Of a stretch of DNA of 64,000 bases, positions 1-64,000 are shown in pieces (the first letter of the stretch is position 1; each line of letters starts with the position of its first letter). Position numbers and translations under genes: made by a program. Source of the stretch: Bradyrhizobium zhanjiangense (GTDB lineage Bacteria; Pseudomonadota; Alphaproteobacteria; Rhizobiales; Xanthobacteraceae); the NCBI RefSeq assembly GCF_004114935.1, contig NZ_CP022221.1, positions 372,001-436,000 on the forward strand, in the 5' to 3' direction. A model generated the notes under the pieces. It did not search any database and had not been told where the DNA came from. It saw only the letters and a list, made by a program, of their open reading frames with translations.

Positions 1-1
1 C

Positions 2-937
2 AACAACATCGTCGTGCGCGGCCGCGACCAGGTGATGCTCAAGGTCGTCGTCGGCGAAGTCCGCCGCGATATCGTCAAGCAACTGGGCGTCGATCTCAGC
101 GCCAGCCTGAATGCCGGCACCGCCGTGGTGAACTTCAACAACTCCAACCCGTTCTCGGTCTCTGGTGGACCGATCGTCGCCAACAACGGGCTCGGCGTCG
201 CCGGCCTCGCCAAGGGCGTCGCCACCGTGAGTGCCACGATGCGCGCAATGGAAAGCGCCGGCGTCATGCGCACCCTGGCCGAGCCGAGCCTGACCGCGAT
301 CTCGGGCGAATCCGCAACCTTCATCGCCGGCGGCGAATTCCCGATTCCGGCCGGCTATTCCTGCGATCCGGTCACCCACGTCTGTACCACCCAGGTCACC
401 TACAAGAAGTTCGGCATCTCCCTGAATTTCACCCCGGTCGTGCTCAGCGAAGGCCGCATCAGCCTGCGCGTCATGACCGAGGTCTCGGAGCTGTCGAATA
501 CGAACGCGATCACGCTGACGCAGGCGGTGTCCTCGACCTCGAGCAACTCCATCACGATTCCCTCGGTTCAGACCCGCCGCGCCGAAACGACGCTGGAAAT
601 TCCCTCCGGCGGCTCGATGGCGATGGCCGGCCTGATCCAGCAGCACACCAAGCAGGCGATCAACGGCCTGCCCGGCGTCGACCAGGTGCCGATCATCGGC
701 GCGCTGTTCCGCAGCCAGGACTTCGTCAACAACGAGACCGAGCTGATGGTGATCGTGACGCCCTATGTGGTGCGCGCCGTCGCCCAGAAGGAATTGTCGC
801 GGCCCGACGATGGTTTCGCGCCGGCCTCCGACGCGCAGACGGCGCTGCTCGGCCGCATGAACCGCCTTTATGGCATCGCGCGCCGCGTCGATCCGATCAA
901 CGGCACGCCTGGCGATTTCGGTTTCATCATCGACTGA
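2..937 (+). CDS. cpaC: CpaC/RcpA secretin of the Tad (Flp) pilus, 5' end outside window
   Basis: Outer-membrane secretin through which Flp pili leave the cell. The reading frame is open from the first bases, so about 312 C-terminal residues are present out of a usual length near 480-500. The visible part begins in the segment just before the secretin core (QVMLKVVVGEV) and runs through the core: AMESAGVMRTLAEPSL, the GGEFPIP turn, RRAETTLEIPSGG, and the final LPGVDQVPIIGALF and ELMVIVTPYVV strands typical of type II/IV pilus secretins. Gene order cpaC-cpaD-cpaE supports the assignment to Tad pili rather than general type II secretion. The N-terminal signal peptide and BON-like domain are not visible here. 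Confidence 0.93.
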   Translation, partial: NNIVVRGRDQVMLKVVVGEVRRDIVKQLGVDLSASLNAGTAVVNFNNSNPFSVSGGPIVANNGLGVAGLAKGVATVSATMRAMESAGVMRTLAEPSLTAISGESATFIAGGEFPIPAGYSCDPVTHVCTTQVTYKKFGISLNFTPVVLSEGRISLRVMTEVSELSNTNAITLTQAVSSTSSNSITIPSVQTRRAETTLEIPSGGSMAMAGLIQQHTKQAINGLPGVDQVPIIGALFRSQDFVNNETELMVIVTPYVVRAVAQKELSRPDDGFAPASDAQTALLGRMNRLYGIARRVDPINGTPGDFGFIID

Positions 938-995
938 CGACGAGCGGACGGCCCGGGGGAACGGGACAGGAAACGGGGCAAGAGGGGATCAAGCG

Positions 996-1730
996 ATGAC
1001 GAGGACGATAGCCGACCGACGCCGCCACTTCAGCGTAGCGATGGCGCTGACGGGACTGTCCGTCATGCTGGGTGCGTGCAACACCACCGGTGAAATCGTC
1101 ACTCAGACGGTGCCGACCGACTATCGCCAGCGCCACCCGATCGCGGTGCAGGAGGGCAAGCGCTCGATCGTGATCTTCGTCGGCAAGGCGCGCGGCGGCC
1201 TCTCGGCTGCGCAACACGCGGATGTCGTCGGCATTGCCCGGGACTGGGTGCGCGAAGGCACCGGCTCCGTCGTCGTCGACGTGCCCACCGACACCGCGAA
1301 TTCGCGCGCGGCGGCGGCAACCTATCAGGAAATCCGCTCCGTGCTCGCATCCGGCGGCGTGCCCTCGCGCGCCATCGTCCAGCATCCCTATCGTCCCGAG
1401 GATCCCGGCCTCCTGCCGACGATCCGGCTGAGCTATTCCAAGATCAGCGCGGTGGCCGGACCCTGCGGACTGTGGCCGGAAGACGTTGGTCCGAACATCC
1501 TCGACCCCGGCTACAACGAGAACCGGCCGTATTTCAATCTGGGCTGCGCCAGCCAGCGCAACCTCGCGGCCATGATCGACAACCCCGCCGACCTCGAGCA
1601 GCCGCGCGCCGAGACGCCCGCCTACACCGCTCGGCGCGACATCGCCTTCGACCGCTATCGCAAGGGCTCGCCCACTGCGACTGCCTATCCCGAGGCCGAC
1701 AAGGCCAAACTCAGCGACACCGGCAAATGA
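996..1730 (+). CDS. cpaD: CpaD pilus assembly lipoprotein
   Basis: Tad-pilus outer-membrane lipoprotein thought to help the CpaC secretin assemble. The ATG at 996 is preferred over the upstream in-frame start at 870, which would overlap cpaC and carry a low-complexity leader. From 996 the product is 244 residues, with a basic N-terminus, a hydrophobic stretch and a lipobox LGAC with Cys28. Family marks are DYRQRHPI near residue 37, GPCGLWPEDVG, and LGCASQRNLAAMIDNP with PADLEQPR, which correspond to the conserved end of the CpaD family. It sits 58 bp after cpaC and its stop overlaps the cpaE start (ATGA), implying coupled translation. Confidence 0.92.
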   Translation: MTRTIADRRRHFSVAMALTGLSVMLGACNTTGEIVTQTVPTDYRQRHPIAVQEGKRSIVIFVGKARGGLSAAQHADVVGIARDWVREGTGSVVVDVPTDTANSRAAAATYQEIRSVLASGGVPSRAIVQHPYRPEDPGLLPTIRLSYSKISAVAGPCGLWPEDVGPNILDPGYNENRPYFNLGCASQRNLAAMIDNPADLEQPRAETPAYTARRDIAFDRYRKGSPTATAYPEADKAKLSDTGK

Positions 1731-3016
1731 CAGGCATCCACGACGAAGACGCGGACGATCCGCGGCACCCCGACGAACACATTGCGCCGGTTCCCCGCAT
1801 CTCGGTGCAGGCCTTTTGTGAGACCGAGCAGACGCTCGCCGCGGTGACCGCGGCGGGGGAGGATCGCCGGCTCGCCAAGGCGCATCTCACTGCCAGGGAC
1901 GGTGGCCTTGCTGCGGCGATCGAAGTCTATGAATCGATGCCGACGCCGAACGTGATCGTGATCGAGTCCGACGGCACGCGCGACATCCTGGAGGGGCTCG
2001 ACGACCTCGCCGGCGTCTGCGATCCCGGTACCCGCGTCGTGGTGATCGGCAATCCCAACGACACCGCGCCCTATCGCGAGCTGGTCCGCCGCGGCGTCAA
2101 CGATTACGTGGTCGGACCGGTCGAAACCCTCGACGTGGTCCGCTCGATCTGCAGCCTGTTCTCGGCGTCGGAAGCCATCATCACCGGCCGTGTCATCGCG
2201 GTGGTCGGCGCCAAGGGCGGCGTCGGCGCGTCCACCGTCGCGCACAACGTGGCCTGGACCATCGCCCGCGATCTCGCGCTCGATTCCGTCGTGATCGATC
2301 TCGACCTCGCCTTCGGCACCGCGAGCCTCGACTACAATCAGGATCCGGTGCAGGGCATCGCCAACGCGGTGCTGTCACAGGACCGGCCGGACACGGCGCT
2401 GATGGAGCGCCTGCTCGCCAAATGCACCGAGCGTCTCAGCCTGCTGGCCGCGCCCGCGACGCTCGACCGCGTCTACGATTTCGGCGCCGAAGCCTTCGAC
2501 GCGGTGTTCGACACGCTGCGCATGACCACGCCTTGCATCGTGCTCGATGTTCCCCACCAATGGTCGGGCTGGACCCGGCGCGCGTTGGTCAACGCCGACG
2601 ACATCGTGATCGTCGCCGAGCCCGATCTCGCCAATTTGCGCAACACCAAGAACATGCTGAGCGTGCTCAAGGCGGCGCGGCCGAACGACCGGCCGCCGCT
2701 GTACTGCCTCAACCAGGTCGGCATGCACAAGCGGGCGGAGATCGAGGTCAAAGCCTTCGCCAAGACCATGGAGAGCCAGCCGCTCGCGGTGATCCCGTTC
2801 GATTCGAAGCTGTTCTCGACCGCTGCCAACAATGGCCAGATGATCGCGGAGGTCTCCAAGAGTCACCGCACCACCCTTCTGTTCCAGAGCATGGCGAACC
2901 GCCTCGCCGGCCGCGGCGAGATGAAGAAGCCGAAGCGTTCGCTGGTCGGGCCGCTGCTGAAAAAGCTGAAGGGCAGGTCGGGCCGCGGATCCGCCCCGCA
3001 TCGCAAGGCGTCGTAA
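1727..3016 (+). CDS. cpaE: CpaE, MinD/ParA-like ATPase of the Tad pilus
   Basis: Cytoplasmic protein of 429 residues that positions or regulates the Tad pilus machine. An atypical receiver-like domain (about 25-145, with no obvious phospho-acceptor context) precedes a MinD/ParA-type ATPase. The deviant Walker A is VVGAKGGVGASTV at about 159-171, followed by VIDLDLAFGTAS and VLDVPHQWSG in place of the usual switch and Walker B regions. A basic C-terminal tail rich in K and R follows. The start overlaps the cpaD stop by four bases; a longer upstream frame exists but lies antiphase inside cpaD. The next expected genes, cpaF, tadB and tadC, do not follow: an opposing TPR gene comes 87 bp later. 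Confidence 0.92.
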   Translation: MTGIHDEDADDPRHPDEHIAPVPRISVQAFCETEQTLAAVTAAGEDRRLAKAHLTARDGGLAAAIEVYESMPTPNVIVIESDGTRDILEGLDDLAGVCDPGTRVVVIGNPNDTAPYRELVRRGVNDYVVGPVETLDVVRSICSLFSASEAIITGRVIAVVGAKGGVGASTVAHNVAWTIARDLALDSVVIDLDLAFGTASLDYNQDPVQGIANAVLSQDRPDTALMERLLAKCTERLSLLAAPATLDRVYDFGAEAFDAVFDTLRMTTPCIVLDVPHQWSGWTRRALVNADDIVIVAEPDLANLRNTKNMLSVLKAARPNDRPPLYCLNQVGMHKRAEIEVKAFAKTMESQPLAVIPFDSKLFSTAANNGQMIAEVSKSHRTTLLFQSMANRLAGRGEMKKPKRSLVGPLLKKLKGRSGRGSAPHRKAS

Positions 3017-3021
3017 GGCTG

Positions 3022-3085
3022 GAAGCGTCTTCGAGCGAACTGGCTACCGGTTCGTGCGAAGACAACGCGTCAAAACGAGAATCTA
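3022..3085. repeat. Interspersed repeat, family E (GCGTxTTCGAGCGAA...CGCGTCAAAA)
   Basis: Fills most of the space between the convergent cpaE and TPR genes. It has the pattern AAGCGTCTTCGAGCGAA, then ACCGGTTCG, then ACGCGTCAAAACGAGAATCTA. The same order of blocks recurs at 40729-40831 (inverted) and 62072-62136, and in weaker form at 26001-26060. Confidence 0.65.
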
Positions 3086-3103
3086 CGAAGAGAAGAGCGT
3101 GGG

Positions 3104-3877
3104 CTATCTGTCCGCCCGCTGCTGCTTCTTCGCGAGCAATTGCCGCAGCGCCGTGACCTTTGCCGCCGCCTGATCCGGCGGCAGATCGGCCTTCACGATG
3201 GCCTCGGCCTCCGCCTGCTTTCCTTCCAGCCCCAGCACGAGCGCGAGATTGGCGCGCACGCGGGGGTCAGTGGGATTGCGCTCATGCGCGCGGCGCATCG
3301 TTTCCTCTGCCCGCGGCAGATTGTTCTGGAGCATGTAGGACAGGCCGAGATTGGACAACACCTGCGGCTCGTCGGGCACGATCTTCAGGGCGGTCGCGTA
3401 ATATTGCTGCGCCTCCTCGTTGCGGCCGAGCTGATCGAGCGCCGCGCCCTGCGCCGACAGGATGCGCCAATCCGGATCCTCGGGCGTATGCGCACGGCCG
3501 AGAACATCGAAGGCCTGCTGAAAATTGCCGTTGTCGGCGAGCGCGCGGCCATAGCCGGCGAGCAATGCCTTGTTGCTGGGATGGGCGAGCACGGCCTGCT
3601 CCATCACCGCGACGGCCTGCGCCCGCTGGCCGCTCTCGCGCAGCGCCTTGCCGTAGGCGAGCGCAACGCTGGGATCGCCGGGCTTGGCGCGGTAGCGCTC
3701 ACGCAGGGCGTCCATGTCCGGCCTGGCGTCGGCCGTGACGGTCGTTTCAGATCTGACGCCGAGCGCGCCGGTCACATCCTCGATGCCATTGGTCTGGCAG
3801 CCGCCGAGCACGAGCACCATCAACGCGGGAAGCAGGAATTTCGCCGAAGGAAAGGCGGCGGACGGACGCTTGGGCAT
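3104..3877 (-). CDS. TPR-repeat lipoprotein, TadD-like
   Basis: Predicted lipoprotein of 257 residues. The N-terminus is basic (MPKRPS), followed by a hydrophobic segment and a lipobox LGGC with Cys27. From about residue 55 onward the chain is a series of tetratricopeptide repeats, for example GDPSVALAYGKALRESG, NKALLAGYGRALADNG and PQVLSNLGLSYMLQNN. Tad loci usually encode a TPR lipoprotein, TadD, needed for pilus biogenesis; its position immediately beyond cpaE, though in convergent orientation, supports that role by context only. TPR proteins are hard to name from sequence alone, so the TadD label is an inference. Confidence 0.8.
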   Translation of the reverse strand: MPKRPSAAFPSAKFLLPALMVLVLGGCQTNGIEDVTGALGVRSETTVTADARPDMDALRERYRAKPGDPSVALAYGKALRESGQRAQAVAVMEQAVLAHPSNKALLAGYGRALADNGNFQQAFDVLGRAHTPEDPDWRILSAQGAALDQLGRNEEAQQYYATALKIVPDEPQVLSNLGLSYMLQNNLPRAEETMRRAHERNPTDPRVRANLALVLGLEGKQAEAEAIVKADLPPDQAAAKVTALRQLLAKKQQRADR

Positions 3878-3957
3878 ACTCTGATCACTCGGCGACTGAT
3901 CAGAGATGCTTACCCATTAACGCTAAAGCCCGGTTAAGGAGGCGCAACCATTAAGGC

Positions 3958-4203
3958 CTAATCGACGAACTCCGCGCCGAACTCGCAGCCGATGCGCCAG
4001 CGCAGGCGGCATTGGCGGGAATAATCGGGCGCGAAGATGATGGTGAATTGCGGCGGCACTTCCAGGAATTCCGCCACCACTTTCACGCCGCCATCCGAAA
4101 TATCCGTGATCGTGCAGTCGCGCGGCAGCGAGCCCGCACCAAAATGGATCTTGGCCAGCCGGCTGCACACCCGGCGTTCGCTTCTCCGGCGATTTGCAAG
4201 CAT
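3958..4203 (-). CDS. Small PilZ-domain protein, probable c-di-GMP binder
   Basis: Single-domain protein of 81 residues. It begins MLANRRRSERRVCSRL, where the arginine cluster matches the RxxxR part of the PilZ c-di-GMP site, and continues with TITDISDGGVKV, matching the D/NxSxxG part. The C-terminal strands end at CEFGAEFVD. Stand-alone PilZ proteins act as c-di-GMP receptors that adjust motility, pili or polysaccharide output. It lies between the TPR gene and the divergent yifB gene. Two diguanylate cyclases lie elsewhere in this window, but nothing links them to this protein directly. Confidence 0.82.
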   Translation of the reverse strand: MLANRRRSERRVCSRLAKIHFGAGSLPRDCTITDISDGGVKVVAEFLEVPPQFTIIFAPDYSRQCRLRWRIGCEFGAEFVD

Positions 4204-4429
4204 TTGAATTCTTCACCCGTTAGATCACGGCCCATCCCGCAGCCCCAAGAGTAGCGGACATTCGTTGGAATGTGCTGAGGAGAGCCGCTCGCATTCGAGG
4301 CGTAGTGTCGGCATCGCGTTTACGGTCGGTTAGGGCTTGCTTGGCCTCGGAAATGTTCCTGTATTGTTCTTGCGAAGGGCGCCAGGCTCTGCTACCCCTA
4401 ATTGCACGAGAGGGCAGGCTGGTTCGAGC

Positions 4430-5968
4430 ATGGTTCAGCGGGTTTCTACCGTCGCCTTTGAGGGGATCGAGGCCCGTGCGGTCGACGTGCAGGTGCAGGT
4501 CGCCCCGGGCCTGCCGGCCTTCGCCATCGTCGGCTTGCCGGACAAGGCGGTGTCGGAGGCGCGCGAGCGGGTCCGTTCGGCCCTGATCGCCTCGGGGCTG
4601 GCGCTGCCGGCGCGGCGGATCATCGTCAATCTGGCGCCGGCCGATCTGCCCAAGGAGGGCAGCCATTACGACCTGCCGATCGCGCTCGGGCTGATGGCGG
4701 CGATCGGCGCGATCCCGCCGGATGCGCTGACGGGTTTCACGGTTCTGGGCGAGCTCGGCCTCGACGGGTCGATCGCGCCGGTCGCAGGTGTCCTGCCCGC
4801 CGCGATCGGCGCCAATGGACGCGAGGAGGGCCTGATCTGCCCCGCCGCCTGCGGCTCGGAGGCGGCCTGGGCGAGCCCGGACATCCAGATCATCGCCGCA
4901 CAATCGCTCATTCAGATCGCCAACCATTTCAAGGGCACGCAGGTGCTGTCGCGGCCCTCACCGAAGGTGCATGAAGCCGCCGCCTCGTCCCTCGACCTGC
5001 GCGATATCAAGGGCCAGGAAAGCGCCAAGCGGGCGCTGGAGATCGCAGCTGCCGGCGGGCATCACCTCTTGATGATCGGTGCGCCCGGCGCGGGCAAGTC
5101 GATGCTGGCGGCGCGCCTGCCCTCGATCCTGCCGCCGCTGTCGCCGAGCGAATTGCTCGAAGTCTCCATGATCGCGTCCGTCGCCGGCGAGATCGAGGGC
5201 GGCGCGCTGACCGCGCGGCGGCCGTTCCGCTCGCCGCATCATTCCGCCAGCATGGCCGCGCTCACCGGCGGCGGCATGCGCGCCAAGCCCGGCGAGATCT
5301 CGCTGGCGCATCAGGGCGTGCTGTTCCTCGACGAGCTGCCCGAGTTCGATCCGCGCGTCCTGGATTCGCTGCGCCAGCCCTTGGAGAACGGCGAGGTCGC
5401 GGTGTCGCGCGCCAATCACCGCGTCACCTACCCTGCCCGCTTCATGCTGGTGGCCGCAATGAATCCCTGCCGCTGCGGCAATGCGTTCGAGCCCGGCTAT
5501 GCCTGCAAGCGCGGCCGCATCGACCGCTGCACCGGCGACTACCAGGCGCGCATCTCCGGTCCCCTGATGGATCGCATTGATCTGCGCATCGAGGTGCCGG
5601 CAGTGACCGCGGCCGATTTGATCCTGCCGCCGCCGGCGGAAGGCTCCGCCGAGGTCGCCGCGCGCGTGGCGGCCGCACGCGACATCCAGCTTGCGCGTTA
5701 TGCCGATGCCGGCCTGCCCAACGTCCGCACCAATGCCGAGGCGCCGGCCTCGGTCCTCGAAGAGATCGCCAAGCCGGATGCGCAGGGCGCCAAACTGCTG
5801 CGCGACGCCGCCGAGACCATGCGGCTGTCGGCGCGCGGCTATCATCGCGTGCTGCGGGTCGCGCGCACGCTGGCCGATCTCGACAACGCCGACAAGATCG
5901 GCCGCTTGCACCTCGCCGAGGCCCTGTCCTACCGCGCACTCGCGGAGGATGTGCGCCAGTTGGCCTGA
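4430..5968 (+). CDS. yifB: YifB/ComM-family Mg-chelatase-like AAA+ ATPase
   Basis: AAA+ ATPase of 512 residues, full length for the YifB/ComM family; ComM promotes branch migration during natural transformation. The start at 4430 gives MVQRVSTVAFEGIEARAV, the family's usual beginning; the in-frame codon at 4337 would add an unconserved leader. The N-terminal Lon-protease-like fold carries PGLPAFAIVGLPDKAVSEAR. Walker A is GAPGAGKSMLA at about 218-228, Walker B is GVLFLDELPEF, and the cysteine motif MNPCRCG is followed by CKRGRIDRC. The C-terminus has the Mg-chelatase-type helical domain (SARGYHRVLRVARTLADL). No competence genes are adjacent. Confidence 0.93.
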   Translation: MVQRVSTVAFEGIEARAVDVQVQVAPGLPAFAIVGLPDKAVSEARERVRSALIASGLALPARRIIVNLAPADLPKEGSHYDLPIALGLMAAIGAIPPDALTGFTVLGELGLDGSIAPVAGVLPAAIGANGREEGLICPAACGSEAAWASPDIQIIAAQSLIQIANHFKGTQVLSRPSPKVHEAAASSLDLRDIKGQESAKRALEIAAAGGHHLLMIGAPGAGKSMLAARLPSILPPLSPSELLEVSMIASVAGEIEGGALTARRPFRSPHHSASMAALTGGGMRAKPGEISLAHQGVLFLDELPEFDPRVLDSLRQPLENGEVAVSRANHRVTYPARFMLVAAMNPCRCGNAFEPGYACKRGRIDRCTGDYQARISGPLMDRIDLRIEVPAVTAADLILPPPAEGSAEVAARVAAARDIQLARYADAGLPNVRTNAEAPASVLEEIAKPDAQGAKLLRDAAETMRLSARGYHRVLRVARTLADLDNADKIGRLHLAEALSYRALAEDVRQLA

Positions 5969-6078
5969 TCATTCCGCGCATCAACCCGGCGGTAACGAGT
6001 TTCCTTTACGCTCTGCAAACCATAAGCCCCATGTGTTTCCAACACGAGTTCCCGAGGGGCCCGGGCGAGTAGAGTGTC

Positions 6079-6546
6079 ATGTTGCGTTTCAAGATCCTGG
6101 CCTCGGTTGTCCCCCTGTTGGCAGCGGCGGTGTTCGCCCGCGCTGAGATCGGATCGGTCTCGCATCCCTGCATCGCCCTCGGCGAGACCTCGGTCGAGCT
6201 CACAACTCTGTTCTGGACCGCCGGCGTGCACGTCGCCTTCACCGAGGATCCCGCGCAGGCCACGGTCCGGGTTCAGGTCACCGACGATGCGGACGCTGCG
6301 GATTTCGCGGTGGTGGACGACGGCCTCGGTTCGGAATCGGAAACCTGCCAGGCCACTCCGTCGACGCGCTTGGTCTCGATCGCGGCGCAGCCCATCGATG
6401 GCGCTCAGGTGATCTATCTCTCCACCGAAGGGCCGGCTGATTACCGCATCTATGTGCGCTCGAAAACGTTCTCGCAGCGCGAGGCGGCGGCGCTGATCGT
6501 CGGCGCCCGCGGCGGCCACCGCCAGCTCCAGGCCGCCTCGCTCTGA
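6079..6546 (+). CDS. Small exported protein of unknown function
   Basis: A 155-residue protein I do not recognise. The first 22 residues form a Sec signal peptide (MLRFKILASVVPLLAAAVF, cleavage probably at ARA). The mature part contains one pair of cysteines (HPCIALG and ETCQATP) that could form a disulphide, is rich in beta-prone segments, and ends in a basic helix. It lies 110 bp after yifB and 119 bp before a membrane-bound hybrid histidine kinase on the same strand, so it could feed that sensor in the periplasm. That link rests on position only. Codon use looks normal for the region. Confidence 0.75.
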   Translation: MLRFKILASVVPLLAAAVFARAEIGSVSHPCIALGETSVELTTLFWTAGVHVAFTEDPAQATVRVQVTDDADAADFAVVDDGLGSESETCQATPSTRLVSIAAQPIDGAQVIYLSTEGPADYRIYVRSKTFSQREAAALIVGARGGHRQLQAASL

Positions 6547-6665
6547 AGCATTAACACCTCGTCAACCCTGTTTGGAGGCGGCGCCGAAGCCTCAAACTGT
6601 TCGCAAGGTCGAGGCGACATCGTCACACACGGCGAGCGCGGGGTTTCGGACAAGAGTCGGGGTCG

Positions 6666-8897
6666 GTGGCGATGGGTCGGACGTTCCGGATCAAGGTGCG
6701 CATGCGCCGCTTCAGGCGACGGCATCCCCGTATCGCTTTCGCGCTCCGCTCCTTCATGATCTTCTCGGCGACGTTCGGCGCCGCCTATGGTTTCGTCTCC
6801 GGCAGCCGGTCCGAGAACTCCGGCTACGATCCGAATGCGTTTGCGATCGGCGCGAGCTTCCTGTTCGCCCTCGCCTGTCTCGGCCTTGCGACGCTGAGCA
6901 TGCGGCTGCGTTTCGTCAACAAGCGGCTGCGTACGCTCGCCGCCCACAATGAGACGCTGATCGATCGCAATTGGGAGCTGAAGGAAGCCGAAGAGCGTGC
7001 CCGCAGCCTGTTCGAGCAGCAGGGCGATCTGATCGTGCTGCGCGACACAAACGGGCGCATCACCTTTGCCAATGACGCCTATTGCGCGCTGGCCGGACAG
7101 GCGCGGAGCGCGCTGGTCGGCACCCGCTTCGATTTCGACGTGCTCGAGCAGGGCGACAGCGCGCGCGAGAGCAGCGGCACGCGCGTCCACGACCAGAAGA
7201 TCGCAACCCCGCTCGGCGCGCGCTGGATCGCCTGGCGCGAGGGCTATGTCCGCCTCGATGCCGGGCAGCCCGCCGAATTGCAGAGCGTCGGACGTGACGT
7301 CACCGACCGCACCGAGACCGAACGCGCTTTGTCCGACGCCCGCGATCAGGCCGATGCCGCCAACCGCGCGAAATCGCGTTTTCTCGCGATGGCCTCGCAC
7401 GAAATCCGCACGCCCCTCAACGGCATCATCGGCATGGGCGGCCTTCTGCTCGATACCACGCTGACGCCGGAGCAGACGACCTATGCCAAGGCGGTGAAAA
7501 CCTCCGGCGAAGCCTTGATGACGCTGATCGAGGAGCTGCTCGATTATTCCAAGATCGAAGCCGGCAAGCTCGATCTCGAGCAACGTCCCTTCGCCTTGTC
7601 CACGCTGATCGAGGAGATCACCGAGCTTCTGGCGCCGCGTGCGCAGACAAAAACTCTCGAGATCGCATCCTATATCGACGAGCGCCTGCCGCTCGAGGTG
7701 GTAGGCGACGCCGCGCGGCTGCGTCAGGTGCTGCTCAATCTTGCGGGCAACGCCATCAAGTTCACCGCGAGCGGAGGCGTCGCGCTGATCGTCGAGCCCG
7801 GCATCTGGCCGCACGAGATCAGCTTCCTGGTCCGCGACACCGGCATTGGCATCGCGCCGGAAGCGCAGTCGCGCATCTTTCGGGAGTTCGAGCAGGCGGA
7901 CGAGCGCGTCGCGCGCACTTATGGCGGCACCGGGCTCGGCCTTTCCATCAGCGAGCGCATCGTCAAGCGCATGGGCGGCCGGATCACGCTCGCGAGCGAG
8001 CCGGGCAAGGGCTCGACCTTCGAGGTCGCGGTGCCACTGGCCCCGTCACAAGCCGGCGCCGGACAGACGGCATTCCCCAGCCCCGACCTCGCCGGCAAAT
8101 CGTTACTCCTCGTCGCCGAGGGCATCGAAGCCTCGCTGATCGCGCGGCGCCTGGAACGCTGGGGCGGCCAGACCTGCATGGTTGCGGATGCGGCGGTCGC
8201 CGAGGCGCTACTGCCGGAGCGTTCATGGCACGCCGTACTGGTCGATCGCGCGATCGGTCCTGCCGCTGCCGACCATCTCGGCGAAGCGGCGCGGGCGCAT
8301 GCGATGCAGCGGCTCGTGCTGCTGACGTCGAGCTCGCGCCACGAGAAATTCTCCCCGGCCTTCTCCGGATTCCTGGTGAAGCCGCTGCGCGCGGCCTCGC
8401 TTGCCACACGCCTCGCGCTGACGCCGGAGATCGCCTCGCCCGATCTCGCGCCGGAGCCGGTGACAGAATCCACCAGCGCAACGCGGGCGAGGGGTTTCTC
8501 GATTCTCGTTGCCGAGGACAACGAGATCAACGCATTGTTGATGCGATCGCTGCTCACCAAACTCGGCCATCGCGTCGTCATCGCCGTCCATGGCGAGGCG
8601 GCGCTGGAATCCTGGCTCGCCGCCTCATCGGCCGGCGCGCCCTATGACCTCGTGCTGATGGACATCCAGATGCCGCAGCTCGACGGCATCGAGACGACAA
8701 AACGCATCCGCGCACATGAGGCAGCCACGGGTCGCCAGCACACACCGATCCTGGCGCTCACCGCCAATACGCTGGTCGAGGACCGCTACGCCTGCTTCGA
8801 GGCAGGCATGAACGGATTCCTGATCAAGCCGCTCGACCGCGAGAAGCTGGACGAGGCGCTGGCCGGGCTGGCCGCGTCGCGGAACCTGGCAGTCTGA
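6666..8897 (+). CDS. Membrane-bound hybrid sensor histidine kinase with two receiver domains
   Basis: Hybrid kinase of 743 residues from the GTG at 6666; an ATG at 6672 is equally plausible. Order: two membrane helices (about 24-46 and 58-79), a coiled segment, a PAS domain (about 110-215), HisKA with the phospho-acceptor H245 in MASHEIRTPLNG, then HATPase with the N box (LRQVLLNLAGNAIKF), G1 DTGIGIAP and G2 GGTGLGLSI. A degenerate receiver (about 478-585) keeps Asp527 and Lys572 (FLVKPL) but lacks the acidic pair. A complete receiver (about 612-735) has EDNE, Asp666 in LVLMDIQMPQLDG and FLIKPL. No dedicated partner regulator is adjacent, so the output probably runs through a phosphotransfer protein elsewhere. 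Confidence 0.92.
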   Translation: MAMGRTFRIKVRMRRFRRRHPRIAFALRSFMIFSATFGAAYGFVSGSRSENSGYDPNAFAIGASFLFALACLGLATLSMRLRFVNKRLRTLAAHNETLIDRNWELKEAEERARSLFEQQGDLIVLRDTNGRITFANDAYCALAGQARSALVGTRFDFDVLEQGDSARESSGTRVHDQKIATPLGARWIAWREGYVRLDAGQPAELQSVGRDVTDRTETERALSDARDQADAANRAKSRFLAMASHEIRTPLNGIIGMGGLLLDTTLTPEQTTYAKAVKTSGEALMTLIEELLDYSKIEAGKLDLEQRPFALSTLIEEITELLAPRAQTKTLEIASYIDERLPLEVVGDAARLRQVLLNLAGNAIKFTASGGVALIVEPGIWPHEISFLVRDTGIGIAPEAQSRIFREFEQADERVARTYGGTGLGLSISERIVKRMGGRITLASEPGKGSTFEVAVPLAPSQAGAGQTAFPSPDLAGKSLLLVAEGIEASLIARRLERWGGQTCMVADAAVAEALLPERSWHAVLVDRAIGPAAADHLGEAARAHAMQRLVLLTSSSRHEKFSPAFSGFLVKPLRAASLATRLALTPEIASPDLAPEPVTESTSATRARGFSILVAEDNEINALLMRSLLTKLGHRVVIAVHGEAALESWLAASSAGAPYDLVLMDIQMPQLDGIETTKRIRAHEAATGRQHTPILALTANTLVEDRYACFEAGMNGFLIKPLDREKLDEALAGLAASRNLAV

Positions 8898-8935
8898 TCC
8901 AGAATTTCACGGGAACCTCAGCTCGCCGGCGCCAG

Positions 8936-9232
8936 CTATGTTGCGGGGCAGGCCGGGAGCCGAGCATGCCCCGTGTCGTCCGGCGGGACGATCGTTCCTT
9001 CATGAGCAGTAAAACGCGGCGCAGCGAGCTTATCAGGCGGCGTTTGGGGGCCTTTGAATATGGTGTCCGTCTTTGCCGCGCGCTTGCAATGTGGGCACAC
9101 GAAGAGATGCGCGATGATCGGGGTCGGCTCGTCCGCGAGCAGTTCGGAGCGGAACCACTTCATCTCGATATGGCAGTCCGGGCAGATCGGCGCTTCAAGC
9201 TGCTCCGCGGCGCTTCTGAGACGATCAACCAT
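8936..9232 (-). CDS. Small zinc-ribbon-like protein, function unknown
   Basis: A 98-residue protein with two CxxC knuckles, ICPDCH at about residue 17 and VCPHCK at about residue 45, spaced as in a zinc ribbon. The C-terminal half is proline-rich and probably disordered. It begins MVDRLRSAAEQLEAPI. It is convergent with the histidine kinase, separated by 38 bp. It has no membrane segment or signal peptide. I assign no function; a zinc-stabilised adaptor is the simplest reading. Confidence 0.7.
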   Translation of the reverse strand: MVDRLRSAAEQLEAPICPDCHIEMKWFRSELLADEPTPIIAHLFVCPHCKRAAKTDTIFKGPQTPPDKLAAPRFTAHEGTIVPPDDTGHARLPACPAT

Positions 9233-9337
9233 GCTGCCTCCCAGCCGTTTTTGAAGGCATAGCGGAATACCGATTGTCGGTCAGCAACAAAAGACACTCA
9301 GCCCGGACCAGCCAGGGACCCATGTTCACCGGCGCGA

Positions 9338-10294
9338 TTACAGCCGCCTGAGCGCCACGCTCTCCACCGTGTGGTCGGCGCCCTTTTTCAGGATCAGCGT
9401 CGCGCGGGGGCGGGTCGGCAGAATGTTGTCCTCGAGATTGGCAAGGTTGGTGCGTTCCCAGATTGCGATCGCGGTGGCGGTCGCTTCCTCATCCGACAAC
9501 AGGGCGTAGCGGTTGAAGTAGGATTTTGGATTGGTGAAGGCGGTGTCGCGCAGCGCCAGGAAGCGCTTGATGTACCATTGCCGCAGCGCCGCCTCGTCGG
9601 CGTCGATATAGACCGAGAAGTCGAAGAAGTCGGAGACCACAGGCACCGCCTTGCCGTCACGCGGCAGCTTTCCGGTCTGCAGCACGTTGACGCCTTCGAC
9701 GATCAGAATGTCGGGCCGATCGATCTCCGCCCACTCGTTTGGCACGATGTCATAGGTCAGATGCGAATAGACCGGCGCGCGGACGTGACGACGGCCGGAC
9801 TTGATGTCGGAGAGGAAGCTGAGCAGCAGCGGCAGGTCATAGCTGTCCGGAAAGCCCTTCTTCTGCATGATGCCCTGCCGCTCGAGCACCGCGTTGGGAT
9901 ACAGAAATCCGTCGGTCGTGATCAGTTCGACCTTCGGCCGCGGCGACCAGCGCGCCAACAGCGCCTGAAGCACGCGGGCCGTGGTGGATTTTCCGACGGC
10001 GACCGAGCCGGCGACGCCGATGATGTAGGGTACTTTTCGGTCGCGGATATTGAGGAACTGGCGCTCGGCGTAATACAGGCGCTGCATGGCGTCGACATAG
10101 ATCGACAACAGGCGCGACAGCGGCAGGTAGATGTCCTCGACCTCCTGCAAGTCCAGGCGATCGTGCAGCGAGCGCAGCCGGTCGAACTCGCCCGGCTCCA
10201 GAGTCATCGGCGTATCGTCGCGCAGCCTGGACCACTGCTCGCGCGTATAGACGCGGTACGGATTATACTGCTGCTCGGGTGCGCGGATATCCAT
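9338..10294 (-). CDS. coaA: Type I pantothenate kinase (first step of coenzyme A synthesis)
   Basis: Phosphorylates pantothenate with ATP, the controlled first step of CoA synthesis, in the cytoplasm. At 318 residues it has the normal length. The P-loop is [17 protein letters not shown] at about residue 95. Further CoaA marks are [40 protein letters not shown] and the C-terminal LRATL-type strand ([12 protein letters not shown]). It lies 21 bp after hisE and in the same direction, so it is probably the last gene of the histidine transcription unit, an arrangement common in rhizobia. Confidence 0.96.
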
Positions 10295-10315
10295 GACGCG
10301 ATCTTTCCACCTCGG

Positions 10316-10642
10316 CTAGTTGCCGCTCTTGCGCGACGCCTTTTCTTCCAACCCTGACATCGACGTCCGCTTGTCCAGCGCGGCCTCGACCTCCTCCAGC
10401 TTTACGCCGCGTGCCTTGAGCAGCACAAGGAAATGGTAGAGCAGGTCGGCGCTTTCGGCGATCAGATGCGCGCGATCGTTTTCGACTGCTGCGATTACGG
10501 TTTCGACTGCTTCCTCACCGAACTTCTTGGCGCAATGCTCGGCGCCCTTGTCCAGAAGCTTGCGGGTATAGGAGGCTTCGCCACCGGATGCCGCGCGGGC
10601 ATCGATGGTCTCGGCCAGATCGTGGATCGTGAAACGCGGCAT
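10316..10642 (-). CDS. hisE: Phosphoribosyl-ATP pyrophosphohydrolase
   Basis: Second step of histidine synthesis: hydrolyses phosphoribosyl-ATP to phosphoribosyl-AMP and pyrophosphate. The ATG at 10642 ([13 protein letters not shown]) gives the usual 108 residues; the upstream in-frame start at 10702 adds a tail with no family support. The MazG-like helical motif is clear: [14 protein letters not shown] followed by [13 protein letters not shown], supplying the acidic metal ligands. HisI, the next enzyme, is not fused and not nearby. It lies 78 bp after hisF and 21 bp before coaA. Confidence 0.95.
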
Positions 10643-10720
10643 ACAGACTACTCGGAAAGCGCGATCCGGCCGAACGAGCCGGTCTACCGGCTCGTGTAGC
10701 ACTTTTGTGAACGGGAGTCG

Positions 10721-11494
10721 TCAGGCATCGAGGCGCATGGGCAGTCCGCAGCGGGCCATGTGCTCCTTGGCTTCGCGGATGGTGAATTCCCCGAAGTGGA
10801 AGATCGAGGCGGCCAGCACGGCGGTGGCGTGCCCGTCGCGGATACCGTCGACGAGGTGGTCGAGATTGCCGACGCCGCCGGAGGCGATCACCGGGACGGA
10901 GACGCTGTCGGCGATCGCCCGGGTCAGCGGAATGTCAAAACCCTGCCGGGTGCCGTCGCGGTCCATCGAGGTGAGCAGGATTTCACCGGCGCCGAGCGAG
11001 ACCACTTCCTGGGCATATTCGATGGCGTCGATGCCGGTCGAATTGCGCCCGCCATGGGTGAAGATCTCCCAGCGGTCGCCGCCCGGACGCTTGACGCGCT
11101 TGGCGTCGATCGCCACCACCACGCACTGCTCGCCGAACTTCTCGGCGGCTTCCTTGACGAACTCGCGTCGCGACACCGCGGCGCTGTTGATCGAGACCTT
11201 GTCTGCGCCGGCGCGCAGCAGCGTCTTGATGTCGTTGACCTCACGCACGCCGCCGCCGACGGTGACGGGCATGAAGCAGGCTTCCGCCGTGCGCCGGACC
11301 ACGTCCAGCATGATGCCGCGGTTCTCATGGGTCGCGGTGATGTCGAGGAAGGTGAGCTCGTCGGCCCCGGCGGCATCATAGGCGATCGCGGCTTCGACAG
11401 GGTCGCCGGCATCGCGCAGATCGACGAAGTTGACGCCCTTGACGACCCTTCCGTCCTTGACGTCGAGGCAGGGGATCACGCGCACCTTGAACAT
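10721..11494 (-). CDS. hisF: Imidazole glycerol phosphate synthase, cyclase subunit
   Basis: With HisH converts PRFAR and glutamine-derived ammonia to imidazole glycerol phosphate and AICAR. The 257-residue TIM barrel begins [17 protein letters not shown], carrying the catalytic Asp (D11 in the E. coli and Thermotoga enzymes), and has the second catalytic Asp in VVAIDAKRV. Phosphate-binding loops are [10 protein letters not shown] and [10 protein letters not shown]. Ten bases separate it from hisA upstream, and hisE lies downstream. Confidence 0.97.
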
Positions 11495-11504
11495 TGGATG
11501 TCTC

Positions 11505-12245
11505 CTAGTACGCGTTGCGGATCAGGGTGAGGGCGGCGGCGGGATCGAGCCGGCCGTCGTAGAGCGCGCGGCCGGCGATCGCGCCAGCGAGCTTCTTGGC
11601 GCGCGGCGTCAGCATCGCCTTGACGTCCTCGATCGAGGCGAGGCCGCCTGAGGCGATCACGGGAATGGAGATCGCGTCCGCCAGCGCAATGGTCGCGTCT
11701 AAGTTCAGGCCCTTGAGCAGGCCGTCGCGCGCGATGTCGGTGAAGATGATGGCGGCAACGCCGGCATCCTCGAAACGCTTTGCGATCTCCAGCACCGTGA
11801 CCTGCGAGGTCTCGGCCCAGCCTTCGACCGCGACCTTGCCGTCGCGGGCATCGAGACCGACCGCGACGCGGCCGGGGAATTTCTTCGCCGCAGCCTTCAC
11901 CAACTGGGGATCGCGCACCGCGGCGGTGCCGATGATGACGCGGGTGATGCCCTTGTCGAGCCAGGCTTCGACGGTGGCGAGATCGCGAATGCCGCCGCCG
12001 AGCTGCACCGGAATTTTGATCGTCTTCAGCATCGCCTCGACGGCCTCGGCATTCACCGGCTTGCCGGCAAAGGCACCGTCGAGGTCGACGACGTGGAGAT
12101 ACTCAAAACCCTGCGCGGCAAAGCTCTGCGCTTGCGCCGCCGGATCGAGGTTGAACACGGTCGCGCGCGCCATGTCGCCTTGCTCGAGGCGCACGCATTG
12201 GCCGTTCTTGAGGTCGATCGCGGGGAAGAGGATCACGGTTTCCAT
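11505..12245 (-). CDS. hisA: ProFAR isomerase
   Basis: Phosphoribosylformimino-5-aminoimidazole carboxamide ribotide isomerase, converting ProFAR to PRFAR, the substrate of HisF/HisH. It has 246 residues in a TIM barrel with the catalytic N-terminal Asp in [15 protein letters not shown], the VQLGGGIRD phosphate loop, the second catalytic Asp in IFTDIARDG and the [10 protein letters not shown] loop. The start overlaps the end of hisH by 13 bases, pointing to translational coupling. Confidence 0.97.
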
Positions 12246-12883
12246 CGCAAAAAGTTCGAGATCAGGGCCAGGCCGAAACGCTGGCTTTTCTCGGGGTGAA
12301 ATTGCGTGCCGATCGCGGTGTCCTTCGCGACGATCGCGGTGACAGGCCCGCCGTAATCGGCGCGCGCCAGCACATCCGCCTCGTTGGCGGGGTTGAGGTG
12401 ATAGGAGTGCACGAAATAGGCGTGCTGGCCCTTAGGGCCAAGCGGCAGCTTGTTCAGCACCGGATGCTCGCGCAAAACCTCCAGCGTATTCCAGCCCATG
12501 TGCGGGATCTTCAGGTTTTCGTCACGCGGCGTGATCTTCTCGACATCGCCGCCGATCCAATTCAGGCCGTCCGTCGTGACATGCTCCTTGCCGCGGCTTG
12601 CCATCAACTGCATGCCGACGCAGATTCCGAAGAAGGGCCGCGCCTTGACGCGCACCGCTTCCGTGATCGCCTCGACCATGCCGTTGACGGCATCAAGTCC
12701 GCGCCGGCAATCGGCGAAAGCGCCGACGCCCGGCAGCACCAGACGGTCGGCGCTGTAGGCCTGGTCCGGATCGCTGGTAACGAACACCTTTTGCGGATTG
12801 TCCAGGCTGCGCGCGGCGCGCTCGAAGGCTTTCGCGGCGGAATGCAGATTGCCGGAACCGTAATCGATGATGGCGACGCTCAT
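12233..12883 (-). CDS. hisH: Imidazole glycerol phosphate synthase, glutamine amidotransferase subunit
   Basis: Glutaminase partner of HisF. The 216-residue class I amidotransferase has its nucleophile in [11 protein letters not shown] and the His-Glu pair in TQFHPEKSQ. It begins [19 protein letters not shown], the family start, with the oxyanion-strand region PGVGAF. The stop lies inside the hisA start region, and its own start overlaps the DUF2628 gene by four bases, so hisB, DUF2628, hisH, hisA, hisF and hisE read as one tightly packed unit. Confidence 0.97.
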
Positions 12884-13410
12884 CTTGGCCCTCCCGGTTC
12901 TGGAAACAACCCAATGATGCCGCCCGCCGGCAATGGCGGCGGGTTCGAGAATTGCTGACCCGGCACGCCGCGGGTCGGCGGCGGGCCGCCGCGATCAACG
13001 GCCCATTGATCGTTGACGATGCCGTGCTGCTTCTGGCTCCAGCGCTCGAAGAAGCGGTGCTCGGCGGTATCCTCGTTGTCGGCAATCACGACGTCGAGCT
13101 GCCGCCACTTGCCGCGCGACAAGGTCCAACGGCGAAGGCTCGAGGCCTCAAAGCCCATCAGCAGGGCGATAATGAGATCCGCGTAGAAGATCGACGAGCG
13201 CCCGAGACCGAGGCTGGACAGCCCCGCATTGAACGCGGCCACAAAGATCAGCCAGCCGATCAGCGCCAGCCACAGCCGATTCCACAGCAGCCAGACCGGG
13301 CCGAAGATCATCGCCCAGAAGTGGAAGCCGTCGCGCACGAAGACGAACTTGTCGGTGGCACGCAGATCGGCTCCGGCAGGAGAGGGAGCATGAACCGTAT
13401 AGACAGGCAT
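12880..13410 (-). CDS. DUF2628-family membrane protein in the histidine operon
   Basis: A 176-residue protein of the DUF2628 type, recognised from the [17 protein letters not shown] and [15 protein letters not shown] segments. Two or three membrane helices lie at about 35-75 and 85-105, after a short soluble N-terminus beginning MPVYTVHAP. The C-terminal third is polar and ends in a proline- and glycine-rich tail. It lies between hisB and hisH, overlapping hisH by four bases. This arrangement is common in rhizobia, though no histidine-related role is established. I give no function. Confidence 0.85.
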
Positions 13411-13473
13411 GGTGATGCCCCGTTCTCTGAATTCAGTGATACCGGAGGCGGCGCCCGCCGCCGGACCGAGACG

Positions 13474-14067
13474 TCAGCCGCCGAGCGAACCCTTGGTGGA
13501 CGGGATTTCGCCCACAGCCTTCGGATCGATCGCGACCGCAGTGCGCAGCGCCCGCGCCAGACCCTTGAAGCAGGACTCGGCGATATGGTGGCTGTTATCG
13601 CCATATAGGGTCTCGACGTGGAGAGTCACGCCGGCGTTGATGGCGAAGGCCTGGAACCATTCGCGCACCAGCTCGGTGTCGAACTCGCCGATCTTGTCGC
13701 GGGGGAAGTCGGCCTTGAACACCAGGAACGGGCGGCCCGAGATGTCAATGACGACGCGCGACAGCGTCTCGTCCATGGGCATGTGCACGCCGGCATAGCG
13801 GGTGATGCCCGCCATGTTGCCAAGCGCCTGCTTGACCGCCTGGCCGAGCGCGATGCCGGTGTCTTCGGTGGTATGGTGATGATCAATGTGCAGGTCGCCC
13901 ACCGCCTTGACCGTGAGGTCGATGCGGGAATGGCGGGCCAGGAGATCGAGCATATGGTCGAAAAAGCCGATGCCGGTCGCGATATTGGCCACGCCGGTGC
14001 CATCGAGGTTCACGGTGACCTCGATGTCGGTCTCCTTGGTCTTGCGCTTGATCGTCGCGGTGCGCAT
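13474..14067 (-). CDS. hisB: Imidazoleglycerol-phosphate dehydratase
   Basis: Dehydrates imidazole glycerol phosphate to imidazole acetol phosphate. The start is taken as ATG 14067 ([17 protein letters not shown]), giving 197 residues, the size of the monofunctional enzyme; a TTG one codon upstream is less likely. Manganese-binding signatures are present twice, as in the family: [18 protein letters not shown] and [15 protein letters not shown]. It is the first gene of the leftward histidine unit and is divergent from hslV, with a 212 bp shared control region between 14068 and 14279. Confidence 0.97.
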
Positions 14068-14279
14068 CAAAACTAGCTTTCATCCTAGTTCGGGGCCGAA
14101 AACGCCGGTCTTTTAACAGCCAAATGACGCCTTCGCTACTGCGGGAACGGGTAGCCGGGCCTCTACTTCTGCCTATGGTGAGCGAATTAGGCCCGGAGCG
14201 GCCCGTTGTCCGCCGGTTGTCCGGCTGTTGTCCCATTGGCCCCGACCGCCTAAATCAGACCCCACAACGAGGATCATTC

Positions 14280-14840
14280 ATGCAGGTTTCCCAGAACAGC
14301 TCGCCGGGCTGGCACGGCACCACGATTTTGACGGTCCGCAAGGGCGGCAAGGTGGTGGTCGGCGGCGACGGCCAGGTCTCGATCGGCCAGACCGTGATCA
14401 AGTCCAACGCCAAGAAGGTCCGCAAGCTCGGCAAGGGCGACGTCATCGGCGGCTTTGCCGGCGCGACCGCCGACGCCTTCACGCTCTTTGAGCGGCTGGA
14501 GAGCAAGCTCGAGCAATATCCGGGGCAGCTGACCCGCGCTGCGGTCGAACTGGCCAAGGACTGGCGCACCGACCGCTATCTGCGGCGGCTGGAGGCCATG
14601 ATGATCGTGGCTGACAAGGATGTTTCGCTGGTGCTGACCGGCACCGGGGACGTGCTCGAGCCCGAGGCCGGCGTGATGGCGATCGGCTCCGGCGGCAATT
14701 ATGCGCTCGCCGCGGCACGCGCCCTGCTCGATACCGACAAGGACGCCGAGACCATCGTCCGCCGCTCCCTCGACATCGCCGCCGACATCTGCGTCTACAC
14801 CAACCGGAATGTGACCATCGAGAGCCTGGCGACAGGGTAG
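14280..14840 (+). CDS. hslV: HslV (ClpQ) proteasome-like peptidase subunit
   Basis: Peptidase ring of the ATP-dependent HslUV protease that removes misfolded proteins after heat stress. From ATG 14280 the product is 186 residues; the in-frame start at 14124 would add 52 non-homologous residues. The active-site threonine follows a short propeptide in [12 protein letters not shown], with [13 protein letters not shown] after it. Lys in NAKKVRKL and the [17 protein letters not shown] block are family features. hslU lies 1.3 kb downstream, separated by a repeat, an acetyltransferase gene and a DUF2585 gene, all on the same strand. Confidence 0.97.
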
Positions 14841-14885
14841 GGCCCACCTGTGACTCAACGGCGGGGCACCGGACTGGCTGTAACT

Positions 14886-15001
14886 TCTCCCGCTTGCGGG
14901 AGAGGTCGCGCCGAAGGCGCGGGTGAGGGCTTTTCTCCTCTGGGGGATTGTCCCATTGCGGAGACACCCTCTCCCGACCCTCTCCCGCAAGCGGGAGAGG
15001 G
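14886..15001. repeat. Interspersed palindromic repeat, family C (CTCCCGCTTGCGGGAGAGG)
   Basis: The repeat opens with the palindrome CTCCCGCTTGCGGGAGAGG and closes with its mirror copy ending CGCAAGCGGGAGAGG, with GGGTGAGGG and ACACCCTCTCCC in between. Two further copies lie at 18843-18938 and 52152-52266. All three sit between genes. Confidence 0.75.
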
Positions 15002-15026
15002 GGCGCAGCATCGCCGCGGCTAGCTG

Positions 15027-15512
15027 ATGGCCATAACCTACATCTTCCGCCCGATGACCGCGGCCGATCTGCCGCTGATCCGGCGGTGGCTGGGCGAGGC
15101 CCATGTGCGGGAATGGTGGGGCGATCCGGACGAGCAGTTTTCGCTCGTCAGCAGCGATCTCGACGAGCCGGCCATGAACCAGTTCATCGTGTTGGTCGGC
15201 AACAGGCCCTTCGGCTATCTTCAATGCTACCGCCTGACCGCCTGGAATACGGGCTTCGGGCCGCAACCGGAGGGCACGCGTGGGATCGACCAGTTCATCG
15301 GCGAAAGCGACATGATCGCGTGCGGCCATGGCGCGGCGTTGATTCGCCAATTCGTCAACGCGCAGCTGCGGAACGGCCTGCCGCGGATCGTCACCGATCC
15401 TGATCCGCTCAACGCGCGTGCCATACGCGCCTATGAGAAGGCTGGCTTTGTCCGCGACCGCATGGTCAAGACGCCGGACGGACCGGCGCTGTTGATGGTG
15501 CGTGAATCGTGA
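15027..15512 (+). CDS. GNAT-family acetyltransferase, AAC(6')-like
   Basis: A 161-residue acetyl-CoA-dependent N-acetyltransferase. It opens [19 protein letters not shown], then [12 protein letters not shown], and carries [17 protein letters not shown], which resembles the acetyl-CoA loop of aminoglycoside 6'-N-acetyltransferases and of IucB/siderophore-type GNATs. The C-terminal [13 protein letters not shown] block is the usual GNAT motif B. The substrate cannot be read from sequence; resistance to aminoglycosides should not be assumed for a chromosomal copy in a soil bacterium. Its stop overlaps the GTG start of the next gene (GTGA). Confidence 0.85.
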
Positions 15513-16126
15513 CGCTGACGAGCACGCAGCAGAGCAAAGTCGCGGTACCCCCGCAAGCCTGGGTGGGCATCGCGTTATTGCTGCTCATGCTGCAAGCCTC
15601 GATCCTGTTCGCGGTGGGACGCGTGCCGATCTGCACCTGCGGCTATGTGAAGCTGTGGCATGGCGTGGTGAACAGCTCGGAGAATTCGCAACACATCGCC
15701 GACTGGTACAGTTTCTCCCACGTCCTGCACGGCTTCCTGTTCTACGGTTTGACTTGGCTGCTGTTCGCGCGACTGCCCTCGCTGCCTTTGTCATGGCCGG
15801 CACGATTGATCATCGCCATGCTGATCGAAGGCACCTGGGAAATCGTCGAGAACTCGCCGTTCATCATCGAACGCTACCGCGCCGGTACGATCTCGCTGGA
15901 CTATTACGGCGACAGCATCGTCAACTCGGTCTCGGACGCGGTCTTCATGGTACTGGGGTTCCTCGTTGCCCGTGTGCTGCCGGTGTCAGTGACCATTCTG
16001 ATCGGGCTCGCCTTCGAAATCATGCTGGCGCTCCACATTCGCGACAATCTGACACTCAATATCCTGATGCTGATCCATCCGGTGGACGCCGTGAAGCAAT
16101 GGCAATCCGGTCCGCCGAGCATCTGA
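15509..16126 (+). CDS. DUF2585 (UPF0314) membrane protein
   Basis: A 205-residue polytopic inner-membrane protein with four or five hydrophobic segments. Family pattern: [16 protein letters not shown], then [20 protein letters not shown] and [19 protein letters not shown], with several conserved His, Glu and Asn residues at the membrane edge. It starts with GTG overlapping the acetyltransferase stop by four bases and lies 53 bp before hslU. Its function is unknown. The strongly conserved polar residues suggest an enzyme rather than a structural protein; this is inference. Confidence 0.88.
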
Positions 16127-16179
16127 TGGCCGAAAAAAGCGGCTTGTCCCAGCCCGCATCTGACCCTAGCTAAGGTGCC

Positions 16180-17484
16180 ATGACAGACTTCTCCCCCCGC
16201 GAAATCGTTTCCGAACTCGACCGTTTCATCGTCGGCCAGGCCGATGCCAAGCGCGCCGTCTCGATCGCACTGCGCAACCGCTGGCGGCGGCAGCAGCTCG
16301 AAGGCTCCTTGCGCGAGGAGGTGCTGCCGAAAAACATCCTGATGATTGGCCCCACCGGCGTCGGCAAGACCGAGATCGCGCGACGGCTCGCCAAGCTCGC
16401 AAATGCGCCGTTCCTGAAGGTGGAAGCGACCAAGTTCACCGAGGTCGGCTATGTCGGCCGCGATGTCGAGCAGATCGTGCGCGATCTCGTCGAGGTCGCG
16501 ATCGTCCAGGTGCGTGAACGCAAGCGCAAGGACGTGCAGGCTCGGGCGCAGCTCGCGGCCGAGGAGCGTGTGCTCGATGCGCTGGTCGGCGCCAATGCCT
16601 CTTCCGCGACCCGCGAATCCTTCCGCAAGAAGCTGCGCGCCGGCGAGCTCAACGACAAGGAAATCGAGATCGAGACGCAGTCGTCCGGCGGCGGCATGCC
16701 GATGTTCGAGATCCCGGGCATGCCGGGCGCGCAGATGGGCGCGATCTCGATCGGCGACATCTTCGGCAAGCTGGGCGGCCGCAGCAAGACGCGGCGGCTG
16801 ACCGTTGAGGGCTCGCACGAGATTCTCGTCAACGAGGAATCCGACAAGCTCTTGGACACCGAGCAGCTGACGCTGGAAGCGATCAGCGCGGTCGAGAACA
16901 ACGGCATCGTGTTCCTGGACGAGATCGACAAGATCTGTGCCCGCGACGGCCGCGTCGGCGGCGATGTCTCGCGCGAGGGCGTGCAGCGCGATCTGTTGCC
17001 GCTGATCGAGGGCACCTCGGTCTCGACCAAGCACGGCGCGGTCAAGACCGACCACATCCTGTTCATCGCCTCCGGCGCCTTCCATGTCGCAAAGCCCTCG
17101 GACCTGCTGCCGGAATTGCAGGGCCGCCTGCCGATCCGCGTCGAATTGCAGGCGCTGACCCGCGACGACATGCGCCGCATTCTCACCGAGCCCGAAGCCT
17201 CGCTGATCAAGCAATATGTCGCCTTGATGCAGACTGAGGGCGTGACGCTCGACATCACCGATGGCGCGGTCGATGCGCTGGCCGACGTCGCCGTGGCCGT
17301 CAATTCCGCCGTCGAGAACATCGGCGCGCGGCGGCTCCAGACCGTGATGGAGCGGGTGCTGGACGAGATCTCCTTCACCGCCCCCGACCGCAATGGTGAG
17401 ACGGTCCGGGTCGATGCTGACTACGTGCAGAAGCACGTCGGAGATTTGGCCAAGAATGCCGATCTGAGCCGGTTTATTTTGTAA
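16180..17484 (+). CDS. hslU: HslU (ClpY) ATPase subunit of the HslUV protease
   Basis: AAA+ unfoldase of 434 residues that feeds HslV. The N-terminus [18 protein letters not shown] is typical. Walker A is [11 protein letters not shown] at about 57-67, followed by [18 protein letters not shown]. The variable I domain spans about 110-235, with a glycine- and methionine-rich region. Walker B is [12 protein letters not shown], and the sensor region includes [12 protein letters not shown]. The C-terminus ends DLSRFIL, the form used to dock on HslV. A downstream repeat at 17511-17653 separates it from the next gene. Confidence 0.97.
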
Positions 17485-17510
17485 TTTTGCCCCGGCGCTG
17501 TATCTATTCC

Positions 17511-17653
17511 GCCGTCGTCCTGGCGAAAGCCAGGACCCATTACCCGCGGCGGTCCTTGTTGAAACAGATGGCGACTCCGATCTCGGCTCAAACAACCTTC
17601 TGTGGTTATGGGTCCCGGATCAGCGCTCGCTATGCTCGCTTGTCCGGGACGAC
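17511..17653. repeat. Interspersed repeat, family B (GTCGTCCTGGCGAAAGCCAGGACCCAT)
   Basis: Starts with GTCGTCCTGGCGAAAGCCAG and ends with ATGGGTCCCGGATCAGCG followed by TTGTCCGGGACGACGG, the second half being a variant that is also seen near 61623. The right end runs up to the next gene and gives it a spurious N-terminal extension in frame. Related copies lie at 34872-34996, 46229-46348 and 61741-61768. Confidence 0.7.
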
Positions 17654-17670
17654 GGCTGAGTTGGCCGCCA

Positions 17671-18810
17671 ATGCGCAGGTGCGGCGTGCCCGCTAGCCTC
17701 TGGCAAAACCCGTGGCGGCTGCTGCTCGCGATCAACGCCGCCGTCCTAGTCGGCGTGTTCGTCCACAAGATCCAGCTGCCGCCTTACGTCCCCTATATCC
17801 ACCTCCTCGTCGACTACCATTTCGGCTTCATCAAGCGTGCGCTGATCGGGGCGATCGTCGCGCTGTTCACGGCGAAGGTGCCGGTGTGGCTGGTGTTCGC
17901 GCTCGGCGGGGTGACGTGGCTGGCGACGCTGGGGCTGTACGCAAGGCTGTTCCAGAAGACGTTCGGCTTCACCGCGAAGACGCTGCCGCTGTTCGTCTTC
18001 ACCGCGGGCTCGCCGTTCTTCCTCAAGAACTTCATGCACACGCTCGGCCATTTCGACATCTATGGCTGTGCGCTGGCGATCGTCCTCTTGCTGATGCCGG
18101 CGGGCTCGCTGCTCTTCGTGGCGACGGCTACACTGTTCTCGATCATGCTCGTGTTGATCCATCACATCCATCTCTTGATGTATGTGCCGACGATCATCAC
18201 CATCGTCGTGATCAGGCATTACCTGGCTTGCGGCTGCAATCGCACCAACAATACGTTCGGTGTCGCGGCTTTTGCCATCGTCTCCGCGCTGTTCTTCGCG
18301 GCGCAGTTTCTGGGAACGATGCCGATCCCGGAAGCGGATTTCGTCGCATATCTCAAGAGCCGGATGGCCGATCCGTCCCGCACCGATCTGCTGCAATTCA
18401 GCTACATCTGGTATCAACCGCTGGCGAAGGAGGTTGCCGACACCTGGGGCCGGCTGCCGCACAACATTCTCGGCGTGCCCGTGTTTGCGCTACTGATCTG
18501 GCTGCACACGCCGCTGTGGCGTTATCTTGCGAGCCTGATCGACGCGCTTGCGAAGGATATGCACCGGCGGCTGGTCCTCGCGGCGGTGATCGGCGTCAGC
18601 CTCGCCTATCTCGTGATGTTCGCGATGGTGTTCGACTATTCGCGCTGGATCTCGAACTGGGCGGTCTGCATGTTCCTGATTCTGCACGCGGTGAAGATGC
18701 TTCCCGCCGCGCGCGAGACGCCGCCGATTCCGGCCGAGGATCGGAAGACGAACACCTTCGGCCTGATCCTCACGCTGATCCCGCGCGTCGGAATCATCCG
18801 GCCGTTCTGA
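17671..18810 (+). CDS. Polytopic membrane protein of unknown function
   Basis: A protein of about 379 residues, almost entirely membrane-embedded, with roughly nine to ten hydrophobic helices. The start is set at ATG 17671 (MRRCGVPASLW) because the longer frame from 17602 only translates repeat DNA; GTG 17686 is another option. Striking features are a conserved-looking HLLVDYHFGFIKRALIG near the N-terminus, AGSPFFLKNFMHTLGHFD, and a histidine pair HHIHLLMYVP in a later helix. The overall plan resembles membrane glycosyltransferase-like or polyprenol-linked proteins, but I cannot identify the family. It is flanked by repeats on both sides, which suggests it stands as its own transcription unit. 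Confidence 0.78.
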   Translation: MRRCGVPASLWQNPWRLLLAINAAVLVGVFVHKIQLPPYVPYIHLLVDYHFGFIKRALIGAIVALFTAKVPVWLVFALGGVTWLATLGLYARLFQKTFGFTAKTLPLFVFTAGSPFFLKNFMHTLGHFDIYGCALAIVLLLMPAGSLLFVATATLFSIMLVLIHHIHLLMYVPTIITIVVIRHYLACGCNRTNNTFGVAAFAIVSALFFAAQFLGTMPIPEADFVAYLKSRMADPSRTDLLQFSYIWYQPLAKEVADTWGRLPHNILGVPVFALLIWLHTPLWRYLASLIDALAKDMHRRLVLAAVIGVSLAYLVMFAMVFDYSRWISNWAVCMFLILHAVKMLPAARETPPIPAEDRKTNTFGLILTLIPRVGIIRPF

Positions 18811-18842
18811 GACGACTCAGTCCAACTCCGGAGACGGTGCGC

Positions 18843-18938
18843 TCCCTCTGCCGCTTGCGGGAGAGGGCTGGGGTGAGGGTGTCTCCACAAAGAGATTGCC
18901 CAAGATGAGAGAGCCCTCACCCGCAAGCGGGAGAGGCA
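18843..18938. repeat. Interspersed palindromic repeat, family C
   Basis: Copy of the 14886-15001 repeat between the convergent membrane-protein and Smr genes: CCGCTTGCGGGAGAGGGCTG on the left and CCGCAAGCGGGAGAGG on the right. It could form a long imperfect hairpin in RNA from either strand, so it may also serve as a transcription end for both genes. Confidence 0.7.
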
Positions 18939-18971
18939 AGAGAAGTCCGCGCTCGCAATCGCCCGGCCGCT

Positions 18972-19562
18972 CTAGACCCTCGCCCGCCGAATTCGCACGT
19001 ACAGCGCACCTTCGCCGCCGTGCCCGATATGGGCCTCCTCGAAGCCGACGACGAAAGCGCGGAATTCCGGCAGGCTGAGCCATTCCGGCACCTGGCGGCG
19101 CAGCACGCCGCTTTCGCCGCCGCTGCGGCCCTTGCCGGTGATGACCAGAACGAAGGTCAGGCCGTCGTGCTGGGCGCGGTGCAGAAAGCCGGTCAACGCA
19201 CGATGGGCGCGCGTCTGGGTCATGCCATGCAGGTCGAGCCGCGCTTCGATCTCGCTGCGCCCACGCGATAGCTTTGCGCGCTCGCGCTTGCCGATCGGCG
19301 CCAATGGCGGGACGGACGGTTTTGCGACGCGCGGCACCGGCGCAGCGGCGACCGGCCTTGCGGGCGGCGCGGGTCTTGCGGACGGGAGCGTCGGTGATGG
19401 CTCACCGCGCGGCGCGGCCGGCGCCTTCGCCACGCGAGACTTCCTCAGCGGCTTGACCTGTTTCGCAACATTGTCCCACAGCGCGCGCTCCTCCTCGCTC
19501 AGCGCACGGCGGCGCGGTGAGGGACGCGGCTCCAGCACGGGCGGACGGGACGATCGCTTCAT
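18972..19562 (-). CDS. Smr-domain protein
   Basis: A 196-residue protein with a stand-alone Smr (small MutS-related) domain, the nuclease-like module also found at the end of MutS2. The basic, proline- and alanine-rich N-terminal half (about 1-95) looks disordered. The Smr domain follows: EARLDLHGMTQTRAHRAL with the LDxHG motif, then VLVITGKGRSGGESGVLRR with the TGKG motif, and EEAHIGHGGEGALYVRIRR at the end. Smr domains bind and can cleave branched DNA or RNA. Its start overlaps the mltA stop by four bases, so the two are co-translated; this pairing is common in rhizobia. Confidence 0.92.
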   Translation of the reverse strand: MKRSSRPPVLEPRPSPRRRALSEEERALWDNVAKQVKPLRKSRVAKAPAAPRGEPSPTLPSARPAPPARPVAAAPVPRVAKPSVPPLAPIGKRERAKLSRGRSEIEARLDLHGMTQTRAHRALTGFLHRAQHDGLTFVLVITGKGRSGGESGVLRRQVPEWLSLPEFRAFVVGFEEAHIGHGGEGALYVRIRRARV

Positions 19563-21160
19563 TGCTGCGGGTGGGAACGACGATTCACGCGCTTGCGCTG
19601 TTCGCGGTCGGGCTTGATGTTGGGACGCGGCTCCGGCAGCGGCACCGGGCTCGCCACCGCAACGGTGGCGTCCTTGGCTTGTGGCACGGCAGGCGAGGGC
19701 GCGCCAGCTTTGCCTGACTCAGCAGCTTTCGCCGCAGCCGCCGCGTTCTTCGGATCCTTGGCCGGGTCAGTCTGCGGGAACAGCTTTGCGATCTTCTCCG
19801 AGGGACGCGGGTCCGGCACCGGCAATCGCGCGCCGCGCATGCTGGGATCGAGGCTCTTGGGCACCAGCATCACGAAATGCATGGGATGGCGCAGCCGCCC
19901 GGAGACGCGGCCGGCATCCGGGCCCGCGCCGAAATAAAGATCGGCGCGCGCAGGTCCAATGATGGCCGAGCCGGTGTCCTGCGCGATCATCAGCCGGTGG
20001 AACGACGTCTTGGCGCGTTCGGAATCGATCGGCAGCTCGCCCTCAATGAAGAATGGCGTGCCGTAGACGTGCAGCGACTTGTCGACTGCGATCGAGCGGC
20101 CGGCCGTCAGCGGAATGCCCTGCGCGCCGACCGCCTCCTCCTTGTCGGAGAGATTGACCTCGCGGAAGAAGATGTAGGCGCGGTTCTGGCGGCGCAGCTC
20201 CTTGGCGCCCTCAGGATTCTGCGTCATCCATTCCCTGATCTTCTGCATCGACATCTCTTCCTTCGGAATGATGCCGCGCTCGATCAGGATGCGGCCGACC
20301 GCCGTGTAGGGATAGCCGTTATAGGCGTCGTAATTGAGCCGGACGGTGCCGCCGTCGTCGAACTTGATCCGTGCCGAGCCCTGGATCTGCGCGAACAAGA
20401 GATCAGTGGGGTCCTTGAGCCAGGCGATCTCCAGCCCGCGGCCGGCGATCTTGCCGTCCTCGATCTCGCCGCGGTCATAGTAGGGCACCAGCTTGCGGCG
20501 GCCGATCTTGCGATAGACCGGACCCTTGTTGGGCAGGCTGACCGAGTCCTGCTTGTAGCCGCGCACGAACAGGTTGGAGGGGCGGCGATAGACCGGAACG
20601 TTGTAGACGTCGGTCTGCGTCCGCGATCCCTCCAGCACGGGCTCGTAATAGCCGGTGACGAAGCCGTCGGGCTCGCCGAGGCGCGAGATGCGCAACGGCG
20701 AAAAATTCTCCTCGAAGAAGGTCTTCGCTTTGGCGTCGTCGGTGAGCTCGAGCGATCTGGCGGCCCGGCAGGGCTTGCTCAGCGAGGCGCCAAGTGCTTT
20801 GGATTCGGCTTTGGATTCGGCTTTCGGCTCAGATGCGCCGGTCTGCGCGTTGATCGACCGGCAGCTCGCACGGAAGGTCTTGTAGGCGGCGAGATGATTG
20901 TCCTCGCTCCAGCCCTTCACGTCCGCCCAGGCCAGCGGCAGATATTGCGCGCCGGAAATCTCGAACGGCAGGGGAAGCTGCGGATAGGGCAAGGCCCGCG
21001 GCGGGGCGGCAGGCAATGTCGGAGGATGATGGTGGTGGCTGCGGTAGTGGCGCCGCGCCGCCTCTGCGCCGAGCGAAAACGACGACAGCACGACGACACC
21101 TGCGCAAAGCGCCGTCGCGCTGTTCTTCAGAAATATCTTAATTCGCGCTTCCGGTGCCAA
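19559..21160 (-). CDS. mltA: Membrane-bound lytic murein transglycosylase A
   Basis: Cleaves the glycan strands of peptidoglycan with formation of 1,6-anhydromuropeptides, in the periplasm. The product is 533 residues, longer than E. coli MltA because of low-complexity ends. A hydrophobic N-terminal segment (SATALCAGVVVLSSFSLGAEA) is the signal sequence, with no lipobox. Family marks: GFVTGYYEPVLEGSRT, GSARIKFDDGG, YNGYPYTAVGRILIERG, and the 3D domain IAQDTGSAIIGPARADLYFG with catalytic Asp candidates. The start is TTG at 21160, preceded by GGAAG at good spacing, inside the last 23 bases of the Tim44-like gene; no ATG is available nearby. Confidence 0.94.
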   Translation of the reverse strand: MAPEARIKIFLKNSATALCAGVVVLSSFSLGAEAARRHYRSHHHHPPTLPAAPPRALPYPQLPLPFEISGAQYLPLAWADVKGWSEDNHLAAYKTFRASCRSINAQTGASEPKAESKAESKALGASLSKPCRAARSLELTDDAKAKTFFEENFSPLRISRLGEPDGFVTGYYEPVLEGSRTQTDVYNVPVYRRPSNLFVRGYKQDSVSLPNKGPVYRKIGRRKLVPYYDRGEIEDGKIAGRGLEIAWLKDPTDLLFAQIQGSARIKFDDGGTVRLNYDAYNGYPYTAVGRILIERGIIPKEEMSMQKIREWMTQNPEGAKELRRQNRAYIFFREVNLSDKEEAVGAQGIPLTAGRSIAVDKSLHVYGTPFFIEGELPIDSERAKTSFHRLMIAQDTGSAIIGPARADLYFGAGPDAGRVSGRLRHPMHFVMLVPKSLDPSMRGARLPVPDPRPSEKIAKLFPQTDPAKDPKNAAAAAKAAESGKAGAPSPAVPQAKDATVAVASPVPLPEPRPNIKPDREQRKRVNRRSHPQQ

Positions 21161-21833
21161 CCAGCTTCCAGTTCGGATCGCGAGAGGAGGTGTCGCGGGC
21201 GAAAGTCCAGATGTCGGTGATGTCGGCGACCGTGTCGGCGCTGCCGTCGACGATGTTGCCGGCCTTGTCGCGGGTGGCCGAGATCATCTGCGAGACGAAG
21301 CGTACGGTGAGCTGAGCGGTGCGGTCGCGCAGCTCGGCGCCGACGAGCTCAGCCTTGTCGATCGAGACAAAACGCGTCTCGGTCTTCTGCTCGTTCTTCT
21401 CGCGCTCCTTGATCGCGGCATCGAAGCTCTCATAGACCTCCGACGACAGCAGGTCGCGCAGCGCGCGGCGGTCGCCATTGGCAAAGGCGAGCACGATCAT
21501 CTCATAGGCGCCACGAGCACCCGAGATGAAATGGCGCGGGTCGAAAGTGGAATCCTTGTCGACGATGGCGTCGAGACCCTGCGCGAGTGGGGTGCCCGGC
21601 TCGGCCAGGCCCTTCCAGCGATCGGCGGGCGGGGTCGGCTCGGCCGTCGGCGCCAGCGGGGCTTGGTCGATCACCTTGCCCGGCATGGTCACGACGTTCT
21701 TGTCCTGGGCACCCTGGAGCGCATTGCGGTCGAACGGCGGCCGTTCGTTGCCGGTGCGCTGTCCCAGCACGCTGCGCAGCCGCAGAAAGATAAAGACCGC
21801 CAGCGCCAGGAAAATGATAGTGTAGATGTCCAC
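21138..21833 (-). CDS. Tim44/TimA-domain membrane-anchored protein
   Basis: A 231-residue protein with one N-terminal membrane anchor (MDIYTIIFLALAVFIFLRL) and a C-terminal Tim44-like domain: PRHFISGARGAYEMIVLAF, DLLSSEVYESFDAAI, and a strand-rich end with DIWTFARDTSSRDPNWKLVG. Tim44 in mitochondria ties the import motor to the membrane; bacterial relatives (TimA) are thought to act in membrane protein handling, not in import. It is divergent from secB with a 413 bp gap and is co-transcribed with mltA and the Smr gene. The next gene on the other side being the export chaperone SecB is suggestive only. Confidence 0.9.
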   Translation of the reverse strand: MDIYTIIFLALAVFIFLRLRSVLGQRTGNERPPFDRNALQGAQDKNVVTMPGKVIDQAPLAPTAEPTPPADRWKGLAEPGTPLAQGLDAIVDKDSTFDPRHFISGARGAYEMIVLAFANGDRRALRDLLSSEVYESFDAAIKEREKNEQKTETRFVSIDKAELVGAELRDRTAQLTVRFVSQMISATRDKAGNIVDGSADTVADITDIWTFARDTSSRDPNWKLVGTGSAN

Positions 21834-22246
21834 GTCGTATTCGCTTTCTGGTCTTTGCTTTTGGTCTTCGATTTGAGGTCGTCGCCGGGAAAATCAATCC
21901 GGCCAGTAGACCGTTCCATACGGAAACGGCAAGTCTACATCACCATTTAGGTCCGCGCGTCTGGTCCCTGGGATGTAGGCACGAAATCTTGCCCGGCCAA
22001 TGGCGCCTTTTGGCACGGCGCTGAGTGTAGCGCGTTTTATGCTTAAGGGGAAACCCGATCCTGCCCGGAAATCGCGCTTCTTCAATCGTTTAGGGCGCAA
22101 TTTCGCGCAAAAGACCGGGTGAACCGCACAGTTGCGGGCGCGGCTCCGATATCTCACCCGGGGTCGTTCGTCCTTGTAGAATGAGGCGGGCCTATGTTAG
22201 CCAACCGCCGCGAAATTCAGCCCAAATCGGGTAAGGAGAGACTTTC
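21834..22246. other. 413 bp intergenic region between divergent tim44-like and secB genes
   Basis: No convincing gene. A leftward open frame of 87 codons (21894-22157) has no recognisable features and composition unlike its neighbours. The region must hold divergent promoters for the Tim44/mltA/smr unit and for secB. The secB ribosome binding site is strong: AAGGAG at 22233-22238, eight bases before ATG 22247. I could not assign promoter boxes with confidence. Confidence 0.6.
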
Positions 22247-22732
22247 ATGACCAACGGTAACGGCACCCCTCCCGAGGCGGCCCAGGCTCCCCAGCTCAAC
22301 GTGCTGGCGCAATATACCAAGGACCTCTCGTTCGAAAATCCGAACGCGCCGAGCTCGCTCCAGCAGCAGAGCCAGCCGCCCCAGATCAACATCCAGATCA
22401 ACGTCAGCGCCAACAACCTCAGCGAACAGGAGTTCGAGGTGACGTTGTCGGTCGAGGGCAAGGCCGAGGCGGCGAGCAAAGTGATGTTCTCGTTCGAGCT
22501 CGCCTATGCCGGCGTGTTCCGGATCGCCAATGTGCCGAAGGAGAATTTGCATCCGCTGGTCATGATCGAGTGCCCGCGCCTGCTGTTCCCGTTCGCGCGC
22601 GAGATCATCGCGACCGCCGTCCGCGACGGCGGGTTCCCGCCGCTGATGCTGGATCCGGTCGACTTCGTCGGTCTCTATCGTCAGAACATGGAGCGGCAAA
22701 TGGCCGCTCAGGGCCAAGCCGGTCAGGCCTAA
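22247..22732 (+). CDS. secB: SecB protein-export chaperone
   Basis: Cytoplasmic tetrameric chaperone that keeps preproteins unfolded and hands them to SecA. Length is 161 residues, normal for the family. Signatures: [53 protein letters not shown] and [20 protein letters not shown] followed by [11 protein letters not shown]. An N-terminal PEAAQAPQ tail is flexible. It is convergent with dnaQ, sharing four bases at their ends, and has an excellent ribosome binding site. Confidence 0.97.
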
Positions 22733-23445
22733 CCGGCCGCCATGGCAGCTGGAGCGGGCAGGTACTCGTTCCAGATCGCCTTGTCGCCAAACGTTGCGAT
22801 GAAGGCCCGGTGGGCCTCGCGTTCGGCATCGGAAACCCGCGGCGCAAGCGGCACCAGGCGCTGTCGCCGCGGCGCTTCGCCGGTCGCACTGACGCGAATC
22901 TCCTCGGTGTCCGAGGCCAGCAGCAGCTGCGACTGCCGCGCCCCAACCAGATCGACATAGACCTCGGCCAGGAGCTCGGCGTCGAGCAGCGCACCGTGCT
23001 TGGTGCGGTGTGAATTGTCGATCGCGTAGCGCGAGCAGAGATCGTCGAGCCGGTTCGACACGCCGGGATGCTTGCGCCGCGCCAGCAGCAGCGTATCGAC
23101 CAGCCGCTCGCGCGGGATCGCCGCGCGCTTGATCCTATCGAGCTCGGCATTGATGAAGCTGATGTCGAACGAGGCGTTGTGGATCACCAGCGGCGCATCG
23201 CCGATGAATTCCAGAAACTCGTCGACGACCTCGTGGAACAGCGGCTTGGTCGACAGGAATTCGGCCGACAGCCCGTGCACTGCGAAGGCCTCCGCCGGCA
23301 TGTCCCTTTCGGGGTTCATGTAGCGGTGGAAGGTCTGTCCGGTCGGCATGCGGTTGAAGATCTCGACACAGCCGATTTCGACCAGGCGATCGCCGCGGAG
23401 CGGATCGAGGCCGGTGGTTTCGGTATCGAGAACGATTTCGCGCAT
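22729..23445 (-). CDS. dnaQ: DNA polymerase III epsilon subunit (3'-5' proofreading exonuclease)
   Basis: Proofreading exonuclease of the replicative polymerase. The 238-residue DnaQ-fold protein has all three exonuclease motifs: Exo [10 protein letters not shown] with the two metal ligands Asp and Glu, Exo [14 protein letters not shown], and Exo [20 protein letters not shown]. The C-terminal portion (about 185-238) would contact the alpha subunit. It follows coaE by 30 bp on the same strand in the order maf-coaE-dnaQ, part of the conserved alphaproteobacterial origin neighbourhood. Confidence 0.96.
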
Positions 23446-23475
23446 GATTGGGATGGCCGTGCAAAAATCGGCGAA

Positions 23476-24075
23476 TCAGGCTCGCCGCTGCGGCATCTTA
23501 ACGACCTCGGCCAGGATGTGCTTGATTTGAGCACGCACCGGGTCCAGCCCGTTTGAGGTATCCACCACGAAATCGGCGCGCTTGCGCTTTTCGGCGTCGG
23601 GCATCTGCTTGGCGATGATGGCGTCGAGCTTTGCCTCGTCCATCGTGCCGCGCGCCAGCACCCGCTCGCGCTGAAGTTCCCGCGAGGTCGAGACCACGAC
23701 CACGGCGTCGACCCGTTTCTCGCCGCCAGTCTCGAACAGGAGGGGAATGTCCAGGACCACGACGGGGACCTTGGCCGCTTCGGCCTCGGCGAAGAATTTT
23801 TTGCGGGACTCGCCCAGCATTGGATGGACGATCTGCTCGAGCTGCTTGATCGCGGCGGGATCGTGCACGACCCGCGCGGACAGTTTGGACCGGTCGACCT
23901 TGCCGTTGATGGTGGTGCCGGGGAAGGCAGCCTCGATCGCGGGAGCCGCTTCGCCTTCATACAAGTGATGAACTGCGGCATCGGCGTCGTAGACGGGAAC
24001 ACCAGCCTCCGCGAACAATTTCGCGGTGGTGGATTTGCCCATCCCGATCGAGCCGGTCAGTCCGAGGATCCGCAT
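23476..24075 (-). CDS. coaE: Dephospho-CoA kinase
   Basis: Last step of coenzyme A synthesis, phosphorylating the ribose 3' hydroxyl of dephospho-CoA. The ATG at 24075 ([16 protein letters not shown]) places the P-loop GSIGMGKST at residues 8-16, the family norm; the start at 24102 adds nine unconserved residues. Other marks are [37 protein letters not shown] and [12 protein letters not shown]. Length 199. Together with coaA in this window it gives the first and last CoA-synthesis steps. Confidence 0.96.
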
Positions 24076-24098
24076 CAGCGCCCAGCCATGTCTGTCGT

Positions 24099-24707
24099 TC
24101 ACACCGCAACTAGCCGCTCGCGGCGCAGGAACGCAAGCAGCGGCAGCAGCGGCAGGCCGAGAATGGTGAAATGGTCGCCCTCGATGCGCTCGAACAGATG
24201 AATACCCAGCCCTTCGAGCTGATAGCCGCCGACACTGGTCGCGACGGCGTCACCGGCGGCATCGAGATAGGCTGAAAGCTGGGCCTCGGTCATATGCCGC
24301 ATGGTCATGCGGGCTACCGAAACATCCTCGAAAACAATCTTTCCGCCATGCGCCACCGCCACCGCTGAATTCAGCTCGTGGCTGTTGCCGGCGAGATCGC
24401 GCAATTGCGCCATCGCCTGGGGACGACCGGCAGGCTTGTTGAAGAGGCGCTCGCCAAGAGCCAGGGTCTGGTCGGCGCCGATCACATAGCTTCCGGGATG
24501 AAGAGCCGAGACGGCCTTCGCCTTTTCACAGGCCAGCAACAGAGCGATCGCGCGCGGGTTTGAAAGCTTCGACGCAGCCTGAAGGCCGCGCTCGTCGATG
24601 TCAGCCGTCACGCTCTCGAATTCGAAGCCAGCATTCGCCAACAGCATTTTCCGCGCGCTGCTTTGCGAGGCCAGGATCAACGGAGATGTGCCGCGCCACA
24701 GACCCAT
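24099..24707 (-). CDS. Maf-family nucleoside triphosphate pyrophosphatase
   Basis: Hydrolyses non-canonical or modified nucleoside triphosphates to the monophosphate, a house-cleaning role with a link to cell division in Bacillus. It has 202 residues, with [18 protein letters not shown] at the N-terminus (the S-x-S-x-R substrate loop), [12 protein letters not shown] with the catalytic Asp, and the [19 protein letters not shown] block near the end. It lies 23 bp upstream of coaE and seven bases after the PPDK regulator. In Caulobacter-type origin clusters aroE stands between maf and coaE; here it is absent. Confidence 0.93.
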
Positions 24708-24714
24708 TGCGAAA

Positions 24715-25554
24715 CTATTCTGAGGGCCGGTTGCGCTGGCGATCGGTGTAGAGCTTCATGATCGCCGCGGCGGTTTCCTCGATCGAGCGTCTGGTGACAT
24801 CGAGCAGTGGCCAATCATGCTTGGCGCTGAGCTTGCGTGCGAACGCAACCTCCTCGGTGACCGATTGCTTGTCGGTGTAGGTGTCGCTGCCAGACTCGGC
24901 TCCCATAGAGAGCAGGCGATTCTGACGGATCTGGATCAGCCGTTCCGGCGTCGCATGCAGGCTGACGACCAGCGGACGCGTCAGCGTCTCCAATTGCGAG
25001 GGCACCGGAATGCCCGGAACCAGCGGCACGTTGGCGGTGCGGATGCCGCGATTGGCAAGATAGATCGACGTCGGCGTCTTCGAGGTGCGGGACACACCCA
25101 CCAGCACCACGTCGGCCTCGTCGAGGCCTTCGACATGCTGACCGTCGTCGTGGATCATGGTGTAGTTCAGCGCATCGATGCGCTTGAAATATTCCGCATT
25201 GAGCACGTGCTGGGCGCCGACGCGGCCGGTGGTCGCAGCGCCGAGATACGCTTCGAACAGCTGCATCACCGGGCCGATGATCGACAGGCTCGGAACGTTG
25301 ATCTCCTTGCACTTGTTCTCGAGCCTGAAGACCAGATCCTTCTCCAGCAGCGTGAACAGCACGATTCCCGGCGCCTCCTCGATCTCGTCGAGCACGCGAT
25401 CGAGCTGCTTCTGGCTGCGCACCAGCGGATAGACGTGCTCGACCGGCGTCACGTTGGCGTATTGAGCCGCGACCGCGCGCGCCACGGTGATGAGTGTTTC
25501 ACCGGTGGAGTCGGAGACCAGGTGCAGATGGAAATAGTTGTTCGAGGTCGGCAC
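24715..25554 (-). CDS. ppsR: PEP synthase / pyruvate phosphate dikinase regulatory protein (DUF299)
   Basis: Bifunctional ADP-dependent kinase and Pi-dependent pyrophosphorylase that switches PPDK or PEP synthase off and on. The product has 279 residues from a GTG start ([18 protein letters not shown]). The P-loop [18 protein letters not shown] lies at about residue 153. The family strands [19 protein letters not shown] and [11 protein letters not shown] are clear. This is the gene that borders the Caulobacter origin on one side (RP001/CC0001 type), and here too it is the last leftward gene before the putative origin at 25555-26078. Confidence 0.93.
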
Positions 25555-26078
25555 AAAAACTCTTTGGATTTTGGCGGGGCAGTTTGTGGATTTCTGTGGA
25601 GCTTAACCTCTCGGAAAGAGATGCGCGACACCAGGGACGGGACAACGGCCAATTTTCTTCACACCGCTGCCCGCCAGAACAAGTTTGCCGGCCGGCCGGC
25701 GCGGAAACGGGATTGCGCGGACAAGCCTCTTGATAAGCTGCCGACAGGCGGGCGCAAGCCCCTGAGACCGGGTCACTTATTCCGACCGGCCAGACCGGCG
25801 CAGGAGATGTTGATGGATGTGAACAAGCGCGCGTGAAGTGGCGGACGGAATTGCGTGAGTCCAATCCACGGTCACAAAGACTCAAACCTTAAGATTCTAA
25901 AATTTTTAGGTTTAGAAGAGCCGAGCACGCGGATATGTGTGTGCGCCCAAATCTATGAATGAATTCTTACCGAACACCTTCCATCCACTGTTCGGTGAGC
26001 AGAAAGCGGTTTCGAGCAGAATGGATCCCGGTTCGCGTCGGCAAAGCGGGTCGAAAACAAGAATGGAAGGCTGCCGGC
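25555..26078. other. oriC: Putative chromosomal replication origin (oriC)
   Basis: A 524 bp gene-free stretch between the leftward ppsR and the rightward hemJ. Evidence for an origin: the flanking order dnaQ-coaE-maf-ppsR | hemJ-rho-mnmE-mnmG-rsmG-parA-parB-holA is the conserved alphaproteobacterial origin cluster; transcription diverges from this point; an AT-rich run (25882-25918, with TTCTAAAATTTTTAGG) stands out in a GC-rich setting; and two 9-mers are one mismatch from TTWTNCACA, TTCTTCACA at 25655-25663 and TTGTTCACA (minus strand) at 25818-25826. A third, AAATCCACA (minus, 25585-25593), has two mismatches. No perfect DnaA box was found, as is also the case for weak boxes at the Caulobacter origin. 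The ppsR and hemJ promoters must also lie here. Confidence 0.72.
26001..26060. repeat. Degenerate family E repeat near hemJ
   Basis: AGAAAGCGGTTTCGAGCAGAATGG followed by CCGGTTCGCG and GGGTCGAAAACAAGAAT recalls the repeat at 62072-62136 in order of blocks but with several changes. It ends about 18 bases before the hemJ start, so it forms part of the hemJ leader or promoter region. Confidence 0.4.
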
Positions 26079-26501
26079 ATGTATGAGTGGATCAAGGCGC
26101 TGCACGTGATCGCCGTCATCGCCTGGATGGCGGGCATGCTCTATCTGCCGCGGCTGTTCGTCTATCACTCCGAAGCCGAAATCGGCTCGAAGCAGTCCGA
26201 AACGTTCAAGGTCATGGAACGCCGGCTGCTCAAGGCGATCATCAATCCCGCCATGACGGTCACTTGGCTCGCCGGGCTCTATCTCACCTGGTCCGGCCAT
26301 TGGTTCAGCTCCGGCTGGCTGCACGTAAAACTGGCACTGGTCCTGGCAATGTCCGCGGTCCACGGCTTTTTTTCCCGCTGGCTGAAGGATTTCGCCGCCG
26401 ATCGGCGCCCGCGGACCCAGAAATTCTATCGAATTATCAATGAGGTGCCGACCGTCCTGATGATTTTCATCGTGATCATGGTGATCGTGAAGCCGTTCTA
26501 G
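26079..26501 (+). CDS. hemJ: HemJ-type protoporphyrinogen IX oxidase
   Basis: Integral membrane enzyme oxidising protoporphyrinogen IX to protoporphyrin IX in heme synthesis. The ATG at 26079 (MYEWIKALHVIAVIAWMAG) gives 140 residues with four membrane helices and the conserved His in KALHVIA, plus the MLYLPRLFVYH motif and LLKAIINPAMTVTWL. The longer in-frame start at 25959 would lie in origin and repeat DNA and is rejected. HemJ genes next to rho are typical of alphaproteobacterial origin clusters, but the usual neighbours hemE and hemH are missing here. Confidence 0.93.
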   Translation: MYEWIKALHVIAVIAWMAGMLYLPRLFVYHSEAEIGSKQSETFKVMERRLLKAIINPAMTVTWLAGLYLTWSGHWFSSGWLHVKLALVLAMSAVHGFFSRWLKDFAADRRPRTQKFYRIINEVPTVLMIFIVIMVIVKPF

Positions 26502-26754
26502 GCAAGGCGCGCGACGAATCGCTCAGCGCTTCGGCTTGCGGAGCAGGGAGCGATTTTCTATATTATCGATATCCCACCCAACGCAGGCGGATGTGGTTGT
26601 GTCCGAGCTTTCCAGAGGCCGGACACCGCATCAGGTTTGAAGCCTCATCGGCACTCTCCTTGCCAGACCTGCGGACCTTACCTGCACTGCTCGCGTCCGC
26701 ATTTCAGAGCCACCTCGCACCCCCCCTCCAAGGTTACCCCACAGGACCACCCCA
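26502..26754 (+). promoter_or_regulatory. Leader region of rho
   Basis: A 253 bp gap between hemJ and rho. It contains an AT-rich segment, TTTTCTATATTATCGATATC at about 26554-26573, that stands out and could be a promoter, and then a pyrimidine-rich, C-rich leader of about 150 bases ending in CCACCCCAATG. There is no clear Shine-Dalgarno before the rho ATG. C-rich unstructured leaders are typical Rho loading sites and rho is often autoregulated by premature termination, but this is inference. Confidence 0.4.
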
Positions 26755-28020
<1,266 letters not shown>

Positions 28021-28042
28021 GTGCAGTGCAGCGATAAGTTGG

Positions 28043-28066
28043 AGGGCGCCTTCGGGCGCCCTTTTT
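28043..28066 (+). terminator. Intrinsic terminator after rho
   Basis: Perfect 8-base stem AGGGCGCC / GGCGCCCT closed by a TTCG tetraloop and followed by TTTTC. It lies 22 bases after the rho stop codon and separates rho from mnmE, so mnmE needs its own promoter in 28067-28335. Confidence 0.9.
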
Positions 28067-28335
28067 CATTGTGCAGCCTTCCTGCGGCGAATTGCAGCAG
28101 ATTAGCGGCCTCTCGCTCGACCCCGATTTTTGGTTAAGCCTTTGATAGAATACAATAAGATTGAATTTTTTTGAGCCTGCTGGGCTTGAGCGGCTGGATC
28201 CTGCAGCAAAATTTCCGCAGCTTTATTGCATTGCAATATCAGCCTTAGTTGCGGGACTTGGCGCAGCAAAACTAGGCCACCTGGCGTTCGAAAATGGTGG
28301 ATTTGCCTTTTCTCCCGCAGCCGGACAAATAGGCC
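28067..28335 (+). promoter_or_regulatory. Gap between the rho terminator and mnmE
   Basis: About 270 bp without a gene. It includes an AT-rich stretch around 28129-28175 (TTTGATAGAATACAATAAG) that is the best place for the mnmE promoter, followed by more AT-rich DNA up to about 28300. No repeat copy and no ParB-type palindrome is present in this gap. Confidence 0.4.
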
Positions 28336-29691
28336 ATGCATCCGCAAGACCAGACCATCTTTGCGCTGTCGTCCGGCCGTCCGCCGAGCGCGATTGCGAT
28401 GGTGCGCGTCTCCGGGCCGCAGGCCGGCGTGGTGTTGACGACGCTGACGGGTACGCTGCCTGCGCCGCGGCAGGCCAGCCGCCGATTGCTCCGTGACGGT
28501 ATGGGCCAACCGATCGACGACGCAGTCGTGCTCTGGTTTCCGGGACCGGCAAGCGCGACCGGCGAGGACGTCGCCGAATTCCACGTCCATGGCGGACGTG
28601 CGGTGCTCTCGGCGCTTCTCGCATCTATTTCTGATATACCGAATACGCGGGCGGCCGAGCCTGGTGAGTTCACGCGGCGCGCGTTCGAGAACGGCAAGCT
28701 CGACCTCACCGAGGCCGAGGGCCTCGACGATCTCATCCACGCCGACACCGACCGCCAGCGGCGTCAGGCGCTGCGCCAATTGCAAGGCCTGCTCGGCGAT
28801 CGCGCGCGCGATTGGCGTGAGCGCATCATCGAGGCTTCTGCCCTAATCGAAGCCGGCATCGATTTCTCGGACGAGGGCGATGTGCCTGCCGAGCTCCTGG
28901 CGCCGGCCATCAAGGCGATCCGAGCGCTGCATGGTGAAATTGCAGAAGTCCTTGCGGCACAGGGACAAGCCGAACGTCTGCGCGATGGCCTGGTGGTTGC
29001 GATCGCAGGCGAGCCGAATGTCGGCAAGTCGACGCTGATGAATCAGCTCGCCCGCCGCGAGGTCGCGATCGTCTCGCCGCATGCCGGCACCACACGCGAT
29101 GTGATCGAGGTACAGCTCGATCTCGATGGCTACCCCGTGACGGTGATCGACACCGCCGGTATTCGCGAAACCGATGATCCGGTGGAGCAGGAGGGCGTGC
29201 GCCGGGCGCAGGCCAGGGCCGAAGACGCAGATCTCGTGCTGTGGTTGGTGGAGGGATCGCAGGCCATCGATCCCGACGCGACGCGGTCGCTGTGGAAGGC
29301 CGGCGAAGGCGATCGGACCGGTGGCTCGATCTGGATCGTGCGCAACAAGATCGATCTCGGTGGGGTGGGGGAAGCCGGGCCGCGCGGCGAGTTCGGGATC
29401 TCGGCGAGCCGGGGCGATGGCATCCCTCAGCTGGTCGACGCGCTGGTGACATTTGCCTCTGAATTCTTCGGAACCAGCGAGGGCGCATTGGTGACCCGGG
29501 CGCGCCAACGCGACCTGTTGCGCCAAGCGGCAGACAGCTTGCGCCGGAGCTTGGAGCTTGTAGAAGAGGGCGAAGAACTTGCCGCGGAGGAACTACGTGC
29601 CGCCGCCTATGCCCTGGGTCGGCTGCTGGGCCGGGTGGATGTCGAAGACGTCCTTGGGGCCATCTTCCAGAAATTCTGTATTGGAAAGTAG
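28336..29691 (+). CDS. mnmE: MnmE (TrmE), tRNA wobble-uridine modification GTPase
   Basis: With MnmG forms the complex that adds the carboxymethylaminomethyl group to U34 of certain tRNAs, using GTP and methylene-tetrahydrofolate. Length 451 residues. The N-terminal folate-binding domain has [21 protein letters not shown] and FHVHGGRAV; the G domain sits inside the helical domain with [13 protein letters not shown], the GTTRD motif, DTAGIRE and VRNKIDL; the C-terminal FCIGK carries the essential cysteine. Its partner mnmG is next, across a 527 bp gap with ParB-binding sites. Confidence 0.97.
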
Positions 29692-29773
29692 CGCTAGTTC
29701 TTCATTGTAGGATTAGCGCTTGTTCCATTTCTTGCCTGAAGGGGTCAGGTGAATAGGCTTACGAGTTCCGGTT

Positions 29774-29789
29774 TGTTTCACGTGAAACA
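29774..29789. promoter_or_regulatory. parS: parS site 1
   Basis: TGTTTCACGTGAAACA, a perfect 16-base palindrome identical to the widely conserved chromosomal parS sequence bound by ParB. It lies 83 bases after the mnmE stop and about 3.7 kb from the putative origin. Confidence 0.9.
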
Positions 29790-29870
29790 AATCTGACCCG
29801 TTTCGATCTTGGTCTCTTCGATCTAGGCCCGAAAACAGCGGTGCCGGAATCGAAACCTGGTGCTCAATCT

Positions 29871-29958
29871 CGTCATTGCGAGGAGCCCTTGCGACGAAGC
29901 AATCCAGTCTGCCTCCCGAGAGAAGATGCTGGATTGCTTCGCTGCGCTCGCAATGACG
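29871..29958. repeat. Interspersed palindromic repeat, family A (CGTCATTGCGAG...CAATGACG)
   Basis: About 88 bases with inverted ends CGTCATTGCGAG and CTCGCAATGACG and internal inverted halves GAAGCAATCCAG / CTGGATTGCTTC. Copies at 35030-35117 and 43375-43460 share the same ends and internal CAATCCAGAAT...ATTCTGGATTG. This copy lies between parS sites 1 and 2. Confidence 0.85.
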
Positions 29959-30053
29959 GCGGGGGTGTCGATCTCGCTCAATGCTGAAATACCTAGGCAT
30001 CGAAACATGGCGGGCTTCGCTGTCTACCTCCCATCGATCGGCGCCTTTAATAT

Positions 30054-30069
30054 TGTTTCACGTGAAACA
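30054..30069. promoter_or_regulatory. parS: parS site 2
   Basis: TGTTTCACGTGAAACA, identical to site 1, 280 bases further right and 150 bases before the mnmG start codon. Confidence 0.9.
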
Positions 30070-30144
30070 ACCTCCCTTTCATCCCCTCTTTCAACGCCCT
30101 TTGTACTGTGCATGGGGTTGTTTTTACGAAATCGCTTTTCGCAT

Positions 30145-30160
30145 CGTTTCACGTGAAACG
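30145..30160. promoter_or_regulatory. parS: parS site 3
   Basis: CGTTTCACGTGAAACG, a perfect palindrome with the conserved 14-base core and C/G in place of the outer T/A. It lies 91 bases from site 2 and 59 bases before the mnmG ATG. Confidence 0.85.
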
Positions 30161-30218
30161 TCCGCCTCACCCAGTTTTCCGCTTCCGGCTTTTCCGCCTC
30201 TGAGCTAGAAGTCCGCTC

Positions 30219-32099
30219 ATGCGAACAGAGCGAGAGAGTTTCGACGTCATCGTCATCGGTGGTGGTCACGCCGGCTGTGAAGCCGCGGCTGCTGCTGCGC
30301 GGATGGGTGCAGCGACCGCTCTGGTGACGCACCGTTTCTCCACTGTCGGCGCCATGTCCTGCAACCCCGCCATTGGCGGTCTCGGCAAAGGCCATCTGGT
30401 CCGCGAAGTCGATGCTCTCGATGGTCTGATGGGTCGCGTCGGCGACGCCGGCGGCATTCAATTTCGCGTCCTCAATCGCCGCAAGGGTCCCGCTGTTCGT
30501 GGTCCTCGCGCTCAGGCCGACCGGAAGCTCTATGCGGCCGCGATGCAGGCCGCGATCAGGGAAACCGAGGGTCTTTCCGTCATCGAGGGTGAGGCTGACG
30601 AGCTGATCGTGGTGGAAGGCCGGGTCACCGGTCTGCGCCTGGCTGATGGCCGGCAGCTTCGAGCAGAGGCGATTGTCGTCACCACCGGCACTTTCCTGCG
30701 CGGCCTGATCCATCTCGGTGAGAAGAATTGGCCCGCCGGTCGTGTGGGCGAGGCGCCGGCGATGGGCCTGTCCAGCTCCTTTGAGCGTGCCGGCTTTACC
30801 CTCGGACGGCTGAAGACGGGGACTCCACCCCGTCTGGACGGCACCACGATCGATTGGTCGGCGGTCGAAATGCAGCCCGGAGACGAACCACCGGAGCCGT
30901 TCTCGGTGATGACGGAGCGGATTACGACCCCGCAGATCCAGTGTGGGATCACCCGGACCACCTCGGCGACCCATGAGGTGATCCGGGCCAATGTCCATCG
31001 CTCCCCGATGTATTCCGGTCAGATCAAGAGCTCCGGTCCGCGCTATTGTCCGTCGATCGAGGACAAGATCGTCCGCTTCGGCGACCGCGATGGCCATCAG
31101 ATCTTCCTGGAGCCGGAAGGGCTCGACGATACGACCGTCTATCCCAACGGCATCTCGACCTCGCTTCCCGAAGAGGTCCAGCTCGCGATCCTCGCCAGCA
31201 TTCCAGGCCTGGAACGGGTGAAGATGGTCCGTCCGGGCTATGCCATCGAATACGACCACATCGATCCCCGGGAGCTCGATCCGACCCTCCAGACCAAGCG
31301 TTTGCGCGGTCTGTTCCTGGCAGGGCAGATCAACGGCACCACCGGATACGAGGAGGCCGCCGGGCAGGGCATCGTGGCCGGCCTCAACGCAGCGCTCTCC
31401 GCCAGCGGGGCCGCACTGACCGTGTTCGACCGGGCGGATGGCTATCTCGGTGTGATGATCGATGACCTCGTCACCCGCGGGATCAGCGAGCCCTATCGGA
31501 TGTTCACCTCCCGGGCCGAATACCGGCTGACGCTGCGGGCCGACAACGCGGATCAGCGTCTGACCGAGAAGGGCATCGCCTTGGGGTGTGTCGGCAGTGC
31601 CCGCACGCAGCACCATCGCGCCAAGATGGATGCCCTGAACGCAGCCCGGACGCTCTCGAAGTCGCTCACGATCACCCCGAACGAGGCGATCAAGCACGGC
31701 CTGTCCCTGAACCGCGATGGCCAGCGCCGGTCCGCCTTCGAGCTGATGGCGTATCCCGACATTGGCTGGAGCCAGGTCCGCGCCATCTGGCCGGAGCTGT
31801 CGGCAATCGACCCCGTCATCGCCACCCATCTTGAGATCGACGCCAAATACGACGTCTACCTGGAGCGCCAGAGCGCCGATGTCGAAGCCTTCCGACGCGA
31901 CGAGGGGATGGTGCTGGCTGAGGTCGACTACCAGCGGGTGCCTGGTCTCTCCAATGAGGTGCGGGCCAAGCTGGAAAAGGCCCGGCCGTTCACGGTCGGC
32001 CAGGCCGGCCGGATCGATGGGATGACGCCGGCGGCGCTCGGCATTCTCGCTGCCTATCTGCGGCGCGAGGCCCGGAAGATCTCAAAGGCGATCGCGTAG
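30219..32099 (+). CDS. mnmG: MnmG (GidA), FAD-dependent tRNA modification enzyme
   Basis: Partner of MnmE in cmnm5U34 formation. The 626-residue protein opens [23 protein letters not shown] with the FAD-binding GGGHAGCEA, followed by [18 protein letters not shown] and [20 protein letters not shown]. The conserved [14 protein letters not shown] and [10 protein letters not shown] segments and the C-terminal MnmE-binding helices ([28 protein letters not shown]) are present. Its stop lies one base before the parS-containing start region of rsmG. Confidence 0.97.
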
Positions 32100-32100
32100 G

Positions 32101-32116
32101 CGTTTCACGTGAAACA
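32101..32116. promoter_or_regulatory. parS: parS site 4, overlapping the rsmG start codon
   Basis: CGTTTCACGTGAAACA, with the full 14-base parS core and an asymmetric outer pair. The central GTG of the palindrome (32109-32111) is the only upstream initiation codon available to rsmG, because the frame is closed by the mnmG stop at 32097-32099. Confidence 0.82.
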
Positions 32117-32882
32117 TCGCGGGCCGGGAGGCGGCAGATCGTCATCAAGAAAATCCGCGGCGGGTGAGGGCGCCGGCGGTCGACCCGAGCCGAGGCCGAC
32201 CAGACCGAAGATCGACAAGGCCAGCGCCACCGATCAATCACTGGACGCGGTCATCGCTGCCGACAAGATCGCAGCGCTCAAGCTCGCGCCCGTTTCACAT
32301 GAAACGGAAGACCGGCTCGATCGCTTCATCGCCTTGCTCCGGGAGTGGCAGGCCAAGACCAACCTCGTCGCGCCCTCGACGCTGCCGCACCTTTGGACCC
32401 GGCACATCGCCGACTCGCTTCAGCTCGTGGATCTCGCACCGGCGGCAAAACGCTGGGCCGATCTCGGCAGCGGCGGTGGCTTCCCGGGCGTCGTGCTCGC
32501 CTGCGCCATGGCCGGGACGCCGGATGCCCGCGTCCATCTCGTCGAGCGAATCGCCAAGAAGGCCGCATTCCTGCGCGAGGCGATTCGCGTCACCACATCT
32601 CCAGGGCTCGTACATCTCGCTGAGATCGGGGATAATGTGGATAGAATCACCGGCCCCGTCGATTGCGTCACCGCGCGCGCGTTGGCTCCGCTACATCAAC
32701 TTATCGGCTTTGCGGAGCCGCTGATGCGCCAGGGCGCAAAAGCGTTGTTTCTCAAGGGTCAAGATGTAGAGGCTGAATTGACCGAAGCCGCTAAATATTG
32801 GAATATTCAGACTCAGCTCCATCCAAGCCGCACCGGTGACGGGTGGATCGTGGAACTGACGTCCGTCGAACGGCGCGGGTGA
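32109..32882 (+). CDS. rsmG: RsmG (GidB), 16S rRNA G527 methyltransferase
   Basis: SAM-dependent methyltransferase acting on the 530 loop of 16S rRNA. The longest product (257 residues) starts at the GTG inside parS site 4 and has a basic, low-complexity extension of about 50 residues before the conserved part at about 55 (DKIAALKLAPVSHETEDRLDRF). The domain follows: WQAKTNLVAPSTLPHLWTRH, the SAM motif WADLGSGGGFPGVVLA, and DCVTARALAPLHQL. No other start codon lies before the conserved part, so either the GTG is used or a rarer codon is. The segment PVSHET is encoded by a degenerate parS. Confidence 0.92.
   Translation: MKHRGPGGGRSSSRKSAAGEGAGGRPEPRPTRPKIDKASATDQSLDAVIAADKIAALKLAPVSHETEDRLDRFIALLREWQAKTNLVAPSTLPHLWTRHIADSLQLVDLAPAAKRWADLGSGGGFPGVVLACAMAGTPDARVHLVERIAKKAAFLREAIRVTTSPGLVHLAEIGDNVDRITGPVDCVTARALAPLHQLIGFAEPLMRQGAKALFLKGQDVEAELTEAAKYWNIQTQLHPSRTGDGWIVELTSVERRG
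32291..32306. promoter_or_regulatory. Degenerate parS-like site inside rsmG
   Basis: CGTTTCACATGAAACG differs from the parS core at one central base (CA in place of CG) and encodes the V-S-H-E-T of rsmG. In related RsmG proteins the motif V-S-R-E-T corresponds exactly to an intact GTTTCACGTGAAAC. ParB binding is expected to be reduced, since the central CG is highly conserved. Confidence 0.5.
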
Positions 32883-32914
32883 GGCGTTCAGGGGCCTGAG
32901 TGGGGGAATTTGCG

Positions 32915-33793
32915 ATGAGCGTGATTGACGAGCCGCAGCAAGAACAGACCGCCCAAGAGACCAATGAGGTGACCAATGAGGTGCCCCCTGGCCACCCCCG
33001 CATCCTGGCGCTGGCGAATCAGAAGGGCGGCGTGGGAAAAACAACCACAGCGATCAATCTCGGCACGGCGCTCGCCGCGATCGGCGAACGCGTCCTGATC
33101 GTCGATCTCGACCCCCAGGGCAACGCCTCGACCGGCCTCGGCATCGATCGCCGCAGCCGTTCCTGCTCCACGTATGACGTGCTGGTCGGCGAAGCCGCCC
33201 TGCGCGAGGCGGTGGTCTCGACCGCCGTGCCGCGGCTGCACATCGCGCCCTCGACCATGGATCTCTCCGGCCTCGAGCTCGAACTCGGCACCACGCCCGG
33301 CCGCGCCTTCAAGCTGCGCGACGCCATCGGCGCGCTCAACAACAATGTCTCGCCGGACGCCGACTACACCTATGTGCTGATCGACTGCCCGCCCTCGCTC
33401 AACCTGCTCACGGTGAACGCGATGGCGGCGTCCGATGCGATCCTAGTGCCGTTGCAATGCGAGTTCTTCGCGCTCGAAGGTCTGTCGCAATTGCTGCAGA
33501 CGGTCGAGCAGGTGCGCTCGACGCTCAACCCCAACCTGTCGATCCACGGCATCGTGCTGACCATGTTCGACTCGCGCAACAACCTCTCGAACCAGGTCGT
33601 TGCCGACGTCCGCCAGTTCATGGGCGAGAAAGTCTACAAGACCATGATCCCGCGCAACGTGCGCATCTCGGAAGCGCCGTCCTACGGCAAGCCGGTGCTG
33701 GTCTACGATCTCAAATGCGTCGGCAGCGAAGCGTATTTGCGGCTCGCCACCGAAGTGATCCAGCGCGAGCGCGAGCTGCGCATGACGCATTGA
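32915..33793 (+). CDS. parA: ParA, chromosome-partitioning ATPase
   Basis: ATPase that moves ParB-parS complexes, and so the origin region, toward the cell pole. The ATG at 32915 (preceded by GGGGAA) gives 292 residues; a GTG five codons upstream is less likely. The deviant Walker A is LANQKGGVGKTTTAINLG, followed by VLIVDLDPQGNASTGLG and YVLIDCPPSLNLLTVNAM. The C-terminal MIPRNVRISEAPSYGKPV is characteristic of chromosomal ParA. It lies 32 bases after rsmG and 137 bases before parB. Confidence 0.97.
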   Translation: MSVIDEPQQEQTAQETNEVTNEVPPGHPRILALANQKGGVGKTTTAINLGTALAAIGERVLIVDLDPQGNASTGLGIDRRSRSCSTYDVLVGEAALREAVVSTAVPRLHIAPSTMDLSGLELELGTTPGRAFKLRDAIGALNNNVSPDADYTYVLIDCPPSLNLLTVNAMAASDAILVPLQCEFFALEGLSQLLQTVEQVRSTLNPNLSIHGIVLTMFDSRNNLSNQVVADVRQFMGEKVYKTMIPRNVRISEAPSYGKPVLVYDLKCVGSEAYLRLATEVIQRERELRMTH

Positions 33794-33800
33794 CGCTGCC

Positions 33801-33883
33801 GTAGGGTGGGCAAAGGCGTCTTCGCCGTGCCCACCACCTTCCGTACACACCGCGTGGGCATGCTTCGCTTTGCCCACCCTACG
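33801..33883. repeat. Interspersed repeat, family D (GTAGGGTGGGCAAAG), between parA and parB
   Basis: Inverted ends GTAGGGTGGGCAAAG and CTTTGCCCACCCTAC enclose CGCCGTGCCCACCA and GCGTGGGCATGCTTCG. The element fills nearly the whole parA-parB gap. A longer relative lies at 47191-47358. Confidence 0.8.
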
Positions 33884-33930
33884 AGAATTCAGTTCTGGAG
33901 TGCTGCACCGTGAATCCAAGGGAGCTGGCG

Positions 33931-34815
33931 ATGGCCGACGAAGCGCGTTCGCGACTGGGCCGAGGTCTTGCGAGTCTGATCGGTGATGTCGGCGGCGAGG
34001 CTCAGCATGTCGATCGTCCGCGCGCGCAGCGCAAGGTGCCGATCGAATTCATCAAGGCCAATCCGCGCAATCCGCGCCGTACCTTTTCGGAGGCCGAGCT
34101 CAAGGAGCTCTCCGACTCCATCAAGCAGCACGGCGTGATCCAGCCGATCGTGGTGCGACCGGTGAAGGGCACACAGGACCGCTACGAGATCATCGCCGGC
34201 GAACGGCGCTGGCGCGCTTCGCAAATGGCCGGCCTGCACGAAGTGCCGATCGTGCCGGTCGACATCAGCGATAGCGATGCGCTGGAGTTCGCGATCGTCG
34301 AGAACGTGCAGCGCGAAGACCTCAACCCGATGGAAGAGGCGCAGGGCTATCACGCGCTCGCAAACGAGTTCAAACGCAGCCAGGATGACATCGCAAGAGT
34401 CGTCGGCAAGAGCCGCAGCCACGTCGCCAACATGATGCGGCTGACGAAGCTCCCGGCCGAGGTGCAGGCCTTCATCGCGACCGGCGAGCTGACGGCCGGC
34501 CATGCCCGCGCGCTGATCGGCGTGCCCGATCCGCTCGCAGCCGCCAAGCGCATCGTTGAGGAGGGCCTCAATGTTCGTCAGGCCGAGGCGTTGGCGCATG
34601 AAGAGGGCGTGCCGGAGCGCAAGCCGCAGAAGGCGCGCGCTGGCGCGAAGGAAAAGGACCCCGATACGATCGATCTCGAAAAGCGCGTCAGCGACGCGCT
34701 CGGGCTCAAGGTCACCGTCAATCACCGTGATCCCGGCGGCTCCGTGCAGATCAACTATCGCAACCTCGATCAGCTCGACGAGGTGATGAAGCGGCTGGCG
34801 AAGGGCGGGATTTGA
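33931..34815 (+). CDS. parB: ParB, parS-binding chromosome-partitioning protein
   Basis: CTP-dependent DNA clamp that loads at parS and spreads. The ATG at 33931 (preceded by GGGAG) gives 294 residues starting MADEARSRLGRGLASLIGD, the usual form with the ParA-stimulating arginine region; GTG 33910 is the alternative. The CTP-binding domain shows PNPRNPRRTF-like NPRNPRRTFSEAEL, HGVIQPIVVRP and GERRWRAS; then ENVQREDLNPMEEAQGY and the helix-turn-helix around GKSRSHVANMMRLTKLP. The C-terminal dimer domain follows. Its targets, the parS sites, lie 1.6-4.2 kb to the left. Confidence 0.97.
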   Translation: MADEARSRLGRGLASLIGDVGGEAQHVDRPRAQRKVPIEFIKANPRNPRRTFSEAELKELSDSIKQHGVIQPIVVRPVKGTQDRYEIIAGERRWRASQMAGLHEVPIVPVDISDSDALEFAIVENVQREDLNPMEEAQGYHALANEFKRSQDDIARVVGKSRSHVANMMRLTKLPAEVQAFIATGELTAGHARALIGVPDPLAAAKRIVEEGLNVRQAEALAHEEGVPERKPQKARAGAKEKDPDTIDLEKRVSDALGLKVTVNHRDPGGSVQINYRNLDQLDEVMKRLAKGGI

Positions 34816-34871
34816 TCGCGGCCGCGACCTGCTCCGGCATTGTGAGCCGGGCAATTGGCTGTACCCTCGGT

Positions 34872-34996
34872 GTCGTCCTGGCGAAAGCCAGGACCCATAC
34901 CGCGTGATCTATCGATCGTGGAAGGTCGCAGTACCGGATCACATCTTCGCCAAACGTCTCGCTGCAGCATTGAGTCCTGGCTTTCGCCAGGACGAC
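34872..34996. repeat. Interspersed repeat, family B, after parB
   Basis: Complete copy with inverted ends GTCGTCCTGGCGAAAGCCAG (34872 on) and CTGGCTTTCGCCAGGACGAC (ending 34996). With the family A copy that follows it fills the 346 bp gap between the convergent parB and holA genes (34816-35161), which holds no gene. Confidence 0.8.
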
Positions 34997-35029
34997 AGTT
35001 GCGTGTGTGGCGCCCGTCTACATCAATCA

Positions 35030-35117
35030 CGTCATTGCGAGCGAAGCGAAGCAATCCCAGAATTTTTCCGCGGAAGGATTCTGGATTGCTTCGTCGCAAG
35101 TGCTCCTCGTAATGACG
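35030..35117. repeat. Interspersed palindromic repeat, family A, before holA
   Basis: Ends CGTCATTGCGAGCGAAGCG and TCGTAATGACG with internal inverted halves AATCCCAGAATTTTTCCG / CGGAAGGATTCTGGATTG. A partial right end (CTGCGCTCGCAATGACG) follows at about 35129-35145, as if a second copy had been truncated. Confidence 0.8.
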
Positions 35118-35161
35118 GTGCTGAGAGAGCTGCGCTCGCAATGACGTGGTGAGCGCCGCGC

Positions 35162-36190
35162 TTACCCCCGCCGCTTCGCATTCGCGGCGATCGCCATCAG
35201 CGTGCGCTGGGCGATGGCGGCGGCGAGGGTGGACTGCTTGCGGGTCTCGAGCGCGGCTGTCGCGAGCTGCTCGATGATGGCGGCAAGCCGGACCGGGCTG
35301 AAATTGCGCAGCGCCGTTTCGACTGCGGGCTTTCGCGAGAAGTGCAGCCGTGGAAAGCCGCCGTCGAGCACGGCGGAGGCCGGCGTGCCGTCGGCAATCG
35401 CGAGCGCCGATTTGTGCAGCCACGCGGCCTGACGCTGCGCGGCGGAGATGATCACGCCGGGATAGGTGCCGGCGATCATGGCCTTGGCGAATTCGGTCTC
35501 GACGATGTCGGGTCGGCCGGCGAAGGCGCCGTCGACGATGGGATCGAGCTTCAGCTCGGAGGCATCGGCGACCACGGACATCACGTCGTCCAGCGTGATC
35601 TCGCCTTTGCCATGGGCATAGAGCGTGAGCTTGCGCAGCTCGTTGCGCGAGGCCTGGCGGTCGCCGCCGAGGAACGACATCAGCGCCGCGCGGGCATCCT
35701 GCGCGATGCGCAAATTGGCAGTGCGGAGCTCGTCCTCCATCAGCTTGGCGAGGTCGCGCTCGGTGTCGGGGTAGCAGCCGATCGCGACCGCCGTCTTGGC
35801 GCGCTCACAGGCTTTGCGCAGCGGCGATTCCGGGCGCAGCTCGCCGGCCTCGATCACGATGCGGCAATCTTTCACGCTCATCTCGGCTAGGGTGTCGATG
35901 CCGCTGGCAAAGCTGCGCGAGCCGGCGCGGACGCGGATGGCGCGGCGGCCGCCGAACAGCGGCACAGTCATGGCCTCGTCGACGAGGCGGGACGGCTCGG
36001 CGGAGAGCTCGTCGCCATCGAGCTTGACCAGTGAGAATGGATCGTTGGGATCGTCGACGGCCGATGCGATCAGTGCATCGGCGCGCTCGCGCACGAGGCC
36101 CGCGTCAGGACCGTAGAGCAGGATGATCGGACGGCCCGCATCGGGGCGGGCGAGGAAGGCATCGATCTCTTTTCCGCGCAGCGCGACCAT
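35162..36190 (-). CDS. holA: DNA polymerase III delta subunit
   Basis: Clamp-loader subunit that opens the beta clamp. The 342-residue product begins MVALRGKEIDAFLARPDAG and shows IILLYGPDAGLVRERADALI, a P-loop-like fold without a functional Walker A as normal for delta, then FSLVKLDGDELSAEPSRLVDEAMTVPLFG and ELRKLTLYAHGKGEITLDDV. It is the third gene of the leftward leuS-lptE-holA cluster, 134 bp after lptE with a repeat in the gap. The leuS-lptE-holA association is conserved in alphaproteobacteria. Confidence 0.95.
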   Translation of the reverse strand: MVALRGKEIDAFLARPDAGRPIILLYGPDAGLVRERADALIASAVDDPNDPFSLVKLDGDELSAEPSRLVDEAMTVPLFGGRRAIRVRAGSRSFASGIDTLAEMSVKDCRIVIEAGELRPESPLRKACERAKTAVAIGCYPDTERDLAKLMEDELRTANLRIAQDARAALMSFLGGDRQASRNELRKLTLYAHGKGEITLDDVMSVVADASELKLDPIVDGAFAGRPDIVETEFAKAMIAGTYPGVIISAAQRQAAWLHKSALAIADGTPASAVLDGGFPRLHFSRKPAVETALRNFSPVRLAAIIEQLATAALETRKQSTLAAAIAQRTLMAIAANAKRRG

Positions 36191-36204
36191 GCCGCCTCAA
36201 AACT

Positions 36205-36314
36205 CGTCATTCCGGGGGGCCCGAAGGGCGAACTACGGCGCGCAATTGCGCGCCTGAGAATCTCGATCCACAATCTCTGGATTCCGGATTCTCGCTTCGC
36301 GAGCCCCGGAATGA
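36205..36314. repeat. Interspersed palindromic repeat between lptE and holA
   Basis: Starts CGTCATTCCGGGGGGCCCGAA and ends GCGAGCCCCGGAATGAC, forming long inverted ends, with GAATCTCGATCCACAATCTC and TCTGGATTCCGGATTCTCG within. This is a different family from A, with only one copy in the window. Confidence 0.7.
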
Positions 36315-36324
36315 CTGGAATGAA

Positions 36325-36876
36325 TCAGGTGCCCGCGGTGAAGAACGAGGCGAGCCGGGTCGTGATGTTCTCGGCGATCTCGTTGGCGGCACGATCCTCG
36401 GCGTCGCGATAGGCCCGGTTACGGGCAAAGCGCTGGTACGAGCCGGGCATGTCGTAAGACACACGCGAGAAGGTGGTGCCGGTCATCACCGATTTGCCGC
36501 TGACGACCTCGATCAGATTGTACTGGGCGTCGATGCCGTAATTCTCGCTGGTCGGCAGTCCGGTCGCGGCGCTGACGATCAGCGAGGAGCGGGTAGATGT
36601 GAAGCGGATCTCCAGGCGGTGCGTCGGTGGCATGCCTGTCGCCGTGCCGTAGAGCTTGAAGGCCAGGGCATTGCGGACCTCGACGCCAACGCGCGCCTCG
36701 CGCGACGCGTTCGGCTTGGCGATCGGCGGCAGCTCGACCCCCATCAGCTTCTCGCGCAGGCCGGGAGTGCCGTCGTTACGCTCGGCATACATCGGCTGGA
36801 AGCAGCCGGCCGTCAGCGCCGCCAGGGCGGCGACCGCCAGCAAGCGGGCTGCGATGCGGATCCTAGCCGACAACAT
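36325..36876 (-). CDS. lptE: LptE, lipopolysaccharide assembly lipoprotein
   Basis: Outer-membrane lipoprotein that plugs LptD and delivers LPS to the cell surface. It has 183 residues with a signal peptide and lipobox LTAGC ending at about Cys25, then [10 protein letters not shown]. The rest is the low-identity LptE fold, with [19 protein letters not shown] and [21 protein letters not shown]. The call rests on the lipobox, length and position: it overlaps the leuS stop by 14 bases and precedes holA, the canonical LptE location. Confidence 0.9.
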
Positions 36877-39487
36877 TCACGATCCTCTTGGGGACGATGA
36901 TCACCTTGCGAACGGGCTTGCCGTCCAGGGCCAGCTTTACCGCATCGAGGGCCAAAACGGCAGCCTCGATTTCCGGATTCTGGGCCACTGTTGCAACCGT
37001 GACCTCACCCCGCTTCTTGCCATTGACCTGGACCACCAGGGTCACGCTGTCTTCAACCAGCAAATCGCGTTCGATTTGGGGCCAATTGGCCTCCGAAACC
37101 AGCCCGCTCTGGCCCAAAGCCTGCCAGCACTCTTCGGCCAGATGCGGCATCATCGGGGAGAACAGCTGGACCAGGATCTGGCCGGCCTCCCGGATCGCCC
37201 AGGCCAGGTCCGCGGCAGGCTGGCCGGGGCGCTGGAGCATCTCGGACAGGGCATTGGCGAATTCGCGGATATGGGCGAGGCAGACGTTGAAGTGCAGCCG
37301 CTCGATGCCGGTCGTGACCTTGTCCAGGGCGCCATGGGCGGCCTTGCGCAAGGCGGTCGCATCCGTCCCGAACGAAGCTGGCCGGGCCGCCGGCGCGTCC
37401 TTGCCGAGTTCCTTCGCATCGTTCACCAGCCGCCATAGCCGCTGCACGAAGCGCGATGCGCCCTGGACGCGCTCGTCGCTCCAGATCACGTCGCGGTCGG
37501 GCGGGGAGTCCGACAGCATGAACCAGCGCGCGACGTCGGCGCCGTAGGTCTCGATGATGTCGTCGGGATCGACCGTGTTCTTCTTCGACTTCGACATCTT
37601 CTCGATCGGGCCGATCTGGATGTCTTCGCCGGTCGCGAGCAGCGTGGCGCGGCGACCATTGCCGCCGACCTCGACCTTGACCTCGGCCGGCTGCACATAG
37701 GTGCCGTCGGCCTTCTGGTAGGTCTCGTGCACCACCATGCCCTGGGTGAACTGACCGGCGAACGGCTCGTCCAGCGCAATGTGCCCGGTCGCCTTCATCG
37801 CGCGGGTGAAGAAGCGCGCGTAGAGCAAATGCAGGATCGCATGCTCGACACCGCCAATATACCAATCGACCGGCATCAGCCGATCGACCACCGACCGCGT
37901 GGTCGGCGCCTTCTCGTTCCAGGGATCGGTGAAGCGCGCAAAGTACCAGGACGAATCCACGAAGGTGTCCATGGTGTCGGTCTCACGCTGCGCCTTGCCG
38001 CCGCATTTCGGGCAGGTGACGTGCTTCCAGGTCGGATGATGATCGAGCGCGTTGCCGGGCTTGTCGAAGGTCGCATCCTCCGGCAGCGTCACCGGCAAAT
38101 CGGCATCCGGCACCGGCACCACGTCGCATTTCGGGCAATGAATGACGGGAATCGGGCAGCCCCAATAGCGCTGGCGCGAAATGCCCCAGTCGCGCAGGCG
38201 GAAATTGACCTGCCGCTCGCCGACCGCCGCATTGCCGCTCAGCTCGCCTTCCAGCCGCTTCGCCACCTCTTCCTTGGCTTGATCAATCGTCATGCCGTCA
38301 AGGAAGCGCGAATTGATGATGCGGCCGTCACCGTCATAGGCGGTGTCGGTGATGACGAATGTCTTCGGGTCCTGGCCCTCGGGGCACACCACCGGCGTGT
38401 TGCCGAGATTGTACTTGTTGACGAAGTCGAGGTCGCGCTGGTCGTGCGCCGGGCAGCCGAAGATCGCGCCGGTGCCATATTCCATCAGCACGAAATTGGC
38501 GACATAGACCGGCAGCTTCCAGGAGGGATCGAACGGATGCACCGCGCGGATGCCGGTGTCAAAGCCCTGCTTCTCCGCGGTGTCGATGACCTCCTGCGCG
38601 GTGCCGATCTTCTTGATCTCGGTGATGAACTCCGCAAGCTCAGGGTTCTTCGCGGCGGCCGCCTGCGCCAATGGATGATCCGCCGAGATCGCCATGAACT
38701 TCGCGCCGAACAGCGTGTCCGGGCGCGTCGTGAAGATCTTCAGCTCGTTCTCGCCGGCCGGCGTCGTCGCCGCATCCAGCGCGAAGCGGATCAACAGGCC
38801 TTCGGAGCGGCCGATCCAGTTGCGCTGCATCAGCCGCACCTTGTCGGGCCAGCGGTCGAGCCCATCCAGCGCGGACAGCAGCTCCTGCGAGTATTTCGTG
38901 ATCTTGAAGACCCACTGATTCATCTCGCGCTGCTCGACGACAGCGCCGGAACGCCAGCCGCGGCCGTCGATCACCTGCTCGTTGGCGAGCACGGTCATGT
39001 CGACGGGGTCCCAGTTCACTTTGCGCTTCTCGCGCTCGGCGAGGCCTGCGCGCAGGAAGTCCAGGAACATCTTCTGCTGGTGCTTGTAATAGGAGGGATC
39101 GCAGGTCGCGATCTCTCTGGACCAGTCCAGCGACAGCCCGATCGAGCGGAGCTGCTTCTTCATCGCGGCGATGTTGTCGTAGGTCCAGGCTTTCGGCGCG
39201 ACCTTGCGTTCGATCGCCGCGTTCTCGGCCGGCAGGCCGAAGGCGTCCCAGCCCATCGGATGCAGCACGTTGAACCCCTTGGCGCGCTTGAAGCGGGCCA
39301 GCACGTCGCCGAGCGTGTAATTGCGGACATGGCCGATATGGATGCGCCCGGACGGGTAGGGGAACATCTCGAGGACGTAGTATTTCGGCCGCGAATCGTC
39401 GTTTCGGGAGACGAAGATCGCCTGTTCGTCCCAGAGGCGTTGCCAGCGCGGTTCGGCGTCGCGGGCGTTGTAGCGTTCGGAGGTCAT
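36863..39487 (-). CDS. leuS: Leucyl-tRNA synthetase
   Basis: Class I aminoacyl-tRNA synthetase charging tRNA-Leu. Length 874 residues, as in other proteobacteria. The HIGH motif is in [16 protein letters not shown] at about 50-53; the editing (CP1) domain carries [12 protein letters not shown] and [16 protein letters not shown]; a zinc-type segment has HCPKCD and CPKCGG; the KMSKS motif is EKMSKSKKN at about 620-630. The anticodon-binding helices and C-terminal domain are complete. It starts 195 bp from the divergent GGDEF gene and leads the leuS-lptE-holA cluster. Confidence 0.98.
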
Positions 39488-39681
39488 GGAATCGTTGGCT
39501 TTTCGTGGTTCGGCCGGCTTAAAGACGGCGGACTAGGCCATAGAAGTCCGCAAGGGGTCAATGGGTTGCCGCAATCTGGGGAACCTTCCGAACTGCTCCG
39601 CAAAAATACCGAGGCCGTCGTTGGGGTGTGATTAAGGGGTCGATGCGAAGTTGCGGCCGCCAAGGACCCCCGATACTTGCG

Positions 39682-40728
39682 ATGGATTCCAGCTTCGACG
39701 ATCCCGATTACGACTATGCCGCGTCCATTGCCGGACGGGCGCTGCGGAGCATGGCCGAGCAGCGGATTGCGCCGACCCCGGCCAATTTTGCCGTCTGGTT
39801 CCAATATCTCGCCGGCAGCCAAGACGATCTGCGCGACGCGATCGATCTCCTGATCGACCACAACCGTCCTTTCGACAGCAGAACCAATCAGGATCTGTTC
39901 GAGACCTACATCGCGCCGCAGGTCAGTGCCATCGTCGTCCGCACCTCCGAGCGGCTGCATGCCCTCATGGGTGCGGCAAAGGAGTTTCTGACGACGGCCA
40001 TCGCCGACAACCATTCGCAGATGCAGGCGATCAGCGAGGTCGCGGACCAAGGCAAGGCCGGCGTCGATCCGAAGGCACTGGTCGCCCAGCTCATGAACGA
40101 GCTGGCCCGCGCCGCCACCCGCGCGACACGGCTCGAGGCAGGCTTTGCGGAAAAGACCCGCGAGCTCGACGTGATCCGTGATTCGCTGTCGAGGTCCGAG
40201 CAGCGCGCCCGGACCGATACGCTGACGGGGCTGGCGAATCGGCGGGCGCTCGACGAATTCCTGCGCAAGGCGCAGGCGACCGCGGAATGGGGCGAGCCGC
40301 TCAGCGTGCTCTTGCTCGACATCGACCACTTCAAGACCTTCAACGACAATTTCGGCCATGGCATCGGCGACCAGGTATTGCGCCTGATCGCCAAGGTGTT
40401 GCGCGAGAAGGTCCGCGAGCAGGATCTGCCGGCCCGCTATGGCGGCGAGGAGCTGATCGCGGTGCTGCCGGATGCCGACCTTGCCGCCTCTGCCGAGACC
40501 GCCGAGCGCATCAGGCGCGCGATCGCCGAATGCAGGATCACGCGTCGTTCGACAGGTGAGATCCTGCCCAATATCAGTGTGTCGATCGGTGTCGCGCAAT
40601 ACCGGACCGGCGAAGCGATCACCGATTTCATCGAGCGCTGTGACCGCGCGCTCTATCTCGCCAAGGGCGGTGGCCGCAATCGCGTGGTGACCGAGATCGA
40701 GCTCGAGCGCGCCGGAGCGGCGGGCTAG
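39682..40728 (+). CDS. Soluble GGDEF diguanylate cyclase
   Basis: Makes c-di-GMP from two GTP. The start is taken at ATG 39682 (MDSSFDDPDYDYAASIAGRAL), giving 348 residues; an upstream start at 39628 is possible. The N-terminal helical half (about 1-170) has no membrane segments and resembles other cyclases of this type. The catalytic domain is complete: TDTLTGLANRRALDEFL, DIDHFKTFNDNFGH and the signature RYGGEEL in place of GGEEF. An RxxD inhibitory site is present (REQD, five residues before GGEEL), so product inhibition is likely. Confidence 0.92.
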   Translation: MDSSFDDPDYDYAASIAGRALRSMAEQRIAPTPANFAVWFQYLAGSQDDLRDAIDLLIDHNRPFDSRTNQDLFETYIAPQVSAIVVRTSERLHALMGAAKEFLTTAIADNHSQMQAISEVADQGKAGVDPKALVAQLMNELARAATRATRLEAGFAEKTRELDVIRDSLSRSEQRARTDTLTGLANRRALDEFLRKAQATAEWGEPLSVLLLDIDHFKTFNDNFGHGIGDQVLRLIAKVLREKVREQDLPARYGGEELIAVLPDADLAASAETAERIRRAIAECRITRRSTGEILPNISVSIGVAQYRTGEAITDFIERCDRALYLAKGGGRNRVVTEIELERAGAAG

Positions 40729-40831
40729 AGCATTATCGGTTCCGATTGAATCAGAACCGAAGCTCTAGATTCTTGTTTTGACGCGTTTTCTTCACGCGAA
40801 CCGGTGTCCACTTCGCTCGAAAACGCTCTAG
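40729..40831. repeat. Interspersed repeat, family E, between two diguanylate cyclase genes
   Basis: Follows the first cyclase stop immediately. Inverted core GGTTCCGATTGAATCAGAACC with TCTAGA on both sides, then TTTTGACGCGTTTTCTTCAC and GCGAACCGG, and CGCTCTAG at the end. It separates the two convergent cyclase genes and could end both transcripts. Confidence 0.75.
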
Positions 40832-42552
40832 CCGTTAGCCGCCATCATCATCATGTCAGTCGTGCCGGTCTCGATCGCCTGCACGCCGTGCTCGACGACG
40901 TTGTTGCGGCCGCGATGCTTGGCGGCATAGAGCGCGGCGTCGGCGGCTTCGATGAGATCACCGGGGCGCAGTGTCTCGTTTGGCTTCGTCGCAGCAACGC
41001 CGATCGAGACGGTGACGATCATATGCGCGGAGGTGATGTGCGGCAGGCAGAGTTTCAGCACGGCCGCGCGCACCAATTCGCCGATTTCGACGGCGCGGGG
41101 CACGTCGGTGTTCGGCAGCAGCAGGCAGAATTCCTCGCCGCCATAGCGTGCCGCAAAGCCCATCGTGTCGGCGGCAATGCCGGACAGTGATTCGCCGAGC
41201 CGGGTCAGGCAGGAATCGCCTTCGAGATGGCCATAGGTGTCGTTGAAGAGCTTGAAGTGGTCGACGTCGATCATCAGAAGCGCGAGCTCGCTGCCATATT
41301 GCTGCGCGCGCATCCATTCGAAATCGAGCCGGCTCTGGAAGCCGCGGCGGTTGGCGAGGCCGGACAGCATGTCGATCGAGGCCATCACCGTCAGGCGGTC
41401 GTTGCTGGCGATCAGCTCGCGCTCGCGCTGGCTCAATTGCGCGGCCATTGCGTTGAACGCGCGGGCCAGCGGCACGAACTCGGCGGGCAGGCGACTGCGC
41501 GCCGCCCGCGCCGACAGATCGCCTTCGCCGAGACGCTTGGCCATGTCGGCCAGCATCTCGATCGGCTTGATCACCAGTTTCTCGGCGGCGATCAGCGCGC
41601 CGAGCAGGACGAACACGACGACGAAGGCGAACTGGAGATAGGCGGTGCGGATGTCGCGGCTCACGGCCGCAGATACCTTGTCCTCGTCGATGCTGGCGAT
41701 CAGGCGAGCATTGGTGCCGGCGATGCGGATATAGCTGACCGCGCGGCGGGAGCCGTCTGCAGCAAGAAACGACAGCGAGCCTTCGTCCTGGTCCGACCGC
41801 AGTGCCCTGTCGGCGATCGCCGACATCAGCGGCATGTTGTCGAGGGGACGGCCGACCGCGCTGTGCTGGTCGGCGGGCGCGGCGAGCACGGTGCCGGCGC
41901 TGTCGACCAACACCGCAGAAATGCCGGCGCGGCCGCCGAGATTGCTCATGACCTTCGACATCCAGTCGAGATTGACGGTGGCGAGCACGACGGCATCCGG
42001 GACGCCGCTGAACGCGGACACCGGATAAACCGCCATGACGGTCGGCGTCGGCGCGGGCCGGGACATGATGAAGTCGCTCAACACGAAGCGGCCGGTTTGC
42101 TGTGCCTGCAGGAAGTAAGGCCGGTCACTGAGGTCGAGGCCGACATACATGTTGTTGGTGGCACATTGGATGCGTCCGTCCTGGCCGGCGATCAGAAGTG
42201 TGCGGATCCAGGGCAGGCTGGACGGCAGGCTCGCGCGCAGCACGTCGCAGCTCTTGCTGATGCCGCCGGCGGACGCCCGAATGAAGGCCTCCGATTTCAG
42301 GATGGTCTCGACCGACGAGATCACCTCGCGCTGCGCATCGGCGCTGTGCCTTGCGACGGTGGTGAATTCGGCCGCGGCCTGCGCGATCTGTCGCGCGCGC
42401 GTGTCTTCGAGCGAACGGATGCGCTCGAGCATCAAGGGGGCCACCAGAATCACCGCGAGCAACGCCAGCCGCGCTCGGATACCGAGAACCTGCTTGAGTT
42501 TCGCTCGTTTGCGGTTGAGACTGACGCTTGCCATCTTCGCTACCCACCCCAT
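40828..42552 (-). CDS. Membrane-bound diguanylate cyclase with periplasmic sensor and HAMP
   Basis: A 574-residue c-di-GMP synthase. Order: helix at about 28-45, periplasmic dCACHE-like sensor (about 50-290, with LDLSDRPYFLQAQQTGRF), second helix around 300-322, HAMP (about 322-375, KRLGEGDLSARAARS), a short coiled coil, and GGDEF (about 390-545) with DMLSGLANRRGFQSRL, DVDHFKLFNDTYGH and RYGGEEF. The RxxD position reads DTMG, so the usual inhibitory site is missing. The last residues include four consecutive methionines. Convergent with the soluble cyclase, whose I-site is intact. Confidence 0.92.
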   Translation of the reverse strand: MGWVAKMASVSLNRKRAKLKQVLGIRARLALLAVILVAPLMLERIRSLEDTRARQIAQAAAEFTTVARHSADAQREVISSVETILKSEAFIRASAGGISKSCDVLRASLPSSLPWIRTLLIAGQDGRIQCATNNMYVGLDLSDRPYFLQAQQTGRFVLSDFIMSRPAPTPTVMAVYPVSAFSGVPDAVVLATVNLDWMSKVMSNLGGRAGISAVLVDSAGTVLAAPADQHSAVGRPLDNMPLMSAIADRALRSDQDEGSLSFLAADGSRRAVSYIRIAGTNARLIASIDEDKVSAAVSRDIRTAYLQFAFVVVFVLLGALIAAEKLVIKPIEMLADMAKRLGEGDLSARAARSRLPAEFVPLARAFNAMAAQLSQRERELIASNDRLTVMASIDMLSGLANRRGFQSRLDFEWMRAQQYGSELALLMIDVDHFKLFNDTYGHLEGDSCLTRLGESLSGIAADTMGFAARYGGEEFCLLLPNTDVPRAVEIGELVRAAVLKLCLPHITSAHMIVTVSIGVAATKPNETLRPGDLIEAADAALYAAKHRGRNNVVEHGVQAIETGTTDMMMMAANG

Positions 42553-42642
42553 GGGCCAAGGTAAAGCGAAGGGTTCAAAAACTCTTTCTTGAACTAGGTA
42601 AAATTGGACTTACCTCGGTTACGACCACAGCCAATCGACGTC

Positions 42643-43332
42643 ATGACAGAAGCCAATGCCGCGCCGGTAACCGGCCATTCACCAAACGCACTCGCCGCAG
42701 TCGAAGCCGAAATTGCACGCGCCTGCAAGGATGCGCAGCGTGATCGCGCCTCCGTGACGCTGATCGCGGTGTCCAAGACTTTCGCCGCGGATGCGATTAC
42801 CCCGGTCATCGTCGCCGGACAGCGCGTATTCGGCGAGAATCGGGTGCAGGAGGCCAAAGCCAAGTGGCCTGCGTTAACGTCTGTTTACTCCGACATCGCG
42901 CTGCATCTGATCGGCCCGCTGCAATCCAACAAGGCGAAAGAGGCGGTCGCGCTGTTCGATGCCATCCATTCGGTCGACCGTCCGAGCATTTGCCAAGCGT
43001 TAGCCAAAGAAATCGAATCCCAGAACAAGCACCCGCAGCTCTTCGTCCAGATCAACACCGGCGAGGAGCCGCAGAAGGCCGGCGTCGCGCCCGGCGAGGC
43101 CGATGCCTTCCTCGCGAGCTGCCGCGACACCTATGGGCTGACGATTTCCGGCCTGATGTGCATTCCGCCGGTCGACGAACCGCCGGCGGCGCACTTTGCT
43201 CTCACTGCCAAGATCGCGGAGCGCAATGGATTGAAGAACCTGTCGATGGGCATGAGCGCGGATTTTGCGACCGCGATCATGCTCGGCGCCACCCATGTGC
43301 GCGTGGGGAGCGCGATCTTCGGACACAGGTGA
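42643..43332 (+). CDS. YggS-family PLP-binding protein (PLP homeostasis)
   Basis: Single-domain PLP protein of the PLPBP/YggS type, which keeps free pyridoxal phosphate in balance. The ATG at 42643 (MTEANAAPVTG) gives 229 residues. The PLP lysine lies in TLIAVSKTFAADAI; other features are VFGENRVQEAKAKW, LHLIGPLQSNKAKEAV, FVQINTGEEPQKAGV, GLMCIPPVDE and the phosphate-loop LSMGMSADFATAIMLGATHVRVGSAIFG. It is a single gene, divergent from the membrane-bound cyclase. Confidence 0.95.
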   Translation: MTEANAAPVTGHSPNALAAVEAEIARACKDAQRDRASVTLIAVSKTFAADAITPVIVAGQRVFGENRVQEAKAKWPALTSVYSDIALHLIGPLQSNKAKEAVALFDAIHSVDRPSICQALAKEIESQNKHPQLFVQINTGEEPQKAGVAPGEADAFLASCRDTYGLTISGLMCIPPVDEPPAAHFALTAKIAERNGLKNLSMGMSADFATAIMLGATHVRVGSAIFGHR

Positions 43333-43374
43333 GAGCCGTTAGCGAGGAACGCACCCAGCAACCGTCATCGATTT

Positions 43375-43460
43375 CGTCATTGCGAGCGAAGCGAAGCAAT
43401 CCAGAATCTTTCCGCGGAGGGATTCTGGATTGCTTCGTCGCAAGGGCGCCTCGCAATGAC
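43375..43460. repeat. Interspersed palindromic repeat, family A, between convergent genes
   Basis: CGTCATTGCGAGCGAAGCG on the left, CTCGCAATGAC on the right, and the internal inverted pair AATCCAGAATCTTTCC / GGAGGGATTCTGGATTG. It separates the YggS gene from the hydratase gene. Confidence 0.85.
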
Positions 43461-43476
43461 AGCGGAGCGTGTGCGC

Positions 43477-44262
43477 CTACACAAACCCCACCGACACCTT
43501 CCCCAACACGCCGAAATCCGCCGCAAAATGATCGCCGGCCTTAATCGGCAGCGGCGGATGGCATGTGCCTGTGGTCACCACCTCCCCTGCCCGCAAGGTG
43601 ATGCCGAGGCCGCGGAGCTCGTTGGCGAGCCAGGCGAGGGCTGCGCGGGGATCGCCGAGCACGTTCTTGCCGTGACCGATATAGCGCTGGCCACGTAGCG
43701 TGATTTGTGGCCGCTCCTCGACGAGATCCAGTGCGCGCCAATCCGCAGTCGTCGGCGCGCCCAGCACGAACAGATGCGCACAGGCATTGTCGGCGATGAG
43801 CTGCGCCTCGCCGGCGCTGGCGAAATCGGTAAAGCGCGAATCGGGAATTTCGATTGCGGGATGGAAGGCGTCTACGGCGGCGAGGACCTCGTCGACAGTG
43901 TACGGCACCGCGCGCGGCGATAGATCGCGCCCCATGCGGAAGGCGAATTCCGGTTCGCCGACGCGCATCTCGTTGCCCAGCATCGACGCGGTGCCGCCAT
44001 CGGCGATTACGGTGTCGCTCATGATGCGGCCGGCCAGCGGTCCCGTGACGTTGATGTGCTTCTGTCCGGACTCGCTCGTTGCCGCGATCTTCCAGCCGAA
44101 TAATTTTCCGCTCGATTGCGTTTCGAGCGCGGCCTGGATGGCATAGCCATCAGCGCGGCTCTGCGGCCGCAACCGGGCATCCAGCGCGTCAAGCTTGGTG
44201 CCGTCGCGCCCATGCTTCACCAGGACTTGCGATGCGACGGCGATCTGATCCTTGTCGAGCAT
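43477..44262 (-). CDS. 2-keto-4-pentenoate hydratase / FAH-fold hydratase
   Basis: A 261-residue enzyme of the fumarylacetoacetase fold, closest in pattern to 2-oxopent-4-enoate (MhpD-type) hydratases used in aromatic catabolism. Features: SRADGYAIQAALETQ, GWKIAATSESGQKHINVTGPLAG, RVGEPEFAFRMGRDL with acidic metal ligands, FHPAIEIPDSRFTDF and VVTTGTCHPPLPIKAGDHFAADFG at the end. There is no adjacent aromatic-degradation operon, so the substrate is unknown. Six bases separate it from the YkuD gene upstream. Confidence 0.88.
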   Translation of the reverse strand: MLDKDQIAVASQVLVKHGRDGTKLDALDARLRPQSRADGYAIQAALETQSSGKLFGWKIAATSESGQKHINVTGPLAGRIMSDTVIADGGTASMLGNEMRVGEPEFAFRMGRDLSPRAVPYTVDEVLAAVDAFHPAIEIPDSRFTDFASAGEAQLIADNACAHLFVLGAPTTADWRALDLVEERPQITLRGQRYIGHGKNVLGDPRAALAWLANELRGLGITLRAGEVVTTGTCHPPLPIKAGDHFAADFGVLGKVSVGFV

Positions 44263-44268
44263 GCGTCT

Positions 44269-44862
44269 TCACCCGATGATGATTCTTGTTCTTGGTCCCA
44301 GCCGTCGCAGCAATTGCAGCATCGCAGATTTCGTCATGGAGACGCAGCCTGCAGTCGGGCCGAAATTGTCGCGGGCGAGGTGCAGGAACACCGCGCTGCC
44401 GCGGCCGGCGATCCGCGGCCTGGTGTTGTGGTCGATCTCGATGATGAAATCGTAGAGGTGGTCGGCGCGCTTGAGCCGGTCGCCGCCCTGCCCCTCGCCG
44501 AGCCGGATACCCTGGTTGTAATGACGGTCTTTGGGATCCTCGCACCAGGCGTCTTCGCCGGTGATGATCCGGGCCGGCAAGAACGTCTGGGGGCGGCTGT
44601 GCCGGTCGCCCCGCCACCACAATCGCCTGGGACGGAAGCTGCCGCGCGGGGTACCGCCGTCGCCCTCGCGCTTGTTGGCGAGAATGCCGCCTCGCCCCAA
44701 CGCCACCGGTATCGTCAGTGCTCCGGCCGTCAGCCAGCCCCGGCGCGGATTACCGGCAGCTGGCTTAACGCGGATCGCGGACAGCGGCCTGGCCCTTCGA
44801 TTCTGGGTGTAACTAGCTGACGCAGCTTTGTTTTTCATGTGAACATGCGATGTCGAATTCAT
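44269..44862 (-). CDS. YkuD-type L,D-transpeptidase-like protein
   Basis: A 197-residue protein with a YkuD catalytic core and no clear signal peptide. The catalytic motif is HLARDNFGPTAGCVSM, with the nucleophile Cys in a T-A-G-C context instead of the common S-H-G-C. Upstream, GDGGTPRGSF and the YDFIIEIDHN strand match the fold. Such enzymes make 3-3 crosslinks or attach proteins in peptidoglycan. An ATG eight codons inside (44838) is an alternative start; the first 30 residues are polar and basic. It pairs with the hydratase downstream only by position. Confidence 0.83.
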   Translation of the reverse strand: MNSTSHVHMKNKAASASYTQNRRARPLSAIRVKPAAGNPRRGWLTAGALTIPVALGRGGILANKREGDGGTPRGSFRPRRLWWRGDRHSRPQTFLPARIITGEDAWCEDPKDRHYNQGIRLGEGQGGDRLKRADHLYDFIIEIDHNTRPRIAGRGSAVFLHLARDNFGPTAGCVSMTKSAMLQLLRRLGPRTRIIIG

Positions 44863-45038
44863 TACAGGACATTCATCAAAACGCCCTGCTATTCTGGGTT
44901 AGAGTGGTTCTGGCTTGTGAATCGGTAACAGCCCACTACTTCAACACGAACAACAATAACAACGGCGACCCTAACTTTCCCTCGCGGCTGGGTGCGGCAT
45001 GGATGCGCGCCGAGCCGGATCCAAAAGGATGACCCCCC

Positions 45039-45725
45039 ATGGCCAATGCCCGCAAGATCCTGATCGTGGATGACGATACCGATCTGCGCGATACGTTGGT
45101 GGAGCAATTATCGCTGCACGAAGAATTCGAAGCGTCCGCCGTCGATACCGGCGCCAAGGGCGCGAGCGCCGCAAAGGCCAATGCGCCCGATCTCGTTCTG
45201 ATGGATGTCGGCCTGCCTGACACCGATGGCCGCGAGGTGGTCCGCTCCCTGCGCAAGGGCGGCTTCAAGGCCCCGATCATCATGCTGACCGGCCACGACA
45301 CCGATTCCGACACGATTTTGGGCCTGGAATCCGGCGCCAACGACTATGTGGCAAAGCCCTTCCGCTTCGCTGTGCTGCTCGCCCGCATCCGCGCTCAGCT
45401 CCGCCAGCACGAGGCCAGCGAGGACGCGGTGTTCTCGGTCGGCCCCTACTCCTTCCGCCCGGGTTCGAAGATGCTGACCGCGGCGAACGCGCGCAAGGTG
45501 CGCCTCACCGAGAAGGAGACCGCCATCCTCCGTTTCCTTTACCGGGCCGGCCAGATGCCGGTCTCGCGTGAGACCCTGCTCCAGGAGGTCTGGGGCTATA
45601 ATTCCGGCGTCACCACCCACACACTGGAAACCCACATCTACCGCCTTCGCCAGAAGATCGAGAAGGACGCCGCCAACCCGGAAATCCTGGTCACGGAAGC
45701 CGGTGGCTACAAGCTGGTGCCGTGA
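45039..45725 (+). CDS. OmpR/PhoB-type response regulator
   Basis: Two-component regulator of 228 residues. The receiver (about 6-120) has ILIVDDDTDLRD, Asp55 in DLVLMDVGLPDTDG, MLTGHD and YVAKPFRFAVLL. A winged-helix output domain (about 130-228) has KVRLTEKETAILRFLYRAGQ, ETLLQEVWGYNSG and HTLETHIYRLRQKIE, typical of OmpR-type DNA binders, ending GGYKLVP. No kinase gene is adjacent, so its partner is elsewhere. It is followed 58 bp later by a cyclic-nucleotide-binding protein on the same strand. Confidence 0.94.
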   Translation: MANARKILIVDDDTDLRDTLVEQLSLHEEFEASAVDTGAKGASAAKANAPDLVLMDVGLPDTDGREVVRSLRKGGFKAPIIMLTGHDTDSDTILGLESGANDYVAKPFRFAVLLARIRAQLRQHEASEDAVFSVGPYSFRPGSKMLTAANARKVRLTEKETAILRFLYRAGQMPVSRETLLQEVWGYNSGVTTHTLETHIYRLRQKIEKDAANPEILVTEAGGYKLVP

Positions 45726-45783
45726 TACGCTTCAGGGGCCTGCGAATCGTTTGAGATCGCGTGCCTTTGAGCCTCGGACCTGA

Positions 45784-46227
45784 ATGTCAATCGACGACGA
45801 TGTAGCGCTTCTCGAGCGAGTCCCGACACTGCGCCTGTTGGGAGACGCATCGTTGCGCATGCTGGCGATCGGCTCCGAGCAGCGGAACTTCGTCCGCGGC
45901 GACGTCCTGTTCAATCTCGGCGATGAGGCCGATGCCGGCTTTGTGGTCCAGCGCGGCGCCTTCCGGGTCGAGGACGGCGCCGGCGCCGAAATGATCGCCA
46001 GTCCCGGCGCGCTGATCGGCGAGCTCGCGCTGGTGGTGCCGATGAAGCGGCCGTCGAGCGCGGTTGCGCTGGAGCACGCCTCCGTCATCCGCATCGCGCG
46101 CAGCCTGTTCCAGCGCGTGCTCGAAAGCGACCCCGCCGCCGCGGTTCGCCTCCGCGACGAATTCGCGGTCCGCTCCAGCCAGATCGCCAGCGATATCCTG
46201 ATGGCGGGCGCGAAGCTGACGAGCTGA
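45784..46227 (+). CDS. Stand-alone cyclic-nucleotide-binding-domain protein
   Basis: A 147-residue protein with a Crp-type beta-roll and no DNA-binding domain. It opens SIDDDVALLERVPTLRLLGD, then EQRNFVRGDVLFNLGDEADAGF, FRVEDGAGAEMIASPG, ALIGELALVVPMKRPSSAVA (the phosphate-binding-cassette position, GEL then PSSAV) and a helical end. The core has a proper GE pair, but the usual Arg of the cAMP cassette is replaced (MKRPSS), so it may bind another ligand. It probably works with the response regulator 58 bp upstream; evidence is positional. Confidence 0.82.
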   Translation: MSIDDDVALLERVPTLRLLGDASLRMLAIGSEQRNFVRGDVLFNLGDEADAGFVVQRGAFRVEDGAGAEMIASPGALIGELALVVPMKRPSSAVALEHASVIRIARSLFQRVLESDPAAAVRLRDEFAVRSSQIASDILMAGAKLTS

Positions 46228-46228
46228 A

Positions 46229-46348
46229 GTCGTCCTGGCGCAGGCCAGGACCCATAACCCCAAATGTTTGTGGCTTGGTGCGACTGCCGACGTCCTCGCG
46301 CAACAACGAACACTGGTGGTAATGGGCCCTGGCTTTCGCCAGGGCGAC
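46229..46348. repeat. Interspersed repeat, family B, between CNBD gene and xth
   Basis: Inverted ends GTCGTCCTGGCGCAGGCCAG and CCTGGCTTTCGCCAGGGCGAC. It lies between two convergent genes, as do most copies of this element in the window. Confidence 0.8.
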
Positions 46349-46350
46349 AA

Positions 46351-47166
46351 TCATAGATCCAGCGTCACCGTGACGGGGACATGGTCCGACGGCCGCTCCC
46401 AGCTCCGCGCGTCGCGCAGGATATTGAAATCACTGACAGTATCCTTCAGCGCGCGCGAGATCCAGATATGGTCGAGCCTGCGACCGCGATCGCCGACGGT
46501 CCAGTCGGCGGAGCGGTAGCTCCACCAGGTATAGACCTTCTCCGACATCGGAATGCGCTCGCGCGCGACATCGATCCATTCGCCGGCCGCCAGCGCCGCC
46601 TTCAGCTTATCGGTTTCGACAGGCGTGTGCGACACCACCTTCAGGAGCTGCTTGTGGGACCATACGTCGTTCTCGTGCGGGGCGACGTTGAGATCGCCAA
46701 CCAGGATATGACGGTCCTCGCCGCGCGGATGCAGCGGTTCGCAGGCCTTCATCTCGTCGAGGAAGCGGAGCTTGTGATCGAACTTCTCGTTCAGCGCGGG
46801 ATCGGGAATGTCGCCGCCGGCGGGCACGTAGAAATTATGCAGCACCAGTGGCTTTGCGATGTTGGCCTTCTCGCCGAACGACACCGAGATATGGCGCGAA
46901 TCGATCTTGTCACAGAAGGTGCGGATGTCTTTCGATTCGAACGGGATCTTCGAGACGATGGCGACACCGTGATAGCCCTTCTGTCCGTTCAGCGCGACGT
47001 GCTCATAGCCGAGCCGCTTGAAGCGCTTCAGCGGAAAGGCGTCGTCGATGCATTTGGTCTCCTGCAAACACAGCACGTCCGGCCGCGCACTCTTGAGGAA
47101 TTTCGCGACCAGATCGATGCGCAGCCGCACCGAATTGATGTTCCAGGTTGTCAGGGAGAGACGCAT
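46351..47166 (-). CDS. xth: Exodeoxyribonuclease III (AP endonuclease)
   Basis: Repair enzyme that cuts DNA at abasic sites and removes 3' blocking groups. The 271-residue protein begins MRLSLTTWNINSVRLRIDL with LQETKCIDDAFP (metal-binding Glu), VHNFYVPAGG-like LHNFYVPAGGDIPDP, LVGDLNVAPHENDVWSH, WWSYRSADW and GRRLDHIWISR, ending in SDHVPVTVTLDL with the catalytic His. All active-site elements of the Xth family are present. Confidence 0.95.
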   Translation of the reverse strand: MRLSLTTWNINSVRLRIDLVAKFLKSARPDVLCLQETKCIDDAFPLKRFKRLGYEHVALNGQKGYHGVAIVSKIPFESKDIRTFCDKIDSRHISVSFGEKANIAKPLVLHNFYVPAGGDIPDPALNEKFDHKLRFLDEMKACEPLHPRGEDRHILVGDLNVAPHENDVWSHKQLLKVVSHTPVETDKLKAALAAGEWIDVARERIPMSEKVYTWWSYRSADWTVGDRGRRLDHIWISRALKDTVSDFNILRDARSWERPSDHVPVTVTLDL

Positions 47167-47190
47167 GAGGGATGCGTCTTAGCAAGCTCT

Positions 47191-47358
47191 CGTAGGGTGG
47201 GCAAAGGCGCAAAGCGCCGTGCCCACCGTCTTTTCGGGTGCGAGATGTGAGGATCTGGGCGTGCTTTTGTAGGGTGGGCAAAGCGAAGCGTGCCGACGTG
47301 CCGATCGCGAGGAGGAAAGATGGTGGGCACGGCGCTCCGCGCCTTTGCCCACCCTACG
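47191..47358. repeat. Interspersed repeat, family D, between xth and lolA
   Basis: CGTAGGGTGGGCAAAGGCGC and CGTGCCCACC occur twice with inverted order, ending GCCTTTGCCCACCCTACGG. This looks like one and a half copies of the element at 33801-33883, and fills the gap between the two leftward genes. Confidence 0.75.
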
Positions 47359-47370
47359 GCAGCGGAGCGC

Positions 47371-48183
47371 TCAACCCGGCGATGGGCCGTAATTGGTGAA
47401 ATCGATCTTGAACATGCCCGGATCGAGCTTCTTGCTCGAATCCAGATTGTAGACCGCGATCGTGGTATCGTAGCCCTGCGGGTCGGTGACGGTCCACTGC
47501 TTCAACTGGCCGTCCTTGGCGCCGAACATCAAGAGGAGGCGGCTGGTGCCGACCAGCGCCTGCTTCTCCTCGATAGTGACACTGGTGAAGACGTCGTCGG
47601 CCGAGACGTTGACGACGTTGGTGTCCTTCATCAGGTCGATGCGATCGGACAGCAGGAAACGCAGCGGCGTCTGCGACAGCGGATAAATGTCCTGGGTCGC
47701 AAGCTTGCGATCACGCACCACCAGCGATGATCCGTCGGCGACGATGTCGATCGGGCTCGGCGCGTCATATTCGAAGCGCACCTTGCCCGGCTTCTGGATG
47801 TAGAAATCGCCCTGCGTCTTGCTGCCGTCGGGGCCGACCTGGACGAAATTCCCGACCAGTGTCTGGAGCGAGGAGAGATAGGCGCTGATCTTGGCGGCCT
47901 GCGCCTTCTGGTTGGCATCGAAGGTCTGGAAGATACTGCTCGGCACGTTGCGGCGCGGATCCGGGATGACCGGATTCGGCGGCGCCTGCGTCGCACCGGT
48001 GACGGCGGGCCCTCCCCCCGCCGCACCGCCATCGCGGCCCTTCGGCGCTGGCTTCGGCACGGGCACGGTCTGCGCGAGCGACGTAGCGGTCACCATCGCG
48101 GCGGTGACGAGAAGCACGCCGGCCACGCGCGCGCTTCGCGCAGCGATGGTGGCAGCGAATCGAATGTCCGGATGTCTGATCAA
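47371..48183 (-). CDS. lolA: LolA-type outer-membrane lipoprotein carrier
   Basis: Periplasmic chaperone that ferries lipoproteins from LolCDE to the outer membrane. The 270-residue product has a hydrophobic N-terminal export signal (about 8-36), a proline-rich linker (about 38-75), and the LolA domain with AKISAYLSSLQTLVGNFVQV, TQGDFYIQKPGKVRFEYD, LVVRDRKLATQDIYPLSQTPL and FKIDFTNYGPS. The start is a TTG at 48183; no ATG exists before the hydrophobic segment. It lies 95 bp from ftsK, same strand. Confidence 0.9.
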   Translation of the reverse strand: MIRHPDIRFAATIAARSARVAGVLLVTAAMVTATSLAQTVPVPKPAPKGRDGGAAGGGPAVTGATQAPPNPVIPDPRRNVPSSIFQTFDANQKAQAAKISAYLSSLQTLVGNFVQVGPDGSKTQGDFYIQKPGKVRFEYDAPSPIDIVADGSSLVVRDRKLATQDIYPLSQTPLRFLLSDRIDLMKDTNVVNVSADDVFTSVTIEEKQALVGTSRLLLMFGAKDGQLKQWTVTDPQGYDTTIAVYNLDSSKKLDPGMFKIDFTNYGPSPG

Positions 48184-48278
48184 CGCGTCGTCCTAACGTG
48201 GCTGGGCGCCTTTTAGCGTGATTTCGTGCAAAAGCAGATATCGATTTTGCGTGAAATGATGTGTTGAGGCTCCTCGCC

Positions 48279-50753
<2,475 letters not shown>

Positions 50754-50762
50754 GGGCCCCGC

Positions 50763-51971
50763 CTAACCCAGAGTCTCGACCAGGCGGTGCAGCGCTTGCG
50801 CCGTGGTCTCGCCATCCTGCACCAGCGCGAGGCGAATATAGCCCGCGCCGGGATTGAAGCCGTCAGGCTGGAGCCGCGCCAGATAGCTGCCGGGCACCAC
50901 GCGCACGCCTGCTTCCGTGAACAGTCTCAGCGTCACCGACACGTCGTCGCCGAACTCGGATGTGTTGAGCCAGACGCAGAAGCCGGCATCGGGCCGGCGA
51001 TAACCATAACGATTGCCGATGATCTGGTCGGCGAGATCGAACTTGATCCGGTAGAGCCTGCGGTTCTCCTCGACATGCGCTTCGTCGCCGTAAGCAACGG
51101 TCGCGACATGCTGGAGCGGTACCGGCACCTGCGGCGCGGCGATGTTGCGCAGCTCGAGGAAGATGCCGATGAACCTCTTGTCGCCGGCGGCGAAGCCGAC
51201 GCGCAGGCCGGGCAGGTTGGAGCGCTTCGACAGCGACTGGAACGCAACCACGCGGGTGAAATCGGGGCCGGCGCATTCGAGCGCGCTGCCCGGTGCCTCG
51301 CGGGTGTAGATCTCGGAATAGCACTCGTCGCTGAGGATCACGAAGCCGTAGCGGTCGGCGAGCTGTTTCAACCGCTTGAAATAGTCGGGCTTGGCGACCG
51401 AGCCTTGCGGATTGGCGGGCGAGGCCAGATAGAACGCCACGGTGCGCGCCAGCGTCGCTTCGTCGATGGCGTCGAGATCGGGCAGGAAACCGTTTTCGAC
51501 CGTGGTCGGCAGGTAGACCGGCTCGCAGGCCGCGGCGCGAGCGCCGGCGCCATAGACCGGATAGAACGGGTTCGGCATCAGGATGGCAGGCTTGCCGGGG
51601 CGCGGACCGACATAGCGCGCCGCCGCGAGCGCGGCGAGGAACAGCCCCTCGCGGCTGCCATTGAGGACGAGAATCTCGTTCTCGGGGTCGAGCGGCCGCG
51701 GCAGCTTGAAGCGCGATGACAGCCAGCCACCCGCCGCGTTGCGGAAGGGGTCGGTGCCCTTGTTCGCCGGGTAACGGCCGAATTCGGCGATGTGCTTGGC
51801 CAGCACCGGGCCGACGAAGTCAGGCACGGGATGCTGTGGCTCGCCGACTGCAAGCGTAATCAAGGGCTTACCTGGCTGATGCGGGCCCAAGAGCTCGTTC
51901 AGCCGGACGAAGGGCGAGCGTTCGCTGTCGGAGCTTCCACTGGCCTGCGGCGCACGGGATGAAGCGGTCAT
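50763..51971 (-). CDS. Class I/II aminotransferase, possibly DapC-type
   Basis: PLP-dependent aminotransferase of 402 residues from ATG 51971; an upstream start at 52016 is less likely. Fold-type I signatures: LAVGEPQHPVPDFVGP, RYPANKGTDPFRNAAG, PNPFYPVYGAGARAA, SPANPQGSVAKPDYF and the PLP lysine in FQSLSKRSNLPGLRVGF. It lacks a signal sequence. It lies nine bases upstream of ftsK, same direction; an aminotransferase before ftsK is common in Rhizobiales and often annotated DapC (N-succinyl-LL-DAP transaminase). Substrate specificity cannot be read from sequence. Confidence 0.85.
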   Translation of the reverse strand: MTASSRAPQASGSSDSERSPFVRLNELLGPHQPGKPLITLAVGEPQHPVPDFVGPVLAKHIAEFGRYPANKGTDPFRNAAGGWLSSRFKLPRPLDPENEILVLNGSREGLFLAALAAARYVGPRPGKPAILMPNPFYPVYGAGARAAACEPVYLPTTVENGFLPDLDAIDEATLARTVAFYLASPANPQGSVAKPDYFKRLKQLADRYGFVILSDECYSEIYTREAPGSALECAGPDFTRVVAFQSLSKRSNLPGLRVGFAAGDKRFIGIFLELRNIAAPQVPVPLQHVATVAYGDEAHVEENRRLYRIKFDLADQIIGNRYGYRRPDAGFCVWLNTSEFGDDVSVTLRLFTEAGVRVVPGSYLARLQPDGFNPGAGYIRLALVQDGETTAQALHRLVETLG

Positions 51972-52151
51972 GACCATTCTGGGCGCCAGCACTCTTGGAA
52001 CAGCCGGTCGCACCAAGGCGCCGGCGGGAAGCGGTTCAGTTCACCATAGATAGGGCGAGGTTAAGACGCGATTAACCATCGGCCGCCGCCCCCGTCCAGA
52101 GCGGGAATAATGGGGCCGGATAATAACGGGATGCATGGGCGGGTTCGTCAC

Positions 52152-52266
52152 CTCTCCCGCTTGCGGGAGAGGTCGACGCGAAGCGTCGGGTGAGGGTTCT
52201 CCCCTCTTGGGGTTCTCGCCCGCGGAGGCACCCCACCCCAGCCCTCCCCCCGCAAGCGGGAGAGGG
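52152..52266. repeat. Interspersed palindromic repeat, family C, near the aminotransferase
   Basis: Left CTCTCCCGCTTGCGGGAGAGG and right CCGCAAGCGGGAGAGGG, with GTCGGGTGAGGG and ACCCCAGCCCTCC between. Third copy of the element at 14886-15001. Confidence 0.75.
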
Positions 52267-52297
52267 AGCGCAGCGTCTCCCTGGCTCGATTCGAGCT

Positions 52298-52702
52298 TCA
52301 ATGCCCCGGCAGCTTCTCGAATGTCTTCATGCCCGCGGGGATCGCGTGGAACTCCTGCTTGTCGCAGGTGTAGATCGCCATCTGCGGATGGAACTGGCCG
52401 GGCTCGTCCAGCGTGCCGACCTTCACAACCGCGGCCGGCAGGCCTGGAACCTTAGTCACAAGATGGGTGCCGCATTCGGCGCAGAATTCGCGCGTGACGG
52501 CGCGTTCGAGGTCTTTGCGCGTGAACTGCTTGGGCTGTCCGGTGATGTAGCTGAAGCCGGCCGCCGGCATTGCGATGAAGGTGTTGGGCGCGCCGCCGGT
52601 GATGTACTGGCATTCGCGACAATGACACTGGGCCTGCATCATCGGATCACCTTCGGCCTTGTAGCGCACTGCGCCGCAATAGCATCCGCCTTCCAAACGC
52701 AT
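52298..52702 (-). CDS. GFA-family (glutathione-dependent formaldehyde-activating-like) zinc protein
   Basis: A 134-residue member of the GFA/CENP-V family. The start is ATG 52702 (MRLEGGCYCGAVRY); the longer frame from 52984 translates into the terminator and is rejected. Zinc ligands appear as GGCYCGAVRY, CHCRECQYITGG and EFCAECGTHL, the full pattern. Many such genes have no demonstrated role in formaldehyde metabolism, so this call is at family level. It lies downstream of amtB, beyond a strong terminator. Confidence 0.9.
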   Translation of the reverse strand: MRLEGGCYCGAVRYKAEGDPMMQAQCHCRECQYITGGAPNTFIAMPAAGFSYITGQPKQFTRKDLERAVTREFCAECGTHLVTKVPGLPAAVVKVGTLDEPGQFHPQMAIYTCDKQEFHAIPAGMKTFEKLPGH

Positions 52703-52787
52703 GACGACCTCCCGATTGTTGTTCTTGAGGTCGATATTTCTGCGCCGGCGGTCCGCAATGGCAATGTTTTTCTTCGGCGCTCCGACC

Positions 52788-52822
52788 AAAAGAAAGGGGC
52801 TCCAACTTGCGCTGGAGCCCCT
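52788..52822 (-). terminator. Intrinsic terminator after the first amtB gene
   Basis: Perfect 10-base stem AGGGGCTCCA / TGGAGCCCCT with an 8-base loop, followed on the minus strand by TTTCTTTT. It is placed about 82 bases after the amtB stop and separates the glnK-amtB unit from the GFA gene. Confidence 0.88.
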
Positions 52823-52904
52823 CAACGGTCGGGGCATTGCCGGGTATGTGCCCAAACCGTAGGTCTGGTCGCGATCCCCGAGGAGATCGCGGCCGGGAGG
52901 AGAG

Positions 52905-54353
52905 TTACATGTTGTAGGCGCGCTCGGTGTGCTCGGTGATGTCGAGGCCTTCACGCTCGCTCTCGACATTGGTGCGAAGGCCAACGATCACATCGACGAC
53001 CTTGTAGAGGATCGCCGAACCGATGCCCGACCACACCAGCGTGGTGCAGACGCCCCAGAGCTGGGCGATCATCTGCGTGGCGAAGTCGTAATCGGCAACC
53101 TTGGGCGGGATCGCGGTGTAGTCCATGATGCCGGCACCACCGAGCGCCGGGTTGACCAGAATGCCGGTGCCGAGGGCGCCGACGATGCCGCCGATGCAGT
53201 GCACGCCGAACACGTCGAGGGAGTCGTCGTAGCCGAGCGCGTTCTTCACGACGGTGCAGAAGAACAGGCAGACCACGCCGACCACGAGGCCGAGGACGAT
53301 CGCACCCATCGCGCCGGCGAAGCCGGCAGCGGGCGTCACGGCCACGAGACCCGCGACAGCGCCGGAGATCACGCCGAGCACCGACGGATGACCCTTCACG
53401 ATCCACTCCGCGAACATCCACGACAGCGCGGCGGCGGCAGTAGCGACGAAGGAGTTGGTCATGGCGAGCGCAGCGCCGCCATTGGCTTCCAGGTTGGAGC
53501 CGGCGTTAAAGCCGAACCAGCCGACCCAGAGCAGCGAGGCGCCGATCATCGACATGGTCAGCGAGTGCGGAGCCATCAGCTCCTTGCCGTAGCCGACCCT
53601 TTTGCCGATCAGGAGAGCGCCGACGAGACCTGCGATACCGGCGTTGATATGCACCACGGTGCCGCCAGCGAAGTCGATGGCGCCCTTCTTGAAAATCCAG
53701 CCGGCGTCGGCGTTGATCTCGTCGAGCTTGGCCTGCGCCGCGGTCTTGGCTGCCGCATCACCCGCCGCAGCGAGCGCCTTGGCCGCATCCTGGATCATGT
53801 CCGGGCCGGGCCAGTACCAGACCATGTGCGCGATCGGGAAGTAGATCAGCGTGACCCAGAGCGGGATGAACAGAGCGATCGCCGAGAACTTCATGCGCTC
53901 TGCGAAGGCGCCGACGATGAGGGCGGGCGTGATCGCCGCGAAGGTCATCTGGAAGCATACGTAGATGAGCTCCGAGATGTTGGCGTCGACCGAGAAGGTG
54001 GCCGCCTTCGAGTCGGTGGTGACGCCCATCATGAAGGCCTTGGAGAAGCCGCCGATGAAGTCGGAACCGCCGGTGAAGGCGAGGCTGTAGCCGTACACGG
54101 CCCAGATCACGGTGACGACGCAGACGGTGTAGAACACCTGCATCAGGACCGAGAGCATGTTCTTGGAACGGACGAGACCGCCGTAGAACAGTGCGAGGCC
54201 GGGGATCGTCATCAACAGCACCAGCACTGTCGATGTCAGCATCCAGGCGTTGTCTCCCTTGTTGACCGTTGGCTCGGCATAGGCTGCGGTCGCAGCGAAC
54301 AGGCCGACTGCGAGAGCCGCCAGTCCCGCGCCATAGGGACGCTTAAACGTCAT
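52905..54353 (-). CDS. amtB: AmtB ammonium channel, copy 1
   Basis: Trimeric inner-membrane channel that conducts ammonium. From ATG 54353 (MTFKRPYGAGLAALAVG) the product is 482 residues, with a cleavable signal ending AAYA, then 11 helices. The twin histidines of the pore are in FPIAHMVWYW and VFGVHCIGGIVGAL; the family GLALFYGGLVRSKN segment and the acidic entry residues are present. It follows glnK by 38 bp, forming the classic glnK-amtB pair. Confidence 0.97.
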   Translation of the reverse strand: MTFKRPYGAGLAALAVGLFAATAAYAEPTVNKGDNAWMLTSTVLVLLMTIPGLALFYGGLVRSKNMLSVLMQVFYTVCVVTVIWAVYGYSLAFTGGSDFIGGFSKAFMMGVTTDSKAATFSVDANISELIYVCFQMTFAAITPALIVGAFAERMKFSAIALFIPLWVTLIYFPIAHMVWYWPGPDMIQDAAKALAAAGDAAAKTAAQAKLDEINADAGWIFKKGAIDFAGGTVVHINAGIAGLVGALLIGKRVGYGKELMAPHSLTMSMIGASLLWVGWFGFNAGSNLEANGGAALAMTNSFVATAAAALSWMFAEWIVKGHPSVLGVISGAVAGLVAVTPAAGFAGAMGAIVLGLVVGVVCLFFCTVVKNALGYDDSLDVFGVHCIGGIVGALGTGILVNPALGGAGIMDYTAIPPKVADYDFATQMIAQLWGVCTTLVWSGIGSAILYKVVDVIVGLRTNVESEREGLDITEHTERAYNM

Positions 54354-54391
54354 TGTATTCACTCCTGATTGGATAAAGGTTGAGCGCGAAA

Positions 54392-54730
54392 TCAAAGGGC
54401 CGCGGCGTCGGCCTCGCCGGTGCGGATGCGCACCGCATGGTCGAGGTTGATGACGAAGATCTTGCCGTCGCCGATCTGGCCGGTTTTCGCGGCGGACGTG
54501 ATGGCGTCGATGGTCTTGTCGACCTGGTCGGAGGCGACAGCGACCTCGATCTTGATCTTGGGCAGGAAGCTCACGGCATATTCGGCGCCGCGGTAGATTT
54601 CCGTATGGCCCTTCTGGCGGCCATATCCCTTGACTTCCGTCACCGTGAGACCATGAACGCCGATGGCGGTCAGGGCGTCACGGACTTCTTCCAGCTTGAA
54701 TGGCTTGATAATCGCCATAACGATTTTCAT
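54392..54730 (-). CDS. glnK: GlnK-type PII signal protein, copy 1
   Basis: Nitrogen-status sensor of 112 residues from ATG 54730 ([20 protein letters not shown]). The T loop has [12 protein letters not shown] with the Tyr uridylylated by GlnD under nitrogen limitation. Other family marks are [14 protein letters not shown] and [23 protein letters not shown]. It binds and closes the AmtB encoded next. A sigma-54-type promoter is visible 104 bp upstream, consistent with nitrogen control. Confidence 0.97.
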   Translation of the reverse strand: MKIVMAIIKPFKLEEVRDALTAIGVHGLTVTEVKGYGRQKGHTEIYRGAEYAVSFLPKIKIEVAVASDQVDKTIDAITSAAKTGQIGDGKIFVINLDHAVRIRTGEADAAAL

Positions 54731-54833
54731 GGGTCCTATCCCCGCTTGGCCCGGTCCGGACATGGCCGGGCGTTCTCGACTGGTTCGCCACGAGGGAGAA
54801 GTTCACTACGCGGGCTCAGCCGGGACCCGTAGA

Positions 54834-54849
54834 ATCAAATGCCGTGCCA
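54834..54849 (-). promoter_or_regulatory. Sigma-54 (RpoN) promoter upstream of glnK copy 1
   Basis: On the minus strand, CTGGCACGGCATTTGAT matches the -24/-12 consensus YTGGCACGrNNNTTGCW except for TTGA in place of TTGC. The GG doublet is ten bases from the G of the second element. It lies about 104 bp from the glnK start and points at it. Nitrogen-limited expression through NtrC is expected by analogy with glnK-amtB operons in other proteobacteria. Confidence 0.72.
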
Positions 54850-54980
54850 GATCAGGCGCGTTGCCTAACGGATTATGAAAACGCGTGTTTTCGCGCCTAA
54901 CGCGCATTGCCGTGCAGTGCGATATTACGTCGCGCTCAAAACGTGGTCACGTCTGCTCAAAACGCAGGCAGGACAGGCTG

Positions 54981-55006
54981 CCGACACAATGTTGCTCATG
55001 TGTCGG
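54981..55006. other. Inverted repeat between glnK and clpP
   Basis: Arms CCGACACA (54981-54988) and TGTGTCGG (54999-55006) enclose ten bases, ATGTTGCTCA. No T tract follows on either strand, so it is unlikely to be a terminator. It may be a regulator site; no assignment is possible from sequence. Confidence 0.45.
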
Positions 55007-55156
55007 GCAGTCAAAAGGTATTTTGATACGGAAGGGGACTTAAGAAATATCGAGACCACTGCGCCCGCTGCTTACGGGATATGCTCATCGCGGCGGCCGC
55101 GGGTCGAGCAGATGAACCTCGCCGAGGGTATCCCGCTGAGGGCCGCTGTCGCACCA

Positions 55157-55759
55157 TCAGGCGGCGTCGCGCTCTGCAAAAACCCGGTCGACCAATCCCC
55201 ATTCGACTCCCTGCTGCGCGGTCATGAAGTGGTCGCGGTCCAGGGTCCGTTCCACCTCCTCTTCAGTCCGTCCGCAATGCTGCGCATAGAGCCTGGTGAT
55301 GCGCCGCTTGGTTTCCTGCATTTCGTTGGCGTGGATCAGGATGTCTGACGCCTGGCCCTGGAAGCCGCCGAGCGGCTGATGCACGTGAAGGCTCGCATTG
55401 GGCAGCGCGGCGCGGTGACCGGGTTCGCCGGCCATCAGCAGGAATGAGCCCATGGAGCGCGCGGTGCCCATGCACAGCGTATGAACCGGCGCCTTGATGA
55501 ACTGCATGGTGTCGTACATCGCGAGCCCGCTGGTAACCACGCCGCCATAGGAATTGATGTAGAGATTGATCGGCCGGCTCGGATTCTCCGCCTCCAGGAA
55601 TAGCAGCTGCGCGCAAACCAGCCCGGACATCGCATCATTGACCTCGCCGTTGAGGAAGATGATGCGTTCGCGCAGCAGCCGCGAGTAGATGTCGAAGGAT
55701 CGTTCGCCGCGGGCGGATTGTTCGACGACCATAGGGACGAGCTGAAGCATGTCGCGCAT
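55157..55759 (-). CDS. clpP: ClpP-type serine protease, lone paralogue
   Basis: ATP-dependent protease core subunit of 200 residues from ATG 55759. The catalytic triad is complete: Ser in [16 protein letters not shown], His in [12 protein letters not shown] and Asp in [20 protein letters not shown]. The N-terminal axial region is [21 protein letters not shown], as in other ClpP proteins. It has no clpX, clpA or lon next to it, unlike the main clpP operon, so it is probably a second ClpP, as seen in many Hyphomicrobiales. It lies 41 bp after the SRPBCC gene, on the same strand. Confidence 0.93.
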
Positions 55760-55800
55760 CGGCGACCTCCATGTCTGCAGGTGATGAAGTTGTGTTGTTG

Positions 55801-56157
55801 CTAGGCCGCCGCGCGCATCAGGCAGCAATTGCTATTGGCCGGCTGCGGCAGCCTTGTTCGCTGGTCGCAGGCTTGCTGGATGATGCGAAAGCGGGTGCCG
55901 CCGTCTTCGTTCGGCTCGATCCGGAAGATGACGTGGCTCTCGCGAAATGGCGGTTTGGAATCGCGAAGCCGGTAGCGCACCTCTTCACCTGCGATCGTTG
56001 ATTCCGGCTCGGCGCCGGCAAGGTCGCAATCCGGCAGCCAGCGCTCGCGCAATGCAGGAATGGTCACGGCGCGCCAGACTTTTGCCGGCGGTGCATCGAA
56101 ATCATATTCGAGCACGAGGGCTTCGTCGGGACGATCAGGCTTCACGGTGTCGCTCAT
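55801..56157 (-). CDS. SRPBCC/AHSA1-domain protein
   Basis: A 118-residue ligand-binding-fold protein. It begins [20 protein letters not shown] with [20 protein letters not shown], the common Aha1-like start (P-x-x-V-W-x-A-x-T), then [20 protein letters not shown]. The C-terminal helix expected after RFRIIQQ is weak and ends in a cysteine-rich tail ([11 protein letters not shown]), so the fold may be shortened. It is co-translated with an ArsR regulator (ATGA overlap), a pairing widespread in proteobacteria, usually of unknown substrate. Confidence 0.85.
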
Positions 56158-56468
56158 TGATCCATGTCCTTCAGGAGGTCAGCGAGTGCTTCCATGCGCT
56201 TCGGCCAATAGGCGCGGTAGCGCGCAAGCCATGCCCCGATGGCGACGATTCCGTCCGGGTCGACTTCGTAATTCACAAAGCGGCCCTGCCGCTGTTCGCG
56301 CACGAGGCCTGCCGCGCGCAGCACCGAAAGATGCTGCGACATCGCGGGTTGGCTGATCTCCAATCCGTCGCGCAAGGCGCTGGCATTCAGGCTTCCGCCA
56401 GCGAGCTTTTCAAAGACCTTGCGGCGCGTCGGGTCGGCCAGCGCCTTGAAGATGTCGGCTTCGATCAT
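56154..56468 (-). CDS. ArsR-family winged-helix regulator
   Basis: A 104-residue DNA-binding protein beginning MIEADIFKALADPTRRKVFE. The recognition helix is LEISQPAMSQHLSVLRAAGLV, followed by the wing GRFVNYEV. No cysteine or histidine metal-binding motif is visible, so it is not a typical metal sensor. Together with the SRPBCC gene it makes a two-gene unit; ArsR/SRPBCC pairs are frequent in proteobacteria. Confidence 0.92.
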   Translation of the reverse strand: MIEADIFKALADPTRRKVFEKLAGGSLNASALRDGLEISQPAMSQHLSVLRAAGLVREQRQGRFVNYEVDPDGIVAIGAWLARYRAYWPKRMEALADLLKDMDQ

Positions 56469-56510
56469 GACAACACATAAGCACGTACTTATGTGTCGCG
56501 CAAGCCCCTG

Positions 56511-57812
56511 TTACTGAAGCGCCTCGCCGTGCTGCGAAATATCCAGCCCCTCGAGCTCGTGCTCACGGGATACGCGCAAGGGCACGAACAGGCCGACCAG
56601 CTTGAGCAGGACGAAGCTCACCCCTGCCGACCACACGAAGGTGACGGCGACGCCATAGAGCTGGATCAACACTTGCTGCGGGTGGCCCTCGATCAGGCCG
56701 GCGGTGCCGCCGATGGCGCTGGTTGCGAACACGCCGCCAAGCAGGGTGCCGGTCAGGCCGCCGATGCCGTGGACGCCGAACACGTCGAGCGAATCGTCAT
56801 AGTTGAAGCGGTGCTTCAGCCAGGTGCAGGCCCAGTAGCAAACCGCACCGGCAATGATGCCGATGACGATGCCGTGCCAGGGCGCCACGAATCCGGAGGC
56901 CGGTGTGATGGTGCCGAGGCCTGCGACCGCGCCGGAGATCATGCCGAGCACCGAGGGCTTGCGCCGCGTCGACCATTCGATCGCGCCCCATGTCAGGGCG
57001 CCGGCGCAAGCGGCGAGATGCGTTGCAATGATCGCCATCACCGCGCGCGAATTGGCCGCGCCGGCCGAGCCGCCGTTGAAGCCGAACCAGCCGACCCACA
57101 ACAGGCCGGTGCCCATCACCGCCAGCGAGAGATCGAACGGCGAAAGATTCTCGGTGCCGTAGCCGTGACGGCGCCCCATCACCTTCGCGGCGACGAGGCC
57201 GCCGGTGCCGGCGGACAAATGCACCACGAGGCCGCCGGCGAAATCCAAAACGCCCATGCTGGCGAGGAAGCCGCCGCCCCACACCCAATGCGCCAGCGGA
57301 ATATAGACGAAGATGAACCAGGCGACGGAGAACAAGAGATAGGCGGAGAACCGCATGCGATCGGCGACCGAGCCCGCGACCAGCGCCACCGTGATGATCG
57401 CAAACGTCATCTGGTACAGCATGAACAGCGATTCCGGGATCGTCTTGGCCGCCGGGTTGACGCTGTCCATAGTCATGCCCGCGAGGAACCAGCGGTCGAG
57501 CGTGCCGATCCAGGGGCCGTCGCCGACGAAGCACAGCGAATAACCGAACGCGACCCAGAGAATCGAAATCAGCGTCACCGCGGCGAGGCTCTGCGCCATG
57601 GTGGCAAGCACGTTCTTCTTGCGCACCATGCCGGAGTAGAACAGCGCAAGTCCGGGGATCGTCATCATCAGCACCAGCGCGGTGGCGACGATCATCCAGG
57701 CGGTGTCGGCAGTGTTGATCTCGGAGCCTGCGGCGTGCGCCGGCGAGGCAATGGCAGACGCAAATCCGATCGGCGCAGCCATAGCAGCTGCGCGGCGCAA
57801 ATATCCCGCCAT
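56511..57812 (-). CDS. amtB: AmtB ammonium channel, copy 2
   Basis: Second ammonium channel, 433 residues. It has a hydrophobic N-terminal segment (about 8-27, ending PAHA) that could be a signal peptide. The pore histidines lie in YIPLAHWVWGGG and VFGVHGIGGLTGTLLGG, and GLALFYSGMVRKKN matches copy 1. The product is clearly diverged from copy 1 and shorter in the N-terminal and cytoplasmic loops, so this is an old duplication. It follows glnK copy 2 by 81 bp. Confidence 0.96.
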   Translation of the reverse strand: MAGYLRRAAAMAAPIGFASAIASPAHAAGSEINTADTAWMIVATALVLMMTIPGLALFYSGMVRKKNVLATMAQSLAAVTLISILWVAFGYSLCFVGDGPWIGTLDRWFLAGMTMDSVNPAAKTIPESLFMLYQMTFAIITVALVAGSVADRMRFSAYLLFSVAWFIFVYIPLAHWVWGGGFLASMGVLDFAGGLVVHLSAGTGGLVAAKVMGRRHGYGTENLSPFDLSLAVMGTGLLWVGWFGFNGGSAGAANSRAVMAIIATHLAACAGALTWGAIEWSTRRKPSVLGMISGAVAGLGTITPASGFVAPWHGIVIGIIAGAVCYWACTWLKHRFNYDDSLDVFGVHGIGGLTGTLLGGVFATSAIGGTAGLIEGHPQQVLIQLYGVAVTFVWSAGVSFVLLKLVGLFVPLRVSREHELEGLDISQHGEALQ

Positions 57813-57893
57813 GTCGTTCCCCCCGGCATTAACTGGCGTCGCACGCTGTGGCGTCGTTGCCCGGTGCGATCGAAGAAGATGTATTAGATTAGA

Positions 57894-60240
<2,347 letters not shown>

Positions 60241-60376
60241 GCGTGAGCTTTCTTGCCGTCATTTCCGGATTGAAGCTCCGAAATGACATACGGGCCGATC
60301 CGCCCTTGTTTCACCGCACTGTTTCGCCCACCTCAAGTCTGCTAGCAAGACCAGGAATTGGCCGGGAAAGTCGGGT

Positions 60377-61597
60377 ATGTCGGTACAGGGTAGCATTGTC
60401 ATTGGCGGCGGCGCGTTTGCAGGGCTGGCGCTGGCGTTGGCGCTGCGTCAGGGGCTCGGACCCGAGATTTCCGTCATCGTGGCCGATCCCGCGCTCAGCA
60501 TGCGTCCGAGCCGCGACCCGCGCGCCACCGCGATCGTGGCCGCCTGCCGCCGCCTGTTCGAGGCGATCGGCGCCTGGGACGATGTCCGGGGCGAGGCGCA
60601 GCCGATCCTCGACATGGTCGTCACCGATTCCAAGCTGGAGGACGCTACGCGCTCGGTGTTCCTGAATTTCGCCGGCGATGTCGCGCCGGGCGAGCCCTTC
60701 GCCCATATGGTCGAGAACGGCCGCCTGATCGATGCGCTGGTGGCGCGCGCCGAGGCCGAGGGCATCGATCTGCGCGCCACCACTGTCGCGTCCTACGACG
60801 CGCGTTCCGAGGGCATCGACGTGACGCTCGGCGATGGCAGCGTGATCGCGGCGAGCCTGCTGGTCGCCGCCGATGGCGCCAGATCCAAGCTGCGTGAGCG
60901 CGCTGGGATCGCCACCCACGGCTGGGAGTACGATCAGTCCGGCATCGTCGTCACCGTCGGCCACGAGCGCGATCACGAGGGCCGCGCCGAAGAGCACTTT
61001 CTGCCCGCCGGCCCGTTCGCGATCCTGCCGCTATCCGGCAAGCGGTCATCGCTGGTGTGGACCGAGCGCCGCAGCGAGGCCGCGCGCATCATCGCGCTCA
61101 GTGATGAGGAGTTCCACGCTGAACTCGAGCAGCGCTTTGGCCTGCATCTCGGTGAGGTCAAGGCGCTCGACAAGCCGCGCGCATTCCCACTGTCCTATTT
61201 CGTCGCGCGCTCCTTCATCGCCGAGCGCCTGGCGCTGGTCGGCGATGCCGCCCATGTCATCCATCCGATCGCGGGCCAGGGCCTCAACATGGGGCTGAAG
61301 GATGTCGCCGCGCTGGCCGAGGTGGTCGTCGATGCCGCGCGGCTCGGCATGGATCTCGGCGGCGCCGACGTGCTGGACCGTTACCAGCGCTGGCGCCGGT
61401 TCGACACCATGGCGATGGGCGTTGCCACCAACTCGCTGAACTTCCTGTTCTCCAACCAGTCGACGCTGCTGCGCACGGTGCGCGACATCGGCCTCGGCCT
61501 CGTCGACCGCGCCCCGCCGCTGAAGAATCTCTTCATCCGCCAGGCGGCTGGTTTGACTGGTGAAGTGCCGCGCTTGTTGAAGGGCGAGGCGCTATAG
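60377..61597 (+). CDS. UbiH/UbiF-type FAD hydroxylase, probably ubiquinone synthesis
   Basis: Flavin monooxygenase of 406 residues in the UbiH/UbiF/VisC group. The dinucleotide motif is IVIGGGAFAGLALALALRQ, then the DG motif in VAADGARSKLRERAGI, and the FAD-binding GD motif in RLALVGDAAHVIHPIAGQGL. One ring-hydroxylation step of ubiquinone synthesis is the usual job; which position (C5, C6 or C1) cannot be read from sequence. Divergent from tesB with 136 bp between them. Confidence 0.92.
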   Translation: MSVQGSIVIGGGAFAGLALALALRQGLGPEISVIVADPALSMRPSRDPRATAIVAACRRLFEAIGAWDDVRGEAQPILDMVVTDSKLEDATRSVFLNFAGDVAPGEPFAHMVENGRLIDALVARAEAEGIDLRATTVASYDARSEGIDVTLGDGSVIAASLLVAADGARSKLRERAGIATHGWEYDQSGIVVTVGHERDHEGRAEEHFLPAGPFAILPLSGKRSSLVWTERRSEAARIIALSDEEFHAELEQRFGLHLGEVKALDKPRAFPLSYFVARSFIAERLALVGDAAHVIHPIAGQGLNMGLKDVAALAEVVVDAARLGMDLGGADVLDRYQRWRRFDTMAMGVATNSLNFLFSNQSTLLRTVRDIGLGLVDRAPPLKNLFIRQAAGLTGEVPRLLKGEAL

Positions 61598-61622
61598 GTC
61601 TCGCTGCTGCCTTAACTCTCCG

Positions 61623-61768
61623 CCGTCATCCCGGACAAGCGCGCTCTCAAGCGCGCGCAGATCCGGGATAAATACGCCGCAGCAATCGTTTTGCGAAGAC
61701 TCGGAGTTGCCAGCTCACGCAACCATGCAATTCCGTGGTTATGGGTCCTGGCTTTCGCCAGGACGACC
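61623..61768. repeat. Composite repeat between the UbiH-type gene and the Trm112-like gene
   Basis: Left part GTCATCCCGGACAAGCGCGC with an inverted GCGCGCGCAGATCCGGGATAA, as in the right half of the 17511-17653 element, then the family B end ATGGGTCCTGGCTTTCGCCAG at 61741. The space between the two parts matches neither family. Confidence 0.6.
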
Positions 61769-61810
61769 CCGAGAGTGCTGCGCGGCCATCGCGTGCAACT
61801 CTCGCTTATC

Positions 61811-62008
61811 TCAATCGATCTTGCGCGCCTCTTCCGGCAGCATGATCGGGATGCCGTCGCGGATCGGATAAGCGAGCTTGGCGCTGCGCGAGATCAGCTC
61901 CTGCCGCGCGGCGTCGAACTCCAGCGGGCCCTTGGTCAGCGGGCAGACCAGAATCTCCAGCAGTTTCGGATCGACGCTGGCTTCGGGGCGTTCGGTGGGC
62001 GCGTTCAT
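61811..62008 (-). CDS. Trm112-family protein with degenerate zinc site
   Basis: A 65-residue protein from ATG 62008 ([20 protein letters not shown]). Trm112 proteins usually carry CPxCKG near the start and a second site later, and support methyltransferases or act as small zinc modules. Here [13 protein letters not shown] keeps only the first Cys, and [11 protein letters not shown] is normal. The second Cys pair is missing, so zinc binding is doubtful. The upstream in-frame start at 62053 would lie in the intergenic region and is rejected. Confidence 0.88.
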
Positions 62009-62071
62009 GGATGGTCTCCGGCAGTCGGCTGCCTCTAGCACAGAAATTCGCATCCGCCCATCGCGGCTGCC

Positions 62072-62136
62072 AAAGCGTTTTCCAGCGAAATGGGTACCGG
62101 TTCGCGGAAAGAAAACGCGTCAAAATAAGAATCTAA
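62072..62136. repeat. Interspersed repeat, family E
   Basis: AAAGCGTTTTCCAGCGAAAT, then ACCGGTTCGCGG and AAACGCGTCAAAATAAGAATC. It is the best-preserved copy of the element at 3022-3085 and runs up to the TetR gene end. Confidence 0.7.
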
Positions 62137-62663
62137 GCGGACACCATCCGCAAGAGCTCGTCGAGCAGGGCCTGGAGCCGCGCCGGCGGCACCGGCGTGC
62201 CGGATAAGGCAAAGCCGAGAAAGGTCCAGTACAGGATCTGCGAGCGCACCTGCGCCATCGCCGGGTCGAGCCCCCGCTGCTTCAGCAGCGCCTCGATATA
62301 GTCGAGCCTGCGGCGGTCGATCGCGCGGACTGCGCCTTGCGCGGCCGCATCGAACGCCGCCCAGTTGCGCACGGCGCGCTCGAGGTCGAGCCGCGCGCCG
62401 AAAGATCTTCGCAACAGGGCATTCAGTGGCTCGTCACTGCCGGCCTCGACGTCGGCGATGATCTGCTCGGCCGCGATCTCGCGCCAGCGTTTCAGCAAGG
62501 CGGCGTGGAAGGCGCCGAGATCGGCAAAATGCCAGTAGAAGCTGCCGCGCGACACGCCCATGGCCTTGGCGAGCGGATCGGCTTTCAGCGCCGTAAAACC
62601 GCTTCTGGCGAGCGCCTTGAGCCCCTCCTTGATCCAGTCGTCGGCGGAGAGCTGTTCGGTCAT
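62133..62663 (-). CDS. TetR-family transcriptional repressor
   Basis: A 176-residue regulator from ATG 62663 (MTEQLSADDWIKEGLKALA). The helix-turn-helix is ADPLAKAMGVSRGSFYWHF at about 28-46, the family pattern, followed by a helical ligand-binding domain with no recognised ligand pattern. It is divergent from a small membrane-protein gene, with two palindromes of the same type in the 111 bp between them, which argues that it controls both genes. Confidence 0.93.
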   Translation of the reverse strand: MTEQLSADDWIKEGLKALARSGFTALKADPLAKAMGVSRGSFYWHFADLGAFHAALLKRWREIAAEQIIADVEAGSDEPLNALLRRSFGARLDLERAVRNWAAFDAAAQGAVRAIDRRRLDYIEALLKQRGLDPAMAQVRSQILYWTFLGFALSGTPVPPARLQALLDELLRMVSA

Positions 62664-62686
62664 GGCGGGTTCCCGATGATCAGGAC

Positions 62687-62702
62687 CATACACGAGTGTA
62701 TT
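62687..62702. promoter_or_regulatory. TetR operator candidate 1
   Basis: ATACACGAGTGTAT is a perfect palindrome around GA at 62688-62701, 24 bases upstream of the TetR start. It is of the same half-site class (ATACAC) as the second palindrome at 62729-62746, so the two probably bind the same regulator. Confidence 0.75.
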
Positions 62703-62728
62703 GACAGATCACCGCGCGTGGGTCCATA

Positions 62729-62746
62729 CCATACACGACTGTATGG
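62729..62746. promoter_or_regulatory. TetR operator candidate 2
   Basis: CCATACACGACTGTATGG has perfect seven-base arms around CGAC. It is nested in a wider match, GTCCATA ... TATGGAC (62722-62748). It lies 29 bases before the start of the membrane-protein gene at 62775, and 42 bases from operator 1, about four helical turns, so two dimers could act together. Confidence 0.78.
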
Positions 62747-62774
62747 ACAACTGGATGGATCGGGAGTTTCCGTC

Positions 62775-63125
62775 ATGCGCGATCTCCTGCTGCAATGCTC
62801 CGGCGCCGCCGCGGTCGTGCTGGCGCTGATCCACGGCATGCTCGGCGAGACCAAGGTATTCGCGCGGGCCACGATCGAACCGCCGCGCCTTCGTACGCTG
62901 ATCCGCTTGGTGTGGCAGGCCGGCACGGTGGCGTGGATCGGCGGCGGCGTACTGCTGCTCGCGGCACCCTGGATGCAATCCAACCTCGCCCGGCACTGGA
63001 TCATCGTCACGCTCGCCGTCGTGTTCGGCTTCGCGGCACTCGCCAATGCCTTGGCGACGCGCGGCCGCCACTTTGGCTGGGTCGGCATGGGTGCTGTCGT
63101 GGCGCTTGCGGTTGCCGGCTACTAG
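62775..63125 (+). CDS. Small four-helix membrane protein divergent from TetR
   Basis: A 116-residue protein that is hydrophobic throughout, with about four helices: DLLLQCSGAAAVVLALIHG, TVAWIGGGVLLLAAPWM, IIVTLAVVFGFAALANALA and VGMGAVVALAVAG. Basic and acidic residues occur only in the first loop (GETKVFARATIEPPRL). The start is ATG 62775, in the middle of a longer frame. Its position beside a TetR gene and two operators suggests expression is repressed until a small molecule appears. The function is unknown; a transporter helper is one possibility. Confidence 0.8.
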   Translation: MRDLLLQCSGAAAVVLALIHGMLGETKVFARATIEPPRLRTLIRLVWQAGTVAWIGGGVLLLAAPWMQSNLARHWIIVTLAVVFGFAALANALATRGRHFGWVGMGAVVALAVAGY

Positions 63126-63329
63126 CGACACCCGCGTCTTGGCCCGTGAGGCGTAAGGCCGCAGCGGCGCTTCAAATGCGCGCTGCATACGGAGAGCGCT
63201 GATCTTTTGACGACCGTTAGAATGAATCTAAGATTGGTCACCCCCCAACCGGATTGACTTCACCTTCACCTTTGCTTCCTTCGGCTGCGCTTCGCGCTGA
63301 GCACACAGCGCACAGAGAAGGAGACGTTC

Positions 63330-63608
63330 GTGAAGGTCATTCGTGTTGTTGCCATTGCGCTGACGATCGGGATTGGTATGGGATCGGCGGCCATGGCCGA
63401 CGGTTTCAAGGACTGCACCAAGCTCGACAAGGCGTCGTGGAAGCCGGCCAGCGAAGCCGAAGCCAAGGCCAAGGCTTTGGGCTATGAGGTGCGGCGCTCC
63501 AAGATCGAAGGCTCGTGCTATGAGGTCTATGGCGTCAAGGAAGGCAAGCTCTATGAGCTGTTCTACAGCCCCGAAGACCTCAGCTTGAAGCACACGATTG
63601 CCAAGTAA
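63330..63608 (+). CDS. PepSY-like exported protein
   Basis: A 92-residue secreted protein beginning MKVIRVVAIALTIGIGMGSA with a Sec signal cleaved after AMA. The mature part, with KALGYEVRRSKIEGSCYEVYG and KLYELFYSPEDLSL, matches the PepSY/YpeB-like pattern seen in small periplasmic proteins that inhibit or sense proteases, or that go with cytochrome b genes. One cysteine pair (DCTK, SCYE) may form a disulphide. The next gene, 49 bp later, is a cytochrome b, making a typical two-gene unit. Confidence 0.88.
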   Translation: MKVIRVVAIALTIGIGMGSAAMADGFKDCTKLDKASWKPASEAEAKAKALGYEVRRSKIEGSCYEVYGVKEGKLYELFYSPEDLSLKHTIAK

Positions 63609-63657
63609 GCTGCGCAAGTAAACTGCGGCAAGTGAGCCCCAAAGCGAAACGGGCTTG

Positions 63658-64000
63658 ATGGAAGAAGCGGCGCGACAAACGCGCGGGGCGTCCGACAGGA
63701 CCCCCGCGAATCGAATCGTTTCGCGGACGGTCGCGGTCTGGGACCTCCCGCTGCGCGTCTGGCATTGGCTTCTTGCGATCTCAGTTCTGACGGCGTGGTT
63801 CACGCCGACCGTCTATGACGGCCTTCACCGCATCGTTGGCTATGCGGTCATCGGCCTCCTCGCCTTCCGCCTGATCTGGGGCTTGATGGGAAGCCGCTAT
63901 TCGCGCTTCCGGATGGTCGGCGTCAGGCTGCGCGCCGCACCACACTATCTCTGGAATCTGCGCCGCGGCATCACCGGCCGCTATATCGGGCTCAACCCCG
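63658..64000 (+). CDS. Cytochrome b (b561-like) membrane protein, 3' end outside window
   Basis: Diheme b-type cytochrome domain, first 114 residues only. The sequence from ATG 63658 (MEEAARQTRGASDRTP) reaches the first helix with the heme His in VWDLPLRVWHWLLAISVL, then a second helix with YDGLHRIVGYAVIGLLAFRLIWGLMG and the conserved WGLMGSRYSRF loop, as in the b-type subunits of Ni/Fe hydrogenases and thiosulfate-type dehydrogenases. It lies 49 bp after the PepSY-like gene on the same strand; these probably form one electron-transfer unit. The C-terminal half is cut by the window edge. Confidence 0.9.
   Translation, partial: MEEAARQTRGASDRTPANRIVSRTVAVWDLPLRVWHWLLAISVLTAWFTPTVYDGLHRIVGYAVIGLLAFRLIWGLMGSRYSRFRMVGVRLRAAPHYLWNLRRGITGRYIGLNP

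Follow-up and report, generated by a model that had tools for sequence, protein, structure and literature searches.

A candidate chromosomal replication origin in the ppsR-hemJ gap of Bradyrhizobium, probably derived from the ppsR-hemE origin of other Alphaproteobacteria

The replication origin of Caulobacter (Cori) was experimentally mapped between hemE and the gene of COG1806, equivalent to DUF299 (PMC1914354), and in Hyphomonas neptunium the marker frequency was reported to peak by hemE, about 7 kb from parAB (PMC6650430). For Bradyrhizobium, our search of open-licence papers returned no experimental origin mapping, and two kinds of prediction are in print. In the skew-based kind, the B. 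japonicum USDA6 paper gives bll0636 and blr0637 as the flanks of the putative USDA110 origin, with a USDA6 counterpart of 82% identity over 391 bp (PMC3927601), and the Bradyrhizobium sp. DOA9 paper follows this placement with genes of 510 and 846 bp and a 385-bp gap (PMC4339197). In these three strains the putative origin is, as at the locus studied here, an intergenic gap; its two flanking genes are described as "conserved hypothetical" and the shift in skew is nearby, and neither DnaA boxes nor an unwinding element are given in the passages on it. From the divergent gene names and the DOA9 gene lengths we infer that bll0636/blr0637 correspond to ppsR/hemJ; the DOA9 sentence, read literally, is at odds with this identification, pairing the 846-bp gene with blr0637 (PMC4339197). 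In the motif-based kind, the DnaA box proposed by Ori-Finder for Bradyrhizobiaceae is TGTTTCACG, and the oriCs that the program predicts for ten genomes of this family adjoin gidA, all with TGTTTCACGTGAAACA (PMC2275245). That motif has also been reported in Oligotropha OM5, served to locate the origin and set the start of a B. diazoefficiens assembly (PMC4840208), and is one of three boxes with which Rhodobacteraceae origins were searched. For strain Lb8, Ori-Finder was used to assign oriC to the shift in skew, which lies at 17 kb in the coordinates of that strain (PMC7020250). According to a passage of a 2026 paper, in which Bradyrhizobium is not named, true origins are missed by some of the annotations in DoriC (PMC13342612).

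The two kinds of prediction conflict, the skew-based one falling at the ppsR-hemJ gap and the motif-based one at parS. A choice between them fixes genome start points and the place where ori/ter ratios are to be read, and would remove a false "DnaA box" from Rhodobacteraceae origin searches. Bradyrhizobium is an important genus of crop symbionts and soil bacteria. We analysed a window of 64,000 nucleotides (372,001-436,000 of a single Bradyrhizobium contig of 9,342,022 bp), and we give a probability of roughly 0.85 to the reading that its ppsR-hemJ gap is the chromosomal origin, descended from the ppsR-hemE (Cori-type) alphaproteobacterial origin with loss of hemE. The location as such has been predicted in print for congeners; new here are the anatomy of the gap, the loss of hemE and an explanation of the conflicting Ori-Finder prediction.

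The first-pass annotation of this DNA had proposed oriC in the same gap, and the gene identities and gene order on which it relied were borne out by Pfam. On one side of the gap the families were RNase_T (dnaQ), CoaE, Maf and Kinase-PPPase (ppsR), and on the other UPF0093 (hemJ), Rho, MnmE, GidA (mnmG), GidB (rsmG), a ParA-type ATPase, ParB and DNA_pol3_delta (holA). The two flanking genes run away from the gap (Table 1). The gap had been called free of credible genes, and the one ORF tested that lies mostly in it, 25499-25885, gave no Pfam match. An Rfam search for a known RNA inside the gap gave no match in the region. The ParABS system does lie within 10 kb, with parS sites from 29774, 3.7 kb past the gap, and parA at 32900, and dnaA lies 194 kb from the gap, at contig 203,838. 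The comparison with the origin neighbourhood of Caulobacter and Rickettsia differed at one flank, the origin there being bordered by hemE and here by hemJ (PMC1914354). With the Caulobacter crescentus Cori and the Rickettsia origin the locus shares a gap beside ppsR/COG1806, an AT-rich stretch, DnaA-box-like sites and a par locus within 10 kb; unlike Cori, it has no hemE flank, and the five TTAA-N7-TTAA CtrA sites described for Cori (PMC1914354) have no counterpart in the window gap, where this motif was found 0 times. The nearness of parAB and an identical parS are shared with Hyphomonas neptunium, in which, by contrast, hemE is present and the origin was experimentally mapped (PMC6650430).

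Table 1. Positions of the proposed origin, its flanking genes and the neighbouring parS cluster (coordinates of the window; conservation among Bradyrhizobium-group gaps).
Feature	Position	Strand	Remarks
ppsR (PF03618)	24715..25554	-	Pfam, E 1.3e-90
ppsR-hemJ gap, proposed oriC	25555..26078	.	contig 397,555-398,078
DnaA-box-like AAATCCACA, 2 mismatches	25585..25593	-	conservation 0.967 vs 0.748 for all 9-mers
DnaA-box-like AGCTCCACA, 2 mismatches from TGATCCACA	25595..25603	-	conservation 0.952
DnaA-box-like TTCTTCACA, 2 mismatches	25655..25663	+	first box of the first-pass annotation; conservation 0.989
DnaA-box-like TTATCAAGA, 2 mismatches	25728..25736	-	conservation 0.923
DnaA-box-like TTGTTCACA, 2 mismatches	25818..25826	-	second box of the first-pass annotation; conservation 0.993
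Possible weak DnaA site CAATCCACG, 3 mismatches	25862..25870	+	largely conserved in relatives
Three GANTC sites (25857, 25879, 25893), CcrM methylation motif	25857..25897	.	all in 41 bp, beside and inside the AT-rich run
AT-rich run (probable site of DNA unwinding)	25874..25918	.	maximum 75% A+T per 40 bp
hemJ (PF03653)	26079..26501	+	Pfam, E 5.1e-60
mnmE-mnmG gap, adjoining gidA/mnmG	29692..30218	.	parS cluster; where an Ori-Finder style prediction would fall
parS, perfect palindrome	29774..29789	.	
parS, perfect palindrome	30054..30069	.	
parS, 2 mismatches	30145..30160	.	
parS, 1 mismatch	32101..32116	.	
parS-like, 3 mismatches	32291..32306	.	
parA (32900-33793) and parB (33910-34815)	32900..34815	+	Pfam

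To compare the locus among relatives, the window's ppsR protein was used to find 139 of them, and the best 80 together with the window made a Bradyrhizobium-group set of 81; 78 of the 80 are titled Bradyrhizobium, and the others "Bradyrhizobiaceae" and "Frankia sp. RB7". The arrangement ppsR, gap, hemJ was found in all 81 loci, with a gap of 414-524 bp whose conserved blocks include TGTGGATTTCTGTGGA, TTTCTTCACA, GGATGTGAACAAGC, AGACTCAAACCTTAAGA and GATATGTGTG. The adjacent hemJ-rho gap (26502-26754) is itself unusually conserved, with 55.7% of its columns at 95% or more in the 81 sequences, and is perhaps a rho leader region. Since only 29.6% of columns reach 95% in the ppsR-hemJ gap, an origin cannot be told by its conservation alone.

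The comparison was extended to the order containing the source genome, which we take to be Hyphomicrobiales. A ppsR match was obtained in 105 of 120 genomes, and upstream DNA was taken from 20 of these, covering 18 other genera and 15 families. All 20 loci had the order ppsR, gap, hemE, hemJ. Perfect parS sites lay 3.8-18 kb from ppsR in all 20 genomes that had both on one contig, and dnaA lay 20-904 kb from ppsR in each of the 14 genomes, among 37 tabulated, with both on one contig. In the window's genome, where the gap is not bordered by hemE, the hemE-family (URO-D) genes are found at contig 7.475 Mb (7,475,326) and 7.109 Mb (7,109,035), with similar scores and neither of them near the origin region. 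Since hemE stands between the gap and hemJ in the loci of the other genera, its absence reads as a derived loss in the Bradyrhizobium group at the same locus; judged from this synteny and the distant hemE-family genes, Bradyrhizobium would have kept the place of the origin and lost the hemE beside it. In Wolbachia the predicted origin is reported to have stayed with hemE (PMC1914354). An origin at hemE by this analogy was considered and rejected, because more than 2 Mb separate the parS cluster from either hemE-family gene.

The first-pass annotation had counted two DnaA boxes with one mismatch each. This did not hold: TTCTTCACA and TTGTTCACA are each two positions off TTATCCACA, and only against the looser consensus TTWTNCACA do they come to a single mismatch. 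Its remark that a perfect box is lacking was right, as no site within one mismatch of TTATCCACA was found in the window gap and none of the 81 Bradyrhizobium-group gaps has a perfect box; even a one-mismatch box is present in only five of them and absent in 76. What the gaps do contain is weaker sites, 3-8 per gap with at most two mismatches throughout the 81. The window gap has four within two mismatches of TTATCCACA against 0.82 expected (P 0.011), and these average 0.968 in conservation compared with 0.748 over the 9-mers of the gap (p 0.0002), an excess which holds when the set is thinned to 79, 44 or 25 sequences, and also under a spacing-preserving shift null (P ≤0.006). Against the specificity of the gap, four such sites per 500 bp also occur at several other places in the 1.23 Mb scanned. 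The gaps of the other genera carry 34 sites within one mismatch of TTATCCACA, spread over 19 of the 20, where 1.27 were expected, and Bradyrhizobium thus appears to have lost the near-consensus boxes of the gap as well. Over the whole 9.34 Mb we counted 6 perfect boxes TTATCCACA and 33 copies of the reversed word; of 61 genomes of the order, counting this one, 47 have fewer perfect boxes than reversed words, 4 have as many and 10 have more. The DnaA of this genome retains GGRDHTTVLHA, which we take to be the box-reading signature of DnaA, and this argues against an altered DnaA box.

The AT-rich run that had been noticed at 25882-25918 was confirmed at 75.7% A+T, and its best 40 bp are equalled in AT-richness by only 0.03% of the 40-bp windows of the 64 kb. 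The three GANTC sites beside and inside the run are kept in 80, 80 and 81 of the 81 Bradyrhizobium-group sequences; by number they are not above what the gap's own composition predicts (3 versus 2.04 expected, P 0.34). Enrichment was seen in the 20 gaps of the other genera, with 73 GANTC sites in 8,555 bp where a Markov model predicts 40.2 (sd 6.1), or 1 per 117 bp, compared with 1 per 517 bp in their flanking DNA (67 in 34,665 bp). In B. diazoefficiens, more than 99% of GANTC sites were reported as methylated in culture, which was assigned to CcrM (PMC4840208). Perfect or one-off TTAA-N7-TTAA sites were found in 10 of the 20 gaps of other genera. Elsewhere, the densest GANTC groups of the 1.23 Mb scanned, with 4 and 5 sites within 41 bp each and about 160 bp apart, were noted at about 12667-12870 of the stretch L128 (contig about 9,336,312-9,336,515).

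On the skew minimum at the gap, which had been put forward as a check, the read-outs disagreed: four of six running minima of word skew fell at 0.371-0.373 Mb, and the signal was broad with the best step fits mostly elsewhere. Raw GC skew, sampled in 100 stretches of 20 kb, gave a clear terminus with a maximum at 5.2-5.3 Mb, roughly opposite the gap; its origin half was flat and smeared, with no minimum at 0.398 Mb, and a two-segment fit preferred about 2.1 Mb, in a low-GC stretch. For the word skew, the far arms (2.9-5.0 and 5.4-7.5 Mb) alone served to train the words, which were then read unbroken over 8.78-0.674 Mb. The running minimum was at 370,681-370,682 for three octamer sets, at 372,666 for 25 heptamers, and at 157,505 (60 heptamers) and 129,160 (hexamers) for the remaining two sets. 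The step fits disagreed with this read-out, the best being at 0.369 Mb in one set and at 0.079-0.129 Mb in the other five. The bootstrap interval was 0.319-0.495 Mb for the top-25 octamers and about 0.05-0.67 Mb for the other sets, bounded by the end of the unbroken data, and in three of the four sets extended with sampled data beyond 0.674 Mb the sums dipped a little further, at 0.65-0.84 Mb. The 38 sites of GGGCAGGG alone were best fitted by a switch at 0.51-0.54 Mb (7 misfits), with 10 misfits at the gap and 14 at dnaA. Predicted gene orientation had its minimum at 9.186 Mb, and the plus-strand bias at 0.204-0.398 Mb (104 to 69) is against an origin at the gap; as evidence for the origin, gene orientation is uninformative to contrary. 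No dif site was found with either of two patterns. Given these mixed read-outs, the skew is compatible with the gap and allows for dnaA as well.

An origin at dnaA (contig 0.204 Mb), the arrangement in many bacteria outside the class, would agree with the two word sets with minima at 129-158 kb, with the five of six step fits at 0.08-0.13 Mb and with the mostly plus orientation of genes at 0.14-0.34 Mb. Just upstream of dnaA, at contig about 202,500-203,125, there is also the densest cluster of boxes with at most two mismatches in the 1.23 Mb scanned (8.78-0.674 Mb; 5 per 500 bp), possibly for dnaA self-regulation, for which boxes at this place are also expected. The published skew shift of Lb8, at 17 kb, may also count on this side (PMC7020250). 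We nevertheless hold dnaA to be an unlikely origin: its distance from ppsR varies widely among the 14 genomes whereas parS stays within 18 kb of ppsR in 20 of 20, four of the six word sets continue falling from dnaA to the gap, GGGCAGGG fits dnaA worse than the gap, and those Alphaproteobacteria whose origin has been mapped have it at hemE (PMC1914354, PMC6650430). The least probable of the alternatives is that the gap is a mere divergent promoter or regulatory region of ppsR and hemJ, with the origin elsewhere. Divergent genes require promoters in the gap, the adjacent hemJ-rho gap is likewise conserved, and promoters, too, contain GANTC and box-like sites. Against this, no sigma-70-like promoter was found in 25400-26200, which is weak evidence in this group, near-consensus DnaA boxes stand at the same position in 19 of the 20 loci of other genera, and it is ppsR that flanks Cori (PMC1914354).

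The remaining alternative places the origin in the mnmE-mnmG gap beside gidA and takes TGTTTCACG for a DnaA box specific to the family, in line with the Ori-Finder oriCs of ten Bradyrhizobiaceae (PMC2275245), the report for Oligotropha OM5 and the B. diazoefficiens origin. This gap is in the same neighbourhood, and since it lies only about 4 kb from the ppsR-hemJ gap, skew is unable to distinguish the two. It is a different gap, however, and its prediction is built on parS half-sites. In a gel shift, the ParB of H. neptunium bound the palindrome TGTTTCACGTGAAACA (PMC6650430), which a review lists as parS (PMC7022226). In the window, five parS-like palindromes occur at 29774-32306 where 0.06 were expected, the first three of them in the mnmE-mnmG gap, and no further parS site with at most two mismatches was found elsewhere in the contig. 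Perfect copies of TGTTTCACGTGAAACA were present in 25 of 41 genomes of the order, and the motif is therefore not family-specific; 23 of these 25 had a ppsR match (a weak one in G009), with both on one contig in 20, at 3.8-18 kb, and not in 3. The exact word TGTTTCACG, on the other hand, was absent from all 101 ppsR-side gaps (81 of the Bradyrhizobium group and 20 of other genera), including the 20 Cori-position gaps in which TTATCCACA-like boxes abound. As the palindrome is parS, lies near ppsR across the order and is accompanied by an unchanged DnaA signature, the Ori-Finder box TGTTTCACG seems, on these sequence comparisons, to be half of a ParB-bound parS palindrome; a literature search returned no paper that calls it a parS mistake in Bradyrhizobiaceae. 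Each of 77 mnmE-mnmG gaps carries 2-6 parS sites with at most two mismatches, and the gap is otherwise poorly conserved, with 6.1% of columns at 95%, apart from a few short blocks. Taken together, we regard an origin in the mnmE-mnmG gap as very improbable, though not quite as improbable as the promoter-only explanation. Between the parS sites of the window an inverted-repeat, REP-like element was observed at 29871-29958, with perfect arms at 29871-29882/29947-29958 and 29895-29907/29929-29941; these arms are present in 32 of the 77 gaps, the window included.

The reading of the ppsR-hemJ gap as the origin is supported by the synteny in 20 of 20 and 81 of 81 loci, by the conserved box-like sites, by the AT-rich run and by parS about 4 kb away. 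In such an origin, DnaA-ATP would assemble on a set of weak, spaced boxes (25585-25870), and this assembly would melt the AT-rich run at 25874-25918 and then load the helicase. The three GANTC sites would turn hemimethylated on passage of the fork and may help to time re-use of the origin, and ParB, acting at parS sites some 4-7 kb from the gap, would then move the duplicated origin. Only tentatively do we suggest that the Bradyrhizobium origin, having lost its strong DnaA boxes, initiates by cooperative DnaA assembly at weak conserved sites together with CcrM methylation at the unwinding element. If true, this mode of initiation could suit slow-growing cells and bacteroids, and the weak-box gap offers a ready test of how far an origin may drift from the DnaA consensus. 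Apart from the origin region, the window gave an Rfam match to the Bradyrhizobiaceae sRNA BjrC68 at 52787-52868 on the minus strand, with a score of 97.4 bits.
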